From: Candidatus Absconditabacterales bacterium
GTDB lineage: Bacteria; Patescibacteriota; Gracilibacteria; Absconditabacterales; Absconditicoccaceae
Direction of reading: 5' to 3'
Assembly (NCBI GenBank): GCA_023228925.1
Contig: JALOAF010000002.1
Location: 1 to 64,000, forward strand
DNA length: 64,000 bases
How positions within the stretch are numbered: the first letter of the stretch is position 1; every line of letters starts with the position of its first letter. Below, piece after piece: positions 1 to 64,000 of the stretch. The translations under genes and the position numbers were made by a program. Under the pieces are notes generated by a model that was given only the letters and a program-made list of their open reading frames with translations, was not told where the DNA came from and searched no databases.

Positions 1-55
1 AGCTGTTTTTCTATGATTTTCATGAATTGTTTACACTTTTTCATCTAAATATTGG

Positions 56-95
56 ATAATAATAAAGAGGGATACCCTTTATTATATCTTTTTTA
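56..95 (+). terminator. probable intrinsic terminator
   Basis: Arms ATAATAAAGAGGG and CCCTTTATTAT pair around an ATA loop with a two-base bulge and are followed by a short T run. It would end a gene lying left of the window. The bulge lowers certainty. Confidence 0.4.
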
Positions 96-145
96 ATGTG
101 TAAACCTAATTGCTGCAATAGTAATATAAAAAAGTGCTCAAAAAT

Positions 146-176
146 TTGACAAATAAAAAAAAACAATTAATATAGT
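146..176 (+). promoter_or_regulatory. possible sigma-70 type promoter
   Basis: TTGACA at 146-151 and TATAGT at 171-176 are separated by 19 bases, a slightly long spacer. They lie about 35 bases before the first gene. The -35 is perfect but the -10 is arguable in such AT-rich DNA. Confidence 0.35.
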
Positions 177-209
177 AATATAAAATTTTAATTTTTAACT
201 TTTATAAAA

Positions 210-1022
210 ATGAGCAAACGACAAACAGTTGGTCAACCTAATGTTGATGGGCTAAAGTATTCTTTATTAGAGCAGGAAGGTAAAAAAAATAGATATAGGC
301 TGTCTTGAAGAAATACAACAAATGAACTAATAACAGTATTGTGAACAAAAGAACATATCAATGAATATGTTTGAAAAGATATAATTTACATTAGCGAAGC
401 TGAAAAATTAGAATCAAAAATCAAAAAAAGCTCTGAAGCTATAAATAGGTTATTTCTAAGATTAAAAAAAGAGACCCCACTAAAAAGTGAAATAAACATT
501 TGGCAAACAATTGAATGAAAAAATATTATGTCAGAGTTCCTTAATGAAATAAATGATTCCAATACCATTCAATCTTTATTTAAAAAATTACAGCTTAATC
601 TTAAGGATTACAACTTAAAATTTTCTCATTCACCATTTATTTATTTTAGAGAAAAAGATAAACTACCTAGCCTTTGGTTTAATGTCAGCTTCATTTGAGA
701 AGATATTGTCAAAGAAAAAGAGGTAAAAAGAAAAACTCAAGAATCTGCAGAACAATTAAATAAAATATATTTAAGATTGAAAAATAGTGATTTATCTAAA
801 AAAGAAATTAACATTTATGCAGATCCAGAATGACAAAAAGTAATTACAGATTTTGTACAATGAACAACATCACAAAATTGACCAAAATTATTAGAAAAAT
901 TAAAAGATGAGTTATCTAAATATGGATTAAGTTTTTCTTATCCAGCATACAATTATTTTATCGAAGAAGTAAAAACACCAAATATTTGGTTTAATCTAAA
1001 AGAAATAAAAATTGCAGCATAA
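210..1022 (+). CDS. unknown protein with an internal tandem duplication
   Basis: 270 residues with TGA read as Gly; TAA stop. I do not recognise the family. The protein contains two related copies of about 90 residues (about 70-160 and 171-266). Copy 1 has NRLFLRLKKETPLKSEINIW and copy 2 has NKIYLRLKNSDLSKKEINIY; later LKFSHSPFIYF with PSLWFNV matches LSFSYPAYNYF with TPNIWFNL. There is no signal peptide or membrane segment, so it is probably cytosolic. The next gene begins 77 bases downstream on the same strand and encodes a nucleotidyltransferase-like protein, so the two could form a unit, but nothing in this protein proves a shared job. Confidence 0.7.
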
Positions 1023-1098
1023 ATAATATTTGTAACAACTATTGCTACAATACTCACAAAAAAACATGAGTAAAAATTATATTAATTCATAATAAAAA

Positions 1099-2283
1099 AT
1101 GAAAAAATGAAAAAAATATTATAAATCTATATATAAAAAGGTATTTACACAAAATGCTAAATTATTTTCTAAATATCAATATAGCTATACAGGTAGTGTT
1201 ATTTTATTTTGGACAATAGCATATCGAAAAAAAATTCCAGACGACTTAGATGTTGCATTAAATCGAAACAACAAAGGACTAAATGAGTTATTAGATTTTT
1301 ATGAGACATTAAAAAATAATAAACACACAAAAAATCTCAGCATAAAAACAGTTTTTAAACATACATATAAAATTAATAAACAAAGTATTCAAGTAAAAAA
1401 ATATGAACAAATTAATCCCAAAAATATAGATAAAAAACTTTTTGAAATATTATTAGAAAGTGGAAATTTAAGAATAAGTTATGATATTTTTTGAATAACT
1501 ACAGAGCTTTTCCCAGAAAAAAATGGAAATGGTCTTACTAACTTGTGAGTTATGAATAAGACAATACAATATATTACAATAAAAAACAAATCTAAGAAGT
1601 TACAAATACCAATGTTGAGCTATAATGCAATTGCTCAATGATATGCAATGAATTTTCTTAAAGAAATCGTATGGAATAATATTTATCGTTTTACTGAACT
1701 AAACAGTAAAGCTAAAGATTGAATGAGACTTTTTAGCATTATTTCTTTGTTAGAAAAACAAAAAGAAGATGCTTCTCCAAAATGAACACTAAATTTTATT
1801 AAAAATACAGTCAATGAATATAAAAAAATTCAAAAAAAACACAGATCAAAGTACATTGACAGTGCAATTACAGAATTTCCCCGAATTTATAAAATGATGA
1901 ATGAAATAATAAAAGAATATTACAATATCGTTAAAAAACAAAATAGTAAAAAATATACATTTACAAATTTTTACAAAAAATTATGAAACTATAAAAAAGA
2001 GTTAAACCAATACATTGGCTATTTACAAAATGATATGTTAACCATGCTAAAAAAAGATATTTTATGAGAAAAGTATATTATTTATGATATTGTAAAAAAC
2101 TTTTCAAAACAAAGCACAGTTTGTAGTGGTAAAGAAATAAAACAAATTACAAAAAATCTTTCAAAAATAAACAAACAAATAAAAAATGTTTGAATTAAGG
2201 GTAGAAATGAGTCTTTTGCTTATTTTTATGAAATGTACATGCTAAAAAATTTATATATTGCGCCAATAACAAAAATATTATAA
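1099..2283 (+). CDS. putative nucleotidyltransferase-fold protein (AbiEii/MNT-like)
   Basis: 394 residues, Lys-rich, TAA stop. Near the N terminus TGSV (31-34) is followed about 15 residues later by PDDLDV (47-52). This fits the hG[GS]...Dh[DE] active-site pattern of the minimal nucleotidyltransferase superfamily that includes AbiEii-type toxins. The rest is helical and Lys/Asn-rich without recognisable motifs. The fold assignment is an inference from this one motif; a toxin or antiphage role is only a possibility. The start is the first ATG of the open frame; no Shine-Dalgarno is visible. Confidence 0.55.
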
Positions 2284-2504
2284 TCATAAAATCCTAAACT
2301 CACAATAAAATTAATCAAAATTGTAGCTTATATTTCTTAAGTTTAACACATATTTAAACAAAAAGATGCATAAATTTTATTTTGAAATAAACAAAAAGTG
2401 TTACAAGCTTTATAATTTTTTAGTTCTATAAACTCACTTATTTATCTTGAAATAAAACAAGCAATCTTTATCAATAAATTCACTATTTAACTATTCCAAA
2501 AATC

Positions 2505-4934
2505 ATGAATAAATACAATCCAAAAGAATCAGAAAAAAAACGACAAGATTTTCGAGAAGAAAATAAAATTTACAATTTTGATTTAAGTTCAAAGAAGGAA
2601 GTTTTTAGTATAGACACGCCACCACCTACAGTAAGTGGAAAATTACATATTGGACATATTTCTTCATACACTCAAGCTGAAATTGTTGCTAGATACAAAA
2701 GAATGAAATGATATAATGTTTATTATCCAATGGGCTTTGATAACAACTGAATTCCCACAGAGTTATTAGTAGAAAAAGATCTAAAAATAAACATCAAAGA
2801 AATGGAAAGGAAAGACTTTATCCAAAAATGTTTGGAGGTAAATCAAAAATATATCAAACTATATAAAAATCTATGGCAAACAATGGGATTGTCTATAGAT
2901 TGGGACAAAACTTATAGTACCATTGATCCAAAAACTCAACAAATAGTACAACAAGAGTTTGTAAAATTATACAATAAATGACATATCATAGCCAAAGAAT
3001 TTCCTGCTTTATGGTGTACTAAACTTCAAGCCACAATAGCACAAGCAGAAACTGAGGAACAAGAGTTTGAGGAGTATTTCAATGATATAGAATTTAGTTT
3101 AGAAGATGGGACAAAACTCACTATTGCCACCACTAGGCCAGAACTACTTCCAGCTTGTAAAGCAGTTTTTGCTCATCCAGATGATACTAGATATCAAAAA
3201 TATTTCAACAAAAAAGTCATCACTCCATTATGAGATACGGTACCCTTATTAGCAGATGACAAAGCAAAAATCGACAAAGGAACATGACTTGTAATGTGTT
3301 GTAGTTATGGAGATGAAACAGATGTTTATTGGTTTCAAAAACATTGATTAGAAGCAAAAATCTGTATAGATAGATATGGTAAAATGCAAAACACTGGACT
3401 CGCAGAAATCGATGGACTAAAAGTAAATGAAGCCAGAACCAAGATAATAGAAATATTAAAACAAAAATGAGTAGTAAAAAATAGAACAAAAATAATCCAA
3501 TCCAAGTCTATCTCAGAAAGGTGAAAGGTGGCAGTAGAAATCATCCCAATCCATCAACGATTTGTAAATATATTAGACAAAAAAGATGAACTATTAAAAC
3601 AAAATGACAAAATGAACCGATTCCCTCAGTTTATGAAAAAAAGATCCAATGATCGAATAGAAAATTTACATCGAGATTGGAATATTTCTAGAAACAGAAA
3701 ATTTGGAATTCCTATTCCTGTCTGGTATGATATAAATAATTGAAATGTAATATTGCCATCAATAAAACAGCTTGAAAAGTGACCAGTAGATCCATCTGTA
3801 GACTTACCAGACTGATATACAAAAGAGCAAGTTAGATGAGAAACTTTAGTTTTGGACACTTGGTTTACTTCTGGTCTTTCTCCTTTGATAAATAAAAACA
3901 TTTTAGAAGAAAGAGGCTTTGATACAAAAGATTTTTTTCCAATGAGTATGAGGCCTCAAGCTCATGATATTATCAGAACTTGGCTTTTGTATACTACTTT
4001 GCACTCTTATCTAAGAGGTTGAGATGTTCCATTCAAAAATATTATGATGTCTGGATTTGTGATGGCAGAAAAATGACAAAAATTTAGTAAATCCAAATGA
4101 AATGCTAAATTTGATCCAGAAAATTTAATTAATCAACGATGAGCTGACGCAATTAGATATTGGACAGCAGGAAGTCAGTTATGAAAAGATATGTTATTTG
4201 AAGAAAATGAAATTAAAAATGGGCAAAAACTTGTTACAAAACTTCGAAATGCCTCTAATTTTGTACAAATGCTCGCTCAATGATTTGATCCCAAGCAAGA
4301 GTTTGGTACCGACAAACTACTAGCTACAGATCAACGAATTATAGCTAGAGCAAATGAAACTATAGAAAAAATGATAAAGTATTTGGACAAATATGAATTT
4401 GGGTTAGCAAAAATAGCTTTTGAAGAATTTTTTTGGGCAGATTTTTGTGATAATTATTTGGAATTAGTAAAACTTAGACTATACAAACCAGAATTATTTG
4501 AAAACGGAGAAGAAAAAAAATTAGCATGACAATGGACCTTATATCATGTTTTATTTAATATTTTAAAATTAATTGCTCCATACTTACCACATATTACAGA
4601 AGAAATTTACCAAAATTATTTTAAAAGTTTTGAAGATCTTGTATCAATTCATAAAACAGACTTTCCTACAGAAATTTTAAAAATAAACAATCAAGAAGAA
4701 CAAATAAAAGAATTTGATAAAATCAAAGAAATAATAGAAACAGTAAGAAAATTTAAAACAGAAAAACAAATATCAATGTGAGCAGAGTTAAAAAATCTAA
4801 CAATATCTTGACCAAAAATATTTTTGGAAACAGTGTCAAAATATTTAGACGATATTCTATGAGTCACAAAAGCGCAAAAAATAGATTTAGTAGAAAGTAG
4901 TGAAGCTATAGAAATAAAAATCGAAAGTTTATAA
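2505..4934 (+). CDS. valS: valyl-tRNA synthetase
   Basis: 809-residue class I aminoacyl-tRNA synthetase charging tRNA-Val. The HIGH region reads PPPTVSGKLHIGH (about residues 46-58), followed by YYPMGFDNNGIPTE with TGA as Gly. The editing domain TIATTRPELLPACKAVFAHP is present. The KMSKS loop appears as KFSKSKGNAKFDPEN. A C-terminal anticodon-binding part follows. Length is slightly short for bacterial ValRS (about 850-950). It stands alone on the plus strand, followed by a minus-strand unknown gene. Family assignment is secure. Confidence 0.96.
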
Positions 4935-4991
4935 ATTTTTCAAATCTATAAAGTTCATCAATTAAGTTTACAAAACTACAGCTTAATAAAT

Positions 4992-5429
4992 TTATTTTAA
5001 TACGAGCTCTCAAACTTTAATTTCTTCCAAAACTTCTTGAATCATGGACTGAATTTCAACAATAGCCATACTATAAATATTGTTAAAATTATTATCACTA
5101 ATTAACAAATAATTTAATTTATCAGAAGTTTCTTGTAATCAAGAGACCAAATTTTGTAGATCTAGAATGTCATAAAGTAATTTTTCATTATTTAAACCAT
5201 TTTTCAATTCTCAAAGATGAATTTTTATAGAAATAATATTTTTTACAACCAAATCAATAAATTCAGAACTTGTGTTCATTTTTTCTACAATACTAAGGTT
5301 GTAAGTAGAAACTTTTTCAGAATTGATTTCTAAAGCCGAAATCAGAGCATCACAAGTAGAATTAATTTTATCAATCAAAACATTGATTCTGTTGATTGAT
5401 TGAGGAGAAAGAGAATTTAAATTGTTCAT
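4992..5429 (-). CDS. unknown helical protein
   Basis: 145 residues, three in-frame TGA codons, TAA stop. The sequence is predicted to be mostly amphipathic helix with regularly spaced Leu/Ile (IDKINSTCDALISALEINS, DILDLQNLVSGLQETSDKL) and no signal peptide. It could form a coiled coil or helical bundle. No family recognised. The start MNNLNSLSPQSINR is the only ATG near the frame's beginning. It converges on valS, 57 bases away. Confidence 0.6.
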
Positions 5430-5705
5430 TTTATTGGGACTATAATATAAAAGTTTTGTTGAATTTGAGATATACTCAAATTATTTTACAAATATAATTA
5501 TAGCCCAATATTTTATTTTTACTAAAAAAAGAAACAAATCTTTTAAATACCTTATCTATAAAAAACAATAATAGTATAAAAATATTTACATATCAAGTTT
5601 TTTATTGTTTTTTGAAAACATTTAGTTATCAATCTACTAGCTTTTTTTAGAAAAAACTCTCTATTGATTTTAAAAATAAAAGAAATAGTCTTCAATAGTA
5701 AAATA

Positions 5706-6266
5706 ATGTTTTTATTTATACAATATAAAATGATAGTAGCTATTATTACTCTTATTTTGGTGGTTTCTTTTGTTTGAACTTTTTCTTTTTTTATATTTAA
5801 AGCTCTATTAAAACCCTCTAAAATAGCGCCATATGTTTGATCATTCAAAAGACATTTAGATTTGATGAAAAAACTAGAAATCAAAAAATGAGCAAAAATA
5901 TTAGATTTAGGCTGTGGAGATGGTAAAGCTCTTAGATTTTTTTCACAACAATTTAATATAAAAAGTTGTCATGGTTATGATTTAAATTTTTATGCTATAA
6001 TATATTGAAAAATATTAAATCTAATTTACTGACACAAAAACATCAAAATAAAACAATGAAATTTTTTAAAGGTTGATTTAAATTGATATGATTATATATA
6101 TGTATATTTACGAGCAAGCCAACTGGCTGACATAGAAGATTGGTTACGAAAAAACAAAAATAAAGACACTATTATTATATCAAATTCGTTTGAATTTGCT
6201 AAACACAAAGAATTTGATAGTATCAAAAACTTTAAAGACAAAAAAAGTATATTTTTGTATAAATAA
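5706..6266 (+). CDS. membrane-anchored class I SAM-dependent methyltransferase
   Basis: 186 residues. One hydrophobic segment (about 8-35) precedes a short Rossmann methyltransferase with motif I ILDLGCGDGK (65-74) and an acidic residue in GYDLN at the end of strand 2. Single N-terminal membrane helix, a PYVGSFKRHL linker and small size resemble the FAM173/ATP-synthase-lysine methyltransferase type, but the substrate cannot be read from sequence. ATG at 5730 is an alternative start that would shorten the membrane segment. Six in-frame TGA codons support the code. Confidence 0.75.
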
Positions 6267-6278
6267 AATTTATATAAT

Positions 6279-6328
6279 AAAAAAAGAGAAAACACTAAGA
6301 CAAATAATTTATGATTTTCTCTTTTTTT
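6279..6328. terminator. bidirectional terminator between convergent genes
   Basis: AAAAAAGAGAAAA pairs with TTTTCTCTTTTTT across a loop of about 22 bases. The A run at the left arm and T run at the right arm make it usable from both the methyltransferase gene (+) and the surface-protein gene (-). Confidence 0.6.
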
Positions 6329-6337
6329 TAATTATTT

Positions 6338-7267
6338 TTAGGCTTTTCTTCTAATAAATTTATATATAAAATATAATAAGACAGTTCAAACAATTACAGC
6401 TATAATGTTTTCTTTTGGTCAAACCACTACAGGCTTAACAGTCGGTTTGTCTGGAGTTGTTCAAATGGGTTCATTAATTTTTTCTGCTCCAATAAAATTG
6501 AATGTATAATTAATCTCTTTTCATCAATTATCTGGAATAAATTTCACAATATGTTCTCCATTTCTTGTCAAAGTAAAAGAATAAGACTCTGCTAACATTT
6601 TAACGGTAGCTAATTTATTAAAGTTTCAAGCATTATCATCTCGTAAAAACAATTCAACATTATCACTACCGTTTACAGCTATCCATTTTAATGTAACTGT
6701 ATTATCTTTTAAAGTATGTGATATGTTTGCTAAACTCATATCTGCTCAGGCTCAATGTGAATTTCCTTCAACACATTCATCTCATTGTCAATGAAGCTGA
6801 TCTCTCAACCTAAAACATAATTCATTTGAAACTTCTCATAAAGTATTAGCTGAATCTTTTGGAATAGATACCAAATAGTAAATATCATCAGAGTTTAGGT
6901 TGTCTGCTGTAGTTAAATTCATTGTAAAATTAGTTTGACCAGCTAAGTTTAAATTTGCAAAACTTTTTTCTTTCATAGATGAAATTAAAGTTGGTTCTGC
7001 TATAAGCTGATTTAATGTTTTTGGTCAATATAATAATGTATAATCTGTAATTCTATCACCAAATTCGTCTACCAAAACAGGAGATTTGATAGTAAGTGAA
7101 GACGAACTAATATTGTCTACAGTTATTGTATCTACATTTGGCCTATAACCAAACAAAATATTATCTCAAATATTGTTTAAATAATCTAAAATACTATCTG
7201 AAAAAGAAAAACCCAACAAAGTGAGAGCAAAGACTCATCATAAAACAAAGCTAATTAGTTTTTTCAT
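6338..7267 (-). CDS. secreted or surface-anchored protein
   Basis: 309 residues. An N-terminal signal peptide (MKKLISFVLGGVFALTLLGF, 1-20) is followed by a beta-rich, Thr/Asn-rich extracellular part. A Pro-rich spacer (TTPDKPTVKPVVVGPKEN) leads into a C-terminal membrane helix ending IYKFIRRKA. Signal peptide plus C-terminal helix plus basic tail is the layout of a wall- or membrane-anchored surface protein; a canonical LPXTG is not present. Several TGA codons fall in the signal peptide and body. No specific family recognised. Confidence 0.75.
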
Positions 7268-7383
7268 AATAATAAATTTTATTTATAAATAAATAATTTA
7301 TAATACTATAATTAAAAATATGTATTTTTTAATAGCATTTTCAACATTAAATCAACAAAAATCTTAAAAAAATGTCAAAAAGT

Positions 7384-7413
7384 TTGACAAATTTTATTTT
7401 TCTGATATACAAT
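7384..7413 (+). promoter_or_regulatory. probable promoter of thyA
   Basis: TTGACA (7384-7389) and TACAAT (7408-7413, within TATACAAT) are separated by 18 bases. This would give a 5' leader of about 85 bases before thyA. Confidence 0.5.
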
Positions 7414-7504
7414 GGTTATCACCTTTTAGTAGAAAAACACAATAATGTTGATTTTTTATATTTATTTGATACATAAAGAGTAGTTTATATTTTACCCAAC
7501 ATAC

Positions 7505-8371
7505 ATGAAAGCCTATCTAGATATTGTAAAAAACATACTAAACAACTGAGTTTTAAAAGAAAATAGGACTTGAATAGACACATTATCCATACCAGGAGTT
7601 TTTTTTGAGCATGATATGGCTGATGGTTATCCTCTTCTTACTACAAAACAAGTTCCCTTTAGGTTGATTGCTTCTGAATTAGAGTTTTTTATAAAATGAA
7701 TTACAGACAAAGACTGGCTAATCAAAAGAAATAATCATATTCGAGATGAATGGTGTTCTCCAGATAAAGTAAAATACGGACACGACCAAGAAACAAAGCA
7801 AAAAATGATGGAAGAAAGAGAGCTTTGACCAATATATTGATTTCAACGAAGGAATTTTGGATGAGAATACATTAGCCGAGACCAAGAATCTCAAAATAAA
7901 TGAATAGACCAATTAAAAAAAGTGGTAGAAACATTAAAAACAAACCCAAACGATAGAAGAATGATTGTAATGGCACGAAATCCTCAATTTTTACACAGAA
8001 TGGCATTACCTCCTTGTCATTATGGGTTTCAAGTTTTAGTGTCAAATGATAAACTACATTTATTACGAAACCAAAGATCTGTGGACACAATGCTTTGATT
8101 GCCTTTTAACATAGCTAGTTATGCATTATTACTACATTTGTTAGCTAAGGAATCATGATTAAAAGAATGAAAATTAATTGGTTTTTTGGCCGATACCCAC
8201 ATATATACAAATCATCTTGAATGAGCTAAAGAACAAATAAACAGAGCTCCATTAAAATTGGCAACAATAAAAACAGAAAACTTCACTTCAATATTTGACC
8301 GAGAATATACTGACACAATAATTGAAAATTATGAACACCAATGAAAAATTAAATTTGATGTTGCTGTGTAA
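7505..8371 (+). CDS. thyA: thymidylate synthase
   Basis: 288 residues. Methylates dUMP to dTMP using methylene-tetrahydrofolate. Diagnostic motifs are ELGPIYGFQRRNFGGEY, the active-site Cys in LPPCHYGFQV, the dUMP-binding RNQRSVDTMLGLPFNIASYA, and ADTHIYTNHLEG. Of 18 glycines, 12 are TGA and 6 GGN, a useful reference for native codon use in this genome. Length is slightly above E. coli ThyA (264). It supplies thymidine precursors alongside the class III ribonucleotide reductase at 15.3 kb. Confidence 0.97.
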
Positions 8372-8507
8372 TAAAATACTGTATAATAAAATTATAAGTT
8401 TTTAAAATTATAAATTAAAATAAATTGTACAGCAAAAAAACCTTTTTCTAATTAATTGAAAAAATAGTTTATCACAAAACTTTGCTCAAAAAAAACTAAA
8501 AACAGAT

Positions 8508-10046
8508 TTATCTCTCTACAAACATACTTTTACTCCTATATTGCATAGCTTCAGCCAAATGTTTAATTTCCAAATTTTCTACTCATTCCATGTCTGCAAT
8601 GGTTCTAGCAAGCTTTATAATCCTATGAACAACTCTAGGAGATAAGACTAATTTTTCTGATGCTGTAGATAAAAATTCTTTAATTTCATCAGATAGTGGA
8701 ATATACTTTTCAATATCATTACTATTCATGTCTGAATTGGAAACTATATTGCTACCAGCAAATCTTTTTTTTTGGATATGCCAAGCTTTTATAATTTTTT
8801 CTCTAATTGCTTGACTACTTTCTGATTTAACATTATCTAATAATTTATCTATATTTTCTCTAGGAATCTCTAAAATCATATCTATCCTATCCATCAAAGG
8901 ACCAGAAATTTTATTTTGATAATTTTTTACTTCATTGATACTACAAGTACACGCTCTTTCTGGATCTTTGTAATAACCGCATTTACAAGGATTCATACTT
9001 GCTACAAACATAAAATTAGCAGGATAATTTACACTACCAGACACTCTAGAAATACTAATATTTTTGTCTTCGATTGGTTGTCTAAGCACTTCTAATGTCT
9101 CTCTAGGAAACTCTGTAATTTCATCAAAAAACAAAACTCCTTTATGTGCCAAACTAACCTCTCATGGAGTCAAGTTTGATCATCATCAAACTATAGAAAT
9201 CTTGGAAGCTGTATGATGGACTTGTCTAAAAGGTCTTTGAACAATTAAGGGATGATCTTTATTTAATTTTCATACTACAGAATAAATTTGTGATACTTCT
9301 AAAATTTCTTGGAATCAAAGAGGTGGTAAAACACTTTTTAGAGCTTTACTCAACATTGTTTTTCCACTTCATGGAGCTCAAACCATAAAAATATTGTGTA
9401 AACCAGCAGCAGCAATGGACAGTGCTCTTTTTGCCAAAATATGTCATTTAATATATTCAAAATCCATATCAAAATTATATTGAATATTGTACAAACTTTC
9501 TACATCTTTTGATTGAGAAATAGTTTGTAAATCCTTTCAATTTACAAAATATCAAACCAACTGTAAAAAATTATCCAAAGGATAGATATTGATTCATGAA
9601 ATATATTCTAATTCATATAAATTTTCACTAGGAACAAAAAAATCTTTATATCATTTTTTGATAGCAGAAATAACAGATGGAAGTAATCCGTTTACTCTCT
9701 TGATGGTGCCATCCAATCATAATTCTCAAAAAAACAAATATTTTTCTAAATCCTTTTTGTGATCAATTTTTCATTCTTTTAAGAGAACTAATATCGCCAC
9801 CGCCATAGAAAGATCAAAAGAAGTCCCAACCTTTCTAATATCAGAAGGAGCTAAATTGAGAACAAACTTTTTGTTTGGTAGATCAATACCAACATTACGA
9901 AAAGTAGCTCTAAGTCTTTCTTTGGACTCCTTGATAGCAGCATCTGGAAGTCCAATAATCTCTATCCCTGGTAAAGATCTATTGGCATCAGCTTCTACCA
10001 AAATTTCATATCCTTCCAATCAAAGATTGGTAAATGTCTTTGTCAT
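8508..10046 (-). CDS. comM: YifB/ComM family Mg-chelatase-like AAA+ ATPase
   Basis: 512 residues. The N-terminal Lon-protease-like domain reads MTKTFTNLGLEGYEILVEAD then LPGIEIIGLPDAAIKESKERL. The AAA+ core contains a P-loop near 9355-9375 and the Walker B/sensor region GVLFFDEITEFPRETLEVLRQP. An Mg-chelatase C-terminal domain with a Cys cluster (NPCKCGYYKDPERACTC) follows. In naturally competent bacteria ComM is a branch-migration helicase acting on incoming DNA. An ATG at 10055 would add three residues (MVR); 10046 matches the family N terminus better. Confidence 0.92.
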
Positions 10047-10243
10047 TCGTACCATTTTTCATTCAAATAAGAATTAAATATCAATGTGTTTTTACTTATC
10101 GTTGTCAAAAATATCTTTTACAAAACAAAAATCAAGACATTTTTTGACAAAAAACAAAAAAAACTTTATCTAAAAGGAAATAACACATTAAACATCCTTT
10201 CACATAAAGTAAAAAACAAATATTTTTTATAAAAGAATCTATA

Positions 10244-11431
10244 TTAAATTACTCATAATTTTTTTCAAACCTTTTCAAAGGCTGATATAGCTTTATCCAA
10301 GTGATGAATCTCATGAGCTGCAGAAAGTTGAATTCTAATTCTAGCTTGACCTTGTGGAACAACTGGATAATAAAATCCTATTACATAAATTCATTCTTCC
10401 AAAAGATCTCTAGCAAAATCTTGAGAAAGTTTTGCATCATAAAGCATCAAAGCACATATGGCAGAAGCGGTAGGTTTTAGATCAAAACCGAGTCATTTCA
10501 TTTTTTCCATAAAATATTCGGTATTTTTATGTAATTTATCTTGTAGTTCTACAGTATTAGCCATCATATCAAAGACTTTTATTCCTGCTGCAGCTACCAA
10601 TGGAGGTATAGAGTTTGAAAACAAATATGGTCTAGAGCGTTGTCTAAGTAACTCTATAATCTCTTTTTTTCAAGTAGTAAATCATCCAATAGCTCATCCA
10701 AAAGCTTTTCATAAAGTTCAAGTAATAATTTCTACCTGTCATCTTATATTAAAATGTTCTGTTACTCCTCTACCTGTAGCTCAAACAACTCAAGCAGAAT
10801 GACATTCATCTACCATCACCATAGCATCATATTTGTTGGCAAGTTCTACTATTTTATCCATAGGAGCAACATTTCAATCCATGGAAAAAACTCCATCTGT
10901 AACAATTAACTTGAATCTAGCATCTTTGGCTTCTATCAGTTTTGCTTCTAAATCTTCCATATTTGCATTTTCATATCTATATCTTTGTGCTTTTGATAAT
11001 CTCACTCCATCTATAATAGAAGCATGATTTAGAGAGTCAGAAATTATTGCATCTTCTGCTCAAAGTAATGGTTCAAATATTCAACCATTAGCATCAAAAC
11101 ATGCTGCATAAAGAATTGTATCTTCTGTTCCAAAAAAATCAGATATTTTTTTTTCAAGAGTTTTGTGCAAATCTGTTGTTCCACAAATAAAACGAACAGA
11201 AGACATCCCATATCCATGTGTTTTCAAAGATTCTTCAACAGATTTTTTTAATTCTGGATGATTGGATAGCCCTAAATAATTATTAGCACAAAAATTTAGC
11301 ACAGTCTGGCCATTTTCAAGTTTAATCTCTGCATCCTGTGGTGAAACTATCACACGTTCCTCTTTGTAAAGACCAGCTTCTTTGATAGAGCTTAATTCCT
11401 TTTCTAAATGATTTTTGATATCTCAATACAT
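10244..11431 (-). CDS. kbl: glycine C-acetyltransferase (2-amino-3-ketobutyrate CoA ligase)
   Basis: 395 residues, the usual length (about 397). PLP enzyme of the alpha-oxoamine synthase family, interconverting 2-amino-3-ketobutyrate plus CoA with glycine plus acetyl-CoA. Seen: [46 protein letters not shown], and the PLP-lysine segment TGTLGKAFGGAIGG. It can link threonine to glycine, notable in a genome with expanded glycine coding, but no threonine dehydrogenase is in the window. Close homologues such as 8-amino-7-oxononanoate synthase share the fold; the N terminus and length favour kbl. Confidence 0.9.
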
Positions 11432-11510
11432 TTTTATATAATCAAAAAAATAAAAATATTATCATAAATAAAAAATAGTTTTTTATGTTTTGATTTCTAA
11501 TTAAATTAAT

Positions 11511-11804
11511 CTATTTTTTCTTGCTTACAAAATATCAAGTAACAAAAAAATATCCAATAGCAACTAAAATTAGACCACCAATAATTGTGCGCAAAATGTA
11601 TGCTCAAATAATCAAAAGAATAATTCACAAAATCATATAAATTTTTTCTTCCCATGTTGATTTATTCCACCAATTCCCAATTTTAGAAAAAATCTGTTTT
11701 GATTGAGCTTCTACTTTTTTAGCAGTTTCTTTTGCAACATCTTTTACTTCATCTACTTTTTTTTCAAGATCAACTTGTTTTTTTGTTGTTTTTTTAACAG
11801 CCAT
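11511..11804 (-). CDS. small membrane protein with a charged N-terminal helix
   Basis: 97 residues, TAG stop. The first 45 residues are Lys/Glu-rich helix (KKQVDLEKKVDEVKDVAKE). Two membrane segments follow (about 55-75 and 76-92), ending in basic VSKKK. Resembles small stress-type membrane proteins in layout only. It lies between hsp20 and kbl on the same strand. Confidence 0.65.
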
Positions 11805-11923
11805 TTTTATTTTAATATATAATAAAGAGTATAATTGTAAACATAATTAGTAATAATAAAGTATGAGCCAAGTATATATATCGAACCACAAATTTTACCT
11901 AACAAACAATAAACTATATCTAC

Positions 11924-12265
11924 TTAATTTCTTTCTACTTCTAATTGAATTTTTTCTGGGACAATGGACTTTGGTATTATTATTTGCAAAATATTGTCAG
12001 GTGAAAGTTTGCTGTGTATTTTATCAAAATATGCTTGTGGGGGTAGGTCTAGAATTTGTTCAACTTCTCATCGATAACAATCTTCTTTTAGTGGAATTAA
12101 ATCATCTTTTAATAAGATTTTTTTTCTAAGTCATTTTATAATTAATCTATAATCCTTAATACTAATTTCAAGTGTTTCTTTTGCAACTCATCACAACGGC
12201 ATAATTACCACCATTTCGTTTGGAGACTCATATATATCAAAAGGAATTTTAATTGTTTCTTTCAT
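11924..12265 (-). CDS. Hsp20/alpha-crystallin family small heat-shock protein
   Basis: 113 residues. A short alpha-crystallin-like beta sandwich: IYESPNEMVVIMPLGGV, LEISIKDYRLIIKGLRK, and a C-terminal strand NILQIIIPK (I-x-I type). Such proteins hold unfolding proteins for refolding by DnaK/DnaJ. The domain is at the short end for the family, without a long N-terminal arm. It starts 11 bases after the PH-domain gene stops, suggesting co-transcription. Several TGA codons fall at glycines. Confidence 0.75.
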
Positions 12266-12276
12266 TACTTTATAAA

Positions 12277-12858
12277 TTATTCATTAAATATTTTAGACAA
12301 AAAATCATTGATTATTTTATTGCAAGCTTCTGGATTGTAAAGGTAGTGAAAGTTTATTTCCCCAGCCCTTAATTTTTCGTTTTGTTCTGCTTCTCATCAT
12401 TCTGAAACTACAACTAAAGATCAATTATTGAATACACTATTCCAAAATCATCTTTTTCTAACAGATATAGATCTTATTTTTTTTAAATCTATAGTTTTTG
12501 AAACTCTTTTAAATAAACCATCCTGATCATACCTTATAAAAGATCTAGGATTTACAATAATAAAATCCATTTTATAATCCAAAAAATATTTGAGCACCTT
12601 TACATTTGGAATAATCCACACAATAACCGACAATAGAATAAGAGACCACAAAAACCAAGATGTAGAAATATATTTAATAAATAATACCAACGCTACAACT
12701 AAAATAAGTGTCCAAAATAAAAATGGAATTAGTGCTTTTATCCATAAAAAAAACTTACTTTTTCTAATTACAATTATATTTTCTTTTCAATATCTTTCTA
12801 TAGCATCATTTACCATTCTTTTTTTAAACCCTGACTCAAAAGTGGATAATATTCACAT
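12277..12858 (-). CDS. bacterial PH-domain (YdbT-like) membrane protein
   Basis: 193 residues. Two adjacent membrane helices (about 45-62 and 66-84) are followed by DYKMDFIIVNPRSFIRYDQDGLFKR and KTIDLKKIRSISVRKRGFWNS, the strand-turn pattern of bacterial PH (DUF304) proteins. ATG is followed at once by TGA (Gly), impossible under the standard code. Role unknown; tightly packed between signal peptidase I (26 bases upstream) and hsp20. Confidence 0.65.
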
Positions 12859-12884
12859 TTTATGAATTGTTTTATTACATAAAA

Positions 12885-13484
12885 TTAGTCATAAAAGTTG
12901 GTATCAAAATTGGGGAATACTCTAAATAAAACTTTACCAATTATATCTTGATTTACAACTTCATAATTTGCTCCTTCATAGCAACCCAAACCAAAACAAC
13001 ACAAAGAATCTGTACTAAATCATCTATTGTCTCATAAAACAAAATATCCATCTTCTATTGCAAATTCTGTTTTTCCACATCTAGTGTTTGTCAACAAATC
13101 ATCTGGCAAATATTGTTCTATTAATTGCTTACAATTATTTCACAGGGTATCACAAATAAAAATATATCAATCTTTTATTTTTATTGTTTCTCCTGGCAAT
13201 CAAATTATTCTTTTGATATAAGGAGTTGTTTTTCATTCTGGAACAAAAACTATTATATCTCATCTATTTAGAACATCAAACCTTTTTGATACTTTATCAA
13301 CTATTATAAAATCATTTTCATGAAAAGTAGGAGCCATACTTGCTCAAATCACAGTATATGGATTTGCTACAAAAAATCTCACAAACAAAACAATACCCAA
13401 AACAAATACAAAAAATGAAAACATATCAAAAATATCCAACAATATATTTTTAAACTTTACTCTAATCTTATTTGAAACTCACAT
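12885..13484 (-). CDS. lepB: signal peptidase I
   Basis: 199 residues. Membrane serine protease removing signal peptides from exported proteins. One N-terminal membrane helix (about 18-38), the Ser nucleophile box GASMAPTF, the Lys general base in YIKRIIGLPGE, and the later LGDNR box (FVLGDNRGFSTDS). Start is ATG-TGA (Met-Gly). Its substrates would include the signal-peptide proteins found elsewhere in the window. Lies between ssb and the PH-domain gene. Confidence 0.92.
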
Positions 13485-13572
13485 TCCACAATATATTTAT
13501 TTAATAAAATAATATACATACGAAAAAATGCAAAAAAACTAAATTTTATTTTAAATTTTTATTTTAAATCAA

Positions 13573-13971
13573 TTAAAATGGCACTTCTTCGTCAGCTATC
13601 TCTTCTAATACTGTATCTCATTCATGAGTAGAAGCAGAAGATTTAGAGTCCAAAAATATAAAATTATCAACAATAATCTCTGTCATAAACCTATCTTTTC
13701 ATTCCGTATCTTGTCGTTTTCTAGTCCTCAATCTTCATTCAACATAAATTCTTTTTCACTTTGTAACATACTGTCCAAGAACTTCAGCTCATCTACCATA
13801 AGCGACACATCTGTGATATTCAGCCTCTTCAACCATGTTTTCATCTCTGTTTTTAAACTTTCTATTTGTAACAATAGTAAAGTTTACAACAGAAGTGCCA
13901 GTACTTTCAATAGTTTTCACCTCTAAATCGCTAGTAGATCTTCAAATCAATTGTACTTTGTTTAAATCCAT
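13573..13971 (-). CDS. ssb: single-stranded DNA-binding protein
   Basis: 132 residues. OB-fold start MDLNKVQLIGRSTSDLEV, followed by TSVVNFTIVTNR and EEAEYHRCVAYGRGAEVL. The acidic C-terminal tip reads ADEEVPF, equivalent to the partner-binding DDDIPF. Shorter than E. coli SSB because the linker is reduced. First gene of a minus-strand run with lepB, the PH-domain gene and hsp20. Confidence 0.95.
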
Positions 13972-14145
13972 TTTCTAATTTTATATTCTAAAACTTTTGG
14001 CAAATAACTCACCTTAAATAACTAATAATCAAAAAAAAACAAAAATCAATTGATTTTTAAATCTATATTTTTAAAAGTTATTTCGTTGTACAAAATAGTT
14101 GTTAATTTATCAAAAAATTATATGTATTTACAAGGCCTCAACAAT

Positions 14146-14229
14146 GCCCAGATGATGGAATTGGTAGACATGCTAGACTCAAAATCTGGTGTCCGCAAGG
14201 ACATGTGGGTTCAACTCCCACTCTGGGCA
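14146..14229 (+). tRNA. tRNA-Leu(CAA)
   Basis: Acceptor GCCCAGA pairs perfectly with TCTGGGC. Anticodon loop CTCAAAA gives anticodon CAA (reads UUG). A long variable arm (TGTCCGCAAGGACA) marks a class II tRNA. T stem-loop is GTGGGTTCAACTCCCAC. Discriminator A; CCA is not encoded. Confidence 0.96.
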
Positions 14230-14238
14230 AAAATCAAC

Positions 14239-14267
14239 AAATCTGTTCTTCAATGTTCAGATTTTTT
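14239..14267 (+). terminator. terminator after tRNA-Leu
   Basis: AATCTG and CAGATT form a hairpin with a loop of about 12 bases, followed by a seven-T run, about 10 bases after the tRNA. Confidence 0.7.
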
Positions 14268-14441
14268 TATTACATATCAATTCTTCTTAGTAAAGCAAAA
14301 ATTCAAACAATAATATTTTTTTATTAATCATAACATACCACAAACACAATAAAAAAAATTATGTAAAATTTTATTTTATTACAAATATTAAACATAAAAC
14401 AAATATTTATATTTTACTTTACAACTTCATATATTTTGAAT

Positions 14442-14660
14442 TTAACAACAATCTAAGTGTGATAAATATGCAAACGACATAGCTGTTGTTCAGTCTATAA
14501 TATTGAAAACAAACAACTTATCTAAATCCAAAGAACAAAGCTCTATCCAAGTTCTATTTTTTTATTTACTTTTATTACGCTTATTTTTTAATTTTCTATT
14601 TAAAATTAACAAACACAGCTTTTGCAACTCATAAATATTGCCCCATTTTTTTATTATCAT
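14442..14660 (-). pseudogene. possible degraded toxin gene next to the RHH antitoxin
   Basis: The ATG directly abuts the TAA of the antitoxin gene (TAAATG), as in coupled toxin-antitoxin pairs. The frame gives 32 residues (MIIKKWGNIYELQKLC...), one TAA, then about 40 more in-frame residues (NRTWIELCSLDLDKLFVFN) before a second TAA. I cannot match it to a toxin family. Either it is a short peptide gene or a toxin remnant broken by one stop. The rest of 14270-14440 is AT-rich with nothing recognisable. Confidence 0.25.
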
Positions 14661-14903
14661 TTAAGATACATATTGATGAATTATAGAAGAAATGAGCGTT
14701 TGATATGGGATTCCTTTTGTTTTTGCTATTTCTTTAATTTTAGCAACATCTTCTTCATTTAATCTTAAGCTATATAATTTTTTAACAGGCTTTTTGGCTT
14801 TAGGAGGAATAATACAAGTTTTCATTATTTCATTCAAAAAATTTAGATCTTTTTGATCAAAATCATATTTTTTTATAAAATTTTGAAAATCTTGATAATC
14901 CAT
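14661..14903 (-). CDS. ribbon-helix-helix antitoxin-like protein
   Basis: 80 residues. The C-terminal half reads LYSLRLNEEDVAKIKEIAKTK then GIPYQTLISSIIHQYV, the CopG/BrnA-type RHH pattern (beta strand, helix, GIPYQTLI turn, helix). Such proteins bind operator DNA as dimers and neutralise a partner toxin. The frame stays open upstream to an ATG at 15002, but that extension is low-complexity Tyr/Ile/Lys, so 14903 is preferred. No intact toxin lies next to it. A palindrome just upstream is a candidate self-operator. Confidence 0.75.
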   Translation of the reverse strand: MDYQDFQNFIKKYDFDQKDLNFLNEIMKTCIIPPKAKKPVKKLYSLRLNEEDVAKIKEIAKTKGIPYQTLISSIIHQYVS

Positions 14904-14926
14904 TGTAATTATTTTAATGTAAAGAC

Positions 14927-14940
14927 ATTGTAAATACAAT
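14927..14940. promoter_or_regulatory. candidate RHH operator
   Basis: ATTGTAAATACAAT is a perfect palindrome (ATTGTA, AA, TACAAT) 24 bases upstream of the antitoxin start. Half-site-like copies occur nearby (ATTGTAATT at 14902, TACAATATAT near 14957). The pattern fits autorepression by RHH antitoxins. Confidence 0.5.
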
Positions 14941-15132
14941 ATATATTTTTTATATCTACAATATATATATTTAATATATATAAATTTCTTCAATAAAATC
15001 AAGCTTTGGTTATAATTTTGTTTTAGCTTTCAAAACATTTGTATTTTATGAAATTTATTTTTATTTTCAGCTAACTAAAAGATATCAGGATATAAAAAAA
15101 ATCTTAGTTTTTTCTGTTGAATTCATTTTACA

Positions 15133-15181
15133 ATACAATATATAGTGGTCAGTGACATAAAAAAAACACAACATATTGTGT
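15133..15181 (+). promoter_or_regulatory. tandem NrdR-box-like operators upstream of nrdD
   Basis: Box 1 (15133-15148) ATACAATATATAGTGG and box 2 (15166-15181) ACACAACATATTGTGT match the NrdR consensus ACACwATATATwGTGT at about 14/16 and 15/16. They start 33 bases apart, close to three helical turns, as in known NrdR targets. A TTGAAT (15117) and TATATA (15139) pair would place box 1 over a -10 element. The remaining intergenic sequence on either side is AT-rich. Confidence 0.7.
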
Positions 15182-15263
15182 TTGGGTAAAAATTTTAAAG
15201 CATAGAAAAATATTCATTTTATAGCTTGAAATGTAGAAAAACTGTGAAAAATTGGTCAATTAT

Positions 15264-15291
15264 TTGTCAATTATATGTTAATTAGTATAAA
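15264..15291 (+). promoter_or_regulatory. possible nrdD-proximal promoter
   Basis: TTGTCA (15264-15269) and TATAAA (15286-15291) with a 16-base spacer end 34 bases before nrdD. It competes with the box-overlapping promoter candidate upstream. Confidence 0.4.
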
Positions 15292-15325
15292 ATATAATTT
15301 TTTTTAACACTAATTTTATAAACTG

Positions 15326-17527
15326 ATGGCTATATTTAAAGTAAAAAAAAGAAACTGAACAATTGTAGACTTCAATATTTCCAAAATACAAAAAGCCATA
15401 AAATTAGCTATAGAAGCTGTTTGAGGGACAGATTTTTCTAAAATAGGCGACATTTCTGAAGCTATTGTAGAATTGATAGAAAAAAAATCTGGCAAAAATA
15501 TCCCTGATGTAGAAACCATCCAAGATAGTGTTGAAGAAATTTTGATCAAACAGTGACACGACACTGTTGCTAGAGCTTACATTAAATATCGTGAAAAAAG
15601 AGCACAAAGTAGAGCAGCACAAAATGTAGTAGTAGAAGTATGAAAGACTATGCAAGAATATTTAGACAATCTAGATTGGAGGATAAATGAAAATGCAAAT
15701 ATATGATATTCTATTTGAGGACTAATATTAAAAAACAGCGAAAAAATTACCGCAAATTATCGACTTTCACATATATATTCAGAAGAAATCGGAAATGCTC
15801 ATAGAAATGCTGATTATCACATACACGATCTATGAATGTTTACTCCTTATTGTGCTGGATGGAGCCTAAGAGCTTTGTTAGAAGAATGATTTAATGGTGT
15901 TGATGGGAAACTACAATCAGCTCCTCCAAAAAATCTACAAGCAGCAGTAAACCAAATGATAAACTTTTTTGGAACACTACAAAATGAACGAGCTGGAGCA
16001 CAAGCATTTAGTTCTTTTGACACATATCTTGCTCCTTTTGTACACAAAAAATGGGAAGAAATAGAAAATGAACTTAATGATCTATGAGTAAAATTTGAAT
16101 CAGAAGAAAAAAAGAAAGACTATATTTACCACAAAGTCTATAAATACGTAAAACAACAATTACAAAACTTTATTTTTGGACTAAATGTACCAAGCAGACG
16201 ATGAACTCAAACCCCGTTTACAAATATCACTTTAGATTGGGTTTGTCCACCAGACCTAAAAGAAAAAGCACTAATGCTTGGTGGTTCCAATGCTGGCTAC
16301 TACAAAAAAAAGTTTGGAGAATTAGAGCAAGAAATGCATATAATAAATAAAGTTTTGATAGAAGTATATACTGAATGAGATCGAGGTGGCTCTGTTTTTA
16401 CTTTCCCAATACCTACCTACAATATTGTGGAGAATTTTCCTTGGGATGAGCCTTTAGTAGACGATTTATTTGAAATGACAGCTAAATATGGAATTCCATA
16501 TTTTCAAAATTTCATAGGATCTCAATACGAAAAAGATGAAAATGGCAAGATTACACAAACAAAAAAAGAATGAGCTTATAGTCCAGATGCAGTTAGAAGT
16601 ATGTGTTGTAGACTACAGCTAGATCTAAAACAACTAGAAAAAAGAGGTTGAGGTTTGTTTGGATCTGCAGAAATGACTGGAAGTATCGGGGTTGTTACTA
16701 TCAATGCAGCTAGACTATGATTCAATTTTAAATGAGATATGGATGGACTAAAAGACCAATTATTATATCTCATGAATCTAGCAAAAGATTCTTTGGAAGT
16801 CAAAAGGAAAGAAATGACAAAACGATTGGATGCTGGGCTATTTCCTTATACAAAAAGATATTTAGCCACTTTTAGAAACCACTTTTCTACTATTGGAATA
16901 AATGGACTAAATGAAGCCATTCTAAACTTTACAGACGGAAAAGAAGATATTAGCACAAAAAAATGAATCAAACTAAGTCAAGAAATATTAGATTTTATGA
17001 GAGATATTTTGATAGAATATCAAGAAGATACATGAAATTTATATAATTTAGAAGCTACTCCAGCAGAATGAACTACTTATAGATTTGCAAAAGAAGACCA
17101 AAAACAATTAAAATGAATTATTCAGGCTGGTACTCTCCAAGCTCCTTACTATACAAACTCCTCACAATTACCAGTGTGATACACTGATGATGTATTTGAA
17201 GCGATGGATTTACAAGACGATTTACAGTGTAAATATACATGATGAACAGTCTTACACTTGTATATGTGAGAAAGAATGAGTGCAGATGCATGTAAAGCAT
17301 TAGTAAAAAAAGCTATATCAAATTATCATATGCCATACATATCTATATCTCCAACGTTCTCAATTTGTCCAAAACATTGATATATAGCTGGAGAACATGA
17401 TTATTGTCCAGTATGTGACAAAGAAATATGATATACCGGTGAAAAGTTTGATATGGAAACAAGAAAAAAATATACAAGCGATCCAGAAAAATTAGACAAA
17501 ATCAGAAGAGAATGAAAAGTAGAATAA
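15326..17527 (+). CDS. nrdD: anaerobic (class III) ribonucleoside-triphosphate reductase, large part lacking the glycyl-radical domain
   Basis: 733 residues. Reduces NTPs to dNTPs without oxygen. An N-terminal ATP-cone (about 1-95), the barrel with active-site Cys region SMCCRLQLDL, and the zinc motif ICPKHGYIAGEHDYCPVC are seen. In ordinary NrdD the RVxGY radical loop follows the zinc site; here the protein ends GKVE-TAA without it, and the motif is in the next gene 100 bases downstream in a different reading frame. Many TGA codons at glycines. The large subunit alone should be inactive. Confidence 0.93.
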
Positions 17528-17627
17528 AAATCAGTTAATCAATAAATAAAAAACATATCAAAACAATCTTTCAAAAAAACCAAGAAAACTAATCATACCC
17601 TTTTTATTAAATTAATATACTACAACA

Positions 17628-17873
17628 ATGAATGAAGCAAAAAGAACAAAATGTCTAGTTTACACTAGAGTAATGGGATATTTGTCTCCAACCTACAGAT
17701 ACAATCTTGGGAAAAAATCTGAATTTTATAGTAGAAAGTATTACAACAAAGTAAAAGCAGCTAATCATGATTTTATATTACAATATGGAAGTGCTTGTGG
17801 AAGCTTGGAATTCAGCGCAAATACAAACTTAATAAAAGGGGCTGCTCAAGCTATTACAATCGACGCAGAATAA
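17628..17873 (+). CDS. stand-alone glycyl-radical domain of class III ribonucleotide reductase
   Basis: 81 residues containing TRVMGYLSPTYRYNLGKK followed by SEFYSRKYY, the RVxGYxxP...GKxxEF signature of the NrdD C terminus; the radical Gly is the one in VMGY (GGA codon). All five glycines are GGN, none TGA. It has its own ATG, is out of frame with nrdD, and the 100-base gap has stops in the nrdD frame, so readthrough is excluded. By analogy with autonomous glycyl-radical cofactor GrcA/YfiD, it probably docks onto NrdD and is activated by NrdG. The last 40 residues (ILQYGSACGSLEFSANTN) do not match the usual end. Confidence 0.85.
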   Translation: MNEAKRTKCLVYTRVMGYLSPTYRYNLGKKSEFYSRKYYNKVKAANHDFILQYGSACGSLEFSANTNLIKGAAQAITIDAE

Positions 17874-17925
17874 TTTTTTCAAAACTTGATTTTTTATCTG
17901 AAATATATAAAGAAATTTTTTAGAG

Positions 17926-17950
17926 CCCCTTTTAATAAAAGGGGTTTTAA
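17926..17950 (+). terminator. terminator or attenuator between the radical-domain gene and nrdG
   Basis: CCCCTTTT (17926-17933), loop AAT, AAAAGGGG (17937-17944), then TTTT. The left arm can instead pair for 11 bases (AGCCCCTTTTA) with TAAAAGGGGCT inside the end of the preceding gene, so two exclusive structures are possible. Confidence 0.65.
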
Positions 17951-17999
17951 TTTCTCTTCTAAAGATAAAGAGCTAAATTTTAAAGCAAATTTTAAAAAA

Positions 18000-18710
18000 A
18001 TGAAAATCTCTGGAATCCAAAAAAGCACCACTATAGATTATCCAAACAAATTAGCCTGTGTAGTATTTACCATGGGATGTAATTTTCGTTGCCCTTTTTG
18101 CCACAATCCAGAATCTGTGTTGCCAGAGCAAATGAAATTAATTCAAAATGACCTAATTCCTGATCAGGCAATATTTAATTTTTTGGAAACAAGAAAAGGA
18201 AAGCTGGATGGCGTAAGTATTTGTGGTTGAGAACCCACACTACAAGCAGACTTATATGATTTTGCTAAAAAAGTAAAAGAAATGGGATTTTTAGTCAAGT
18301 TGGATACAAATGGCCGTGATTGTGAAATTGTCAAAAAAATGGTAAATGATAAAATTTTGGACTATGTAGCTATTGATCTAAAACACACAAGAGACAAATA
18401 TGATATTGCAATATGACTAAAACAAAACAACAATTTCTTTGATAACTACGATTGTTTATTAAAATTTTTGTTAAAATGAAATATTGATTATGAATATAGG
18501 ACAACAGTTGTTAAATGAATGCACACATTAGATGATATAGAACAAATGGCAAAATATATTTCTGGAGCAAAAAATTTTTATTTACAAAATTATGTTTGAG
18601 GAAATACCTTAGATCCAAATTTTTGATGACAATCCTTTTCTGATGAAAAACTAGAAGAAATGTGTAAAATTGCCAAAAAATATGTTCAAAATTGTGGAAT
18701 TAGAAAATAA
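18000..18710 (+). CDS. nrdG: radical SAM activase of anaerobic ribonucleotide reductase
   Basis: 236 residues. Uses a 4Fe-4S cluster and SAM to put the glycyl radical on the reductase. Starts MKISGIQKSTTIDYPNKLA, followed by the cluster motif GCNFRCPFCHNPE (CxxxCxxC) and ICGGEPTLQ (second Gly of CGG is TGA). It matches the longer NrdG2 type (about 230) rather than E. coli NrdG (154). The frame is open further upstream but the family N terminus fixes this ATG. Confidence 0.93.
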
Positions 18711-18711
18711 A

Positions 18712-18787
18712 ATATAGCTTATAAAGTTTATCTATTCGTCAAGTTTAATGCTATCAATACATAATAAACTTTATAGCTTTTAATTGT
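18712..18787 (+). repeat. inverted repeat after nrdG
   Basis: Right arm ATAAACTTTATAGC (18774-18787 region) complements TATAAAGTTTAT at 18720-18731 across about 40 bases; flanking AGC/GCT add pairs. A T-rich stretch follows. It may act as a terminator. Degenerate relatives appear near 2324 and 4945. Confidence 0.45.
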
Positions 18788-18846
18788 TTTTTAGTTTATC
18801 TTGCAAAAAATAGATTTTTAATTATAAAATAAGAGTTGTGTTATGA

Positions 18847-18880
18847 TATTAATCGTAAAATACCAAACATACGATTAATA
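18847..18880 (+). promoter_or_regulatory. perfect inverted repeat upstream of frr
   Basis: TATTAATCGTA (18847-18857) and TACGATTAATA (18870-18880) are perfect 11-base arms around 12 bases, ending 29 bases before frr. It could be a protein-binding operator or a leader hairpin. The only GC pairs sit symmetrically (CG), which suggests selection rather than chance. Confidence 0.5.
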
Positions 18881-18909
18881 AATGATTTTTTATATTTTAG
18901 ATTTAATAA

Positions 18910-19458
18910 ATGGACACCTCTCCCTTTAAAGATCAAATGCAAAAAGCATTCAATTATTTAGAAAATGAATTTAAACATCTACAGCTTGGCAGAGCTTCTG
19001 CAGGACTTGTAGAAAATATTACTGTTTCTAGTTCTTATGGGGACATGAAATTACCGCAAATTGCTCATGTAACTATTTTAGATACCCAAACTTTAAAAAT
19101 AGAGCCTTGGGATAAAAAAGAATGTGCAAATATTACAAAAGCAATATATGATGCAGAACTTTGAATAACACCACAAAATGAATCATCTCATGTATTAATT
19201 AAAATTCCTCCTTTGACTCAAGAAAGAAGAACAGAAATTTCAAGGAGGGTAAAAGTAATGGGAGAAGATACTAAAGCAAAAATCAGAATAGCAAGACAAG
19301 ATGCTATGAAAACAACCAAAAAACTATTGGAAAACAAAGAAATTTCAGAAAATGAAAACAAAATAAATGAATCTAATATAGAAGACCTAACCAAAGAATT
19401 CAACAACAAAGTAGACAATCTCGTAAATACAAAAACTGAAGAAGTTATGAAAATATAA
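18910..19458 (+). CDS. frr: ribosome recycling factor
   Basis: 182 residues, the usual length (about 185). Splits post-termination ribosomes together with EF-G. Family hallmarks: LQLGRASAGLVENITVSSSYG, LPQIAHVTILDTQTLKIEPWD, IPPLTQERRTEISRRVKVMG and ARQDAMKTTKKL. One in-frame TGA (at LGITPQN). Confidence 0.96.
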
Positions 19459-19528
19459 TAAACTAAATTTGTTTTTATAATAAAGCTTATCAAATAAGCA
19501 TTAATTACTTTAACCCATAATAAAAAAA

Positions 19529-20338
19529 ATGTGAATATTTAAACTATTAGGAACTCAACTAATTATGCGTCCAATTTTTAATTTATTGGTCGTATTTTTA
19601 GCTATATTTGGATGAAATTTATGATTAGCTGTAATAGTTCTAACACTAGTTGTTAGATTAGCCATGATAAAAGTAACTTCTGCTTGAAACCAAATGCAAA
19701 GTGGAATGTGAGAGCTACAACCAAAATTAAATGAAATCCAAGAAAAATATAAAGACGATCCAAAAAAACTTTCAGAAGAAACAATGAAAGTTTTCAAAAA
19801 AGAAGGGAAGTGACCTTTAAAATGATGTTTGATGATGTTTGTTCAATTACCAGTCTTTATATGATTGTTTTATACTGTTAGAAAACTCTCTGAGTGAACA
19901 ATACCTGATAATCGACTTTATAGTTTTTTTTATAGTTTTGGGAACAAATATGCATCTGTACACGCATTGGACGATGGTAGCATAAATCATAACTTCTTGG
20001 GGATGGATTTGTTGGCCACAAAAAATATCATATTAACAGCAATTACTGTAATATTTACATATTTACAAATGAAATTAACAAATCTTGTAAAACCACAAAC
20101 CCCAGCAGTAGCAGGAAATGAAAAAATGCCAGATATGTCCAAAATGATGTGAATGATGACAATCTTTATGGTATTTATGATATGAACTTTTGTATACAAC
20201 ACATACGCTGTAATTGGAATATATATTACTACAACAACACTATTTAGCGTAATACAATATAGCATACAATACAGAAGTTTATTAAAAGCAAAACGATTGG
20301 ATTTTAGAAACAAACCACAAATAATCGGTAAAAAATAA
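19529..20338 (+). CDS. yidC: YidC/Oxa1 family membrane protein insertase
   Basis: 269 residues. Inserts proteins into the inner membrane, alone or with Sec. Starts ATG-TGA (Met-Gly). Five hydrophobic segments: LVVFLAIFGGNLGLAVIVLT region (about 17-40), the MMFVQLPVFIGLF segment (about 108-128), and three C-terminal segments. The cytoplasmic hairpin LQPKLNEIQEKYKDDPKKL is typical. No large periplasmic domain, as in Gram-positive-type YidC. 70 bases after frr. Confidence 0.92.
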
Positions 20339-20359
20339 AAATTATTTTTTGAAAATATA

Positions 20360-20980
20360 ATGAAATTTTTTTATAAAACTATTTTGGAACCCCATACTTA
20401 TGAAATTCCAAAAATCAAATGATCCAGATTTATTGGAAATATTTTTCATATAAAAAATAAAGAAGAGGCTGAAAATATAATAAAAAGTTTTAAAGAAAAA
20501 AATAAAGACGCTACTCACAATTGTTATGCTTATACTTGCTGAACTAATATAAATTTTGATTTATTTGGAAATTTGAAAATTAGCTCAGATTATATTAGAC
20601 AAAATGATGATGGAGAGCCTATAAATACTGCTGGAAAGCCAATTTTAGCTCAGATACAATGACATAATTTGCATAATGTTTTAATAATTATAACAAGATA
20701 TTTTTGATGAACTTTGTTGTGAGTCGGTGGTCTAATACAAGCTTACAGTGAAAGTGCAAAACAGACAATTTTGAATGCAAAAATAAAAGAATTAGAAATT
20801 ACAAAAAAAATGAAAATAGTTTGTGATTACGACGAATTATGAACAATTATAAATCTTCTAAAAAAATATGACGCTAAAATACTTAGTCAAAAAAATTGAG
20901 AAAAAACAAGTATTGAGTTTGAAATAAATAAAGGAAAAAAAATAGATCTTTCTATGTTTAATGTAAAAGATATAGAATAA
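20360..20980 (+). CDS. YigZ/IMPACT family protein
   Basis: 206 residues. Contains the UPF0029 signature DDGEPINTAGKPIL and TRYFGGTLLGVGGLIQAY, matching the DDGEPSGTAGxPIL and TRYFGGxxLGxGGL motifs of the family. Domain order is IMPACT N-terminal then a small C-terminal domain. Translation-associated in eukaryotes; the bacterial role is unclear. Begins 21 bases after yidC, likely co-transcribed. Confidence 0.93.
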
Positions 20981-21000
20981 ATACTAAAGAATAATTTAAT

Positions 21001-21216
21001 TTAAATATTTTTAGCCATTCCTCTTTCTCCGGATCTATTTCATCAACAACCCATTCATCCTCTCATTCTTGCTCCTGCCCTATTTCATCCACAAGGTCTT
21101 CATCTTCAAAAACAATCTCTTTGAGAATTTACTTTTTCTTTATCTACACAATCTCCCATCCCTCTACCTGTAAGTGCACCTTGACCATTTGGTCCTGTTC
21201 CATCTCTATTTGGCAT
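21001..21216 (-). CDS. DUF5320-like Gly/Arg/Cys-rich small protein
   Basis: 71 residues. The N terminus MPNRDGTGPNGQGALTGRG matches the MPxGDGTGPxGxGPxTGRG start of DUF5320 proteins. The remainder is Gly/Arg with Cys (CGGNRAGARMRGGMGCCGG). Glycines use both TGA and GGN. It follows the DUF134 gene by 25 bases; the same pairing is familiar from anaerobes where both sit near metal or nucleotide-binding accessory proteins. Confidence 0.75.
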
Positions 21217-21241
21217 TTTATATTTGGTAAAAATCTAAAAC

Positions 21242-21550
21242 TTATTTTTCTATCTTGATAGACTTAGCGTTGATAATAGCATCAGCTATTTTATCTATAG
21301 CCTGATTGTATATTCTAGAAAAAGTAGATTTAGAAATAGCCATCTTTTTTGCTCATTCTATAATATCTAATTTTTCAATATTTTTTAATCTTAGAGCCTC
21401 TATTTCATCATGTAATAACTCTACCTCTTCTAACTGAAAACTAGGAATTCATGCTGGCTTAAAAAAATCAACATCTGAAAAAAATTCAATATTTCTCATC
21501 TTTCTCTTTCTTCATCTATTTGCACAACCAACAGATTTAAATCAATTCAT
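21242..21550 (-). CDS. DUF134 family DNA-binding protein
   Basis: 102 residues. N-terminal basic/Cys segment (MNGFKSVGCANRGRKRKM), PAGIPSF and then a sigma-like helix-turn-helix: LLHDEIEALRLKNIEKLDII followed by GAKKMAISKSTFSRIYNQA. This is the UPF0251/DUF134 layout. Probably regulates itself and DUF5320 through the palindrome directly upstream. Confidence 0.85.
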
Positions 21551-21579
21551 AATAATCAGTAAAACGAATAAAATGTCAT

Positions 21580-21599
21580 TTATGGGAACGTTCCCATAA
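21580..21599. promoter_or_regulatory. 20-base perfect palindromic operator
   Basis: TTATGGGAACGTTCCCATAA is identical to its reverse complement, contains unusually GC-rich GGGAACGTTCCC for this genome, and ends 29 bases upstream of the DUF134 start. Confidence 0.7.
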
Positions 21600-21821
21600 T
21601 CAATATATAAAAATTTAAATTAAATGCAAGTATTTTTTTAATTAAAAAAATATTATTCTAGATTATACTTAAATAATTAGCTACATGAAATCACAAAAAA
21701 TTGGAGCCAAACAAACGATCTACAGTTTTTCGAATACAATAAAAAAAACAAAAATAAATAATATATTTAAAAGTTTTGTTTAAAACAAATTAAGAAAATT
21801 TTTTCTAAAACAAATGTTTTT

Positions 21822-22949
21822 TTATAAAAGATTTTTGAATTCCTCTATTTTATCTAATTTTTCTCGAGAATATTTTTCATTTCCAAAATGACCATAAGTA
21901 GCTGTTTCTTTGTAAATCGGTTTTCTCAAGTCTAAATATTCAATAATTCATTTTGAACTCAAATCAAAATTTTGGATAATAAAATCTACTATTTTATTTT
22001 TTTCTATTTTAGCAGTAGAAAAATCTTCCAAAAAAATACTAACAGGTTGAGCTACACCTATAGCATAACTTAATTGAATTTCACATTTATCGCACAAACC
22101 ACTAGCCACAATATTTTTTGCCAAATATCTTGCCATATAAGCTGCACTTCTATCTACTTTTGTTGGATCTTTCCCAGAAAAAGCTCATCATCCATGTCTA
22201 GCTATCCCTCCATAAGTATCTACAATAATTTTTCTACCAGTTAGGCCACTATCTCATGCTGGTCATCAAATATAAAAACTTCCTGTAGGATTGATATAAA
22301 TTTTTGTATTTTCATCTATCAAATCTCAAACTATTGGTAAAATCACTTCTTTTTTTATTCCATCAAAAATTTCTTTTTGAGAAATATTTTTTATATGCTG
22401 AGAAGAAACAACAATAGTGTCTATTCTAGATATTTTATCATTTTCATATTCCACTGTAACTTGGGTCTTTCCGTCTGCTAGTAAAAATGGTAAGGTTAAA
22501 TTTTTTCTAACTTTCGCCAATTGTTTAGCAAGCTCATGAGCATAATGAATAGTTGCTGGCAAAAGGGATTTCGTTTCATTAGTAGCATAACCAAACATCA
22601 TTCATTGATCTCCAGCCCCTCCTGTATCCACTCACATAGCAATATCTGATGATTGAGTATCAAGTAATATTTGAATATCACAAGTATTTCCGTCAAAAAA
22701 CTTATCTAAATCATCATAGCCAATTTCCACAATAGTTTGTCTAGCAATTTTTTCATAATCTACTTGTGACTTAGTGGTAATTTCTCAAGCAATGATTAAT
22801 TTATTAGTAGTAATCAAACATTCACAAGCCACTCTAGAAAACGGATCTTGTTCCAAACATGCATCCAAAATAGCATCAGATATTTGATCACAAATTTTAT
22901 CTGGATGTCATTCTGTTACTGATTCGGAAGTAATAAATTGTTTTGTCAT
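21822..22949 (-). CDS. metK: S-adenosylmethionine synthetase
   Basis: 375 residues. Makes SAM from methionine and ATP. Motifs: [20 protein letters not shown] at the N terminus, [16 protein letters not shown], and the Gly-rich [19 protein letters not shown] region on reading TGA as Gly. SAM feeds NrdG and the methyltransferase in this window. Expression is governed by the upstream riboswitch. Confidence 0.96.
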
Positions 22950-22970
22950 TTTTGTATATTTTATATAATA

Positions 22971-22996
22971 AAAAAGCTCTTTGCAAGGAAAGAGTT
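22971..22996 (-). terminator. riboswitch-controlled terminator before metK
   Basis: On the minus strand CTCTTT and AAAGAG pair around CCTTGC and are followed by CTTTTTTATT. It lies between the SAM aptamer and the metK start, as in a transcriptional OFF switch. Confidence 0.8.
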
Positions 22997-23014
22997 TTAT
23001 TAATATTATTGTGT

Positions 23015-23120
23015 GATAATATCTTTCCCTTTTGGGTGGAACTTAGCACCTTTCCAAAACTTGGCGGTTGCTGGGATATTTCTAGCGAGTCCATTCTCTA
23101 ATATCCTCTCTTGATATTTG
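23015..23120 (-). ncRNA. SAM-I riboswitch (S-box) aptamer
   Basis: Minus-strand sequence shows P1 arms (AATATC near 23115 and GATATT near 23020) and the conserved cores ATCAAGAGAGG, CCCAGCAACC, AAAGGTGCTAAGTTCC and GGGAAAGAT in S-box order. Location upstream of metK and a following terminator agree. SAM binding would favour termination. Confidence 0.9.
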
Positions 23121-23379
23121 TGTGTTACTTATATACAAAAATATTTTTCAAAAGCAAGCAATTATGTAATAAAAAATTTATTCTACACAAAACACCTGAC
23201 ACACAAAAAGACAATGTGTTTTTATATATTTCTCAACAAAGCAAAGTTCTTTTTCGTTTTTATAAAGCTATATAGCTTGTTTTTCCAAAAAAATTACATA
23301 TTTTAATTATATATTATAATTGATAATTAGATTTTTCTAGAAAAATTTTGTTATCTTTAATTCTTTAATTTCAAAAAAA

Positions 23380-26300
23380 ATGAATATTAAAAAATTAATC
23401 TTTGCTAGTATTGCAGTCACACTTAGTGGGGTAATTTTATATGTGTTTGCCCACCCTTCACAAACTTCTTTTCTAACCCCAAATGAGTGATGACATTACT
23501 CTGGTAATATTAATATTTCCTGGAATGCAGCTACAAATGCTGATACTTATTCCATCTATCTAACAGATCCTTGAAACAATACTACAGCAGTTATAGAAGG
23601 AGCAACTAGCACTGGAACAATTTTAGATAGCACAAGCAAATCTTGAACCTATATTTTGACATGAAAGTCATGTAATTCAACTGGGTGTACAAACTTTGAT
23701 ACTTGAATAAATTTTATTATAGACAATACAAAACCTACATGAACAATAGCTTACACACCAAATACACTAACAAATACTAATGTAATCGCAACAATCACAT
23801 TAAGTGAAACTTGAAATATAACAAACAACAATAATCAAACAAGTTACACTTTCACAGGTAATGGAAGCTTTACATTTGAATTTCAAGATTTAGCTGGGAA
23901 TACTTGAGAAGAAACAGCCACAGTAGATTGGATAGATAAAACTCCTATCACTCCAACAGTTGTCTATTCTCCATCCACAAACACAAATCAAAATGTAACT
24001 ATAACTATCACATTTGATAAAACCTGAGTAACAATTACAAACAACAGTGGAAACAACGAATACATATTTACATGAAATTGAAATTTTACATTTGAATTTC
24101 AGGATTTAGCTGGGAATACTTGAGAAGAAACGGCCACAGTATATTGGATAGATAAAACTCCTGTCACTTGAACAGTAAATTATTCTACAACTGGGGCTAC
24201 AAACCAACCAGTAACAGCAACTATAATTTTCAATAAAACTTGAGTAACAATTATAAACAACAGTGGAAACAACGACTATATATTTACATGAAATTGAAAT
24301 TTTACATTTGAATTTTTTGATAGCTATGGAAACACATGAAATAGCACTGCCACAGTAGATTGGATAGATCTTATTCCTCCTACTTGTAATGTATTTTACT
24401 CAACCACATGAATGACTAATCAAGATGTTATTGCTATCTTAACCTGATGTGATGAAACCATAATAGCACACACAACAGAATACACTTTCACAGGCAATGG
24501 TAGTTTTACATTTGAATTTCAAGATTTAGCTGGGAATACATGAAGTAATGTTGCCACAGTAACCCGAATAGATAAGTCTTTACCAATAGTAGAACAAGCA
24601 TTTATATACAGCTGAAACACAAACACATGAAACAATTGATCATGATTTTATAACGGAACAATAAGCATAAAATCTCAAGTATACACAAATAGTGGATCAT
24701 CATGAATAAGTGGATCATCATGTAAGTATACTTTAACCTGAACTAATCGATACAGTGCCAATTATGACAGCACATGATGATATTGTTATGTAGATTATCT
24801 AAACCCAAAAACTGACATAGACATAATTTTTAGTGTAAGTAATGATGTTTGAAGCACATGAACATGAGAAAGTAAACAATATTTTTATGATATTACTTCC
24901 CCAACAACAACAGATGATGCGAATAGTGATTGGAGAAATACAGATTTAACAGTAACACTAACAGCAACAGACACCTGAGCATGAGTATCACATACATTAT
25001 ATTATACATGAACAGACACAAGTTGTACACCAACTATAATTTGAACATCAGCGACGGTAACATGTCCAACGAATAGTGTATGTACAGGATTATATGTGAG
25101 ATATCGTAGTGTAGATTTAGTATGAAATATGGAGGAAAACATACAAACATCACCAGAAATAAGAATAGACAAAGAATTACCATACATCACATGAACAACA
25201 AGCATAACTAGTAGCAACTCAAACGGTTCGTTTGCAAAAGTTGGAGACACGGTATCTATAACATTCACATCTCACGAAGATCTTTCAGAAAATCCTACAG
25301 TAAAAATAAACTCATGATGAGATATGGATTTTGTAAGCAAAATAACATGAAGCAACACATACACATATGAACGCTCCATGGACTCATCTGATCCAGAATG
25401 AATAATAAGCATAAATATATCTATGAAAGATATTGCTGGGAATACATGAAATTATATATTAACTTCAAATATCACATATGACAGAACTCCTCCTTCATGA
25501 ATTTCAATAACAGAACCAAATTATAGTAGCTACCGACAAAGCCAAACTTGAACAGCATATAGAGAAATCAAGCGAAACACATGAACAGAACAAAATTTTT
25601 GACCTACTTCATTAAGGATCGAATATTCCAACAATAAATTCCAATGATGATGAGTACATACAATCATCACAACATGAACTAGTAATAACTGAGTGTTCCA
25701 TCGAACGGTAAATTCCGATGACACTTCTTCTGCACAAATAAGAATTATAGCAACAGATCTAGCAGGAAACACAAGAACATTTACAGGTTCGTCATTTAAA
25801 ATAGATAGTATACCTCCTACAGGGCCAACATTTATTTATCCACTATGATCAGGAGAATTATTTAAATGAGGTAATCAAATAAATATACAATGGACATGAT
25901 GACGAGATGCTAATCTGGATAAAAAAATATTAGAGTTTTCAATAGATGAAGGATCTAATCGAACTGTATTAGCAACACTATGAGATGCTGCATTTTCGTA
26001 TATACGAACACCATGAAACATAAATTCAAATAAAGTGAGATTATGAATTAAATATCAAGACAAATGAGGACTAACTAGCCCATATACACAAACTCAAAAT
26101 TTTACAATAGATAGCACTCCTCCTACACCAATAGTGTTTATAGACAGTAATAGCAACCGAAGAAACACTAATGCAATAGCAACATGAACAAGTAGTGATG
26201 CATTAGCATGATTACGAAACACTGGAATATTATACAGAACAGATTGACCATTCACAACAAATTGTGATGGATGAAGTAGCACAATACCTGTATTTACTAC

Positions 26301-28125
26301 TGACTGAATACATACATGATATGCTTGTGTCATGGACAAAGTATGAAATATTAGAACTTGACAGCAAGTCTATAAAATAGATAAAACAGCACCAATAGTC
26401 CACATGCCGGCACCCATTATTACTAATACATGAAAAACAATAAATATAAATGTTAATTGAGATGTTTCATGAATACAATCATATAAATGGTCTAAAATAT
26501 CGGGTTCATGAACAATAACTTTTTCTACTGGTACCCATGTTAAAGATCCATTTGTAACAGCAGATACAGACTGACATTATGTATTACAAGTAGTAGTTAA
26601 AGATAATGCCACTAATACCACAACATGAACTATAGACTTTTTTTGGAATGCTACAGCACCAATAATAACCACATGAACAATAACAAACACTTCCAGTAAA
26701 ACACCAACATTTACATTTACTGCTACAGATAGTGGAACACTTTATTGGAGTTGACCATGTTCTAGTTCCATAACAAAAGCAGTATCTGGGAACAACCAAA
26801 TAACTCTTTCTGCCCTTGCAAACAATACTTACAATAATTGTTATGTCAGAATTATAGACACAATGAACAACACTTGAGTATGGTACAATCTTCCTAGCTT
26901 TACAGTTAGTTACAATCCTCCTTCATGATGAGGTGGAGGCGGAGGTGGTTGATGATGAGGTGGTTGAGGGTTTTCTATTCCAACATGTACTACCCAAGAC
27001 TTAACTTGTGGCATATATGGGAAATATGTATTAAAATCATGAGTAACTTGTAAATGATGAGATTTATGAAAAAGTTGTGGTACTGATATATGTGTAGATT
27101 GAGATTATTCATGAGATCCAAACGACTGAATTTGTCACGATCCAACAAAAGTGGAAGCAAATAGTTGATTAACCCAATCTGGAACACGAGAGACATTTAA
27201 ATCTCCATATAATAAAGAGCTTACAGATGCTTATAGCTATGCTTTTGGAGTAAAAATAACTACTGTACCAAACATAGAACGAGCAGATTTAACTGGTGTT
27301 CTAATCAGATCTCACTTATCAAAAATGATGTCTGAATATGCCATGAAAGTACTATGAAAGACTCCAGATACCAGTAGAAAATGTATATTCAAAGATGTCG
27401 ACAATCAAACTGATGAATTTAAAAAATATGCTAGAATATCTTGTGAATTATGACTCATGTGACTAAAAACAGACTGAACTCCTGCGGATACTTTTCATCC
27501 AGACGGAAAGGTTACTAGAGCAATATTTGGTACAACTCTTTCTAGAGCAATTTGGTGAGACAAAAATAATTGATGATCAAATTGGTATGCCAAACATTTA
27601 GCTGATTTAAAAGCTCACTGAATCATGAATCAAATTGATTTCCCAAACAATCGAGAGTTAAGATGACGAGTAATGCTTACAATGATGAGAGCTGATCAAA
27701 AATTAAAACAAAGTAAATACTCAAAATTTGAATCTTTATGGAATAAAAAAATATTTGTACCAGCAAAAACAAAAGCAACTAAACCTAGTACAAACAATAA
27801 TGCTGAAAATAAAATTACAGAAAAATACTCTAGCTCAGATAAAGAATTCATAAACCGAACTAACAAAAACTATCAATTTTACGAGTGATACACAATATGA
27901 CAATCAAAATTATGAGTTAAATATCTACAGTATTTCTTAAAAGAACAAGATTATTATACTTGATCTATAGACTGAATAAATAACACCGCTACAGTAAGTG
28001 CTTTGTTAGAATTCCAGTTAAAACATAAATTAATAACAGATTCCAACGACATGGCAGCATGATTTTTATGACCATCTACAAGAGCTGTAATTAATCCATT
28101 ATTAAAAGAAATATTGAATAAATAA
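23380..28125 (+). CDS. giant cell-surface protein: Ig-like repeats, poly-Gly, SLH-like region and peptidoglycan-binding domain
   Basis: 1581 residues. A signal peptide (MNIKKLIFASIAVTLSGVIL) leads into repeats of about 70 residues (residues about 120-410) with FTFEFQDLAGNTG and ATVDWIDKTP, then many Thr/Ser-rich Ig-like segments. Residues 1183-1197 are 15 glycines in mixed TGA and GGN codons. A Cys-rich part (TCTTQDLTCGIYGKYVLKSG) is followed by a region resembling candidate-phyla S-layer-homology modules (SHLSKMMSEYAMKVLGKTPD, DGKVTRAIFGTTLSRAIWGD). The C terminus (GVKYLQYFLKEQDYYTG, STRAVINPLL) is a PG-binding-1 type domain. Likely a structural surface layer or adhesin anchored to peptidoglycan. 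Confidence 0.88.
23740..24580 (+). repeat. four tandem Ig-like coding repeats
   Basis: About 205-220-base units in the surface-protein gene share near-identical DNA, for example TTTACATTTGAATTTCAAG and GATTTAGCTGGGAATAC. High DNA identity between units suggests recent duplication or gene conversion, and likely copy-number variation. Confidence 0.75.
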
Positions 28126-28182
28126 GCAGTTATTTCCAAAAAAACATCTTAAAAACGATTGCAAATAAGATGATAATAATTT

Positions 28183-29631
28183 ATGTCTTATAAATATACT
28201 ATGCTATTAACAATCTGATTAGAAATTCACATCAAACTCAACAGCGAAAACAAAATGTTTTGTCAGTGTAAAAACGAACAAAACTTTGATACATTAGAGC
28301 CAAACACAAATATTTGTCCTGTATGTACTGGTCAACCTGGCGCATTACCCACATTAAGTGAAGATGTTTTACTCTTAGCATTAAAACTTGGAAAAGCATT
28401 AAACTGTAAAATAAACAAAGAATCTCAATTTGATAGGAAATCTTATTTTTATCCAGACCTCCCTATGGGTTATCAAATTACTCAACTATACAAACCAACA
28501 AACACTGATGGTGAAGTCAGTTTTTTTGTAAACAATTACGAAGAAGAAAAAAAGATAAGAATCTTGGATGCTCATATGGAAAATGATACCGCAAAAATGA
28601 TTCACGAATGATGACAAAGTTTGATAGATTTCAATCGTGCAGGAACTCCTTTAATAGAAATTGTTACTTGACCAGATTTTTCAAATGATGATGAGGTAGT
28701 GGAATTTTTGAAAGAACTACAAAGAATTGTTAGATACAACAATATTTCCAACGCTGATATGGAAAAATGACAAATGAGAGTAGATGTAAATATTTCTATC
28801 AGAAAAAATGAAAGCGATCCTTTGTGAACGAGAGTTGAGTTGAAAAATATAAATTCATTTTGAATGATAAAAAGAGCCATCTTACACGAATACAATAGAC
28901 AAAAAACCTTATTAGAAAAATGAGAAAAGATCTGACAGGAAACCAGAATGCGAAATGATACAGAATGAATTAGCAAGATGATGAGATCCAAAGAAGATGC
29001 TTTGGATTATAGATATTTTCCAGAACCAGATATGCCTACATTACAACTAGACGATGAAATTTTACAGAAAGTAAAAGATGAGAATTTAATTATCCCACAC
29101 ACTATCATCAAAAAATTTAAACAAGAGTATGGTTTCCATAAAGAATACATAAATGCCTTGATTGGAGATTTTGATACTTTAATGGCTTTTTTGGAACTAA
29201 GCAAGCAATGATTAAAACCAAAAAATATAGCTAAATGGATTTCTGGTTCCATAAGCGCCTATATGAAAGAAAACTTTGTATGAATAAATAACTTAGCTTT
29301 TGACTTAAAACAATTATCAGAATTTATAAAAATCTCTGATGAATGAAAAATTATGGATAATCAAATGAAAATAGTGATGGATGAAATGTTGAAAACTGGA
29401 AAATGAGCCCAAGAAATTATAGCTAACAAATGATTTGATACGCCAACAGTAAATGATAATGAATTAGAAGATATAATAAAAAAAGTTTTAGCAAACAATC
29501 CAACAATAGTAGAACAATATAAATCTGGGAAAACCAGTACCTTATGATTTTTTGTATGACAAGTAATGAAACAAACAAAATGAAAAGCAAATCCAAAAAT
29601 CGTTTGAGAAATTATTTCAAAGATATTATAA
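28183..29631 (+). CDS. gatB: aspartyl/glutamyl-tRNA amidotransferase subunit B
   Basis: 482 residues, usual length. With GatA and GatC it amidates Glu-tRNA-Gln or Asp-tRNA-Asn. Seen: TIGLEIHIKLNSENKMFCQC, ICPVCTGQPGALP (zinc Cys), RKSYFYPDLPMGYQITQ, DFNRAGTPLIEIVTGPDF, RVELKNINSF and KEDALDYRYFPEPDMP. The C-terminal YqeY-like tail is present. gatA and gatC are not in the window. Ten or more TGA codons sit at conserved glycines. Confidence 0.96.
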
Positions 29632-29665
29632 TAAAACAAACTCTTTTTATACCATATTTTTTATA

Positions 29666-30847
29666 ATGCAAAATTTATGAACTATTGCTATGTGAATCAA
29701 AACTCCACTTATTAAAAAATGAGAAGATTTATCCAAGACAATCGTCGAATCTTTATTGAATTCATGTAAGTTAAATGGTTTTTCTATACAAAACAATGAT
29801 GTTTTAGCAATTACTGAGGCGGTAGTAAGTATTAGTCAATGAAATTACGCTACAGTAAATGAAATAACTAAAGACATTTCAAACAAATTTCAATCTGAAC
29901 ATATTGGAGTATTGTTCCCTATTCTTTCTAGAAATCGTTTTGCAGGTATACTAAAGTCTATAGCCAGGGCTTGTAAAAAAATAACAATTCAATTATCCTA
30001 TCCTTTTGATGAAGTAGGAAATGGTATTCTTTATGAAGAAGATTTAAAAAAACTAAAAATAAACCCTTCTTCTGATTTAATTGATGAAAAAAATTATCAA
30101 AAAAACTTTTCTTGATATCAACATCCATTTACAGGGCTAAACATGGTCGATTATTATAGAAATTTATGCAAAAATGAAAATTGTGAAGTGGAAATTATAT
30201 TATCAAATAATCCAGAAGATATATTAAAATATACAAAAAATGTTTTAGTATCAAACATTCATAATAGGAAAAATACAAAAGAAATTTTATTAAAACAAAA
30301 GCATAAAAAGGTTTTGGGATTAGATGAAATCTTAAACCAAAAAACAGATAAACACTGATATAATGAAACATTTTGACTACTTTGAACAAACTTAGCAACA
30401 GATGAAATGCTAAAACTATTTCCCCACTCCAACGATCCTATTGTCAATAAAATCAAAAGCGAAATAAAGAAATTAACAAACAAAGATATTCATGTAATGA
30501 TTTATGGAGATGGAGCATTCAAGGATCCTGTAGGATGAATCTGGGAATTAGCAGATCCTGTTGTCAGTCCATCTTACACTAAATGACTACAATGAAGCCC
30601 TAATGAAATTAAACTTAAGTATTTAATTGATAAATATCCTGACAAAAACAAAAAGGAGTTACAAAAAATTATTCAAAAAGAAATATCTCTAAAAAACAAC
30701 TCACTGACAGAACAAAATAAATTATGAACAACACCTAGACATTATGTGGATTTGCTAGGTTCTTTAGCTGACCTGATTAGTGGTAGTGGCGAAAAAGGAA
30801 CACCAGTTGTATATATTAAAAACTATTTTAAATGATATAATGACTAA
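29666..30847 (+). CDS. coenzyme F420-0:L-glutamate ligase-like (CofE-like) protein
   Basis: 393 residues. N terminus [19 protein letters not shown] and [16 protein letters not shown] match the CofE/F420-ligase domain, as does [20 protein letters not shown] later. CofE adds glutamate to F420, but F420 biosynthesis is not expected here, so the substrate is likely different. Homologues of this type are known in candidate-phyla genomes. 34 bases after gatB, so probably co-transcribed. Confidence 0.75.
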
Positions 30848-30937
30848 AAAACAATTCCTCCACATATAAGTAAAATTACTTGATTTTATATAAAAAAATA
30901 TTATATCTTTTTGGCTTTTATATATTAAAATCTAAAA

Positions 30938-31054
30938 ATGGCTGAAGAGAATATCAATTTGGAAGAAGAATTGGACTATGATGAAGAATGGGAAGATGAC
31001 GAAGAGGATCGATGATTTGAGGAGGAAGACGATGAAGATGAAAAAAACGACTAA
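30938..31054 (+). CDS. very acidic 38-residue protein
   Basis: MAEENINLEEELDYDEEWED then an Asp/Glu-rich tail; 24 or so acidic residues. One in-frame TGA (DRGFEE). Own ATG, TAA stop, and a strong terminator 30 bases on, which argues it is expressed. Function unknown; a nucleic-acid mimic or RNA polymerase-delta-like tail are guesses. Confidence 0.5.
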
Positions 31055-31085
31055 AAAGACAAGGCCCTAAAATTAAAATTAAACA

Positions 31086-31110
31086 AAAAATCCAGCATTA
31101 GCTGGATTTT
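31086..31110. terminator. bidirectional terminator
   Basis: AAAAATCCAGC, loop ATTA, GCTGGATTTTT: a perfect hairpin flanked by A and T runs, between convergent genes. Confidence 0.85.
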
Positions 31111-31118
31111 TATAATAT

Positions 31119-32309
31119 TTTAGAAAATTTTTACATAGTAAGTAAAACATATATTCATAAACCAAGCATCAATAATCAAACAATCAAATGTATCAATTTT
31201 GCATTTTTACTCTTCAATTCTGCTAATTCTTCTGCTGACTTAAATCACAATCAAACCAACAAGGTTATTAACACCATAGGTAAAATAAATATTATATTGT
31301 AGACAATCAAATATATATATCATCGAGTATGAAGATTTTTACTTTCTGATGCCAAATATCCAAGTATAGTAAAGTATGGACCAGAGGTACATGGAAGCAG
31401 GAAGAGACTAACTAAAAATCCAACTACAAATGCTCAAAGTGGAGAGACAGCCCATTTAATAACTTTCTGCATTTTAGGTCTCCAAGCTAATGGTACTTCC
31501 ATAATAAATCATTTTCCATACCAAAAGAAATCTTTTAGGTTGGCTAATCATACTAATATTCACAAAATTCATACTATTATTTTTATAACAAAAGTATTTG
31601 TTGCCGTAGCAAGAGCTGAAAATAGCCCTAATCCCATTGCAAAATAACTTAAAAAAACAGATAGTGCAAATACAAATCCAGAAATAATGGCTTTTCTTTT
31701 ACTTTTAGTTTTTGTTAAAATACTTGATAACAAAAGAAGCATTACTGCAAAAGCACAAGGATTGATACTATCGGCAAATGCTGCTGGAAGCATAATTCCA
31801 AAAAATCTTCGCCTACTTCATTTTGATGTAAAATCTCATTTTTCAGATGATATACCTCATGATATATCTTTTTCATCTATTTCTCCACAATTTAAATGAG
31901 GACAATTTTCATCATTACAATCAAAATGAGGGCAGTCTTCTCACTCTTCACAAACTTTAGTAGAATCTTGTATTAGTTTTTCTTGAAAAAATCAAATAAT
32001 TTTTTTATCTCCAGCCACATAATCACATTCGTTTTCTGAATCTATTACTAAAAAAGGGACTCAAGCCTTGTTGGGATCTATTCATAATTTTTCAATATAA
32101 TCTGAAAATGTTTTTAGATTATTTCTGTTAAAATAAATCTCCAATTCTTTTATATTATACTTGGAAACAAGATCATTTTCATTAAAAAATTTTTCTACCT
32201 TTGCACAATGAGAACAACCATTCCCATGAAAATAAAAATATTCTTGAGCAAAAGAATATGAAAAAAAGACAGATAAACTAAGAACAATTACAAACAAAAA
32301 CTTTCTCAT
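31119..32309 (-). CDS. thioredoxin-like domain fused to a CcdA/DsbD-type membrane domain
   Basis: About 396 residues. Signal peptide (MRKFLFVIVLSLSVFFSYSF), then a periplasmic thioredoxin fold with CSHC in FYFHGNGCSHCAKVEKFF. A Cys/His/Asp-rich linker (CPHFDCNDENCPHLNC) follows. The membrane domain carries the DsbD signature cysteines INPCAFAVMLLLLSS and LLPCTSGPYFTILGY. Probably passes reducing equivalents across the membrane. The linker could bind metal. The last ten residues and exact stop are uncertain because one sequence row near 31140 was hard to count. Confidence 0.85.
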
Positions 32310-32339
32310 TTTTTTTATTAACTCTAAAATATAAAACAT

Positions 32340-32966
32340 TTATTGTATTTTATTTGAAACAATATTTTGCATATTTTTTCGGTCAGTAACAACAATTTCC
32401 AAAGTTCAATCCTCTTCTACCGAAATAGATATAATTTGATCTGATTCTGGATCCTTTGTAAGAGAATAGTTTGTATAAACAATTCATTTCAAATCTCAAG
32501 CAAGTTCTTTTAGTTGACTTGATGTATTTGCTCACATCTTTTTTAGAGCATCTTGAGCCAATTGAAACTCCTCACTCACTTTTATTCATGCTTTTTTTGC
32601 TATAATTTCAGCTTGTTTCATAGCTAAATTATAATCTCAAGTATACACAAAACGCATAGAATTAAAGCCTTCCACTTCCTCAGTAGTTTGGTAAGAGGAA
32701 TTTTGATCTAGAGTCATACCCTCTGGTGTAGTAATATTCAATTTTTTTACCCAAGATGGAAGCGAAAATTTTTGTTTTTGAGCTTCTAGTAAAGCCAGTT
32801 TTTCTTCTAAAGCTATTTTTTCTGCTATATACTCCGTTGTGTTTTGCACATTAGTTTTTACTGTTCAAGCTGCATTATGCAAATTGTCTTGAACATTTTG
32901 TGTACAAGCTGACAAAGAAAAAGACACCAATAAGATCAATCAGGAAAGAAAAAAAAGTTTTTTCAT
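32340..32966 (-). CDS. lipoprotein of unknown function
   Basis: 208 residues. Signal peptide ending in the lipobox LSAC (MKKLFFLSGLILLVSFSLSA then C21). An early helical part (EKIALEEKLALLEAQKQKF) and a C-terminal part with DGTLEIVVTDRKN follow. No family recognised. It lies directly upstream of the thioredoxin/CcdA gene on the same strand (30 bases). Confidence 0.7.
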
Positions 32967-33107
32967 AATAAAACTATAATTACGAATAAATATGGTAGTG
33001 ATTGTATATTAATATCACAAAATTTTTCAAGAACAAAAGAACAACTTCATAGTGAAATTCGTTTTTATTTTAGTATAAACAATCTAGTTTTATTCTTAAA
33101 TAGACAG

Positions 33108-34621
<1,514 letters not shown>

Positions 34622-34622
<1 letters not shown>

Positions 34623-35239
34623 TGTTAAATATCTATATCGTCAGACATGGACAAGATGAAGATAATCAAAACGGAATACTCAACGGACATCGCGATATGC
34701 CATTGACAGAATTAGGTAAAACACAAGCACAACAATTAGCACAAAAAATAAAAAACATAGGCATTCATTTTGATAAAGCATATAGTTCTCCGCTACAAAG
34801 AGCATATATTACTTGAAAAATAATCACAGATGCATTAAGTATAGATGCACCAGAACAGTTAGATATTTTCATCGAGCGCGATTTTGGTAGTATGACGGGC
34901 AAAGCTATCCAAGACATAGAGATTCTCTGTGCACCAAATATTATCAAATCCGAAACTGTTATCTATTTTCTTAATCCAGAAGGAGCGGAAACATTTCCAC
35001 AAGTATTAAGAAGAGCAAAACAAGCCTTAACATATATCCAAAAAAAACACAAAAATGGGAATATTTTACTAACAACTCATTGAGATTTTGGTAAAATGCT
35101 ATATAGTGCCTATTATGGATTAAGTCGGACAGACACATTAGTAAATTTTCATTTTGGTAATTGAGAGGTACTGCTCCTATCACTCAGCATTACAGAAAAA
35201 GAAGCACACCTATTCCAAACAAAACAATACAATCATTAA
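34622..35239 (+). CDS. histidine phosphatase (phosphoglycerate mutase-like)
   Basis: 205 residues. Catalytic RHG-type motif IYIVRHGQDEDNQNGILNGH near the N terminus, SSPLQRAYITG, and TTHGDFGKMLY with the second catalytic His. Could be a cofactor-dependent phosphoglycerate mutase relative or another phosphatase. Only 3 of 15 glycines are TGA, and codons such as CGC, CGG, GCG are commoner than in neighbours. An in-frame ATG at 34592 inside proS is less likely than the TAATG overlap start. Confidence 0.88.
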
Positions 35240-35272
35240 AAAAAACATATATTAGAAAACATATAATAATAA

Positions 35273-35309
35273 AAAAGCCAACTTACATCAAAGAAGTCGG
35301 CTTTTTATT
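35273..35309. terminator. bidirectional terminator
   Basis: AAAAGCC(A)ACTT and AAGT(C)GGCTTTT pair with one mismatch around ACATCAAAG, with A and T runs outside, between the phosphatase gene and the convergent ppdK. Confidence 0.75.
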
Positions 35310-35318
35310 TTATAATAA

Positions 35319-37961
35319 TTATTTATCGTTTTTTAAAGTAGCATGAGCTGCAGCTAATCTCGCAATAGGAACTCTATATGGAGAACAAGAAACATAAGTA
35401 AGTCCAACTCTATGACAGAATTCAATAGAAGCAGGATCTCATCCATGTTCACCACAAATTCCTAACTTGATATTTGGTCTAGTAGATTTTCATTTTTCTA
35501 CTGCTATTTCTACTAATTGTCCTACTCATTCTTGATCTAAGGTTTGGAAAGGATCTTTATCAAAAATACTTTGATTTACATATTCTTTGATAAATTTACC
35601 TGCATCATCTCTAGAGAATCCTAATCCCATCTGAGTAAGATCATTTGTTCCAAATGAAAAAAACTCAGCAGATTCAGCAACTTTATCAGCAGTCAAAGCT
35701 CATCTAGGAACTTCTATCATTGTTCCAACTGTATAATTTACTTCAATTCCATATTTTTCCATAGTACTTTTTGCAACTCTGTGTACAATTTCTAGATTGA
35801 AATCTAGCTCTTGTTTGAATCATACTAGTGGTATCATAATCTCAGGAGTGATTTGTTTTCATTCTTTTGCAAGTTCACAAGCTGCTGAAATTACTGCCTC
35901 TGTTTGCATTTCTGCTATTTCTGGATAAGAAATAACCAATCTACATCCTCTATGTCCTAGCATAGGATTGAATTCATGAAGTCAATTAATTCTATCTTTT
36001 AATATAGAAACTTCTACATTCATATCTTTTGATAATTCTACAATATCCTCTTCTTCTGTTGGTAAAAATTCATGTAATGGAGGATCCAAAAATCTAATTG
36101 TAACAGGAAATCATTCCATTGCGTTAAATAAACCAACAAAATCTTCTTTTTGAAAAGGAAGTAATTTTGCAAGAGCCTTTTTTCTTCCATCAAGACTGTC
36201 TGACAAAATCATTTCTCTAACCGCTTTAATTCTATCGTCAGCAAAAAACATATGTTCTGTTCTACAAAGTCAAATACCTTCAGCTCAAAACTTTTTAGCC
36301 ATCAACGCATCATTTGGAGTATCCGCATTTGTTCTAATTCAAAGCTTTCTGTATTTATCAGCCCATTGCATTAATATAGCAAAATCTCAACTTAATTCTG
36401 GATCTACTGTTTTTAACTCTCCAGCAAAAACTTCTCATGTTGAACCATCTAATGTCAAAATATCTCACTCTTTGAAAACTCTTTGCCCTATGGTCAAAGT
36501 TTTAGATTTTTCATCTATAGTAATTTCATTAGCTCCAGCTACACAACATTTTCACATTCATCTTGCTACAACTGCTGCATGTGAAGTCATTCATCCTCTA
36601 GCTGTTAAAATTCATTGAGAAGCATGCATTCATTGAATATCTTCTGGAGAAGTTTCAGTTCTAATTAATAGTATTTTTTTACCTTCTTGAGCCCACTCAT
36701 GAGCATCTTCTGCTGTAAATACAATTTGCCCTACCCCAGCTCCTGGTGATGCTGGCAAACCTTTTGTTAATAATTCTGCTGAATTTTTAGCAGAAACTTC
36801 TATTTGTTTGTGGAGCAAAGCATCCAATTGTTCTGGTTCTACTCTAAGTATTGCTGTTTTTTCATCTATCAATCACTCTTTAACCATATCCACAGCCATT
36901 TTTACAGCAGCAGCAGCAGTTCTTTTTCCACTTCTTGTTTGAAGAATATAAAGTTTTCATTCTTGTATAGTAAATTCTAAATCTTGCATATCTTTGTAGT
37001 GTTTTTCTAGGTTTTTATAAATATCTACTAATTCAGCATAACAATCTGGCATTTGTCTTTCTAATTCTGCAATTTCCAATGGTGTTCTAATACCTGCTAC
37101 CACATCTTCTCATTGTGCATTCATTAGATATTCTCCATAAAATTTATTTTCTCAAGTAGATGGATTTCTAGTAAAACAAACTCCAGTTCATGACGTTTCT
37201 CACATATTTCCAAAAACCATCGATTGAATATTAACCGCCGTTCATATCAATCATTTAATGTTGTTTAATTTTCTATAAACGATAGCTCTATCATTATTCC
37301 AAGAATTGAATACTGCATCTATAGACATAGTCAATTGTTCTCTACCATCATTTGGAAACATTTTTCCAGTATTTTTTTGTATTGTTTCTTTGTATAAATA
37401 AACAACTTTCTGCAAATCTTCTACCGATAAGTCTGTATCATTTTTTATTCACTTTTCATTTTTAACTTTTTGTAATTGCTCTTCAAAATGACGATGTTCT
37501 ACTCACATAACAACATCTCCAAACATTTGAATAAATCTTCTATAACTATCCCAAGCAAACCTCTCATTTCAAGTTTTGTTTGCTAATCAAACTACAGACT
37601 CATCATTTAATCATAAATTTAAAACAGTATCCATCATACCTGGCATAGATGCAGCTGCTCCAGATCTAACTGAAACTAATAATGGATCCTGAGAATTTCA
37701 TAATTTTTTACCCATAGTTTTTTCCAATTTTTGTAATTTAAGCTCAACTTGATCCAAGACTTCTTGAGCATTAACTTTATTATTTTGATAATAAAGTTCA
37801 CAAGCTTCTGTACTTACTGTAAACCCATCAGGAATAGGTAAGCCCAAAGACATCATTTCTGCTAAATTTGCTCACTTTCCTCCAATAATGTATTTGTTTA
37901 CTCCTTTGCCTTCATCAAAAGAATAAACAAATTTTTTTGTTTTAGTTCAAAATAATCCCAT
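35319..37961 (-). CDS. ppdK: pyruvate, phosphate dikinase
   Basis: 880 residues, standard length. Interconverts pyruvate, ATP and Pi with PEP, AMP and PPi; common in anaerobes with PPi-linked glycolysis. N-terminal ATP-grasp domain, the swivelling phospho-His region [20 protein letters not shown], and a C-terminal TIM barrel ([36 protein letters not shown]). Many TGA codons at conserved glycines. Monocistronic. Confidence 0.96.
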
Positions 37962-38289
37962 AATTTTTTTGCATAAAAAAAATAAAAAGTTCAAAATTCA
38001 TAATATAATATTCTTTTTGTTTTTCAATAGCAAGTAGACAAATATAGACAAGAAAATTTTAGTAAATTTTAATTACTCTTATTGCTTATATGTTAAAATA
38101 CCATTTTTTATTAAATTTTATTAAATAAAGTTTTTTTTATAGTTCTATTTTTTCTAATAAACAAGGTTTTATATTCTTCCAATTTTCTAAAAAACTACTT
38201 ATTCTAAGAAAAAATATTAACATAAAATTACTTGAAAATTTCAAGTTTTTAACTAAACAAAATATTGTTTTATTTTATTTACATATACA
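37962..38289. other. intergenic, nothing recognised
   Basis: AT-rich spacer between the divergent ppdK and mscL genes. It should contain both promoters, but no clear -35/-10 pair or palindrome stands out. Confidence 0.5.
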
Positions 38290-38718
38290 ATGATAAAAGA
38301 GTTTAAAGAGTTTGCCATAAAATGAAATATGGTAGACATGGCTATATGAATTGTTATTTGAGCAGCCTTTTCTACTATAGTAAAATCTTTGGTAGACGAT
38401 GTAATTATGCCAATTATTTCTGGAATATTTAAAATACCAGATTTTTCAAACCTATTTCTTGTTTTATCAAATCCTAGTGGAGAAAGGTTCTCTAGTGTAG
38501 CATTAGCTCGCGAAGCTTGAGCATCTGTATTAGCTTACTGACTATTTATCAACGCTATATTAGCATTTTTAGTAGTAAGTATCACTTTGTTTTTTGTTGT
38601 GAAAGGTATCAATAAACTTAAAAAACCAGAAGCAAAAGCAGAGGAAGTTCCAAAAATATCAGAAATAGATGTATTGATAGATATCAGAGAAGAGTTGAAA
38701 AAAACCAAATGAAAATAG
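38290..38718 (+). CDS. mscL: large-conductance mechanosensitive channel
   Basis: 142 residues. Releases solutes on hypo-osmotic shock. Starts MIKEFKEFAIKGNMVDMAIG, leading into helix 1 with VIGAAFSTIVKSLVDDVIMP, a periplasmic loop, a second helix (LFINAILAFLVVSITLFFVV) and a charged C-terminal helix. TAG stop. The next gene starts inside the last ten bases. Confidence 0.95.
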
Positions 38719-39434
38719 AAAACTTTATATCAAAATACAATATTCAAAAAATTAAAAAGTTGGAACAAAAGGATCCACAGTTTTTAGCATTACAAGAAAC
38801 TTGGAAAAAAATTAAAAATAAAAATGAAAATCTATTTTTATATTTAACAATACAGTGTTCTTTAGTGAGTTATCAAATAGCTTGAACAGGAGAATTGCGA
38901 CGAAAAGAGTTTGGTGATAAAATTTGGAAAGACCGAAGTTTATTACAAAACTTACGACAAAAAAAACAAGATAATAGTATTTGGCGATATAATTTTCTAA
39001 CAAATTCTAAATATAACAAAAGAATATATAATATAAAAACTGACAGAATCAAAAAATTCAATAAAATTCTAAAAAATAATATAAATTTCCAAAACTTTTG
39101 AAACGACTTAGAAGAGTTGAATGATCTTGTTTCCAAAACAATGAAAGTAAAAAAAGAAAGTAAAACAAATGTTTTTTCTGTTAAAATGTTTTGATATGCT
39201 TATGAAATAATTTCGTGAAAAGAAACAATATACCCTATGGATGTCCAAATACCAGTGGATAGCAGAATCAAAAAAATTTATATTAATTCTTTAAGTAAAA
39301 AAGAAAAAGCAAATAGTATAAATAGTACAGATATTCAAAATTATTTTCAAACTTTATCAAAAAAATACAATATTCCACCACTACACTTAGACTCTATTCT
39401 CTGGTTGGACTACTGGACAAAATTTTTTATTTAA
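38709..39434 (+). CDS. AGOG-type N-glycosylase/DNA lyase
   Basis: 241 residues. KTNVFSVKMFGYAYEIISGK (candidate catalytic Lys about 159) followed by MDVQIPVDSRIKK (Asp about 184) is the K...D pattern of archaeal 8-oxoguanine DNA glycosylase (helix-hairpin-helix family); the N-terminal VSYQIAGTGELRRKEFGDKI also fits. Would excise oxidised guanine and nick the strand. Overlaps mscL by ten bases, implying one transcript. AGOG is mainly archaeal and thermophile-associated, so transfer is possible. Confidence 0.8.
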
Positions 39435-39450
39435 TAATTAGTTCTAAAAG

Positions 39451-39684
39451 ATGAACTCTATTAAAAAATGAATATACAAACACTATAAAGGCAATTTGTA
39501 CGAATTAATTGATATTGTAGTACATAGTGAAAGTTGAGAAGAGTTGGTGTTGTATAAAGCTCTTTACAACGATACAGAATGAAAATCTCAATTACGAATC
39601 AGACCAAAAAAAATGTTTTTTGAAGATGTAATTATAGATGGAATCACAAAACCTCGTTTTGAATATTTATGAGAAAAAATTTAA
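39451..39684 (+). CDS. DUF1653 family protein
   Basis: 77 residues. KGIYKHYKGNLYELIDIVVH and LVLYKALY...LRIRPKKMFFEDV match the DUF1653 layout (YxHYKGxxYxVxxxaxHSET, vVxYxxLY, RPxxmF). Function unknown. Follows the glycosylase by 16 bases. Confidence 0.9.
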
Positions 39685-39691
39685 GAAACAC

Positions 39692-39718
39692 AAAAACTAA
39701 TTTTTTGAATTCCCTATA
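39692..39718 (+). repeat. left copy of a direct repeat flanking two unknown genes
   Basis: A 27-base sequence beginning AAAAACTAATTTTTTGAATT recurs at 41142-41168 with two mismatches, same orientation, about 1.45 kb away. Confidence 0.55.
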
Positions 39719-39804
39719 CAATAAAAAATATCTTACTTTATTCATTTCCAATGAAATCAAGTTATTTATACGAATACTAATAATTTATCTAGGCAAAATA
39801 ACCC

Positions 39805-40410
39805 CTAATCCAATATGCTTAACAAAGAATTGATATTATCAAGTTCTCAAGAAAACATAATATTTGAATCTGAATTTGACAATTCAAGTCACAATTTTTG
39901 TAATTTTTTGATCAATACATTTCTTTTATCAACATCATCTAGCATAATATTTCAATTTACCACTCAATTATCATAATTTATTTCATAAGAATAAATTTTT
40001 CAATCCTGTAAATAATACTTTTGATATGTCTGTTGAGATTTATCTGATATGTTCATCATTCTCGCTTTGTCTGAATCAAAAAATTTCCAGTATCTTCTCA
40101 TAGATTCCTCTTGTTCTCTAAAAAGATCTTTGAAATATTTATTCTGTCTATCAAAATATCTATCAAATTCATCAAAAACATTTACAGTACGATCAATTCT
40201 ATAAGGATTTTGATAATAAATAATCCCACGAGATTCTATATTTGCTATCTTATTTTGATAATGAGTAACAAGAATAATAATAAAGATAACAAGTATCACA
40301 ATTATCCATCAACTAACTCAAAGATACTTATTAATTTTTTCAAAATTTTTCTTAACAAAATTATCACAATTCTTGATTGTGTTTTTCAAAGTTTTTTCTG
40401 ATTTTTTCAT
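39805..40410 (-). CDS. membrane-anchored unknown protein
   Basis: 201 residues, TAG stop. A basic cytosolic start (MKKSEKTLKNTIKNCDNFVK), one membrane helix (about 38-56, IIVILVIFIIILVTH), then an Asp/Arg/Tyr-rich exterior part (RTVNVFDEFDRYFDRQNKYF). No family recognised. Preceded by another unknown gene, from which a hairpin terminator separates it. Confidence 0.65.
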
Positions 40411-40430
40411 TTCCCACTTTTTATCATCTA

Positions 40431-40457
40431 AAAAAAAGAGCTAGATTGCTCTAGCTC
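40431..40457 (-). terminator. terminator between two minus-strand unknown genes
   Basis: GAGCTAGA, loop GCAA (read on minus), TCTAGCTC, then seven T on the minus strand. Perfect 8-base stem just after the upstream gene's stop. Confidence 0.85.
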
Positions 40458-40470
40458 GCAAACAAAAACA

Positions 40471-40956
40471 TTATTTATCAAATTTAGAGATTTCAGTTTC
40501 AACCTTTTGAATATCCAAATCAATACTTTCAATCATATCATCTCTTCATTCAGTTTTGAATTTTTTCTTGTAATCTTTGAGCTTTTGAAGAGTTGATTTG
40601 AGATGTTTTAAGGTTTCATCTTTGTGTTGCTTTTGATATTCAATTTTTTCTAATTCTAATTCATATTTATTGAGATCAATCAGACCTCATTCATCATAAT
40701 TGTCTTGTTCTTCATCATATCAATCATAAGTTAATCACAATCTTCTATCAATAAGATTGTCCAAATAATTCTGTAAATTTGCCCAATCTCACAATCATAA
40801 TATCGGAGATCTTGGCGTGTTAGAAAAACTTTCTAATCATGAAACCTCATTGTTTTTAGCAAAAGATTGAAAATCTTGAGGATTATCAAACTCTCTTTCA
40901 ATCTTCTCTTCTTTTCAATTAATGTTTTTGTAAACATAAACCTTTCATTTGAACAT
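40471..40956 (-). CDS. unknown acidic coiled-coil protein
   Basis: 161 residues. Start MFKGKVYVYKNINGKEEKIE, a loop with RSPILGLGDWANLQNYLDNL, an acidic patch (GYDEEQDNYDEGG), then a C-terminal coiled coil (LELEKIEYQKQHKDETLKHL). Many TGA codons. No family recognised. It lies between the direct repeats together with the 201-residue membrane protein. Confidence 0.65.
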
Positions 40957-41319
40957 ATTTAATATTGGTTAAAAAATAAAAAGTAGCACCAAAACTGTAT
41001 CAGTGCTATAATAAGAATTTTTTTTTATTTTGCAAGTTTTTTTGTCCTTTTACCTGTTAAATAATTTGACTTATTTGTATTTGTCTAAGTTTATGTACAT
41101 AAATTAAAAAATATCCCATACTTTTTTGAACAAAGAATACTAAAAACTAATTTTTTGAATTTTCTATATTGTAAACAAATAAGCAATTCAATAAATTTTC
41201 CAAAAAACAGTTCGATTGAGAAACACAATTTGCTAAACAAATTTTTATTATTTAAAAAAACATTGCACTTATTCCTCAAAAAGTTATACATTTCATACTT
41301 TATATAATTTAAATATACT
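40957..41319. other. intergenic region
   Basis: AT-rich DNA between divergent genes. Contains the right copy of the direct repeat (41142-41168). No open frame under table 25 looks coding and no clear promoter is visible. Confidence 0.5.
41142..41168 (+). repeat. right copy of the direct repeat
   Basis: Matches 39692-39718 except for CC/TT near the end. Similarity does not extend far on either side. Confidence 0.55.
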
Positions 41320-41532
41320 ATGAAAAAACAAAGTTCTATCAAAATTGAATGATCAGCTTCTGTTGGTACAAAATGACAAATTGTAATTCCAAAAAATGTT
41401 AGAGAAAAATTCAAATTAAAACCTGGAGATGATTTAGTTGTTTTATCTTCTGATGATGCTATCTTTTTGGTAAAATCAGAAAATCTTGAAAATATGATAT
41501 GATCTTTTGAAAATATAATAAATAGTTTATAA
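41320..41532 (+). CDS. AbrB/SpoVT family DNA-binding protein
   Basis: 70 residues. Swapped-hairpin motif VGTKGQIVIPKNVREKFKLK then PGDDLVVL. Typical of small transition-state regulators or antitoxin DNA-binding subunits; no toxin adjoins it. Converges on dnaJ, four bases apart. Confidence 0.9.
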
Positions 41533-41536
41533 AAAA

Positions 41537-42598
41537 CTACTTACTTTCCTGTAGTTTTTTCCATAATTTTTCTTGTTCTTTACTCAATCTTCTTGGAATT
41601 TTCAATTTTGGAATAATAAATAGGTCTCATTTTTTTGAAAAAACTCCTCCACTACCAAAACCTTTTCCTGAAACTTTTATTTGTTCATCTAATTGTGTTC
41701 ATTTTGGAATTTTTATCTTAATTTTCCCACTTGGATGCGGAATTTCATACTCTCATCATAATACCAAATCATAAATCGTAACTTCCTGATTTACATAAAT
41801 ATGATCTCATTTTCTAATATAATTTAGATTTTCGCTTACATTAATTTGTATGTATAAATCGCCTGTTGGCATACCATTTTGACCATCATCTCACTTATTG
41901 GAATATTTCAAATAAACTCCATCATTTATTCATGCGGGAATTTTTACTTCCAATATTTCTTTTACTTCTTCCAGTCCACCATTTTCTAATTTTTTTCAAT
42001 CTTTAAAATATTGTTGTCCACTTCATCCACAAGTAGGACAGGCACTTTGAGTTTGCATTACCCCAAAAGGAGATTGAACTTGCTTTGTTACTCTTCCTCT
42101 ACCAGCACACATATCACAAGTTTTTGCTTCTGCTCATTTTACTACTCTTTTACGAGTATAAGATATTTTTTTTGTGACTCATAAATATGATTCATCGAAT
42201 GTGATTGTAATCTTTTTTTTTAGATCTTCTCAACTTTTTGGTCATCCACCAGCTCCACCAAAACCTCAAAATCATCATCAAAAAATATTTCAGACAATAT
42301 CTCATAAATCACCAAAATCAAAACCTGCTCATCAAGTTTGAAATCATCCAAAATTTCCTCATCCACCAAAACCTCAAAATCATCATTTTCTAAAAGCATC
42401 ATATTGTTGTCTTTTTTCTTTATTTCAAATTACTTGATTTGCCTCATTTATTTCTTGGAACTTTTCTTTGTTTCATCAAGCCTTATCTGGATGATATTTT
42501 ATAGCAGCTTTTCTAAATGCTTTTTTTATTTCATCTTCGGTAGCATTTTCTGACACTCACAAAATTTCATAATAATTTTTTTTAGGATCAAAGTCCAT
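41537..42598 (-). CDS. dnaJ: DnaJ (Hsp40) co-chaperone with a reduced zinc finger
   Basis: 353 residues, TAG stop. J domain with HPD (KYHPDKAWGN), a Gly/Phe region rich in TGA (GGFGGFGGGGNFGGF), then only two CxxCxGxG repeats (CDMCAGRG and CPTCGGSG) instead of four, then the C-terminal substrate domains (IPAGINDGVYLKYSNKGDDG, PTGDLYIQI). Stimulates DnaK. With two repeats it could form only one zinc site. No frameshift is needed, so the shortening looks genuine. Confidence 0.93.
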
Positions 42599-42802
42599 AA
42601 GTACAAATTAAAAATATAAAATCATTAAAAATATTGAATATTTTCAAAACAATAGCACTTAAATAAGTGTTGTGCTATACTAATAAAAAAAACTTAAAAT
42701 GCAAACTATTTTAAGAAAAATTCAGCAAGAATGCTCATTTAAAGTTAAAAAAAATGTTTTAAGAAAAAAGTCAAATTAAATGTAATTTTAGAAGCCATTT
42801 TT

Positions 42803-42831
42803 TTGACAAAAACTATATTTTTCATTATAAT
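42803..42831 (+). promoter_or_regulatory. consensus promoter of pilT
   Basis: Perfect TTGACA (42803-42808), 17-base spacer, perfect TATAAT (42826-42831), 34 bases before the pilT ATG. Confidence 0.85.
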
Positions 42832-42864
42832 GATAATGTATATTTTATTTTATAAATAAAATCT

Positions 42865-43944
42865 ATGGAAAAACCTTGAATAGATATTGAAAAAATTTTA
42901 TCTTTGATAGCAAAAAATCCAAACATTTCAGATTTACATTTATCTAGTGGAGAATGTATTTCTTATAGATTAAATTGAGAAATTATCAGAGAAGAATCTG
43001 CTGGTAAAATGACTGCTGAATGAATGGAGTTAATTTTAAGACAATTATTTCATTGAAATCCACAAAGATTTGATAAATTTTTATGAGACAAAGAATCAGA
43101 TTTTGCTTATATATCAAAAGATGAAACTGCTTATAGAGTAAATGCATATCTAAAAACATGAAGAGTTGGTATTGTTATGAGAAAAATTGGAAAAGAAGCT
43201 AAAAAGCTAGAAGATATTATGTTTAATAATATCGCTAATAGTATTAGAGAAAATATTTTAAAAAAGAAAAAATGATTATATTTAGTAACATGACCTACTG
43301 GTAGCTGAAAATCTACAAGTCTAGTTGCTATGTTGGAAGAAATAAATAAAAATAGATCAGAAAATTTAATATCAATAGAAGATCCTATAGAATATGTTTT
43401 TGAACCCAAAAAATGTATTATCTCACAAAGAGAAATTTGACATGACACTTGGTCTTTTGCAAATGCTTTAAGATCAGCTATGAGACAAGATCCTGATGTG
43501 ATATTTGTTGGAGAAATTCGTGATAAAGAAACAGCAGAAGCTGTTTTAAATTTAGCAGAAACTGGACATTTGGTTTTTAGTACTTTACACACAAATTCTG
43601 CTTCTCATACAATTAATAGGTTTATATCTTTTTTTCCACCAGATATTCAATGAAGTGTTGCAGAAAGACTTTCTGAATCTTTAATTGGAGTTCAATCTCA
43701 AATTTTAGTCAAAAGTATTGATGCTTCCACTAGAGTATGAATATTTGAATTAATGTTAAATACTCAATCTGTAAAAACAAATATAAAAAAGAAAGATGTA
43801 GATCAAATAGATAGTATTATAGAAACATCTAATATGATTTGAATGATAACTTTAAAACAATATGCAGAAAATTTAGTAAATAAAGGTATAATTAATGCAG
43901 ATGATATTGAATGGATTTTAAATAAAAATTCAACAAAAATATAA
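42865..43944 (+). CDS. pilT: type IV pilus retraction ATPase
   Basis: 359 residues. Hexameric ATPase that depolymerises pili for twitching and DNA uptake. N-terminal [19 protein letters not shown], Walker A GPTGSGKST (two of its glycines are TGA), Asp box [20 protein letters not shown], Walker [21 protein letters not shown], His box [20 protein letters not shown]. Heads a plus-strand run of four genes. Confidence 0.96.
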
Positions 43945-43971
43945 AAATTTATAAATTAAAATAAATAAAAA

Positions 43972-44382
43972 ATGGCTAATACAGAACTTATAAAACAAAA
44001 ACTTCCACAAGAATTATGGGAAAAAGCAAGCAAATTTGATATTCCAGATTATTTTTTAGAAGATAATTCTGATGCTGTAATTTTAGTATTAAATTCTAGA
44101 TCTTTATCAAAGGATGATGAAAAGCAAAATTGGTTTAATTTAGTTCCTATGATGAATGAAGAACAAATAAATAAATTAAAAGATATTTTAATTAGAGAAA
44201 GAGACAAAATAGCTGAAATTGAAGAAAAATATGAAAAGAAAAAAGAAGAAATTAAAGAAAAATATCAAACTAGATTCAATGCTGTTAATTATCAAAAAAC
44301 AATGTCTACTATACAAACAAAAGAAGAGCTTATTAGAGATAAAGAACAGGAAGAAGCCGAAGATTTACTTAAAAACCTTTAA
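43972..44382 (+). CDS. unknown coiled-coil protein
   Basis: 136 residues, no glycine at all. N-terminal globular part (ELWEKASKFDIPDYFLEDNS), then long charged helix (KIAEIEEKYEKKKEEIKEKY). 27 bases after pilT and 5 bases before a membrane protein gene, so likely a pilus-associated operon member. No family recognised. Confidence 0.75.
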   Translation: MANTELIKQKLPQELWEKASKFDIPDYFLEDNSDAVILVLNSRSLSKDDEKQNWFNLVPMMNEEQINKLKDILIRERDKIAEIEEKYEKKKEEIKEKYQTRFNAVNYQKTMSTIQTKEELIRDKEQEEAEDLLKNL

Positions 44383-44387
44383 TAAAA

Positions 44388-45197
44388 ATGTTTTGATACA
44401 AAAAAAATAAAAACATATTGATTTATATTCTGAGTTTTATGTTTTCTATAAGCTGACTTTTTTTATTAAATAATGTTTTTTGAATAGATTTAATGGAAAG
44501 TGCTTTTGATCCTGCTATGTCTTATGATACCGTAATAAATATATGAAAAAATAAAAAACAAGTTTGAGATTCTCTTCTTAGAGAAAAAACAACTATAGGA
44601 ATATGAGATAGTCCGACAAAAGAAGCTTGTTTTTTAAATTGAATATTAAAAGAATGAGTAGACGAGTCTTGATGTACTGAATTATGATGAGAACGAAAAA
44701 GAGAAATAATAGATATTAGTTCTCAAGCACCATTAATAGTTAGAATTACTAAGTTTTTACTTAGGATGACTATTGTTCTTTCTATTTCTATGGTAATATT
44801 TAATGCAGTAAAATATATGATAGAAATTTTATCATGAAAAGATCGAAAATCAGCAGAATCTAAAAAAAACTTAATTTATGTTATTGCTTGAGTTATGTTG
44901 GCCTTATTGAGTGTAAGTGTAATTAATTTAATAGTTTCTATTCCCAAAAGTAGCTTACAAACAAGTGACGATATTTCAAGCTTTACTATTTGATGTCAAA
45001 TTTGAACTAGTAATGAAATTATTACTGGCGATAATTTAAAGAAATATCTTTGTGAAGAGTTTTTATGATGAGAACGAAAATCTAAATGATTATGAAAACA
45101 ATGTTATATCACAACAACAGATAAACGAGAAAAAATAAATAATGAAAAAGCAAAAACAATGTGTGTTAACGATCTTTGATGAACTGTTGTAAATTAA
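44388..45197 (+). CDS. multi-pass membrane protein, pilin-operon associated
   Basis: 269 residues. Signal-type N-terminal helix (ILIYILSFMFSISGLFLLNN), an exported region with Cys, then two central helices (about 125-150 and 163-185, LLRMTIVLSISMVIFNAVKY and VIAGVMLALLSVSVINLIVS) resembling the paired helices of TrbC/VirB2-like pilins. A Cys-containing tail follows. Five bases downstream of the previous gene. Confidence 0.65.
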
Positions 45198-45219
45198 TTT
45201 ATTCAAATAAACTAATAAA

Positions 45220-45582
45220 ATGCTAAAATTAATTTTTATAATCTCATTATTGTGAATAAATATATCAAATGTTTTTTGAATTACTCTACAAACACCAAAT
45301 CCACATTGACAAGAAGACATTAATGTGTCATGATTTACACAAATAGAAAGTGATGAAACAACAGTATTTGATATAATACAAATAATAAACGATTATCTTT
45401 GGTTTGCTATAGCAGGAGTAGCTATGGTTGTTTTAGTTTATTGATGAATAAAATTAATGACAGCTGGTGGAAATAAAGATGCTATGTCTACTGCAAACAA
45501 AATGATTATTTGAGCTATAATAGCAATTTTTGTTGCTATATTATCTTATGCTATTATAAAATTAGTTGTAAACTTATTTTAA
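45220..45582 (+). CDS. TrbC/VirB2-like pilin-type membrane protein
   Basis: 120 residues. Signal peptide (MLKLIFIISLLGINISNVFG) plus two membrane helices (IAGVAMVVLVYGGIKLMTAG and IIGAIIAIFVAILSYAIIKL) separated by GGNKDAMSTANK. This is the TrbC/VirB2 and pilin-like shape common in candidate-phyla genomes. 22 bases after the related 269-residue protein. Confidence 0.75.
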
Positions 45583-45600
45583 ATAATAAAATTCAACATA

Positions 45601-45638
45601 AAAAAATAGTAATAAACAAAATTTCATTACTATTTTTT
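45601..45638. terminator. bidirectional terminator with a perfect 13-base stem
   Basis: AAAAAATAGTAAT (45601-45613) and ATTACTATTTTTT (45626-45638) flank a 12-base loop, between the pilin-like gene and the convergent wall-hydrolase gene. Confidence 0.85.
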
Positions 45639-45655
45639 AAAATATAAAAATCAAA

Positions 45656-47101
45656 TTATACCATATAACTATCTATTTTTCAATTAATTTTTTGATATCA
45701 AATATTATTTAAATGTATTCCATCTCAAGCATATTCATTTTCTGAAATTTTTATTCCAGTATTTAAATCCAATAATTTTATATTATTTTTTTTTGAAAAA
45801 TTTTCTAAAATATTATTTACTTCGTCTATTTTTTCTTGTTTTTTAGATTTATTATATGGTATTTTGGTCAACACTAATGATATATTTTTTTCATCTAAAT
45901 ATTTTTTAATTTCTCATAAATTATTTTCTATTTTATTAATTTTATCTTTAGTAATATCATTACTTCCTGTATATAAAATAAGATTTTTTTTTCATGATAA
46001 ATTTATGTTTCATTGTTTTAATTCATTATATAATTGTTCTGTATCATATCCATCAAAATGTTTTTTATCTCATTTATATCATCACATTTTAAGTCATCAA
46101 ACATGAGAATCTCACAACAATAAGGTTTCACTATATTCCAGTTTTTCATGATTTTTTTTATTTTCTATTTTAGAAAAATATTCTTTTGCCCAATTTGCAA
46201 ATTTTTCTGGAGAACTACTCATTCAATTAACAATACTTCTTGCATTAAAAAAATTTGTTTCTTTTTCATTAATAAAATCTGATAATTTTTTTCATGTAAA
46301 TAATCACTCCTTCATTCAATGAATTAGTATAAAAGAAGCTAAATCATTACTTTTTAAAATAGTGTCTGGATTTTGTACTAAATTTAAATCATTCGAATTT
46401 AAATCCATTCATCCATTATCTTTAAATTTTAATTTTTTATTTTCTATAATTTTTGTAAACTTTTCATAATTATATTTATGTGTAAGTTGAACATAACCTC
46501 TACCATAATAACCAAATTTTCAATACTGCTTAGTTTCTCATCCAATTTCTTTTATATTTTTAAAATTACTTTCTCATTTTACAGTAGCTAAAATATAAGC
46601 TATTTGTTTAGGATTTTTAACTCAATATTTTTTAGCTTGTTTTATAATATATTTTTCTGACACAGCAAAATTTTCTAAATTTTCTGTTTTCTCTTTTATT
46701 TTATCATTATTTATTTCTTTTTCTGTTTTCTCTTCTTCCATAGCATTTATCAATGTTCAATTTAATCATAATTTTTCTCTTGCTTCTTGTTCATTAATAC
46801 TATCTTTCAGTATTTCTTTTGCTTTTTCTAATTTTTCTTGAATTTCTGTAGACAATAATTGTCTAGAAACTAATCATTTAAAATCAGAAAATAATCAAGT
46901 AGAAATTAAAAAATCTTGTAATTTATTTTTAACTTTTTTTGTTATATTATTTTCTTTATCTACATCTTCTTTTAATAATCACAAAAAATCATTTGTTTGT
47001 TTTAAAATTCAATTTGTATCTTTTTCTAATAAATTATCTATATATTCTCCAGCTACATTTTTTTTCCATTCTGGAGTTTTTTGTTTTCATATTTCAAACA
47101 T
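45656..47101 (-). CDS. GH19-like endolysin fused to an SGNH hydrolase
   Basis: 481 residues in three parts: a helical N terminus (1-140) without signal peptide; a GH19-type lysozyme/endolysin domain (about 145-310) with candidate catalytic Glu177 in ATVKGESNF and YYGRGYVQLTHKYNYEKF; and an SGNH domain (about 325-481) with GDS (330-332), LYTGSND and DGIHLN holding the Asp-His pair. GH19 domains cut amino-sugar glycans; SGNH domains remove acyl groups. Together they suit peptidoglycan attack. More than 25 TGA codons in frame. Could be host- or prey-directed, or for self remodelling. Confidence 0.85.
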
Positions 47102-47121
47102 TTTTTATTTAAAATATTAAA

Positions 47122-47832
47122 TTACTCACTATCTTCATTATCTTCATTATCTTCACTATCTTCATTATCTTCACTATCTTCATTATCTTCACTATCTTCA
47201 TTATCTTCACTATGTTCATCACCTTTTATTATAGCTAATACAGTATCTTTTGTTTTTTCTTCACTATTATCTTTATTATAAGCTTCAATTATTTCTTTTA
47301 TACTGTATTCATTATTATTATCTTTATCTTCTATAATATCTGTAATAATTGTTTTTAATATGTCATCTTTTAATATTTTTTTTCTTTTATCCTCTGTTAA
47401 AATTTTTAATTTTAATTCTTTTTCTTCATCTGGAGTTAATTTTTCATCACTTTTTGCTTTATCAATAAAATCATATAAAAATAAATCCATTTCTCTTTTT
47501 GCAATATTATTTCAAAATTTATCTGTCAACCATTTATAATAATCAAATAAATCTTTATTTCTTCAAATAAATGTCATTTCTTTTTCTGTCAATCAAGTTG
47601 TTTTTTCCATATCTTCTCTTAATTCTTTAAGATTCTTTCTTGTTTGATTTTCTACAATTTCTTTAGCTAATTCTGCTAAACCTTTTTCAGTTTTACTTTC
47701 AATATTAAAAATATCTTTAACTCGATCTGTAAATTTTCAAGATAAATTTTTTATTTTTTCCCAAATACCTTTAAATCAATCTCATATTGATTCAAAAAAT
47801 GATTTTTCTCAAGCTGTTTCTGGTCATGTCAT
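47122..47832 (-). CDS. unknown charged helical protein with an acidic repeat tail
   Basis: 236 residues. Start MTGPETAGEKSFFESIGDGF, central Lys/Glu-rich helices, and a C-terminal tract of (S-E-D-N-E-D) repeats from about residue 206. No signal peptide. Stops 20 bases before the GH19-SGNH gene, so probably co-expressed and perhaps co-secreted. Family not recognised. Confidence 0.7.
47125..47214 (-). repeat. 18-base tandem repeat in coding sequence
   Basis: About five units reading AGTGAAGATAATGAAGAT on the minus strand, encoding SEDNED. The period is a multiple of three, so copy-number change keeps the frame. Confidence 0.85.
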
Positions 47833-47956
47833 TTTTATTTTTTTAGTAAATAAATATAATCTATATTAATTATAGATATTTTTTTTTAAAAAGCAAAAAA
47901 TATAGTATCTTTTTACTAAATTTTACATATTTTCTTCTATTTACATAAGAACTATA

Positions 47957-48364
47957 TTAAACTTCTATAATTTCCATCTTTTTTTCTTGTTTTTCTTGTT
48001 TAAGTTTTTTGGAAATAAGTAAATTTGTTGGTCAAATTATAGTCAAAAATAATCAAATTACTGTAAATATATCAGCAAAATACAATCATTCATGTCCAGA
48101 ATTTAAAAAGAAAGATTGACTAGATACAATAATAAACACTCAAATTAAAGTATTTCGTAATTTAAATTTTTTGATATAAGTTGGTTTAATTACATAGAAA
48201 AACAAATAATATAAAAATATCAAAATATACAATCCAATAATAATTTTATTTTGATCTAAAAAATTTTCATTTACTATAACAACTCAGAAAGTTATTAAAT
48301 AAACTAAATAAGATATTACTGCCAAAAAAATTAAAGCTAAAATTGATTTTTTTAATATTTCCAT
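47957..48364 (-). CDS. small multi-pass membrane protein
   Basis: 135 residues, four hydrophobic segments (about 5-27, 38-57, 70-90, 97-115), basic C terminus ending KKMEIIEV. No family recognised. First gene of the minus-strand run leading to the wall hydrolase. Confidence 0.6.
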
Positions 48365-48735
48365 ATTTTAAATTAAAAAATAAATTAAATTTAATATATA
48401 AATTACTTTTTCCTTTTCAACAAAATCTTTATTTATTATATTATAACAAATAAAATATATAAATAAAAAAATTAATAATAACAATAATAAATAATTCACA
48501 AAAAAATGTTGAAATTTTTTTTGTAGCATTACAACTAATTTCTCATCAAGAAGCTTTTATGTAAAAAAAATGTTGAATTGTCAAAACTAGACAAAACTAG
48601 ACAAAAACTATTTATAATATTTTGTTGAAAAGTTAAAAAAATGTTGATAATTTAAAATAATATTTGACAAATAAAAATAAATCTTTATAATAATTAAAAG
48701 ATTAAATAAACTATTTTTATTTTTTAAAATATAAA
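48365..48735. other. divergent intergenic region with promoter elements
   Basis: Contains two adjacent CTAGACAAAA direct repeats (48588-48607) and several TATAAT-like strings. Otherwise AT-rich without an open frame. Confidence 0.5.
48664..48691 (+). promoter_or_regulatory. promoter of the 206-residue protein gene
   Basis: Perfect TTGACA (48664-48669) and TATAAT (48686-48691) with a 16-base spacer, 44 bases before the ATG. Confidence 0.7.
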
Positions 48736-49356
48736 ATGGATAATAATTTTAAAAAAGAATTTGAAAAATATTTAAATAATCATGAAAAACAACATTATAT
48801 TAAAAATTGGAAAAAGCTTTCAGAAAGATTTTGAAAAGATTTGTTATTAACTTTATTTGAAAATTGAAAAGAATATTTAAAAAAAACATATAGCTCTTGA
48901 GATAAAGAAAGATTTTTAATTTCTTTTAAATGATGAGTACATTATCCATTATTAGAAAAAGCAAATTTAAGTTTCGTAAAAAAAAACACATACAATTCTT
49001 TAATGTCACTATATAGTATATATCTTAATGTTTCAAAACAATATGAAAAAAAAGAAGAACAAATTCGAGACGAAATATGGAAAGAGACACAAGAAGAAAA
49101 AATGAGAAATAAAAACAAAACATCAGAAGAAACACCAGAAGTTATTAAAACACCATGAATGCGTGATATTCGAGGATATGAAAAAGATATATTTTCTATT
49201 AGTCCAGATTGAGATATTTGACTACCTTGAGAATTACCTAAAGAGATAGAAGAAAATAATATTTTAGATTTTAATGCAAATTTGGAAAAAGAAAATAACA
49301 AAGGATATAAAGTTATTGAAGAAGAAAATGGACAATTAAAAATAGATTTTGACTAA
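48736..49356 (+). CDS. unknown charged protein
   Basis: 206 residues. N-terminal helical region (FGKDLLLTLFENGKEYLKKT), a central charged linker (IRDEIWKETQEEKMRNKNKT), and a later SPDGDIGLPGELPKEIEENN stretch. No signal peptide. No family recognised. Its stop is two bases from the convergent membrane gene. Confidence 0.6.
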
Positions 49357-49358
49357 AT

Positions 49359-50480
49359 TTATTTAATAATTTCTGTAGATTTCAATCAATCTTTTATGCT
49401 TTGCCATATTCATTTTTTTATGTTTTCTTGATCAAATATTTTTAAATCTTCTTTTTCTTCCAAATTATAATTTAAATATTTATTAAATAATTCAAAATTT
49501 TCTAGATTTTGTTTGAATTGTTTTGGAAAAATTTTATTCAAAATTTCTAATATATTTTTTGATAATAATAAAATAGTTTTGTTTTGGTGAATATCTTTTC
49601 CATTTTGCTCTAAAATATATTTTTTCAATTGATCATTGTATCGATCTAAAACAATATCAATATTTTCTTGGTCTACAATCAATGAAGCTATATTATTTCC
49701 AGTAAAACTAAATTTTTCTATTTTTTGTGGATAGTATTTTACTATTCCAGTTATTATTTCTATCTCAAAATCAGGACTTATTCTAATGGCTGTTTGAGAA
49801 TATATTTGTAATATTTCTTTATTTTTAAATAAGATATATCAAAATGTGTTTGGATATAAATTATTTGCTTTAAATATAATTTCTGATCATGACAATCAAA
49901 TATTAAATTTATAATTTTTAATTCAATTTATTAAATTATATTCTCTAGTATCTTTTTCCAAAACAGCTGTTTTAGAATTTAAACCTATTTTTGAATATGT
50001 AATAAGTTGTGTTTCAAAATTTTCTTCAAATCCTTTAATATCTGGTCATTCTCAGAATAAAGGAATTAATGTAAAAAATATTGTCAGAAAAATTCATAAT
50101 ACAGAAATTACAATTATAATAGTTCAAATTCGATTTTTTAAATTACTAAAAACTAAAGCTAATAATAAAAATCATATTAAAAACAATCACTGAATTTGAC
50201 TTAATCAAATATTTGATAAACTAAAAATAAAAATTAGATACAAAAAATTTACCAAAAAAATTATAGAGATAATAAACTTTGATTTGTTATTTTCATTTCA
50301 ATATAAACTTAATCCTCAGACAATTGAAATAAATAAAAAAATTAAATAATAAATATTGTTTTGAAACCATAACATAGTTTCTCAGCTATAGTCATAATAA
50401 GATACAGCAAAATATATTCAAATATAAAATATTCAAGTAATAAGTAAGGAAAATAATATCTTTTTTAGCATTTTGTTCAT
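49359..50480 (-). CDS. polytopic membrane protein with a soluble C-terminal part
   Basis: 373 residues. About six helices in the first 150 residues (e.g. ILFSLLITGIFYIGIYFAVS, IIFLVNFLYLIFIFSLSNIG), then a soluble region of about 220 residues rich in Ile, Asn and Lys. Many TGA codons. No family recognised. Confidence 0.65.
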
Positions 50481-50651
50481 TCTAAAAAAATATTTATAAA
50501 ATTCGATAAATAATATAAATAAATTTTTATTATTTTCAATAACACTATTTAAGTAAATTGTTTTATTTTTTCAATTTTATATTGACTTTAGTTTTTATTT
50601 TTTTATTGTCTTATCTAATTAACAAAATGTCAAATTAAAAAAAATAAAATT

Positions 50652-52040
50652 ATGTCAAAAACTAAAAAAAATAAAATATTTGTATTAGATACAAGTGTTT
50701 TACTGGTAGACCCTGCTTCTTTTTCTAAATTTTTATTCCATGATGTTATTATTCCGTTGGATGTAGTTGCTGAATTAGATAAAGCAAAAAAATATACCGA
50801 TACGGTAGGTTTTAATGCTAGAGAAACCACTCGTCTGTTAGATAGTTACTTTTCTCCAGAATTATTCAATAATGGAATTTCAATGGGAAAAGGAAAGGGT
50901 AATTTGTCCATCTATTTTTTAAGAGAGCTAAATCCTGATGTTAAAAGGGTTTTGAAAGAAGACAAAGTGGATCACAGAATTATCAGCGTTGCATTGAATT
51001 TGAAAACTAAAAAAAATCAAGATAAAGATGTTGTTTTAGTTTCAAACGATACAAATCTTCGTTTCAAGGCAGCTTCTTTCGGACTTGAAGTTCAGTCATA
51101 TAAAAATGACAGAGTGGAAGATTTGGATAATCTTTATAAAGGGATTTTAAAAATCGAAGATGTAGAACTAGATCCTTTTATAGATGAATTATATAAAAAA
51201 AAAGAAATTTTGCTTGAAGAGTTAGAAATAATTTCAAAAAATTCTTTGAAACCAAATCAATATCTAATTTTAACAACTTCAACAGAAAAAACTGATATTC
51301 CAAAAAAAAGTGTTCTTCCAGAAAAAAGTGCTCTTTGTAGAATAAACGAAGATAAAACAATGATTATTCTTGTTTCAAAAGAGTCTATTTATGGTAAGGT
51401 TTTTCCAAGAAATGCAGAACAAACACTATCTGTAAATGCTTTACTTGATAAGAATCTATCTCTCATAACACTTAATGGACCTGCTGGAACAGGTAAAACG
51501 CTAATTGCTATAGGTACAGCGATATCTCAAGCTTCTCATTATGATCAAATTTTTATTGCTCGGCCTATTGTGGCTATGAGTAATAAGGATCTTGGCTATT
51601 TACCAGGAGATATTCAAGCAAAAATTGCTCCATACATGCAACCTTTGCTTGATAATATTCGTTTTTTAAAGCAATCAAATGGTGGAGATGAGAAGAAAAA
51701 ATCATCAAAAATAGATAATTTGATGGAGAGTGGAAAATTAATAATTGAGCCTCTGGCTTACATTAGAGGAAGAACACTTCCAAACACTTTATTTATCATT
51801 GATGAAGCTCAAAACCTAACTCCAAGCGAGATTAAAACAATTGTTACTCGTATGGGGGAAAATTCAAAAGTAATCTTTACAGGAGACATTTATCAAATAG
51901 ATCATCCCTACTTGGATTCATATTCCAATGGGCTTAGCTATTTGATAGAGAAAGCCAAAGATTATGAAAAAGCCGCTCATGTGTCGCTAGAAAAGGGAGA
52001 AAGGAGTGAGCTTTCTGATTGGGCAGCAAAAAACTTATAA
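50652..52040 (+). CDS. phoH: PhoH family ATPase with N-terminal PIN domain, standard-code gene
   Basis: 462 residues. PIN-like ribonuclease domain (about 8-150): IFVLDTSVLLVDPASFSKFL, DVVAELDKAKK, VVLVSNDTNLRFKA. PhoH ATPase (about 255-462): Walker A NGPAGTGKTLIAIG, Walker B TLFIIDEAQNLTPSEIKTIV, and FTGDIYQIDHPYLD. This PIN-PhoH (YlaK/PhoH2) architecture is an RNA helicase/nuclease type. All 22 glycines are GGN and there is no in-frame TGA, unlike thyA (12 of 18). Codons such as CGG, GCG and GGT also differ from neighbours. Confidence 0.96.
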   Translation: MSKTKKNKIFVLDTSVLLVDPASFSKFLFHDVIIPLDVVAELDKAKKYTDTVGFNARETTRLLDSYFSPELFNNGISMGKGKGNLSIYFLRELNPDVKRVLKEDKVDHRIISVALNLKTKKNQDKDVVLVSNDTNLRFKAASFGLEVQSYKNDRVEDLDNLYKGILKIEDVELDPFIDELYKKKEILLEELEIISKNSLKPNQYLILTTSTEKTDIPKKSVLPEKSALCRINEDKTMIILVSKESIYGKVFPRNAEQTLSVNALLDKNLSLITLNGPAGTGKTLIAIGTAISQASHYDQIFIARPIVAMSNKDLGYLPGDIQAKIAPYMQPLLDNIRFLKQSNGGDEKKKSSKIDNLMESGKLIIEPLAYIRGRTLPNTLFIIDEAQNLTPSEIKTIVTRMGENSKVIFTGDIYQIDHPYLDSYSNGLSYLIEKAKDYEKAAHVSLEKGERSELSDWAAKNL

Positions 52041-52057
52041 AGTATATTCTCTATATA

Positions 52058-52088
52058 AAAAACGCTGGTTCTACTAGCGTTTTTTTTG
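52058..52088 (+). terminator. terminator after phoH
   Basis: AAAACGCT and AGCGTTTT arms around GGTTCTACT, followed by a T run, 18 bases after the stop. Confidence 0.85.
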
Positions 52089-52101
52089 TAATAAGTATTT
52101 T

Positions 52102-53238
52102 TTATATTAAGCTAATTATCTTATTTTTTAAGTTTTCTAGTCAAATCTCATCACGAACAGAAATAAAAACACAATCTTCTTTTATATATATTTTTTTAAT
52201 TTCTGATAATTTGTTTTCATTTATCAAATCAATTTTATTGAAAACTAAAACTCTATGTTGTTTTGCTCCAATATCATCTAATATTTCATTTACGACATTT
52301 ATTCTTTCTTGAATAAATGGATCTGAAGCATCTATAATATGCAACAAAAAATCACTTTCTACACTATCTTCCAATGTGCTTGAAAAAGCATCAATAAGTT
52401 TTGGCGGGAGATCACGAATAAATCATATTGTATCATTTAAAAGAACCTCTTTTCAAATTCATTTTTCAGGCTCTGTAAAAAGAAATAATTTTCCTACATT
52501 TGTTCAAAGTGTTGCAAAAAGTTTATTTTCGGCCAAAACTCCTTTATTAGTTAAAGTATTTAATAAAGATGACTTACCAGCATTTGTATAACCAACAATT
52601 CCAATAATTGCTAAACCTTTTTTAATTCTGCTTTGTCTATGTAGTTCTCTCATTTTTTCAAATTCTTTCAATTTTTCTTTAATTTTTATTTGTTTTTCTT
52701 TTAAGTGTCTTTTCATTCTTTCTGTATTAGTTTCTCAGATTCATCTAGTAGCTCATCATCCACTTCCACTACTTCATCATTGACGAGAAAGTTCCATTCC
52801 CATTCCAAAAATTCTAGGTCACATATGCTTGATGGCTGCTAATTCTATTTGTAGTTTTGCTTCTACACTTTGAGCATGTTTTTCAAAAATTTTCAAAATT
52901 AAATCTATTCTATCTCGAGCTTTTATAGGATCTTTTAATCAAGCTTTTTCACTAGCATGACGAAGTTGTTCATTTATTTCAAATATTTGAGATGGTTTTA
53001 AAACATTTCATACAATCAATAAATTTGCTCAAACATTGATCATTTCTTGGATAATTTCTTCCAATTTTCATTTTCAAACATATGTTTTGAAATCTGGCTG
53101 ATCTTTTCTTTGTATTTTAGTTAAAATCACCAATCATCAAAAAGTATCTACAAGATTTTCTAATTCATTCATTCTGTCTTGTAAAATTTCTTTTGAAAGA
53201 TTTTTGGGAGCTATATCTGCTAGAAACACTTTTAGCAT
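52102..53238 (-). CDS. hflX: GTPase HflX
   Basis: 378 residues. Ribosome-associated GTPase that rescues stalled ribosomes under stress. N-terminal HflX domain (KTYVGKGKLEEI), a Gly-rich linker (SRQGGSSGGGGATRGIGETN) coded largely by TGA, coiled coil, then the G domain: G1 GYTNAGKSSLLNTLT, G3 DTIGFIRDLPPKLIDAF, G4 NKID. Converges on phoH. Confidence 0.95.
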
Positions 53239-53293
53239 ACAATGGGTTGTTTATAGTATTAAAGTTGTGTAAGTTGACAAAATAAGACCAATG

Positions 53294-53305
53294 TTCCAAT
53301 TGGAA
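53294..53305. promoter_or_regulatory. palindrome between hflX and the glycosyltransferase gene
   Basis: TTCCAATTGGAA is a perfect 12-base palindrome in the divergent promoter region, 22 bases downstream of a TTGACA. It could be an operator. Confidence 0.35.
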
Positions 53306-53419
53306 ACTTATTATCAAGTATGTTGTTTTTTAAATTGTTTTCAAGTACTTTATATTTTGATTTGAAAAAAACAATATATTCAATATGTTTTCTTTAGTTT
53401 ATTTTTTTAAATAAAATCA

Positions 53420-54496
53420 ATGAATTACTTATTCACTATTCTACTTATTATAGCAGTATTTTTTGTTTGACGATATTTGTTCAAAAAATTCAAAATTCTA
53501 GACAGACCTTGACCAGATTTAAAATGACTTAGATGACCAGTTCCTACCATTATGTGAGTTTTTGCATATATTAGTTTTATTCTCACAATGATTTGGTTTT
53601 TTCCTGGGATAAGTTCAAATAATATGTTTCGAGGTCTTGTACTATGAGTTTTTCCAATTTTTATAGTCGAATTAATAGAAGAATTATGATATATGGGTAG
53701 AATAAAATTTAGAATTCCACAAATTATTAGACTATTAACACATATATGATGAGCAATTATTGCTGTTTATGTTTGATGAATTTGAATATGACAAGAATTT
53801 ATTATTTGATCTTTTGTGCGACATATTCCTCAATATATTTTTGTGGTATTTTTTGTGATACGAGCTATGCTTTGTATCAACGCTGTAAACTGGATTGATT
53901 GAATTAATGCACAAGCTAGTGGAGTAAGTGCGATATGATTTTTAACTATTTTCTTGTTAATAAAATTTGTTGTTATGAGGCATTATACAGAATTCAACAA
54001 CCGAGATGTTCTAGTTTTAACATCTAATATGTCTTTAGTTTTGTTTTTTATAAGTTTAGTTTCTTCATTTTTAGAATACAAACCTTTGTGACTTCTCAGA
54101 GATGTATGAATTATGTTTTTTGGATTTAGTTTAGCATATTTGTCAGTTTTATGATGAGCAAAAATATGAACTTTGATAGTAGCTTTATCACTTGTAATTT
54201 TTGATGCTATATGGGTAGGATTGTATAGAATTCTAGTTTTGAAAAAAAATCCTATGAAGTGAGATTACACTCATATACATCATAGACTGCTTTGACTCAA
54301 TCGAACTAGATCAGAAGTAAGAGCCTTTGTTTGGATTTGGTCGTTTGTAATGATGGTTTTGATGCTAATGCAATCGGCAAATAGATTCAACAAAATAATT
54401 ATTTTCCTTATGATGGCAATGATTTTCTTTGGACTAAATTATTATCTTTTTGTGGTAAAAAAGTTAAAATATGGTTTAGATCTAAAAAAAGATTAA
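53420..54496 (+). CDS. MraY/WecA-family phospho-sugar transferase
   Basis: 358 residues, about ten membrane helices. Transfers a sugar-1-phosphate from a UDP-sugar to a polyprenyl phosphate. Seen: RPGPDLKGLRGPVPTIMG near the N terminus, the catalytic NAVNWIDGINAQASGVSAIG (NxxNxxDGxxg), and the HIHHRLLGLN motif typical of WecA/TagO rather than MraY. Probably begins a surface polysaccharide, together with the LCP and pyruvyltransferase-like genes nearby. Confidence 0.9.
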
Positions 54497-54556
54497 AATT
54501 TTAACAAACAAAAATAACTTAATAGAGTTTTAATTAATAAGTTATGTTCTATTTTT

Positions 54557-55408
54557 TTACCCCTTCTTTAATTTTATTCCCTTCTCATTTTTTCCATTCT
54601 TTTTTCTCGTTCCAAGTCCTTTCCCAAATTCTTTTATACAATCTTGATATCACATATCAAAAACTTGCGTCATCTTTTTTTTATCTAAAGATAATATGGA
54701 GATCGGAATTTCTTTATAAAATAAATGGTCTACAAATCTAGTATTTTCCAAAACTTTTGTTCTTAACATTATTTCAAAATTTACCAAAAGGTTATTGATT
54801 GCTGTATTTATTGTTTGATTTTTTTTAAATTTTTGTAGCGCTATTCATATTATTTTACTTTTTGGATAGAGTTTTTTTGCTAAATCTACTGGAAAATTAT
54901 TTAAAACTCCTCCATCAACTAAATTGTAGTTTTTATATTTTACTGGTGGAAAAATTCCTGGTATTGCCATACTACCTAAAACAATTTTTGGTAAATCTCA
55001 TTTTTCAAATAAAATAAATTTTGCTCTATTTGCATCAACGGCTCAAATATATAAATTTTTGTTTAAGCTAGAAAAGTTGTTTGGTAAATATTTTTCCAAC
55101 ATATCTTTAAATTTTTCATTAGACAAAAGTCCTCATGTTTTTTTAAAAATATTTTTAGTGTAAAATTGATTGATAGAAACATTATTCAATAACTTAAAAA
55201 TTTGATCTGCCTCAAGTCCATAGGACCATAATGATCAGATAATAGCTCCTATGCTGACACCAAAAATTGCATCTATTTCTTTGTCCAATCAAAGCTCTTC
55301 TAGTCATTTCAAAATTCAAACAGCATAAACTCATTTAAATCATCCTCAAGAAATTACAAGAATTTTTTTGCGCTTTTTCAAACAAAACAAGGATCTAAAT
55401 TTTATCAT
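54557..55408 (-). CDS. patatin-like phospholipase
   Basis: 283 residues. Oxyanion motif GGGFKGVYAVG, Ser nucleophile in FGVSIGAII (GxSxG), and the catalytic Asp in VDGGVLNNFPVD. Cleaves acyl esters of lipids. No signal peptide visible, but family members can be secreted effectors. Glycines in GGGFKG and in the DGG box region include TGA. Confidence 0.92.
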
Positions 55409-55581
55409 AATTGTTCAAAAAATAAAAACATTAAAGTCATTTTATTTTTTTATTTAAAATTTTCAAGCAGATCATTTTATTTACATAATCCAAGATAAAA
55501 CAATTTTTTTATAAATGTTTTCTGTTGAAAGTAGTCAAAAATTTTATATAAATTACTTGAATTTAAAAATAACACCATAAG

Positions 55582-56748
55582 ATGAAAAAATATTTTATAA
55601 TACTTTTTTTTCCAATCATAATTTTATCTGCTTGCCAAAAAAACCTATACTTGAAAATGGATTTTGATCAAGCTCTAAGCATTTTTACCAAACAAGTTGA
55701 TTATATACTAAACAACATAAACAACTTATGATTTAGCTGACAAAAAGAAAATCAAATCAAACTAGAAATAGATTCAGAAAATAAAGATTTTTTACTAAAC
55801 TCAAACATAGAAATAAGTGGTCATACAAACTATTTAACCCAAAAACAAAACTTATACAATCAAATCTCATTACAATTTTTGGATAAAAAAGAAAAAAATG
55901 TATTAAATCTTTCAGGATATCTTGATTACAAAAATATAGAAAATGAAAAGTATATCAATTTACAAGATTTTTTTGTAGACTTAGGTTCAGGTAATTATCA
56001 AAACAAACTATTGTTGTTAATTTCCAAAAAACTAGAAAACAAACGAATATTGCTAGATCTAAAAGAAAAAACCACTACAAATTTTTATAAGGACTTCAAT
56101 TTTTTACTACAAACTATTTTTGCATCAAACATTTTTTATCCATTAGATGAGCTTACTTATGATTGATTTTTTGCATATAAAATAAAAATTCAGCAAGACA
56201 TTTTAGATTATATTTCAGACAACACAGACATTAAGATCAATTCTTTTGAATGACTTTTACTTGTCAAATCAAATTCAGAAGTAGAGTTAAAAATAGAAAA
56301 TTTAGAACTTTATTACAAAAAAAACTACAATATAAAATGAGTTATAGGCAATAAAAGTTTATATTTCAACATAAAAGTTCCAGAAAAAGAAGAAACAAGA
56401 TATTTGCTTTCATTAGATTTTCATAAAAACCAATACAAATTTCAGATCAAACAAACAGACAATTATCAAGATATGATAAAACTAAATCTTAATTTAACAA
56501 ACAAAAAATTAGAAAACTTTAGCAAAAATACCATAAATGGACATGTAGAAATTTCTAATAAATTAATTTATTGAACAGACCTTGAAAAAAACATAAAAAT
56601 AAACATAAAGGCAGAACAACAATTTATAAATGATTCTGGATTTTTATTTCAAAAACCAGAGTCCTATATTATGTTAAAACAGATATTATGAGACAGTTTT
56701 TCTTTGAGTCAAGTTTTGTCTACAGAAGATTCTTTTATCAATAAATAA
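55582..56748 (+). CDS. lipoprotein of unknown function
   Basis: 388 residues. Signal peptide with lipobox (MKKYFIILFFPIIILSAC). The rest is Asn/Lys/Ile-rich, with alternating strands such as IKINSFEGLLLVKSNSEVEL, plausibly a beta-rich envelope protein of LolA/LppX shape, though that is a guess. 14 bases before the LCP gene, so likely the same transcript. Confidence 0.7.
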
Positions 56749-56762
56749 TATTCAACTAGTCT

Positions 56763-58229
56763 ATGAAAGCAAAATTTAAAACATCAAAAGTATGAGAAAT
56801 ACAAGACGATAATACTAAAAAAAATTCTATTTTTTGAAAAACACTAAAGTATATTGTTTTTATATTATCCATATTTTTAATAATATTTTTTTGAAAAAAC
56901 CTAATTCATGGTGGACATGTACTTTTAGGTTCTTTATGAAAATCTACAGTCAAAACTGTGAGCTCAAATATCGGACAAGAGATGATTAGAGATGAGTTTG
57001 GCAATATAAATATTATGTTGGTTTGAATTGGTTGAGACAATCATCATGGATGATATTTAGCTGATGCCATGATTACAGCATCACGAAACCCAGAACAATG
57101 AGTAGTGAGTATGATTTCTATTCCAAGAGATTTATATATTAATTCTTCTTGATATTTATGAAGAGTAAATGGTTTGTTTGCCCGTGGATACAATCATTGA
57201 TGAAACAATATATGATCTGGAGCCAAAAATCTTATTACAAAAGTTGAAGAAATTTTATGATTGGAAATTCCATATTATCTTGTGGCAGATTTTCAGTGAT
57301 TTAAAGAAATAGTGGACACATTATGATGAATAGAAATTTATGTACCAAACACAATACATGATACGACATATCCAGACGACAATTTATGATATCAAACCTT
57401 TCATATTTCTGCTTGACAGCAGATATTAGATTGAGACACAGCGCTTAAATATACCAGGTCTAGACACACCACATCAGACTTTGCTAGATCCCAAAGACAG
57501 CAAGATATTTTAAAAGCAGTAATAGATACTGCCTTACAAAGAAAAAATATAACAAATGTTTGAAAACTAAAAGAAATGTATTCCACTTATACTAGAATGG
57601 TTCACACAAATATTTCTTTAAAAGAAATGATAGGAATGTTTCAATATAGTTACAATTTTAAGCATATGTTTTCTTTTTGATTAAATACTTATTGTACATA
57701 CTCTTCTTACAAACTTACAGATGCTGGATGCTTCCTTTACAATGGAAATAGGGAGGCTTTTGGAGGACAGGCAGTCATGATTCCAAATGGAGCCACACCA
57801 GGCAGTATTTCCTTTTATGATTATACAAAAAGATTTGCTTTTTTTGTAGCACATAACAATTGATATTTGATTGAAAATCCAAGAATTATAATCAAAAACG
57901 CTATAGACAAACAATTTGCATCTCAAAATAGACTTTCTCCAACAGGACGAGCAAATAAAATAGCTGTTAAACTAAAGAAATATTGATTTAATCTTGCTGG
58001 GGTTGAAAACTATTCTTGAGCCATAGAACAAACAAAAGTTGTTACATACGGAGATCAAACATATTCAAAAACAGTAGATACATTACAGTATTTTTTCCCA
58101 GTAAATGTTGTTGAAAAATGAGAGGTTCAGCTTCTTAGTTGAGAAGAATTGGGCTATGACATGGAGCTTATTATTTGAAATGATTTCATTTCTCATACAG
58201 CCAATAATCCGTTTAGTTATGAAAAATAA
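56763..58229 (+). CDS. LytR-CpsA-Psr (LCP) family protein
   Basis: 488 residues. One N-terminal membrane helix (about 29-45), then the LCP domain: INIMLVGIGGDNHHGGYLAD, MISIPRDLYINSSG, ILGLEIPYYLVADFQGFKEI, DGDTALKYTRSRHTTSDFAR. LCP enzymes attach undecaprenyl-linked glycopolymers to peptidoglycan, the expected acceptor step for the WecA-type product. A C-terminal extension of about 150 residues may be an LytR_C-like domain. Confidence 0.93.
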
Positions 58230-58254
58230 TCATTTATTTTTTTTTACAACAATA

Positions 58255-59004
58255 ATGCTTCATAAAAAAGTATTAGAACAAAAAGAGAAAATATATTCTT
58301 ATATCAAAAATCTTTGATTAGATATATCAAAAGTAAAAGACGAAAACTTATTGTTACAAACATTTATTCACAAATCTTTTGCTGCTGATTTCAAAAAAAT
58401 ATGATGACATAATGAAAGATTAGAGTTTTTGTGAGATTGAGTTTTGTGAGCAATTGTATGTAAATTATTGTTCCAAAAACATCCAAAAATGAATGAGTCC
58501 GAAATGACTTTATATAAAATAGCTTTAGTTAGAGAAGAAAATTTAGCACAAGTAGCCAGAAATATCAATTTAGACAAACAGATTTTTGTAAGTAGATGAG
58601 AAGAAAAAATGCAATGAAGAAAAAAAGATGCTATTTTGGCAGATGCTTTGGAGGCTTTGATATGATATGTTTTTCTGGATTTTTGATATACAGAAGCAGA
58701 ACTCTTTGTAGAAAAAAACATATATACAATGTATGACAAAATAAATAAAAAACCTATACAAAGCTACAAAACAATGCTACAAGAATATGTTCAGAAACTA
58801 TATAAAGAGCTACCATCTTACAAAGATATCGAGCATCAATTTGATTCTAAATGAAATGTTTTAATTTACAAAACAGAACTATATATTTTATGAAAAAAAG
58901 TGTCAGAATGATTTGCTAGCAACAAAAAGAAAGCACAAGAAGAAGCTGCAAAGATTTTCTATGAAACAACAAAACAAGAAAATCTTTGAGCAGATAAAAC
59001 TTAA
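58255..59004 (+). CDS. rnc: ribonuclease III
   Basis: 249 residues. Catalytic signature NERLEFLGDGVLGAIV (NERLEFLGDs), second acidic cluster DAILADALEALIGYVFLDFG, and a C-terminal double-stranded RNA-binding domain (PIQSYKTMLQEYVQK to KKKAQEEAAKIFYE). Processes rRNA and mRNA. 25 bases after the LCP gene. Confidence 0.96.
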
Positions 59005-59086
59005 GTAGAAAATCTTTTTCCCATTGAATTTTTTTGGTAAATACTTAAATATTACGATAACAAATTTTAAATTTTATAATTTTGAC

Positions 59087-60043
59087 ATGAAAGCAAGGTT
59101 TAACATTATCAAAAAAGCTCCGATTTGGATTGCAATTTCAATTGTTTTGTTTTTGATTTCAATTTTTTTATTTTTCTCAAATGCTAGATATTCAGAAGAA
59201 TTTACTGGATGAATAAGTTTGTGAATAGATAAAACAGTAGACAACCAAAAAGAACAAGCAAATCTAGAGCAATATTTATTAGAAAATCAGTATGAAGTTC
59301 TAAAAGTTTCTTTGGAAACAGTAGAAGATACTACAATGTTCAAAATAAACACAAAAGTAGATACAGATGAAAAAGTCGCAGAATTGTCTGAACAAATAAA
59401 GCAATATTTGTTAGAAAATAATTTAATTTCATCTACAGATGAGATAATAGAACAAACAATTACTTGACCTAGTGTTGGTTCTTATATGCAAAAATCAGCC
59501 GTGACTGCACTTATAGTATGAGTAATATTTATCGTAATTTATATGTTGTTCTCTTTTTCAGCGATTAGACACTATGTTTCTCCATCAATATTATGAATAG
59601 TTGTTGCTGTTATTATGATTTTTGATGTTGTGATACCAGCATGAGCTTATGGAATATGGATGTGGGTAAATAATACCATACAAATAGATTCAATATTTAT
59701 AATAGCGATTTTGACTGTTATGTGATACTGAATCAACGATACGATAATAATTTTTGATAGAATTAGAGAAAATTTACAAAACAGATGAACAGGGAAAGAT
59801 GTTGTTTACGGAAAAGTATTTGAAGATAGTATTCGACAAACAATGAAAAGATCTGTGTGAACATCTTTTTCTACATTATTAGTAGTGATATCTATGTTCA
59901 TTTTTGGAACAGGGATAATGAAACATTTCGCATTTACTATATGAGTTGGAATTATCGCTGCAACATTTGCATCAATATTTATAGCTACATCATTAGTATA
60001 CATTCTCTTAGGTAAATACAAGACAGAAAAGGGAAAACTTTAG
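59087..60043 (+). CDS. secF: protein translocase subunit SecF
   Basis: 318 residues, TAG stop. First membrane helix (about 12-31), FTGGISLGI after it, a periplasmic P1 domain, ITGPSVGSYMQKSAVTALIV, and the signature YGINDTIIIFDRIRENLQNR, with five further helices. Usually paired with SecD, which is not adjacent here. Aids the late steps of Sec export. Confidence 0.94.
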
Positions 60044-60227
60044 TTTTTTACAAAACAGACAATTATAGTTAAGACAATAAAATATTAAATTTAGATAAAT
60101 ATAGTAAAATTATTGTGGTATTTTTTTACAAACAAAAAGGGATCCTTAAAGCAGTAGACAGCTTTTATAAACTAAAATTTCTAAAGTTAAAGTTAAAAAA
60201 ATAACTTTTAAAAACTAAAAAGATCAG

Positions 60228-61157
60228 ATGAAAATTTATATCAAATGATTTTATGGCTACAAAAATTTTGGGGACGAAATCTTGTTTTTTGGTTTGCTAA
60301 ACTATCTACAAAATGAATATAATCCAGAATCTTTTACTGTAGAGGTTTGAGATTTACAGCGAATACAGAGTTGGATACAACACAATAAAGTTTATTTAAA
60401 AGCATGAATTTTGGATAAATTAGATTTTGTAGAAAATGCAATAATTAGTAGAAGATTTAGACAATTGCAAATTTTTCTTTGATTAGATAAATATAGAAAA
60501 TATTTCAAAATTTTTGGCTGATGAGAGGTTTTGGATGAAACCAGAAAGTTTCCACACGATTGACGAAATTTGATGATACTATATCGCCATGATATCAAAA
60601 GAAAAAATTTTGTTCTTGTTTGATGAATTGGAACAGATCAAAAAAAATCTACAAAAAAAATGTTTAAGTATATTTTCAAAAGAGCACAAAAGGTGGTTTG
60701 TAGAGAAAGATTATCTTATGACAGGGCTCTACAATATTGAGTAAAATCAGCTTTTTTGTATCAAGATTTTTCTAAAGATATTTTGGAGGATTTCAAAAAC
60801 AAAAGCAAAAGCTTTTTGTCCAAGACAATTTTGATCAATATTTCACCAAAACATTTTACAGAAAATAGTGTAGAAAAAATACAGAAATTTATTTTAAAAT
60901 ATCCAGATCACAAAAAAATATTTTTTCCTGCAGATATAAATTTTGACAAGATGTTTTATTCACAGCTAAGAAAGCTTGTTCCAGATTTACTTATTTATGA
61001 TTGGACAAAACATCCCTTGATAGATACTTTAAATCTGTTTTGGTCTTGTGATGCTGGAATTGGGTCTAGATTACATTTTTTGTATCCATTAAAAATATTT
61101 GAGAAAGATTTTTTGTCTATATCTAATTCAGATAAGATAAAAAAAGCGATAAACTAA
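60228..61157 (+). CDS. polysaccharide pyruvyltransferase-like (CsaB-type) protein
   Basis: 309 residues. N terminus IYIKGFYGYKNFGDEILFFG (GxxGxxNxGDE), FKIFGGGEVLDE, FVLVGGIGTDQKKSTKK, VVCRERLSYDRA, and a C-terminal GIGSRLHFLYPL. Fits family PF04230. CsaB-type enzymes pyruvylate wall polymers that SLH domains bind, which would suit the SLH-like giant surface protein at 23.4 kb. Substrate specificity cannot be read. Confidence 0.85.
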
Positions 61158-61832
61158 TTAATCTTGATGTCAGTAAAAAAGCCTCCTTCTTCTAAGAATT
61201 TTAAGAAAGAACAATTGAAACAAAAAAACAGACAGTTTTTACCTAGAACTTATTAATGCTTGTTGTGGGAATAAATAATACTACAATTAACTAGTTTAAA
61301 GTTTTTAATTAGTTATAATACATATCGATCCAAATCATCCCCCAAAAACCCATTATTAAAGGGGCTAGCTCAGAATGACTATATTATTGTTGTCATCTCG
61401 AGTCGTTATTGTTGCGGATTTGTCATCTCGAGTCGTTATTGTTGCGAGAGATCTAAAGTAAGATTCCTCACAAGATAGAACACTTCGGAATGACAGCTTG
61501 TGTGCAATGGATTCTTCGCTCCGCTCAGAATGACGAATTGGGGTCATATTGAGCCCATAGGGCGAAATATCCATTGGCTGTAAGTGGGTTATGTGAAAAT
61601 GGATTCTTCGCTCCGCTCAGAATGACAACGCATTTGCCAATGGATTCTTCGCTCCGCTCAGAATGACGGAGGATCTGCAAATAATCCCTCCTTTCCCTCT
61701 TGTTAAGCGGGCTACGCTCAGAATGACGGAGAAATCTGGAAAAAATCTACCAGTCCCCAACTTTACATTATATTTTGTCTTTTATTAGTAAAAAACATAT
61801 TTAAAATATCTATTATTAACAATAATTAGCCA
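61158..61832. repeat. high-GC dispersed-repeat block (RHSERSEES type)
   Basis: Three near-identical 29-base copies (61506-61534, 61598-61626, 61639-61667) contain ATTCTTCGCTCCGCTCAGAA; partial copies end in CGCTCAGAATGAC at 61732 and in AGCTCAGAATGAC near 61379. Two 26-base copies 30 bases apart (61391-61416, 61421-61446) begin TGTCATCTCGAGTCG. GC is far above the window average. No gene; any open frame is a translated repeat. The first 180 and last 100 bases are ordinary AT-rich DNA. Confidence 0.85.
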
Positions 61833-62477
61833 ATGAAGATAACAATATATGAAGATGATTTATTTTATTACTTTTGGAAAAATCATAATATTCCAAGTAC
61901 TTTTGGTAAAGAAAAAAGTTTTTTAGATTTTTTGTTAGAATCAAAAGATAAAAATATTCAGTCAATAGTTTTATATTTAGAGGATATGTTTTGAAAAAAA
62001 AACGAATACTGACTACTAAATAGACTAGACAATGACACTTCTGGACTATTATATTTTGCTAAAACCCCTTTAGTAAAAGAAAAATACAAAAAAGCACAAG
62101 CAGAATGAAAAATAACAAAATATTATATAGCAGATGTCTATTGAAATTTTGTCAAAAACAGTTTAAAAATTTCCTACCCTATATGACATCATAAGTTTTC
62201 CAAAGATCGCATGGTTGTGTTTTTAGATGCGAAACAAACTGGGAAAATTGACAAAAAAAGGATGCACAAAGTAGACACAGAGATAGAAAAATTATATTAT
62301 GACAAAAATAGAAATGTGACAACATTGCTTGTCAAAATTTCCAAATGAATTAGACATCAAATTCGCGCACATTTGTCTAGTATATGATTTCCGATAGTTT
62401 GAGAAAAAATTTATATTAAAAAAGCAGGATTAGAAAAACTGCAACTTTTTTCTATCTGAATAAAATATGAGGAATAG
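61833..62477 (+). CDS. RluA-family pseudouridine synthase
   Basis: 214 residues, TAG stop. Catalytic Asp motif LLNRLDNDTSGLLYFAKT (RLDxxTSG), then KYYIADVYGNF and a C-terminal VKISKGIRHQIRAHLSSIGF (RxHQIRxHL). No S4 domain. Isomerises uridine in rRNA or tRNA; the target is not readable. Shorter than RluD (326). Confidence 0.9.
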
Positions 62478-62551
62478 TTTCTTGGAAAAAAAATAGATCA
62501 ATTAAAGTTTTTTTAGAATAAAAAATAGAGATTTATAATAAAGTTTTTAAA

Positions 62552-62563
62552 TAGACCGGTCTA
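62552..62563. promoter_or_regulatory. GC-rich palindrome
   Basis: TAGACCGGTCTA is a perfect 12-base palindrome, unusually GC-rich for this genome, 75 bases after the pseudouridine synthase gene. Possible operator. Confidence 0.35.
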
Positions 62564-62734
62564 AGTAGTTCATTATTGTTATGTAACAAGTTTTCTAAAA
62601 AACTATTTTTTTTATGAATAGCTTGTTTTTTAAAAACCTATCCATTTTTTAATGAATTATAGTTTTATTAAATAATTTTTTTTAATTTTATTCAAAATAA
62701 ATATTAAATTATTGTTTATATTTTTTGAAAATAT

Positions 62735-62923
62735 TTTCACTAACTTATAGAATTTTTTCACTAATTCGTAGAATTGGTGAAAAAATATTTGTATATATTC
62801 TGTTTGTATTTTTTCTTTTTCGCTGTTTCATGGATTTCACTGTTTCATAGAATTGTATAAAAAGTCTTCAAAAATTTGACAAATTTTATCTTTTTGAGTA
62901 TAATTTCACTAATTCATAGAATT
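62735..62923 (+). promoter_or_regulatory. array of direct-repeat operators
   Basis: 20-base units like TTTCACTAATTCATAGAATT occur at 62735-62754, 62756-62775, 62835-62854 and 62904-62923, with a degenerate copy near 62817-62836. The last covers the end of the -10 element of the HigA-like gene's promoter. Suggests cooperative autoregulation. Confidence 0.75.
62876..62904 (+). promoter_or_regulatory. consensus promoter of the HigA-like gene
   Basis: TTGACA (62876-62881), exactly 17 bases, TATAAT (62899-62904), 40 bases upstream of the ATG. Confidence 0.85.
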
Positions 62924-62944
62924 TATGAAATAATTACAAGAAAA

Positions 62945-63493
62945 ATGAAACACCCCGGATCCTTATTAATAGAAAAAATTAGAGAAAAAAGTTTAACTCA
63001 AAAAGAATTTTCACTAATCTTGTGAAAAAGCGTAAGTGAGCTAAATGAGCTAATAAAATGAAAAAGAAACATTACCATACAATGGGATCTTTTGTTATCT
63101 CAAGTTTTGTGAAGTCCAGAAAAATATTGGATTCACAAACAAATAGATTATGATTATTTTTTAGCCAAGCAAGAGTATGAAAAAGTTCTATCCAAAACTA
63201 AACTAGAAGAATCTGTCCAAACAGAAGAGATTCCAAGAAAAGAAAAGGATTCTGATTCAATTTCAATATGAGCTATTGAAGAACTAGAATCTATTTCAGA
63301 AGATTTTATTAAAACGAAAGAGGCTCCAAGAGAACAAGAAAATTTTCCATCTATTCAAGCACAAGAAGATATTCCAAAAGACAAAGAAGATATTCTAAAT
63401 GACCAAGAAGATATTTCACAAGACCAAGAAAAAACTTCAGTAAAAAGTTCTAAAAATAAAAAAGAAATTGCAGATATCTTTAGAAATTTCTAA
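62945..63493 (+). CDS. HigA/VapI-like HTH protein with a charged repeat tail
   Basis: 182 residues. HTH domain (1-85): KHPGSLLIEKIREKSLTQKE, FSLILGKSVSELNELIKGKR, and SPEKYWIHKQIDYDYFLAKQ, the HigA antitoxin pattern (HPG... GKR... W... Q..YD). The tail has near-repeats (QAQEDIPKDKEDILNDQEDI) and ends EIADIFRNF. No HigB-like toxin is adjacent, so it may be an orphan antitoxin or a repurposed regulator. Confidence 0.85.
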
Positions 63494-63494
63494 G

Positions 63495-63899
63495 TTAATT
63501 TTTTTTTAATTTACTAGATTTATATATATTTTCTTTGTGGGGATCTATTGTGATAACACTAGTTTTTAGTTTGGTTTTTTTCAAAAATTCGCTTAATTCA
63601 TAAATAAAACTATTTTGATCATAGCCTATAGCAACAATATCTGGTTTATATTTTTTGATAGCAAACATCATATCGATATGATGACCCAATTCTACAAGAT
63701 CAGAAATTCATAAGTCTTTTATATCTTTCAATCTTTTTTGTTCTTTGTATAAAGGAGCTTTTCATTTTATTTTTTGTATTGTAGAATCTCTTGCAACAAT
63801 AGTAATCAAAAAGTTTCAATATTTTTTTGCCTGATTTAAAAAAAACTTATGTCACTCATGAACCAGATCAAATGCTCCAAAGGTTATTACTTTTTTCAT
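63495..63899 (-). CDS. cytidylyltransferase-like protein (RfaE/TagD/FAD-synthase type)
   Basis: 134 residues. Nucleotidyl-transfer motif TFGAFDLVHEGHKFFLNQAK (HxGH) and a C-terminal region VELGHHIDMMFAIKKYKPD then IVAIGYDQN. Transfers a nucleotide to a small phosphate compound (glycerol-3-phosphate, FMN or a sugar phosphate). Substrate undetermined. Stops one base from the convergent HigA-like gene. Confidence 0.88.
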
Positions 63900-64000
63900 T
63901 TTTTTCTAAATTAGTTCATAAATAATATCATATTAATAAAAAAAAAGATATTTTCAACAAGCTATTTTATCTTGAAAGCAATAAAATATTTTATACTATA

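Follow-up and report, generated by a model that had tools for sequence, protein, structure and literature searches.

The window, i.e. the whole 64-kb stretch of DNA analysed here, very probably encodes a class III (anaerobic) ribonucleotide reductase (RNR) composed of two separately translated polypeptides, the smaller of which would be activated by NrdG and dock into the larger core. Ribonucleotide reduction is essential. In the proposed mechanism, the core and the small open reading frame (ORF) would be translated as two proteins. The large polypeptide would provide the ATP-cone, the catalytic barrel, the thiyl-radical cysteines and the zinc motif, and NrdG would turn a glycine of the small polypeptide into a radical; the loop of the small subunit would then insert in trans into the core barrel, and catalysis would start. 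The small protein is best read as an obligate radical subunit.

The split nrdD locus of the window

The ORFs of the window were read with genetic code table 25, in which TGA encodes glycine. The NrdD core (alpha, 733 aa) is encoded on the plus strand at 15326..17527, an ORF with 26 in-frame TGA codons, and consists of an ATP-cone (aa 5-93) and the NRDD barrel (aa 122-700) without a radical loop. It matches the Pfam families PF03477 (ATP-cone, 71 bits) and PF13597 (NRDD, 535 bits) as well as NF006126/PRK08270 with 977.7 bits (cut-off 548). At E <= 0.001, Pfam called only PF13597 and the ATP-cone, and the class II large-chain domain PF02867 was not matched. The cysteine pair C427-C428 of the finger loop (16604..16609, plus strand), which lines up with the CC in the NrdD chain of T. 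maritima, and C176 (15851-15853, plus strand) are invariant in 24 cores. From NrdD biochemistry, we take C427-C428 to be the expected thiyl-radical site and C176 the second expected active-site cysteine. The motif CPKHGY...CPVC (C681 to C697; 17366..17416, plus strand) was recognized by sequence and conservation, C681, H684, C694 and C697 being invariant in 24 aligned cores; family membership points to a role in zinc binding. The C-terminus reads ...SICPKHGYIAGEHDYCPVCDKEIGYTGEKFDMETRKKYTSDPEKLDKIRREGKVE, and the stop codon comes 3' of the zinc motif without a preceding RVxGY. Hence, the statement of an earlier note on this DNA that nrdD ends after its zinc motif without a radical loop is correct, the NRDD match of the core ending at position 530 of 562.

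The glycyl-radical domain is found on a gene of its own at 17628..17873 (plus strand), as read from the ORF, the Pfam match and the alignment. This gene has its own ATG, lies in frame +1 relative to the core and encodes 81 aa (MNEAKRTKCLVYTRVMGYLSPTYRYNLGKK...) with the loop motif TRVMGY. It matches positions 531-562 of the Pfam NRDD model and the core positions 1-530, the score of the small ORF, 24.2 bits, being just below the 26.2 cut-off; by this measure, core and small ORF together are one complete NrdD. The predicted radical glycine G17 (codon GGA, 17676-17678) is invariant in 25/25 aligned small proteins, in line with the earlier claim of a separate, out-of-frame radical gene, and so are R14, M16, Y18, N26, G28, K29, K30, E32 and R36. 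The same holds for C9, which precedes the radical glycine by eight residues, is not universal in fused enzymes and might complete the core zinc site (CPxH...CPxC) and aid docking. Only PF13597 was called for the small protein, and PF01228, the radical domain of the pyruvate formate-lyase type, was not matched (Pfam, E <= 0.001).

Core and small ORF are separated by a 100-nt spacer (17528..17627, plus strand) with stops in all three frames. In and just before it, stops occur in the frame of the small ORF at 17520, 17547 and 17613 and in frame 0 at 17525 and 17543. The radical SAM activase NrdG (NrdG2 type, 236 aa from its ATG) is encoded downstream on the same strand at 18000..18710; it matches TIGR02495 with 187.8 bits (cut-off 131.15), and its ORF is open further upstream, to 17886. 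No second NrdD core, radical domain or fused NrdD was found within the 64 kb of the window.

Conservation among close relatives

Using the core as query, 27 loci were retrieved from the genome collection, three of which break off short of the gene's 3' end. The split is the same as in the window in all 24 relatives that reach this end, with a separate ORF carrying TR[VC]MGY after the core stop. Their record titles include SR1, Gracilibacteria, Moraniibacteriota and Uhrbacteria, and both code-25 and code-11 readings occur among them. The spacers from the core stop to the first ATG measure 12-222 nt, a range that leaves aside L008 (core ORF broken near its start) as well as L015 and L020 (first ATG inside the core), and the small ORFs of the window and its 24 relatives are spread over the three frames as 8/7/10. 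Compared with the nearest relative (locus L001, genome G001), the small gene has a dN/dS of 0.081 and the core one of 0.055, values that indicate purifying selection on both. A second, full-length nrdD next to a decaying copy, which would have been another explanation, is present neither in the window nor in G001.

G001 harbors, besides the split pair, a second radical protein of 67 aa on another contig (L036:2532-2735, contig 63), between ORFs that by eye resemble ATP synthase subunits. It is possible that this protein is a true spare.

Distribution of the split within the phylum

In a sample of 286 genomes taken from the phylum of G001, NRDD matches occur in 70, which were assigned to 37 split and 33 fused cases. 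The split number is a hand count of 32 loci plus G051, G176, G161, G113 and G001, and the fused number comprises 31 loci (30 genomes), G172 (locus read) as well as G201 and G133 (Pfam span only). An extra free radical domain beside fused NrdD occurs in two of the 33 fused cases, G248 and G285; in G285 the fused NrdD is followed by an 88-aa protein (L043:3150-3416) that contributes a second radical loop and has cysteine pairs of its own.

In the class of G001, the radical domain was detected in 50/145 genomes, 49 of which also have a core match. None of these 49 core matches extends beyond position 535 of 562, hence no fused enzyme was seen in this class. Two radical proteins were found in only one of the 50 genomes, G001 itself. 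Among 48 loci from this class, the radical ORF is situated 3' of the core in 45 and 5' of it in one (G308); the remaining two are G380, where the small gene is present and no core was found in the locus, and L118, which represents the same place as L061. Both L061 and L067 were read as split. In most of the loci read, NrdG is encoded close by and in the same orientation. In 36 of 101 split loci, counted over overlapping sets with some records included twice, the frame of the small gene extends without a stop into the core.

A tree built quickly from 68 cores, 43 of them split, requires at least five changes between the split and fused states, at least three of them forced by starred branches, and none of 500 label shuffles gave as few changes. 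Six probably intein-bearing loci and the partial or odd L068, L100, L101, L108 and L109 were left out. Because of long-branch warnings for L071, L103 and L089, the tree was used solely for the question of more than one origin; on this sequence evidence, the split arose more than once. Class I/II large subunits were not matched in 36 of the 60 genomes examined, among which metagenome-assembled genomes (MAGs) may be incomplete, and were matched in the other 24, where split NrdD is therefore not the sole RNR.

Radical proteins unlinked to the core

A different arrangement was found in the class of G161. In G161 one contig carries the core at 144981-146756 (plus strand) and the radical protein at 113616-114050 (minus strand), and in G113 the two are on separate contigs; the radical proteins of these genomes, 145 and 146 aa long, are alike in their neighbours. 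The alignment of the ~145-aa protein was matched by 23 of the 117 genomes of the class, and all counts given here refer to these 23 and not to the other 94. A whole free protein is present in 18. In 11 of the 18, the core ends at profile position 529 or 530 and the radical protein lies at a distance of over 30 kb or on a separate contig; in the other seven (G248, G443, G445, G446, G475, G481 and G486), the core runs to position 562, i.e. is fused, and the free protein comes in addition. Five further genomes possess the fused enzyme only. The complementarity between core and radical protein is exact in all 23 genomes. Proteins of ~145 aa unlinked to nrdD were noted at L038:2614-3051, L040:2299-2739 and L042:2156-2590.

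The N-terminus of the ~145-aa protein is probably an ATP-cone, which would here be joined to the NrdD radical loop. This reading comes from the Foldseek ranking and the VIA-align Z, the best Foldseek E value of 0.053 being non-significant and the model having a pLDDT of 69.9 and a pTM of 0.47; Pfam did not call an ATP-cone in this N-terminus. To our knowledge, ATP-cone and NrdD radical loop have not been met before in one protein without the nrdD barrel. A protein search with the ~145-aa protein gave at least 7721 matches among 7999 scored.

Other bacteria and viral records

The small gene was also detected in plasmids of Proteobacteria and Campylobacterota, among proteins bearing Bacteroidota names, and in viral records. 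Two tblastn searches returned 28 and 29 plasmid records with the radical domain, some of them on a fused gene. Core, then a gene of 58-66 aa annotated as nrdD, then NrdG is the order in Sulfuricurvum kujiense, C. necator H16 and Bradyrhizobium japonicum, and profile matching revealed the order core, small gene and NrdG in C. metallidurans CH34 and P. denitrificans, as well as fused nrdD in Acidiphilium and Actinomyces. For CH34, the accessible text of a published study names NrdDG as Rmet_5137 and Rmet_5139 and makes no mention of 5138 (PMC2864759). A protein search with the small radical proteins yielded at least 7999 candidates, all at E <= 0.001; the best 120 are 50-109 aa long, mostly 54-63, and among the matches listed are some Flavobacterium proteins named anaerobic ribonucleoside-triphosphate reductase and Bacteroidota-named proteins of 54-56 aa. 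The idea that the split is peculiar to the phyla considered in the earlier note is therefore not supported. A restriction to Absconditabacteria is likewise ruled out, given the SR1, Gracilibacteria, Moraniibacteriota and Uhrbacteria loci and those of other CPR, Proteobacteria and viral records.

Small radical proteins served as queries for the viral loci, some records being retrieved twice by different queries; the motif is present in 121 of these 139 loci and lies in a short complete ORF in 116. Among 45 whole viral records, which may be fragments, 44 have an NRDD match and two (G509 and G523) a barrel match. The radical domain without the barrel was thus found in 42, 41 with the radical domain only and G519 with an additional weak match at 503-529. 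Some of the viral radical proteins belong to phrog_4132, listed in PHROGs as function unknown. A tblastn search of a phage collection found no match for P0057 or for a radical protein of L164, two records for that of L239 and 14 for that of L132, the latter including annotated full nrdD genes. The viral contig locus L136:1601-4020 carries a split NrdD in which the core ORF overlaps a 58-aa radical ORF. Of two viral loci with an apparent core beside the radical domain, L136 is the one whose core is real, the other (L143) being due to the length filter. Furthermore, G501, an 80-kb viral record lacking an NrdD barrel, encodes at L124:5998-6411 a 137-aa protein related to the ~145-aa one.

Discussion

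The proposed two-piece enzyme shares the barrel, zinc motif, radical loop and NrdG partner with the one-piece NrdD of P. copri (8p23), T. maritima (4u3e/4coi) and phage T4 (1h78), to which the window sequences match with E values of 2.7e-39 to 6.8e-13, and the ATP-cone of its core is of the P. copri type. In the one-piece enzymes, however, the radical domain is part of the core chain, whereas it is found on its own gene in the window. According to the accessible text of PMC11226230, P. copri NrdD showed an ordered radical domain in the presence of ATP and no detectable one with dATP. Since the domain is mobile even in this one-piece enzyme, a detached version is mechanically plausible. An AlphaFold model of core and radical domain as one chain (L002) reached a mean pLDDT of 67.7 with a 45-row alignment, the radical loop being at ~30 and not docked; this model is given no weight here.

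GrcA/YfiD and T4 Y06I, which serve pyruvate formate-lyase as spare radical domains, carry only a glycyl-radical segment like the small protein of the window; the comparison with GrcA was drawn in the earlier note and holds in part. GrcA supplements a full-length enzyme and has its kin in PF01228, whereas the small protein is homologous to NrdD (PF13597) and is the sole copy of the domain in the window. The window core lacks a radical domain, which should make the small protein an obligate subunit and not a spare, and here the comparison fails. It may hold with regard to exchange, for which the unlinked subunits, the fused enzymes with an extra protein (7/23 genomes) and the second radical protein of G001 leave room; the free proteins beside fused NrdD in the seven G161-class genomes are the closer parallel to GrcA. 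In the accessible part of PMC8683613, YfiD serves as the precedent for exchange after oxygen cleavage of pyruvate formate-lyase, and the existence of spares for other glycyl-radical enzymes was a speculation in 2021. By analogy, it is plausible that a small subunit which oxygen has cleaved at the glycine would be replaced by a new one and the large subunit spared.

The most serious alternative, to which we would give nearly an even chance, is a permanent two-piece enzyme, with a neutral split and a small subunit that remains bound without exchange or repair. It agrees with the lasting adjacency of the two genes in the group of the window, where only one of 50 genomes has two radical proteins. 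It does not easily account for the free radical proteins beside the fused enzyme in seven genomes and the extra ones in G285 and G001; moreover, the viral records with the radical domain but without the barrel (42/45) suggest use in trans. Supply in trans is also supported by the relatives, because they hold unlinked, reordered or extra radical proteins. Going further, the radical domain might be an interchangeable module that has been detached repeatedly, is supplied in trans and is replaced after oxygen damage, with an ATP-cone of its own in one class of relatives, through which ATP/dATP could control the delivery of the radical as such, and with lone phage copies reviving the oxygen-cut reductase of the host; we put forward this wider scheme only tentatively.

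An ordinary one-piece NrdD could also result if both ORFs were joined on expression by bypassing, frameshifting, readthrough or RNA/protein splicing. This is very unlikely, although core and small gene adjoin in nearly all loci of the window's group and the open small frame in 36/101 split loci would allow a frameshift to join them. In the window, stops in both frames at the junction mean that neither a single frameshift nor one readthrough would yield a fusion, so that both were ruled out there. Spacer length, sequence and frame vary among relatives, the gene order is reversed in G308, and the genes are unlinked in 11 genomes of the G161 class. Pfam detected no intein domain in the window core, and an Rfam scan found nothing up to E 1 between 15000 and 19000, i.e. 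no intron or other RNA family.

It has also to be considered that the radical glycine might reside in the core itself, e.g. as the G of the zinc-motif HGY, which would leave the small protein as a repair factor only. Work on C. necator H16 NrdD reportedly names Gly-650, and residue 650 of the C. necator H16 core is indeed the G of CPTHGY. We regard this explanation as highly improbable, since fused relatives have the zinc-motif HGY plus RVxGY downstream, and only RVxGY corresponds to that end of the NRDD profile which holds the radical loop. Finally, the chance of a decaying gene or an assembly error, such as the frameshift considered in the earlier note, is practically negligible: the contigs are metagenomic and the collections mostly MAGs, but the split recurs in 24/24 independent relatives under purifying selection (dN/dS 0.081), and finished plasmid records have the identical gene order.

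The two-polypeptide reading is thus the one we prefer. Points to be set against it are G380, where a small gene was detected and no core, and the class I/II large-subunit matches in 24 of 60 genomes. The database nrdD genes of 54-66 aa, for example WP_011154154.1 of C. necator H16, represent the same small protein between core and NrdG; their names come from pipelines. The small gene is therefore already known under the label nrdD, and the split is wider than first supposed. No description of a free-standing NrdD radical subunit was found in the accessible text of the literature searched (including PMC9531940, PMC12288474, PMC12386605 and PMC11194802), in which subscription papers are thinly covered. 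A database NrdD that seems to miss its radical residue may have it on a gene of 54-81 aa, adjacent or distant. The arrangements form an apparent series from the fused enzyme, via fused enzyme plus free radical protein, to a core depending on the free protein, which bears on the question of spare-part repair among glycyl-radical enzymes beyond pyruvate formate-lyase. Further interest is added by the free forms, which probably carry an ATP-cone, and by the viral copies. Culturable strains, among them Cupriavidus necator H16, have the split version, hence the question is directly testable.

Other RNRs are also known in pieces. The split class II enzyme NrdJa/NrdJb is likewise encoded by two genes with a zinc-finger-bearing C-terminal piece (accessible part of PMC9669993), but it differs from the NrdD of the window in RNR class and cofactor. 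Phage nrdD genes are broken by introns, inteins and insertions (accessible part of PMC3653736); these breaks are mostly due to inserted elements at other places, whereas the break in the window isolates the radical domain and its spacer is without such an element. Among CPR sequences, the nrdD ORFs of L069, L070, L104, L105, L106 and L107 are 1025-1557 aa long with an interrupted NRDD match, and the interruptions are probably inteins; L069 and L070 are additionally split at the radical domain.
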